A stretch of DNA of 14,737 bases, taken from Chrysochromulina parva (Eukaryota; Haptophyta; Prymnesiales; Chrysochromulinaceae). The stretch lies in assembly GCA_002887195.1 (NCBI GenBank), contig PJAB01001402.1, forward strand, positions 1-14,737, in the 5' to 3' direction. Below are positions 1 to 14,737 of this stretch, one piece after another. Numbering within the stretch: the stretch's first letter is position 1; the number at the start of each line of letters is the position of its first letter. The notes under the pieces are model-generated. The model did no database searches and had not been told where the DNA came from. It saw only the letters and a list, made by a program, of their open reading frames with translations. The position numbers and the translations under genes are program-made.

Positions 1-80
1 CTGACTCCCCACGCCGCAATTCCCCCATGTTCCATGCACTCCCCCTTGCACCTGCCGAGCATCTTCCCTACCACTCGCCC

Positions 81-161
81 GCATCTGATCCGCCTTCTTC
101 ATATTTGCATCCGACCTGCCTTCTTCAACCTTGCATCATTCTGACCCGCCTCTTCATGTTT
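81..161. repeat. Degenerate 26-29 bp tandem repeat, three units
   Basis: Three units each start with GCAT and carry a CCGCC/TGCC plus TTCTTCA core: 81-106, 107-132 and 133-161. The third has a 3-base insertion and more substitutions. The repeat is pyrimidine-rich on the + strand. No coding function is supported. Confidence 0.6.
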
Positions 162-293
162 CCCCTGCTGCAGCTTTTGGATTTGGTGGCTCGGGTGGCT
201 CATCTTCTTTGTTTGGAACAAGCAATTCAAGCCCGTCCACACTGTGAAGTACTGAGTTTATTACGCAGCCGTCGACGAGGGGGCGTCCGGCAT

Positions 294-346
294 TGACGAA
301 CCCGTGCGCCTGACGAACCCGTGCGCCTGTGACGAAGCGTGCGCCT
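294..346. repeat. 17-bp tandem repeat, three units
   Basis: Two exact copies of TGACGAACCCGTGCGCC lie at 294-310 and 311-327. A diverged third copy starting TGACGAAGCGTGCGCC follows at about 330-346, after two extra bases. It lies in DNA without a supported gene. Confidence 0.7.
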
Positions 347-799
347 GCAGCCGATCCTCGTCAGGGCCGCCTCACTGCGCCACTCGCACTCGATGCCGCG
401 GGGCAATCGCCCGAGCGCTCGTGCTACAAGGGGGGGCTCGATGCCGCGAGCCTCGACTACCTATGGACATGTGTGTTGCATCATGGTTGTTAGCTCGTCA
501 TGATGATGGCCGGTGTGGCCGCCGAGGCCACCCGAGCCCTGTATGTGCATGCCATGGTGCATGCCTACAATCTGCATGTGATCAGGGAACTCGTACCTGG
601 ATTATGTGGAGTCTGGTGTAACGATATACCGGAACGCGCGACCGCGCGGCGCGCGGGCGAGCACGTCGTGTGCGAGCCTCCACGCTCCAGCCTCGACGAT
701 ACGATAGTTCGCGACGTGAGAAAATAATATATAACGGACTGATAACGGAAGTCGGAAGACGGAACGTCGGTGCCTGAGGACTATCAATGAATCGTCGAA

Positions 800-850
800 A
801 CAACATATTAATTAATATTATTTATGATAGAAACACATCCGGTTTTAAAT
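800..850 (-). other. AT-rich block, possible 3' processing region of the plastid-protein gene
   Basis: A run rich in TTAATTAATATTATTTATG stands out in GC-rich surroundings. It lies about 165-215 bases downstream of the minus-strand gene ending at 1014. Read on the minus strand it gives ATAAATAATATTAATT-like sequence, which would suit a cleavage and polyadenylation region. The role is inferred only from position and composition. Confidence 0.35.
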
Positions 851-1013
851 GCGACGATAATCCTTGGTCAAATACGACGGGTGCACGACCACTGCCTCCA
901 CGGCGCTCTCGCTCAATTTCCTCTACAGCATCGGGCCGCGCGTGCTGCAGCGGTCCTGCTGCTGCCGCTCGCCGCGCCATCGTTGGTGTGTCGCGCTCTC
1001 CTCTGGGCTCGGC

Positions 1014-1904
1014 TCAGAAGAAGCTGGCCGCGCGTCCCTCCGCGGTCGTCTGGATTGGGTCAGAGAGGACGCCCCCAACGACGAGCGCGAGGGCGAGGCC
1101 GGCGATCAGCACGCCGACGAGTACCGTCTGCGACGTCTCCGATTTGCTGTCGATCTCGACGAGCTTTTGGCACACGGCCGAGCGCTCACCGTTGGTGTTG
1201 CAGTCGAGGATGCGATACACCCAGGTGCCTGGGCTGACCGCATCGTCGAGGAAGACGTACTCGCCGCCCGCGACGCCCTTGGTTTTGAGCGGCGAGAAAC
1301 TCTTGTACGAGGCGATGTCCGCAAACTCGGGCTGCCCGCCCTTGCGCCGCTGCACGATAAAGCCGGCATTGCCCACCTCATCCTGTGTCGACCAGCGCAG
1401 CTCGACCTCCTCCTCGGAAAGCACCTTCGATTTGAGCCCGCCGCCTGCGCCGAGCTCCGCCGCCTGCGGATCGATGAGCATGGTGTCCGATTTTTTCGTC
1501 GTCGCCGAGCGTATCTTGCGCTCCGCGCGCTCCATCTTCGCCTTCGCGATCGCCTCGGCGTCAACTTTCATCCATGGCGCAAACTCGACGCCGCTCGCCG
1601 AACGCATGTTGTTGATGACCTTCTTGGCCCCCGCGCTCATCTCTGCCTGGACCTGCTCCGACTGGTACTCCTCCTCGGTCATCGCCTGATCGAAGCCCAT
1701 CGACTTCTCATACTCCGCGACCGACATGCCCGCCTCCTTGGCGAGCTCCTCCATGGTCGGGTAGTTGTCTTCCTCGACGACCTTCATGTGCGCGAACGCG
1801 CGCGAGGCGCTCGATGTGCGCAGTGCCGGCCGCGGCGCCACGGCCGCCGAGTGCGGGCCGTAGGCCAGCGCCGAGGACGAGACAAGCATTGCCAGCATCG
1901 CCAT
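1014..1904 (-). CDS. Plastid-targeted FnIII-like single-pass membrane protein
   Basis: This encodes 296 aa, start at 1904, stop TGA. Residues 1-14 are a hydrophobic signal peptide (MAMLAMLVSSSALA). Residues 15-40 are rich in Ala, Pro, Ser and Arg with no acidic residue, like a transit peptide. Together they form the bipartite presequence expected of a complex plastid. Residues 41-130 are charged and probably helical. Residues 160-252 look like a beta-sandwich of fibronectin type III type: ELRWSTQ, then GFIVQRRKGG, GGEYVFLD, PGTWVYRI and KLVEID in FnIII strand order. Residues 259-280 are a transmembrane helix followed by a short tail. The likely site is the thylakoid or another plastid membrane. 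The exact function is not recognised. The start has G at -3 and is the first Met giving the signal peptide. No intron is needed. Confidence 0.82.
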   Translation of the reverse strand: MAMLAMLVSSSALAYGPHSAAVAPRPALRTSSASRAFAHMKVVEEDNYPTMEELAKEAGMSVAEYEKSMGFDQAMTEEEYQSEQVQAEMSAGAKKVINNMRSASGVEFAPWMKVDAEAIAKAKMERAERKIRSATTKKSDTMLIDPQAAELGAGGGLKSKVLSEEEVELRWSTQDEVGNAGFIVQRRKGGQPEFADIASYKSFSPLKTKGVAGGEYVFLDDAVSPGTWVYRILDCNTNGERSAVCQKLVEIDSKSETSQTVLVGVLIAGLALALVVGGVLSDPIQTTAEGRAASFF

Positions 1905-2084
1905 AACCTCCGGGATCTCGTTAGGTAAATTTCCTGAAATTTCGCGACGAAACAGATGACTTCGCAGAAACAGAAGGAGCCCCCTGCGGCCTTCAGATGG
2001 CGATGACGCAATTAATTAGGGAATTGTAACTTCTGTAACGGAACTGTTCGGTCCCGCACGTGCCAACAATCGTGCAGGTCAACT
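1905..2084. promoter_or_regulatory. Divergent intergenic region, likely bidirectional promoter
   Basis: This 180-bp gap separates the starts of the minus-strand plastid-protein gene and the plus-strand Sfi1-repeat gene, so both promoters and 5' UTRs must lie here or overlap the genes. Its centre is AT-richer (AATTAATTAGGGAATTG near 2009-2026). No specific factor site can be named. Confidence 0.5.
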
Positions 2085-5000
2085 ATGCCGTCCAAGCCTG
2101 AGACGCGGGCGAAGGGTCAAGGCTCGGACCTCTCGCTCTGCGCCACACTCCTCTCTCTGTTCGACTTCAACGCGCTCGGCGAGGTATCCAAGGCGGACTG
2201 GGAGCGCGGCACGACCACGCTGCTGCTTGGGGAGCTCGGGAAAGATGATGTGCTCTGGACACGGCTGCTCGGGCTCTACGATCCGTCCGGCAAGGGCGCC
2301 ATCCAGCTCGATCGCGTGCGCGACATCCTGCCGATCGACCCGCGCATCTCCGTGCTGCTGCAGCAGCTCGTTCACGCGGTGGCCGGCTGCCGCGAATTCA
2401 TGGCCGCGGAGAAGAAGAAGCAGACGCAGCAGCAAGAGGTGAAAGCCAACCGCGCGGTGATCGATATGCGCAAGCGGCTGATGCAGCCCGTCTTTTCTGG
2501 CTGGTGCGACGCCGTGCGCAAAGACCGCAAGGCGCGCATCCGCGCCGCGCGCTTCATGCGCTCACAGGCCATCGGGCGCGCGTGGCGATCGTGGCACGGG
2601 CTGGCCGACGCATCGGCCGCCAAGCATGCGCGCATGGGCGCGCTGATGCGCCGCATGGTGCACCGCGGCGTAACGCGCGCGCTCATGCGCTGGGTCGCAT
2701 GGTGGGAGGAGCGGCGGGGGCAGCAGGCCGCGCTGAGGCGCGCACTCTCGCCACTCAACCGCGCGTGGAACCAGTGGAAGGCTCTGTGGAAGGCTCTGTC
2801 CGAGCAGAGGGCTGCGTTGAGGGTCGTGCTGCGGCGCGGCCTTGGCGGCGGCGCCCTCTCGAGAGCCTTCAACACGTGGCTCGCGTACCTCGCAGGCCAG
2901 TCAGCGCAGCAGGCCAGCACACGCCGGATAGGCGCGCAGCTCGTCGGCGCGCCGATCGCGCGCGCCTTCAACACGTGGCGTGCGGAGCGCGCCGGCAAGC
3001 GCGAGATGGCTCGCGCCCTTCGCCATCTCCTCCAGCATGGCCTCGCCAAGGCATGGCGGCGCTGGCGAGGCTCGCTCAAGGACCGTGGTAAGATGCATGC
3101 ATGCGCTCGTCGGCTGCTTCAGCGAGGCGTGCTCCGTGCTCTCAACCGTTGGCACGCCCTCGCACGCGAGCGCCGGCGGCTCCACGTGCTCGCCACGGCG
3201 CGGCGCGCCTTCTCTCCCCTTTGCAAGGCCTGGCGCGTGTGGCTTGAGCACAGCGAGAGGCGCCGCCAGCTGCGAGCGTTGCTCGGTCGCGGGCGGAGCG
3301 GCGGCGGGCTGCTTCACAAGGCGTGGCGTCAGTGGGTCGCAGGTGTGCGCGTGTGTGCGTGCGTTTGTGTGTGCGTGCTCGCACGCAGCCCCTGGCCGCC
3401 GCCGCCGCTGTCTGTCTGCCACCGCTGCTTGCGGCCGCTGCTTGCCACCGCTGCTTGCGACCGCTGCTTGCGACTGCTTGCTGCCACCGCTGCGACGGCG
3501 CCTGCCAATGTTGCGACTGCGCCTGCCACCGTTGCGACTGCGCCTGCCACCCCACGTGCGAACCGGTGCCGGCTCTCTGCGTCGCCCCTGCTCACCCCCC
3601 TCCCCCGGCGCTCCCCCCCCTCCCCCCCGCCCTTTCCTCCCCACCCTTGTTTCGCGATCTGCAGCGGCCGGTGACGTAGCCCAATTGAAGCAGTTCCTCC
3701 AGCGCTCGGCGCATGCGTTCAAAGGAGGACAGCTCAGAGCTTGGCACAAGTGGCGCGAGGTGCTCGACGAGCTGCCTGAGGCCTTCGCATGCAAGTGCTC
3801 ACCACGGCGCCCTCCCTTCCCCGCAGGTGCTCGAGGAGCTGCGAGAGGCTAGCGCGATCGCGTCCCGCATCGTGACGCGCGGCCCACAGAGGGCCTTCAG
3901 CCGGTGGCGCGGCTTCCTCGATGAGAAGGAGCGGCTGCGCAGCCTGACGAAACGGCTCCTGGCCAGCGGGCTCGCGCGCGCGTTGAATGCGTGGGTCGAC
4001 TCTCTCGACAAGACCGGTAGGAGAAGGCTGGGGCGCTTTGCTCGTCGGATGGTCCAACGTGCGCTCTCGAAGGCGTGGCTATGCTGGGTTGACCTTCTCG
4101 AAGAACGCTCAGGTGCGCTGCGCCATGAGCCATGCCCGGCGCAACGCCCATTTCCGCCGCCGCGCCCACCTCGCCGAGCCGCCGCCGCCGCGCTGCTGCC
4201 GCCGCCGCTGCCGCCGCTGCCGCCGCTGCCGCCGCCCACTCCCCATCCTCACCGCCGCCTCGCCTTCCACTGCGCCTGCTGTGCTCGCAGCGCTCATCGC
4301 AGCGCTATCCAAATTTGGGAGGCGAGTGCTCCAGCGAAGCGCGCTCGCGGCATTCAACACGTGGCTCGATTTGAAGGAGGCACGCAGGCGCGCGCTCAAG
4401 ATAGCAGGCCGTGTCGGGCGCGGCTCACTGCTGCGCGCGTGGAATAGCTTGGCGGCGCTCGGCGAGGAGCGACGGCGGCTCCGCCGCTTCGGCGCGCGTC
4501 TCAGGTTGCGAGAGGCAGCGCGCGCGATGGTTGGGTGGGTCGACGCCGTGTCCGAGCAACGCGAGGCGGCACGCCGGCGCGACAAGCTCAGGCAGAAGGT
4601 GCTCCGCCGAATGCGCGGCGACCTGACGCAGGCGGTGAGTGCACGCACGCCGCCGAACCCCGCCCTTGACCCCGCCCTCCACCCCGCACGCTCGCCACTT
4701 TACAGCCCTCCATGAGCCTCACAATAAGCCCTCCATACAGCCCTCGACCCCGCACGCGCGCCACTCTACAGCCCTCCAAAAGCCTCGCCTACTTGGGTGA
4801 TGCGCAGGTCTTCGACGCGTGGTCAGAGCTCGCAACAGCGGAGGCGGAGCGCAAGCGCGCGCTGCGCCATCGGGCCGCCCATCGGATGCGCAACCAGCTG
4901 CTTGTGCTCACGTTTGAAGCGTGGGCTTCCTTGTTGGGTGAAGCGGCTCGACGGCAGCAGTTGATCCGACCTTTTGTCAACTTGCTCAAGAACCGCACCC

Positions 5001-6841
5001 TCACAATCGTGTTCCGTGCGTGGAAGGACAGCACGGCCGAGGCGAAGGCATTGCGCAAGCGGTACGCGGCCAAGATCGTGCACACGCTCCTCGCCAAGAC
5101 CTTTGGGGCGTGGGCCGCCCTGACGGCCCAGATGCGCGCGCTCGAGCGCGAGCGGAGGCGTATTGCCACCGAAGCGCTGCGCAAGTTGCAATTTGGGGCC
5201 GTGCTGCAGTGCTTCCGCGCATGGAGCGGGTACCTCGTGGCGGCGCGCGAGGCGCTCACGATGGCGGCAGCGCGCTGGCAGATTGCGGGCGCCGCTGCGG
5301 CTTTTGTGACGTGGAAGGAGATGGTCTCGGAAGGTTCGAGGCTCGTCGCGCTTGGGCGCAAGATGATCCTACGCGCACAGAACAGCCTGCTCGCGCGCTG
5401 CTGGCTCGCGTGGGCGGCTCTCGTGCGGCGCCGCAAGGAGGAGCGCGAGTACTCGAACATGCGCGTGCTGGCAAAGCTCACCGGCAAGGCCGAGCTGCTC
5501 GTCAAGGCCCTCTTCTACGCGTGGCGCGACGAGGCGCGCGCGACAGCCCAGCGGCGCTTTGAGCTCACGACGAAGTTCATGGCGCGGTACAAGAACGCGG
5601 CGCTGGCGAAGACCTTCCTCGCATGGGTCGCTCTCACAGCTCACGAGGCGGCCATCCGCCGGGCGAAGATGACGCCCGCCGCGGCCTTCATCTCCGGCCA
5701 ACGCGAGCTCATGCTTCGACTGTGCTTCGACGCCTTTGTGCGCGCCGTGCGTGCGGCCGCCGAGGGGAGGGAGGCCGAGTCGGCTCAGGCGCGCCAAGAG
5801 GCGCTGCGCGTAACGGCCGAGTCGTCCTCCAAGTTTGCGGAGTCGGCGCAGGCGCTGCTGCAAACGACGCAGAGCTTGAGCGAGGCGGTCGCGGAGCTGC
5901 GCCAGAGCGGCGCCAAACGCGAGCGCTTCGTTGAGGAGACGGTCGATGCAACCGCCTCCCGGCTCGACACAATCGAGAAGCAGCTGCGTCGTACTGAGCA
6001 GCTTCTCGCGCCTCTGCCCGCTCAGGCAGTCGACCAGGCCGCGTACGCCCTGATGCGCGAGGAGGTAGGTCGACTGAGTTGCGCACTCGCGGCGACCCAG
6101 CGCCAGATGGCCGCGATGCAGAGCGCCAAGGCGGGCCGGCACGAGCTCGCCTTGATGGCGAATGGTTGGCACGCGATGCTCTTTGGCAGCGGCGGGGCAG
6201 CCAGGGTGCTCCGACACATGCAGACGACGCCCGCGACGACGCCCGTGCCCGTTACGTTCGCACCGCCCGAGCCGGTGTACGCGTTGCCCACGTACCAGCC
6301 CGCGCACCTGCCCGCCACCGCGCCGCTCGATGCGAGCGCGTTCGCCGCTGCCGAGACGGGGGACAAGCCCAGGCAAGCCCCGCTCGTCACGGCGGTAGAT
6401 GGCGCGGGCGCGGTTGCGGCGATGAGCTCGGCGGCGGCGGCGGCCGAGGCTCGTTCCATGGAGGCCAGCAGCCTACGACCACATCCCCCCGAAAGCCCGC
6501 GGCCGCAGAGCGCATCCCGGCCCGGCACCACCGGCCGACCCACAGCTGCCGTTGCCGCCGCTCGCGCCGCGCAGCCCATCGAGTACGGCATGGTACGGGA
6601 GTCGCAGCCCGAGTACGGCATGGTACGCCAGGCGTCACGGCCCGAGTCGGCGCGACCTCTCTCAAGGACGAGCGTTCGTGCGGCCAACGAACCGTTCGTC
6701 GAGGTGACCGACCTAGCGCAGCTCTTCAGCACGCAGGTGCCGGGGCGCTCTGCGGGCAGCGGGCGACCTTCGACGACGGTCAAGCGACCGACCAGCGCAG
6801 CCTCGGCGCAGCAGCGTGTCGGACGACTGCCGGGGGTCTGA
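2085..6841 (+). CDS. Sfi1-type centrin-binding repeat protein, five exons
   Basis: Exons are 2085-3342, 3665-3759, 3827-4112, 4291-4634 and 4808-6841, totalling 4017 nt for 1338 aa. All four introns are GT-AG and phases match (1,0,1,0). Residues 21-80 resemble two degenerate EF-hands (DFNALGEVSKAD, DPSGKGAIQLDR). From about 128 to 974 run some 27 Sfi1-type helical repeats, each ending in a motif such as KAWRRW, RAFNTW or KTFGAW, about 23-35 residues apart. Residues about 979-1104 form a coiled coil; the rest is Pro/Ser/Ala-rich and probably disordered, with two EYGMVR copies. In known Sfi1 proteins such repeats form a long helix that binds one centrin per repeat in Ca2+-sensitive fibres at centrosomes or basal bodies; that role is inferred here. 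The start has A at -3. Several repeats are nearly identical in DNA (CCTTCAACACGTGG three times), suggesting recent internal duplication. Confidence 0.85.
3343..3664 (+). other. Sfi1 gene intron 1, with minisatellite and pyrimidine tract
   Basis: The intron has GT at 3343 and CAG ending at 3664, phase 1, 322 nt. The donor side is an alternating GTGTGCGCGTGTGTGCGTGCG-like tract. The middle repeats CCACCGCTGCTTGC and GCGACTGCGCCTGCCA-like units. The end is a long C/T tract before CTGCAG. Reading through it loses all Sfi1 periodicity; removing it restores ...WRQWVA-A-GDVAQ. Confidence 0.7.
3760..3826 (+). other. Sfi1 gene intron 2, 67 nt, bounded by a tandem duplication
   Basis: The intron has donor GTGCTC at 3760 and CCCCGCAG ending at 3826, phase 0. 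Splicing joins WHKWRE to VLEELREA. The first bases of the intron are a near copy of the first bases of exon 3: 3758-3782 and 3825-3849 match at 22 of 25. The duplication period equals the intron length. A motif shared with two other sites lies at 3787-3812. Confidence 0.75.
4113..4290 (+). other. Sfi1 gene intron 3, with CCG/CTG triplet tract
   Basis: The intron has GT at 4113 and GCTCGCAG ending at 4290, phase 1, 178 nt. Its interior is a GCCGCC/GCTGCC triplet tract followed by a pyrimidine-rich stretch. A second in-phase acceptor CATCGCAG ends at 4302, so use of either would differ by four residues (Ala-Leu-Ile-Ala). Confidence 0.7.
4635..4807 (+). other. Sfi1 gene intron 4, with a 66-bp period duplication
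   Basis: The intron has the strong donor GTGAGT at 4635 and ATGCGCAG ending at 4807, phase 0, 173 nt. Splicing joins GDLTQA to VFDAWSEL, another Sfi1 repeat. The interior has two 48-bp copies, 4675-4722 and 4741-4788. Confidence 0.75.
4675..4788. repeat. 48-bp direct repeat inside Sfi1 intron 4
   Basis: Copies at 4675-4722 and 4741-4788 match at about 42 of 48 bases, period 66. Each includes CCCCGCACG, CGCCACT and TACAGCCCTCCA. A third partial TACAGCCCTC lies at 4736-4745. Confidence 0.85.
6581..6630 (+). repeat. Coding 30-bp repeat encoding EYGMVR twice
   Basis: GAGTACGGCATGGTACG occurs at 6581-6597 and 6611-6627, in frame in the disordered tail of the Sfi1-repeat protein. The duplicated peptide is EYGMVR followed by E or Q. 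It could be a short linear docking or tyrosine phosphorylation motif; this is inference. Confidence 0.75.
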
Positions 6842-6920
6842 TGAGGGCGCGCGCCGTGGTAAGCACTTGCATGCAGCTTCGGCGCAGCAGCGCGCCGGAC
6901 GACTGCCCGAGGTCTGACGA
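6797..6920 (+). repeat. Duplicated 3' end of the Sfi1 coding region
   Basis: 6797-6844 (last codons and stop of the gene) is repeated at 6873-6920, period 76, matching at 42 of 48. The second copy would encode AASAQQRAGRLPEV plus a stop, against AASAQQRVGRLPGV in the gene. Between the copies lies GTGGTAAGCACTTGCATGC, the reverse complement of a motif found in two introns. Confidence 0.85.
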
Positions 6921-7615
6921 TATGCATCTCGGTCTCCCGCACATACCTGACAGTGTCACATGACCGAGCACGGCTTGCAGAACGGCTGCGGCCAGGTACC
7001 TCCACAACCTGGAGAGGCGGCGGAGACCACACAGAATACGGAGGAGCGGCAGCCCACCGCACATTGCCATGTGCGAACACGTGATTGGTATGAGGCCCAG
7101 TTGAACCCCCAAATACGAAATAGGCATCAACGCTTTGAAATTACATCGCATACCGTACCGGCCCAAACATCGAAATACGCATGCGCGATTCATACCGAAT
7201 CATACCGGCGGCGGGATGCATCGCGGCGCGGGGCGCGGGCGGTCGAGCACGGAGTATGGGTAGGGCTTATATCTTACGGAGATTTACTACCGGTAGACTT
7301 ACTGACGAAACCCACTGATTGCCTGATAAAGAGATGACGAAACCCTGCGAGGTCAGTGACAAAACTTCGACGACGCCCGTTTGGTCCCGCATTTTCAGTG
7401 TCAGACACTCCAGTGTGACACGTCGAGACTTTCAATCTTCGGCTCGGGTGGATTCGCACACTATCCCCACCACCTGATTTCAGTCTAAGTGCCCTGACTG
7501 ACTGTTGACTTTGGTTCGGCCTATACATACGATAACGTAACGGTGGGCTAGCCTAGGGCTAGCCGGAACACCGACTCGCGAGCGCACCCGCGGACCCTCG
7601 ATAGCTTGACGAGCG
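6842..7615. other. Convergent 3' flanks without a supported gene
   Basis: This 774-bp stretch lies between the stop of the plus-strand Sfi1-repeat gene and the stop of the minus-strand canopy gene, so it holds both 3' UTRs. Beyond the 48-bp repeat at its left end it is less GC-rich. It contains CATACCG copies around 7149-7206 and small inverted repeats at 7397-7418 (TGTCAGACACT/AGTGTGACA) and 7546-7564. No open frame looks like a gene. Confidence 0.55.
7546..7564. other. GGCTAGCC hairpin downstream of the canopy gene
   Basis: Two copies of the palindrome GGCTAGCC lie at 7546-7553 and 7557-7564, separated by TAG, and can pair as an 8-bp stem with a very small loop or a cruciform. The site is about 50 bases beyond the canopy stop, so it may lie in that transcript's 3' UTR. 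The function is unknown. Confidence 0.5.
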
Positions 7616-8296
7616 TCATACCTCGTCTTTCAGCTGATCGATCTCGTCTACAGTGCCATCTCCAAGATCCAAGTCACTCCCCTTCATCATGGTCATGCCG
7701 GGCATGGCGGGCATGCCCGCCAACAATTTCTCAAGCTCGTCATCCTTGTTCATCCTGGGACTGAAAATCTCATTCTTGCGCACTTTGCCCTCAGGCCAGA
7801 CAGGCTCCTTCCCCTTTTTGCACACGTTGGCCATCTTGGTGCAGACGCGCTGCGCCGTGGTACCAGCTGATTTCTTCTCTCGGAGCAGCTCGACGAGTTC
7901 ATCGGCGTCCACCTTCTCCATCACCTGATCGCACGCCTTCGCAATAGTCCTGCACTCCCGCCTGCAGTTGCCTGGGCCGATGTGCGACAGCACAAGTTTC
8001 TGTCCCTGTTTGGACACGTCAAGCTCAGACATCCAGAGACCCTCGTCTCCACGGCCTTCCTTGCCATCCGCGTCCGCATCGCAGATCTTCTCAAGCATGT
8101 CCTCCACCGCGCTCTGAGTTGACATGGCGGCTGCACGCTTCACCGCCTCATGTACCATCTTCGTGCAGGTCTCGCATCGTATGTACTTGAGGTCTTCGGT
8201 AAGTGGCGCGGGCTTTAGCTTCTTCGGCATTCCATATTCTCCCATCATTTGCGCGCTGGCCAGAGCGATGGCCAACAGGAATGCGGAAGGCCGCAT
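7616..8296 (-). CDS. Canopy (CNPY)/DUF3456 saposin-like ER protein
   Basis: From the innermost start at 8296 this encodes 226 aa. Residues 1-15 are a signal peptide (MRPSAFLLAIALASA). The mature part carries the canopy/TLR4-regulator pattern of disulfide-forming cysteines: C41 and C44 (CETC), C72, C101, C105, C112, C142, C149, on helices as in the saposin fold. The tail is acidic and Met-rich (AGMPAMPGMTMM) and ends in KDEV, close to the KDEL/HDEL retrieval signal. Animal canopy proteins are ER-resident folding or client-trafficking factors; a similar luminal role is inferred. Four further in-frame ATGs at 8311, 8326, 8341 and 8356 come from a 15-bp repeat, and another lies at 8389. The innermost gives the cleanest signal peptide, but use of an upstream start cannot be excluded. 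The gene is intronless and divergent from the methyltransferase/PhyH gene. Confidence 0.85.
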   Translation of the reverse strand: MRPSAFLLAIALASAQMMGEYGMPKKLKPAPLTEDLKYIRCETCTKMVHEAVKRAAAMSTQSAVEDMLEKICDADADGKEGRGDEGLWMSELDVSKQGQKLVLSHIGPGNCRRECRTIAKACDQVMEKVDADELVELLREKKSAGTTAQRVCTKMANVCKKGKEPVWPEGKVRKNEIFSPRMNKDDELEKLLAGMPAMPGMTMMKGSDLDLGDGTVDEIDQLKDEV

Positions 8297-8355
8297 TACG
8301 GAAGGCCGCATTACGGAAGGCCGCATTACGGAAGGCCGCATTACGGAAGGCCGCA
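8281..8355 (-). repeat. 15-bp minisatellite multiplying the canopy start codon
   Basis: Five 15-bp units with the + strand core GGAAGGCCGCA lie at 8281-8295, 8296-8310, 8311-8325, 8326-8340 and 8341-8355. Read on the minus strand each gives ATGCGGCCTTCC followed by GTA or GCA, so each provides an in-frame Met and adds MRPSV. The units are identical except where the innermost joins the signal peptide. Confidence 0.9.
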
Positions 8356-8528
8356 TTACGGAGTGACGTGTCGTGCACCGTAATTCCATACTAGGCAATG
8401 AAAGAATCCCTCCAGTGTTTCGTCGCACGTCTACAAGAAATGCACAGCTGCTGCCTTGCATGTCCCGGATCGTGTTTCGTCACTCATGCGACTCACATGC
8501 GTGAGACAAAGCATAGACCTTCTCCACG
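8297..8528. promoter_or_regulatory. Divergent intergenic region, likely bidirectional promoter
   Basis: This region separates the canopy starts (minus) from the methyltransferase/PhyH start (plus, 8529). The 15-bp repeat occupies its left end, so true non-coding space may be only about 170 bp. An imperfect palindrome, CTCACATGCGTGAG, lies at 8491-8504 close to the plus-strand start. No TATA box is evident. Confidence 0.45.
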
Positions 8529-10607
8529 ATGTTTGGAGTAGGTAGCTCTCTACTAGCGCCGCTGCTGCCGACAGAGCACGAGAGCGGCCTCCACGCCATG
8601 CTGCTTGGCTTACGGCACGCATCGATGGCCAGTGACCAGGAATTGCTTGCTCTCGTCGAGAACGCCGTCGAGGCCCTCGCCGACGCCGATCAGGAGGCCG
8701 TGCTATCAGCGGCCGCGCGACCGCACAGTGAGGTTCGTGATGCCTTGCACGCACTCGTGGCGGACAAGCGCATCGCCAATGGCGATCCGGCGGGTGACGA
8801 GACTCTGGACTCGACGATGCTAGTGCCGCTGCTGCGGCGGGCGAGCAGGCTCTTGTGCACGGACGGTGAGCTCGGGGAGCGCCTCCTCAACGCAGTTGGG
8901 GTTCTCACAGCGAGCCTTGCGGGCCATGGCGAGCACACGTGCCGCATCAGCCTCGGCGGCATGCGCGCGCCGATTGTGCTGCGCCACGTGCCCAGCGGGC
9001 CGTCCAATGGCGTGCGCTTCTGGCCAGTCGCCAGGCTGGGCGTCGGCGTGTGCGCCGTTGGATGGGCCGGCCTGCGCATCATGGGCAGCACCGTGCTTGA
9101 GCTTGGATGCGGCACGGCCGCCGTCGGGCTCGCGTGTGCGGCGCTCGGCGCACGTGAGGTTTGGTGTACAGACGTTGACGCTGATGCTCTGGCGCTCGCC
9201 GCGCGGAACGTCGCCACCAATGGGGCAACTGCCGTGCGAGTGGCCAGGCTCGATATGCGGGACGAGACCGACGCCGCGCGGCCGGAGGGCATGCCGCGCT
9301 GCTTCGGGCTCGTCGTGGCGGCGATTGTGGACGATGGTGACGAAACTTCGGCAGCCGCACTCAGGGCGGCGGCACGGTACATGGACCTGACCGACCCCCT
9401 GTCACGCGTTCTCTGCTGCTTCGGGCAGGCGAAGCACTCGGGCCAGGCACGGCGCAGCGAGGGAGCTGTGGAGGCCGCCGTCCGCATGGGAGATCTCGTG
9501 CTCGACTGCGGACTACGCCTCGTGGCGAGCGAGCGTGTGTCGACCGACGCGCAGGGCGATGTGATGTCGACTGAGATGCTCCTGCTCCTCCTCGTGCCAG
9601 CGTCCCATCACGAGGATGGGAGAGCTGTCCAAAACGAGGAAGAGATGCCTGATTTGGAAGAGGAGGGCATCCCTAATAAGGAAGTCCGGTCTCCCTCGGA
9701 GGAGGGCATCCCGTATTTGGAAAAGGAGGGCATCCCGTATGAAGTCGATGCCTCCTCGGCAACTGTGGACTGGGTCGCAGCCGCCGCTCGCTCGCTTGTC
9801 GACAACGGTGCATGCGTGCTGCGACGCCCCGTGCTCATGCCGGCCGATCTCGTTGAGCTGTGTCGCGCAGATGCTCGCCCTCGTCTGGATCGTTTGCTAA
9901 GGATGGCCGCGGAGGCGAGTGCGGCGTTCACGATGTGGTCGAAAGAGTCGGCGCCCGAGGCAATCAGATTTCGCGAGCTCTACTCCCGCGCGCCGTGGGA
10001 GTGCCGCTTCGACGTGACGGTGCCGCACCGTCTCGACTCCGCGACGACGGACGGCATCGCAGCGGCCGAGGACGTCGCAGCGTCGGGCGGCATGGACCAG
10101 GCGTCGTCCACAGCGCCGTGGCGGGCGCTGCTGGAAGCCCTGGATCCGATCGTGCGGCCGGTACTAAAAGCGAGCGCTCTCCTTGGCAGCGACGATGAGA
10201 TTGAGATCGATCACGTGGGCTTCGTGCTGAGCGAGCCGGGAGCGCCCGCTCAGATGTGGCATCCAGATTGTGAGTCGCGCATTGGGCTGGTCAACGCCTT
10301 CGTGCCTCTGGTGCCCTTGACAGACGCCAATGGTCCGACGGCGCTCGCCCTCTGCTCACACCGGCCGCCGCTCCCGTGCTGCCCGCGCGTCGTGCGACCC
10401 CTTCTTGCTGCGGGGGAGGTGCTCCTCTTTGACTGGCGCACGTGGCACCGTGGGTGCTCGAACAGCTCGCTTGCGGACCGGCCGGTGGCATACGTGACAT
10501 ACGTGCGGCGTGGCGTCGAGGGCGCCTCATACAAGCGATCGCTACCCTCGCTCGAGGATCGTGCACGGCACTCCGCGCAGCACCCGAGCGCGTCTGCTAG
10601 AGGCTGA
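8529..10607 (+). CDS. Fusion of methyltransferase-16-like and PhyH-type dioxygenase domains
   Basis: This intronless frame encodes 692 aa, start ATG with A at -3. Residues 1-140 are helical and unrecognised. Residues about 150-355 resemble the methyltransferase-16 (METTL21/FAM86) fold: GVRFWPVARL before the SAM-binding motif VLELGCGTA (189-197), and acidic D215 in CTDVDADAL. The DxxY motif usual in that family is absent; the matching stretch reads VVAAIVDDGD. Residues about 370-405 are an acidic linker with three GIP-containing repeats. Residues about 415-665 look like a phytanoyl-CoA dioxygenase-type Fe(II)/2-oxoglutarate enzyme: H578-x-D580 (MWHPD), distal H640 (WRTWHRG) and R651 (DRPVAYV) for 2-oxoglutarate. 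The metal triad is therefore intact. The substrate is unknown; SAM-dependent methylation plus hydroxylation of one target is a reasonable guess, as is an inactive methyltransferase acting as a scaffold. Confidence 0.8.
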   Translation: MFGVGSSLLAPLLPTEHESGLHAMLLGLRHASMASDQELLALVENAVEALADADQEAVLSAAARPHSEVRDALHALVADKRIANGDPAGDETLDSTMLVPLLRRASRLLCTDGELGERLLNAVGVLTASLAGHGEHTCRISLGGMRAPIVLRHVPSGPSNGVRFWPVARLGVGVCAVGWAGLRIMGSTVLELGCGTAAVGLACAALGAREVWCTDVDADALALAARNVATNGATAVRVARLDMRDETDAARPEGMPRCFGLVVAAIVDDGDETSAAALRAAARYMDLTDPLSRVLCCFGQAKHSGQARRSEGAVEAAVRMGDLVLDCGLRLVASERVSTDAQGDVMSTEMLLLLLVPASHHEDGRAVQNEEEMPDLEEEGIPNKEVRSPSEEGIPYLEKEGIPYEVDASSATVDWVAAAARSLVDNGACVLRRPVLMPADLVELCRADARPRLDRLLRMAAEASAAFTMWSKESAPEAIRFRELYSRAPWECRFDVTVPHRLDSATTDGIAAAEDVAASGGMDQASSTAPWRALLEALDPIVRPVLKASALLGSDDEIEIDHVGFVLSEPGAPAQMWHPDCESRIGLVNAFVPLVPLTDANGPTALALCSHRPPLPCCPRVVRPLLAAGEVLLFDWRTWHRGCSNSSLADRPVAYVTYVRRGVEGASYKRSLPSLEDRARHSAQHPSASARG
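9661..9745 (+). repeat. Coding repeat in the linker between the two enzyme domains
   Basis: GGAGGGCATCCC occurs three times, at about 9662, 9702 and 9726, encoding EEGIPNK, EEGIPYLEK and KEGIPYEV. The repeat expands an acidic linker between the methyltransferase-like and dioxygenase domains and is likely flexible. Confidence 0.75.
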
Positions 10608-10803
10608 TATTAAATTTCACATGCTTTCATTCACACCCCACAGTTTTCACAGCCAATGTTTATAATTCGACACCCAAGATACCGGACCGGCGTAAATACG
10701 GATGCGGTTACCATTAGCTCGGGGACCCCCGCCCCCCCCTACAACAGTTTTATCACAGCCATATTCATACTCACCAGTCCATCACTTTCAACGCCTCGCA
10801 AGA
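10608..10803. promoter_or_regulatory. Intergenic region and likely promoter of the EF-hand/GTPase gene
   Basis: The 196 bp between tandem plus-strand genes hold the 3' end of one and the promoter of the next. AT-richer stretches (GATATTAAATTTC at 10606-10618, TTTATAATTC at 10660-10669) stand out. A direct repeat, ACAGTTTTCACAGCC near 10640 and ACAGTTTTATCACAGCC near 10744, may be a regulatory duplication. No element can be assigned. Confidence 0.4.
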
Positions 10804-12928
10804 ATGGCCTTCCCGTGGCACCACATCCAAAACTTGAGCCGCGATTGCTCCGCGTTTGTGACCCCGACAATAGACCGCCTCGCTGCGAGCCTTGCCAGGC
10901 CTGTTGCCGCCAGTGATGATGCCAGCTGCTTCAAACACAGCTCCAAGAAGGACGCATCCAAGGTGCTCGGATCCAAGAAGCTCGAAGCTAATAAGCTCGC
11001 GCCAAAGGTACAGCAGAAGAGGCGCGTCGTCGACCTCAAGTCGCTAAACCCATCGCTGTCAGTGATCGGCGCCGAGACCATCTCGGCGTTGATGCCGCGT
11101 TTTCTGCCCAAGGCTGGCCTCGCGTGCGAGCGCATGCAGCACCTCGGCATGACGCCGGAGATGATTCGGATGGTCCTGCGCGCGGTGTGGTCGATTCCCC
11201 CCGATGGCGAGGAGAAGCAGTCCGAGGAGGCGCTTCGCGAGATCTTTAGCATGCTCGATACGTCGGGGGACGGCGTTCTCGACATGGATGAGTTCCTCGC
11301 CATGCTACAGATTATCGGCGAGACGTTGCCGGCCGCGGTGCTTCCGCGGCTATTCGCGCTGGTTGACAACGACCGCGGCGGGACGGTGGATGGCGCCGAG
11401 TTTGTCCAGTTCGTGCGACGCGCCAACCCCTATGACGAGGGGTCGCCTGAAGGCTGGATGGCCTTTTTGCCTGAGTCCGCCGCCCATTTTGAGGAGATGG
11501 TGCTGCTGCACGTGAGCGAGGGCCGCTCGGTGGGCGAACGTGGGCGCTCGAGCGGTGGAAAAGCGTGGCGCGTCATCGGTCTGGACGAGCTGGAGCACGT
11601 GACGCGCTCGGCGGCCGAGCCGTGGTCGACCTCCATCGTGCTGCCGCGCACGGACGTCGAGAATGCCGAGGCGGTCATCCGCGGCTTGCGAGCCCTCAAG
11701 TTTCGTGATGATGAGATCCATACTGTGGTGCGCACGCTCTTCGTCTCGCATACGGACGCCGACTACGCAAAGCTCTTCCGGATCTTTGACCGAGACAACG
11801 ACGGCGGCATCGATCCTTACGAGTTCCGCGAGATCTGCTCCCTCTTTGGCGACCATGCGACCGAGGCCGAGGCTCGCGAGCTCTTCGTGGGAGCGGACGA
11901 GGACAACGACGGCACGTTGAACGTGGCCGAGTTCACGCAGCTGATCAAGCGGATCACGCCCAAGGCGCAGGTTCGTTGATTGCCACTGATGACCTGCCTT
12001 GCATGCATTGGCGTGTGGAGCGCCAAGGCGCAGGTTCGTTGATTGCCACTGATGACCTGCCATGCATGCAAGCGCTCACCACATCGCCCCGCTCCCGCCC
12101 ATCGAGCAGGATATCTCCGACTTGCAGGCGCAGAAGCTCGCAGTCGCCACGGAGCAGCTCCGAGAGCGTATCGCGAGCCTCAACGCTCAAAAAGCGCCCG
12201 ACCCGAGCAGCGCCGATGCAATGATGCAGCTGCTCATCATGGGCTCGTCGAAGAGCGGCAAGACGTACGTGCTGAACCAGGTGCTCGAGGACAAGCTACC
12301 CAAGGGATGCACAGTCTCGGTCGGTGTGGGGGGCATCGTGCTGCGCCTGGGCCAGTTCTCCGTCGCCGTGCAGGTCATCGACATCCCCGGCGATCCACGC
12401 TATGCGCCGCTCGGCACCCTATTCTACGCAGCTACTCCGTATGTGATCCTCATGTTCGACGCCACGTCGTTCGAGAGCTTCGAAGCGCTCCAACCGTTGC
12501 TCGATGCCTTCCGGCGCGCCAATCCCGCTTGCGACCCGGCACAGCATGCATGCGTCGTGGCGAACGAGGCGCGCGTCGGCATGAAGCACGCCGTCACTCC
12601 CGGACTCGCGCTCCAGTGGTGCGAGCAAAACGGCGACATACCGTTCTTCAACATCGACCCCCAGGCGCCGCAGGGGATCCTCGAGGCCCTCCGCTGCCTC
12701 GCCGACCACGCCCTCACGCAGCAGGGCGTCGCGGCGTCAGGGCGCCACGGCGGCGACTCGCTTTGGGGCACGCAGAGCTTCGGGGGGCGCGTGCTCAAGG
12801 GGCAAGCAAGGAGACATCCGCTCAGCCGGCAAGCATCTCTACAAATCCCTCATCCGCTGAGCCGCCAAGCTAGTTTACAAATCCCTCGTCCGCTGAGCCG
12901 CCAAGCTAGTTTGGGTGCGCTAAACTAA
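10804..12928 (+). CDS. EF-hand, coiled-coil, Rab-like GTPase protein, two exons
   Basis: Exon 1 is 10804-11970 and exon 2 is 12110-12928, phase 0, 661 aa. The start has A at -3 and G at +4. Four EF-hand loops are visible at residues 152-163, 188-199, 329-340 and 365-376 (for example DRDNDGGIDPYE). Residues 390-418 form a short coiled coil. Residues 428-595 are Ras-superfamily-like: P-loop GSSKSGKT (434-441), DIPG (480-483) for the DxxG motif, FDATSFES typical of Rab folds. The NKxD motif is degenerate (VANEAR), so nucleotide specificity is uncertain. The C-terminus has no cysteine prenylation motif and ends in three PLSRQASL repeats, which fit RxxS kinase sites. The order resembles animal CRACR2A, RASEF and Rab44, Ca2+-regulated trafficking GTPases. 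Without splicing, exon 1 stops at 11979 after the EF-hands and an ATG at 12062 could start a separate GTPase, so two genes remain possible. Confidence 0.78.
11960..12070 (+). repeat. 48-bp direct repeat spanning the exon-intron junction
   Basis: 11960-12007 and 12023-12070 match at 47 of 48 bases, period 63. Each copy holds the last 11 bases of exon 1, the donor GTTCGT, the stop TGA and the first 37 bases of the intron. The near identity suggests a recent event. A 15-base spacer separates the copies. Confidence 0.92.
11971..12109 (+). other. Intron of the EF-hand/GTPase gene with duplicated 5' splice site
   Basis: GT at 11971 follows GCGCAG; ATCGAGCAG ends at 12109. Length is 139 nt, phase 0 on both sides, joining ITPKAQ to DISDLQ. 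The donor and its exon flank recur at 12034, inside the intron. The right part shares the motif GCATGCAAGCGCTCACCAC (12064-12082) with Sfi1 intron 2. Confidence 0.7.
12815..12925 (+). repeat. 36-bp coding repeat, PLSRQASLQIP units
   Basis: Units are 12815-12850, 12851-12886 and a shortened third from 12887. The first two differ at six bases, all synonymous, including Ser TCT against AGT. Each encodes (H/R)PLSRQASL. Two units continue with QIP; the last ends GALN and the TAA stop. Confidence 0.9.
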
Positions 12929-13590
12929 GTCTAAGAGTACGTACGGTAACCTCGAAAGGATATAATACGACGACGAGTTGGGGTCGGCGACCCTTAAATG
13001 CATGCGCACGTAAGGCGAACCGACGCAACGCGTCAAGCAACAACTCTATACTCGCTACTTGATGTGGGCGGTCCTTAAACTGTCGCTCTTAAACTAGGGT
13101 AACTACTTAACTTACCCTAAGTAACAAGATCATCTGCACAAATGTGCCCTGGCAGTGTCTGTACGAAAACGCAGGGGTCCACCGAAACATAGCGTGACCG
13201 GAACACAGGCTAGAGAAAAGGAAACGGTATCCAAGTAGAATGTAGATGCTCAGGAAAAGGTAGGGGCGCCACCCATTGAAGGGATGCATTACACGTAGGG
13301 AGGAAAATCAATTTAGTCGAGGCTGGAGGAGTTGGTCGCATCACGCGACCCGCCCCCGGACCCCCAATTAGTGAACGGGGCGGCGGATATGTATACTTTT
13401 CGCTATACTCAAAAGGCGTGGGGAAATACTTGGGGTGGGGTGGGGCATGTGGTCGCCCGAATGCTTCTGCCCCCCCCGTGCAAGGGAGACGGGGGAGTCC
13501 ACGCGCTTAGTCCAAAATGATACGCACACACCATACAATCCCCCTCGGGGGAGACGCAGAAACAGCACAGGCGAGGGTTAAGGCGAGGGT
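12929..13590. other. Less GC-rich intergenic stretch with small inverted repeats
   Basis: No gene is supported. Visible elements are the stem TAGGGTAA (13095-13102) with TTACCCTA (13112-13119), a GGTCGC/GCGACC stem near 13333-13349, TCCCCC/GGGGGA near 13540-13553, repeated CTTAAA motifs from 13002 to 13093, and a GGCGAGGGT duplication at 13570-13590. The stretch probably includes the 3' UTR of the EF-hand/GTPase gene at its left end. Confidence 0.5.
13095..13119. other. Perfect 8-bp inverted repeat with telomere-like TAGGGT arms
   Basis: TAGGGTAA at 13095-13102 and TTACCCTA at 13112-13119 pair perfectly around a 9-base loop. The arms contain TAGGGT, as in telomere repeats, but only once each, so a telomeric origin is not supported. 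Confidence 0.5.
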
Positions 13591-13782
13591 CGCACCAGAG
13601 GCCCTGCTCCGGGGCCGTAGCTGACCGGGAGGCTCTCAGATGGACACTGGGCGAAGCGGCGCCTGTGGAAGCCAGAACGGAGCCCCCAGGGGGCACAAAG
13701 GGGCGCAAGCATAGCACGCACCAGCATCCCTGCTCCGGGGCCGTAGATTGCCGGGAGACTCTCAGAGGGGAACTGGGTGGAG
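13591..13782. repeat. 66-bp direct repeat, period 126
   Basis: 13591-13656 and 13717-13782 match at roughly 54 of 66 bases, both containing CGCACCAG, CCCTGCTCCGGGGCCGTAG and CTCTCAGA. The period is a multiple of three, and on the minus strand both copies stay open, giving CPSESLPVSYGPGAG and FPSESLPAIYGPGAG. This may be a fragment of a dispersed or mobile repeat, or of a diverged coding sequence. Confidence 0.7.
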
Positions 13783-13826
13783 CAAGCTTGCGAGGGATCG
13801 TGTGTTCGGGGGAGCATCAGGGTGCG

Positions 13827-14372
13827 TTACAGACTGTAGAGCGCGTCCACATCAGCAACACTGTCCTGGCGTTGGTACTCGCGAGCGGTGCATATGAATC
13901 CCGCCGCCACAAGGGCAGCGCCGAGTCGACAGTGGTGGTACGTGATGCGAATGACGGTGTTCTGTCCGAGGGCGCGCAGGAAGTCACGAGCACGCTCGCG
14001 CAGAGTGCCGAGGCCGTCCGCCCTGGGAGCGTCCGCTTCCGGACCTGCGTCTCGAATGTAGCGGCGCATGGCAGCGGCATTAACCGGACAAGTTAACTCC
14101 CGCGTAATCGGTTGGAAGCCCTCTCGTATCACGTATGAGGCGAAGAGCCTCCGCACGCTGACGCCGGTGACGGGTAGGAGCATCAAGGAGCAGTGTCCGT
14201 GTGCAGCACGTACCCGGGTAATGCCCCTGTGGAGCGCGTGGTCCGTGGACTCAACATTTTGTTTTCTAGGCGGTCCGAACCCACGGCCTGTCCTATCCCG
14301 CCGGTTCGTGCTGCAGAGCGCTCCCCAGCATCCCATTTCTGAGCTCCGCATTTCTGAGCTCCCCCGCTCCAA
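13827..14372 (-). CDS. Unrecognised ORF, possibly a gene fragment or mobile-element piece
   Basis: The open frame gives 181 aa ending in TAA. The part from about residue 50 onwards is protein-like: mixed composition, GC-rich third codon positions, segments such as VSVRRLFASYVIREGF and NTVIRITYHHCRLGAAL. The first 45 residues are low in structure and hold a MRSSEM-type repeat from a 15-bp DNA duplication, so the real start or a splice acceptor may lie further in, for example near 14225. No family is recognised. It could be the last exon of a gene, a decayed element, or chance. Confidence 0.35.
   Translation of the reverse strand: MERGSSEMRSSEMGCWGALCSTNRRDRTGRGFGPPRKQNVESTDHALHRGITRVRAAHGHCSLMLLPVTGVSVRRLFASYVIREGFQPITRELTCPVNAAAMRRYIRDAGPEADAPRADGLGTLRERARDFLRALGQNTVIRITYHHCRLGAALVAAGFICTAREYQRQDSVADVDALYSL
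14334..14363. repeat. 15-bp direct repeat, two units
   Basis: CATTTCTGAGCTCC(G/C) occurs at 14334-14348 and 14349-14363. On the minus strand it lies at the start of the unrecognised 181-aa frame. Confidence 0.85.
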
Positions 14373-14572
14373 GCACTACCCTCCTTTCTCGCTCCCATCA
14401 CATCCCTCCATTCTCGCCGCTCACGACTCCTACACCAGTCGAGCCCACATCCGTCGCAATGGGGCTCAGGCTCGCCCCCGCCTTGTTGCCGAGTCATTCG
14501 ACCATTCTGTTACACACTTTGCATAAGAACATCCGTGGATTCCGCCATGGTGTGCTGCTCACAGAGCGCCTC

Positions 14573-14737
14573 TCAGTCTGCTTCCACCAAACGGACGGGA
14601 TGCACTACACCCTGCACCAGCTCAAGCCCACTGCTCCTCGGAGTTGCTTTCATTCGGCGCAGCTTCCACGCCAGCCCGCAGAGGCCGGCCAGGAGAAGGA
14701 GACCGCCGCCAACACCTCCTGCGATAGGGCCGATGTC
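14573..14737 (-). CDS. Partial gene: C-terminus of a single-pass membrane protein
   Basis: This minus-strand frame is open from the window edge to a TGA at 14573-14575, 54 residues. It begins in a Gly-rich hydrophobic helix (GPIAGGVGGGLLLLAGLCG), then LAWKLRRMK, a basic stop-transfer end, and a short polar tail of about 25 residues. The pattern is typical of type I membrane proteins with a glycine-rich transmembrane helix near the C-terminus. Its extracellular or luminal part lies beyond the window. The frame is too short to name, and it could instead be spliced. Confidence 0.55.
   Translation of the reverse strand, partial: DIGPIAGGVGGGLLLLAGLCGLAWKLRRMKATPRSSGLELVQGVVHPVRLVEAD

Follow-up and report, generated by a model that had tools for sequence, protein, structure and literature searches.

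A probable family of very short introner-like elements with long target duplications in the haptophyte Chrysochromulina parva

Introduction

Why should predicted introns in two genes, and the 3′ end of one of those genes, carry the same short block of sequence? The question is raised by the window, the whole 14,737-nt stretch of Chrysochromulina parva DNA analysed here (contig PJAB01001402.1, our C1402; the genome comprises 45.07 Mb in 2,199 contigs). A sequence-only reading of the window had reported three copies of a motif, the third inverted at the 3′ end of the Sfi1 gene, and all three lie where it had placed them. The 19-base core of the motif, GCATGCAAGYGCTCACCAC, matches at 3787–3805 (+) and 12064–12082 (+) without mismatch and at 6856–6874 (−) with one mismatch. 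Over 26 bases, the copies at 3787 and 12064 agree at 23 positions (88%), as reported before, and 3787–3817 is 90% complementary to 6844–6874. At three mismatches or fewer the window holds exactly these three cores, compared with 0.02 expected by chance, and none of 200 shuffles reached three. An Rfam scan of the window at gathering scores gave no match.

Results

Copy number and conservation of the core

A search of both strands of the whole genome returned 669 exact copies of the 19-base core (353 forward and 316 reverse) versus none for the reversed-pattern control, and 1,915 copies at three mismatches or fewer versus seven for that control; the objection that the motif might occur merely at the chance rate, which the sequence-only reading had raised against itself, therefore fails. 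There is a longer core of about 24 nt, GCATGCAAGYGCTCACCACRGCGC; extended to 24 bases with RGCGC, the core occurs 528 times without mismatch. Among the 143 copies read (see below), the base 3′ of the core is G in 68% and A in 31%, and the GCGC that comes next, which played no part in the selection of copies, is conserved at 89–97% per base. Some cores only are preceded by a 5′ arm, GTTGATTGCCACTGATGACCTGCC, with 175 matches in the genome at three mismatches or fewer. Exact copies number 1,100 for the right half of the core and 824 for the left half, a difference that position-specific variation could explain; in the fetched sequence, four of 100 right halves lacked the left half.

Comparing 669 with 528 exact copies gives a loss of about 5% per base. 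Because this loss is so small the core family looks young, a recent family rather than the degraded one that had been suggested from the window. The loss is of the same order as the 7% divergence between the two copies of the target duplications described below, so special constraint on the core need not be invoked. The predicted products of the carrier genes, which include myosin, EPSP synthase, ABC, AMPK-CBM, malonyl-CoA decarboxylase and sortilin proteins, show that core copies occupy unrelated genes.

Target duplications

Copies were collected from 20 stretches of roughly 10 kb and from 80 shorter ones around listed sites, which together gave 143 distinct copies, those of the window included. 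These 143, out of about 1,915 cores, come from the first listed places (large contigs and exact matches first) and from 20 arm-selected loci, and because of that bias the class proportions given below are not genome-wide estimates. Since copies were located through the core or the 5′ arm, pieces with neither are missed and the "core" may in part be an effect of the search.

For the duplication test, 48 of the 143 copies were set aside (a second core within 120 nt, or a short flank), leaving 95 isolated copies. Flank alignment scored at least 22 in 74 of the 95, compared with 2.6% of mismatched left–right pairs, and a second pass found 75 of 95 duplicated. These 75 duplications are 13–46 bp long (quartiles 20 and 32, median 25), with a pooled identity of 0.93 between the two copies. 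No significant duplication was found in 20 of the 95 isolated copies, and these include decayed-looking class A or B copies and a few without a visible intron. Neither terminal inverted repeats nor a poly(A) or repeat tail was noticed by eye among the copies listed; a facing pair of cores occurs in a single case (L057).

Three classes of insertion

Automatic sorting gave 19 class A, 37 class B, 13 class C and six other copies, looser rules gave 21, 35 and 19 for the three classes, and moving six copies by eye gave 22, 38 and 14, with one A/B.

In class B, target copy 1 is followed by a short filler, the core, GGCGCC, a pyrimidine tract, TTCCCCACAG and target copy 2. The AG was placed in 36 of 38 copies, and these 36 give TTCCCCACAG as the logo of the 3′ end; in 33 of the 36, a GT stands at the equivalent point of target copy 1. 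The stretch from the duplicated GT to the AG of the element is the predicted intron, and its removal restores an uninterrupted target. The A of GCTCA lies 22–33 nt from the AG (36 copies), and the CTCAC motif together with this spacing makes it the likely branch point. The GT in 33 of 36, the branch spacing and the pyrimidine-rich 3′ end are hallmarks of U2-type introns. The class B element is thus predicted to bring the branch point and the 3′ splice site, with the 5′ splice site coming from the duplication. AGGT starts the duplication in 15 of 38 class B targets, compared with a background of 5.9%.

Class A is arranged the other way round. Target copy 1, ending in CAG, is followed by GTACGTTGATTGCC...CCTT, the core, AGCGC, a variable filler and target copy 2, also ending in CAG; here the element is predicted to bring the 5′ splice site and the duplicated target the 3′ splice site. 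Of the arms read, 46 of 51 are followed by a core, and 37 of 51 have an AG at the expected place before the arm. Class B elements have a fixed 3′ end and share the 3′ part only; class A elements have a fixed 5′ end and a variable 3′ end, and most of them share the 5′ part only. The core alone is not an intron, and on these layouts it is the duplicated target that provides whichever splice site the element lacks.

In class C, the target copies enclose the core and GGCGC with little else, and splice signals are absent. At the junctions of classes A and C, 7 of 36 duplications reach back at least 4 nt over the end of the element, against a background taken as the GCGC frequency, 1.7% (P = 2e-6 in a rough test). 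A scan for core-less introns by their 3′ splice site found 14 sites only, with a control from the same few sites, and was left unused.

The Sfi1 gene of the window

The Sfi1 gene carries one sense and one reverse copy:

3758..3782, + strand: target duplication copy 1, 25 bp, 88% identical to copy 2, predicted to supply the 5′ splice site
3760..3826, + strand: predicted class B intron, 67 nt (exon GAG, intron GTGCTC to CCCCGCAG, exon GTGC)
3787..3805, + strand: 19-base core, with the likely branch-point A at 3801 (GCTCA; CTCAC motif and AG spacing)
3806..3826, + strand: 3′ end of the element, with GGCGCC, pyrimidine tract and predicted CAG 3′ splice site (logo as for class B)
3825..3849, + strand: target duplication copy 2, in the exon (flank alignment)
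6799..6844, + strand: target duplication copy 1 of the reverse copy, 46 bp, holding the stop codon
6845..6874, − strand: reverse copy, a 30-nt insert after the Sfi1 stop codon, made up of the core (6856–6874), GGCGC and filler
6875..6920, + strand: target duplication copy 2 of the reverse copy, 46 bp, 87% identical

Excision of 3760..3826 restores the reading frame of the Sfi1 repeats (WHKWREVLEELREAS). The Sfi1 open reading frame 4712–6841 ends upstream of the reverse copy at 6845..6874. No intron is evident at the reverse core 6856–6874, which reads as a tolerated, unspliced copy.

A donor for the intron of the EF-hand/Ras gene

The second sense copy in the window belongs to a composite:

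11971..12109, + strand: predicted intron of the EF-hand/Ras-like GTPase gene, 139 nt, composite class A (homologue alignment)
11971..12007, + strand: truncated unit 1, 5′ arm GTTCGTTGATTGCCACTGATGACCTGCC plus TTGCATGCA, ending inside the core (arm without a full core)
12008..12033, + strand: 26-base passenger matching a sortilin/Vps10 exon on contig C373 (24-mer search, Pfam)
12034..12063, + strand: second 5′ arm
12064..12082, + strand: 19-base core, C variant
12083..12109, + strand: 3′ end of the intron, ATCGCCCCGCTCCCGCCCATCGAGCAG, close to that of the intron in an STL11_N-domain gene (L106)

When spliced as predicted, the EF-hand/Ras protein aligns without a gap at the junction with 11 homologues at 49–56% identity. 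A protein from other data (P0001) is 99% identical and ends ...ITPKAQVR, the first codons of the intron, so the intron is probably present in the source of that protein as well.

The 24-mer at 12010–12033 occurs in the genome, at three mismatches or fewer, once here, twice in C373 and nowhere else. The two occurrences in C373 are an exon end and its duplication, standing around an arm cut off at GCATGCA, and with this intron removed a Sortilin-Vps10 domain spans the junction (Pfam, E = 1.5e-23). Identity to C373 is 94.5% over the 128 nt of window 11960–12087, and identity to L106 is 89.5% over the 86 nt of window 12026–12111; beyond the core, the sequence continues like the intron of L106 rather than that of C373. 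A piece of sortilin exon inside the EF-hand/Ras intron implies copying from the sortilin gene or from a lost intermediate, and these alignments show, for this one case, that an intron in one gene, or a copy of that intron since lost, evidently templated an intron in another gene. The intron looks like a mosaic of a sortilin-like and an L106-like part, joined in an order of events that we infer.

Duplicated flanks, which the sequence-only reading had described as local tandem duplications at each of the three copies, are indeed present at all of them (families D12, D15 and D20). A purely local duplication (63-base) as the source of 11960–12070 is ruled out, however, as the middle part, 12008–12033, matches the C373 gene.

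A second subfamily, with the tail CGTTCGGCTCTCGMGGAGCAGGC, occupies six places in the genome at two mismatches or fewer, each time behind arm and core, and its members are alike from the arm to the 3′ end in all six. The preceding exon ends in GGAGCAG, the last bases of the element itself, in four of the six, and in one more this sequence lies just upstream.

Reading frames and protein domains

On division by three, the distance between the target copies of class B is spread over the three remainders (10, 15 and 13 cases), as expected for introns. The corresponding numbers for class A are 11, 3 and 8, multiples of three making up 11 of 22 (P = 0.11). In class C, the period is a multiple of three in 12 of 14 copies (P = 8e-5); before sorting by hand it was 14 of 19, 10 of which were open-framed in the automatic test. 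The clear cases of class C are read through as HASAHHGA, MQVLTTAP or ACKCSPRR in the sense orientation (L070, for example, reads APSTDAAWNVVVHASAHHGAPSTDAAWNVVVG) and as AVVSTCMQ or RRGEHLHA in the antisense orientation. The core is translatable in three forward and two reverse frames, and the sixth frame carries a stop codon. Copies without splice signals thus prove, on their predicted frames, mostly to have a length divisible by three or to occupy untranslated sequence.

With the duplication collapsed to one target, 15 of 21 class A, 27 of 35 class B and 14 of 19 class C sites were open in the chosen frame, and a codon model placed the coding strand on the strand of the core in 19 of 21, 28 of 35 and 13 of 19, respectively. 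Some results count against the intron reading: eight of 35 class B empty sites are not open in the chosen frame, and the coding strand is opposite the core in seven of 35 class B and two of 21 class A copies. The insert can also be read through in frame in seven of 35 class B and two of 21 class A copies; because of this, and of the leaning of class A to multiples of three, a few of the "introns" may be coding inserts.

Twenty excised class A or B proteins, hand-picked from 60, were compared with Pfam. In 12 of the 20, a domain extends across the splice point, and nine of these domains exceed the curated cut-off (ABC_tran, EPSP_synthase, Myosin_head, AMPK1_CBM, Gelsolin, Melibiase_2, Pyr_redox_2, PQQ_2 and PX), the splice point being judged from the target length with the insertion mark at the middle of the target, and L038 being left uncounted. 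The other eight of the 20 had no Pfam domain or one that did not span the splice point. The predicted splicing of class A and B inserts is based on frames, domains and relatives.

Where a copy is clearly in reverse orientation, it is an in-frame coding insertion (L016, L020 and L024) or follows a stop codon (6856–6874). The sequence-only reading had the motif working in either orientation; this holds for insertion, but as an intron the core appears to work in the sense orientation only.

Empty sites and polymorphism

The class B copy in a malonyl-CoA decarboxylase gene (L027) has a duplication identical at 24 of 24 positions. Of seven relatives at 92–98% identity, five have the empty site, so for this one intron copy the sequences of close relatives show the site unoccupied. 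One relative (P0055) carries this insert and reads through it in frame, and another (P0061) has a nine-residue target duplication without the core, which may be either a footprint or a separate event.

A protein related to HhH-GPD/MBD glycosylases (L026) carries coding copies in both orientations. P0021 and P0023 (100% and 97% identical over 46% and 45% of the query) lack the antisense copy; P0018–P0020 and P0022 have it once, and the genome of the window and P0017 have it twice. The sense copy, HASDHHGA, in a comparison that leaves out P0023, is absent in P0022 (76% identical over 93%), P0024, P0028 and the Prymnesium parvum protein P0052, single in the genome of the window, P0017 and P0019–P0021, and double in P0018.

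Discussion

The motif very probably forms the conserved core of a family of very short introner-like elements that has been active recently. The family is tied to introns and to duplicated flanks, and in this the suggestion first made from the window is supported. Introners as such are already known; what appears, from these sequences, to set the present family apart is a tiny core, long and variable duplications, and a fate as intron or as coding sequence.

In the excerpted text of Gozashti et al. (2022; PMC9860276), introners of a Chrysochromulina sp. (TARA MAG) have 4-bp duplications and co-opt 3′ splice sites. They resemble class A in that the element brings the 5′ site and the target gives the 3′ site, and they share with the whole family the origin of new introns from inserted elements without inverted repeats; on that published description they are set apart by their 4-bp duplications, compared with 13–46 bp here, and the present family differs from them in its three modes, including apparently translated copies. 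The repeated introns of Micromonas, as far as the excerpts of PMC3879977 go, likewise appear at new positions in many genes, in sense and in a recent burst; there the repeat introns have conserved sequence, whereas here often only about 24–45 nt are shared and the duplications are long and variable. In PMC4974935, intron gain by tandem duplication of AGGT is described in the abstract, and in that of PMC11782384, direct repeats of 4–30 bp (mean 11.4) around introns. The likeness lies in splice sites derived from duplicated AG/GT exon sequence and in direct repeats at intron borders; the difference is the mobile core between the repeats here, where copies were selected by the core, as the two abstracts mention no shared insert. 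In the introner papers returned by our literature searches, titles and the opening lines of abstracts mention no core this short, no long variable duplications and no in-frame coding introner copies.

The mechanism that fits best would be templated insertion at staggered breaks, perhaps through reverse transcription of intron RNA. The target duplications indicate that a copy enters the DNA at a staggered break or at paired nicks. There, on a long overhang, templated synthesis, which we infer, would make the copy, primed or anchored by short homology between the target and the end of the element, whether GGCGC, CAG or an inherited tail like GGAGCAG; either end of the element may be truncated, fill-in of the overhang would give the long duplication, and selection would retain an insertion if splicing removed it exactly or if it preserved the frame. 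Judging from class C, inserts of many residues can be tolerated, yet the class B inserts are nearly always predicted to be removed exactly, which hints that target choice, and not selection alone, favours proto-splice sites.

The leading version, which we would put at close to an even chance, is target-primed reverse transcription of intron RNA. An RNA template fits because the element ends coincide with splice sites, and template switching fits because of the truncation at both ends and the mosaic intron. In LINEs and SINEs, target-primed reverse transcription produces long variable target duplications, end truncation and microhomology at junctions. All three are seen here, but the copies are much shorter, have no tail that was seen, are truncated at the 3′ end too and have no identified reverse transcriptase partner; five RVT_1 matches were found. 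The variable 3′ end of class A is unlike what ordinary target-primed reverse transcription predicts and counts against this version. As a whole, the following scenario is tentative and rather less likely than not: an intron piece of about 24 nt, among the smallest of mobile sequences, would be retro-copied from spliced-out introns into exons at staggered nicks, in either orientation, becoming an intron at a proto-splice site and a peptide if in frame, and new introns would in turn donate, their inherited 3′ tails guiding them to exons that end alike (e.g., GGAGCAG).

DNA-templated repair follows closely as the most serious alternative, at somewhat less than an even chance. Breaks with long overhangs would be filled, and a segment of an intron copied by microhomology-driven template switching, without a dedicated enzyme. 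The truncation at both ends, the junction microhomology and the intron of apparently sortilin-like and L106-like parts all speak for such repair, as do the 11-base match, CCAAGGCGCAG, between donor and target exon ends and the core-less duplication at the same site in the relative P0061. However, the elements end at splice sites (class B at the AG, class A mostly at the GT), which is natural for an RNA intermediate, and hundreds of copies of one core would require a preferred template.

It is improbable that the family is a non-autonomous DNA transposon, a MITE-type introner moved by a transposase. Target duplication and co-option of splice sites are found in such introners too, according to the excerpts of PMC9860276, but the repeats reported there are 3–9 bp. 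In the present family the duplications are neither short nor of fixed length (n = 75), and this variability up to 46 bp, together with the lack of inverted repeats in the copies inspected, makes a cut-and-paste transposase unsuited. Reverse splicing of intron RNA into another mRNA, followed by reverse transcription and recombination into the gene, would explain ends at AG/G(T) sites; it is very unlikely, as it should leave neither 13–46 bp duplications nor in-frame coding copies in both orientations. That the motif is a conserved splicing signal, a branch-point context that arose or was kept by selection and is not mobile, would agree with a good branch-point sequence held within a narrow distance of the AG, but is scarcely credible with a core translated in five frames and a reverse core after a stop codon (window 6856), and is already refuted by a presence that is polymorphic together with the duplication. 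An assembly or library artefact (adapter, chimeric joins), which short exact repeats in a draft assembly might bring to mind, has practically no likelihood given the dependence on frame and splice site, the divergence among copies, the same inserts in proteins of other contigs or sources (P0017–P0020, P0055 and P0001) and the exact core present in one IMG/VR contig; chance and artefact are both ruled out by the shuffles, by the controls with the pattern reversed and by the relatives from other sources.

The family allows donor gene, recipient gene and copied piece to be named, which bears on the old open question of where introns come from, and makes the birth of introns traceable gene by gene. 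The introners of Aureococcus, described by Huff et al. in 2016, reportedly show the same likenesses and differences as those of Micromonas. Because empty sites, a named donor and recipient and two visible fates are available here, the roles of selection and insertion mechanism become separable. The pipeline outlined in the excerpts of PMC9860276 compares annotated introns and requires similarity near both ends; most copies here, with only one end derived from the element, would likely escape it. Surveys that require both ends probably miss such families, since single copies share 24–45 nt and one end, and intron gain by short mobile pieces may be under-counted.

Candidate introners in mirusviruses are described in the excerpted text of PMC12768974. 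In IMG/VR, one exact core lies at 4495–4513 of the 4,554 nt of a contig (L009), near its very end; a piece of the 5′ arm searched for a viral origin gave no match, and our guess is that the viral-contig core is a chimeric join, from which we draw nothing about viral hosts. A Prymnesium parvum protein, the only one with a species name among the matches listed, resembles one carrier protein with 86% identity over 8% of the query length. Across 214 kb, tandem duplications comprise at least 24 pairs with the core and at least 190 without it, mostly simple repeats, and offer a lead to the second family.

A second introner-like family

The genome also holds a second, larger introner-like family, whose copies end in GATTGCCTCCCTCATCAG|G. 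This end was found 2,887 times in the whole genome at no more than two mismatches, and the reversed-pattern control gave 0 matches. Target duplications were present in 13 of the 23 isolated copies (score at least 22), compared with 8.3% in controls, and the body of the copies is often a 10-nt repeat, for example CTCTGATGAC. Examples lie in the following loci:

L013, 2448-2525: second-family copy
L026: second-family copy
L035: second-family copy
L067: second-family copy

At L035:694 (+), a match to the second-family pattern is flanked by a 59-bp duplication, which exceeds all those seen in the core family.

Unusual arrangements and sites of the core

Tandem arrays of two to three units, each comprising the core and a copy of its target, were found at five loci (L036, L041, L045, L062, and L097), including:

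L036: tandem core array, three units of 39 nt
L062: tandem core array, two units of 27 nt

Such core-plus-target arrays point to unequal exchange at a later stage, or to more than one insertion. At L057, two cores face each other with about 43 nt between them and show no significant direct duplication; none of the other copies displayed forms an inverted pair of this kind.

In one IMG/VR contig the core lies within the terminal segment (L009:4369-4554), and a run rich in pyrimidines and then CACAG|GTGAG come after it. A GACGAACCC repeat, which adjoins this core region and sits between two copies of a sequence of about 30 bases, was found again at 294-347 of the window. The contig end may be chimeric, joined to sequence from a relative of the present genome.

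Protein comparison at the insertion site in the malonyl-CoA decarboxylase gene (L027) revealed that one relative, P0061, has only a 9-residue target duplication, without the core. It could be the footprint of a lost copy, or the site may be prone to breaks and have been duplicated independently.

Reverse-transcriptase matches and coding repeats

RVT_1 (reverse transcriptase) match counts are lower bounds: at least five were scored in 45 Mb (on contigs C103, C34, C324, C1434, and C2182 of the same assembly), four of these inside open frames of 1,345-2,709 codons.

The window also contains two coding tandem repeats:

8284-8362: perfect 15-nt repeat, 5.3 copies, coding for MRPSV repeats close to the N-terminal end of ORF 7616-8461 (reverse strand)
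12815-12912: 36-nt tandem repeat, 2.7 copies, coding for a HPLSRQASLQIP-like repeat at the C-terminus of the EF-hand/Ras protein
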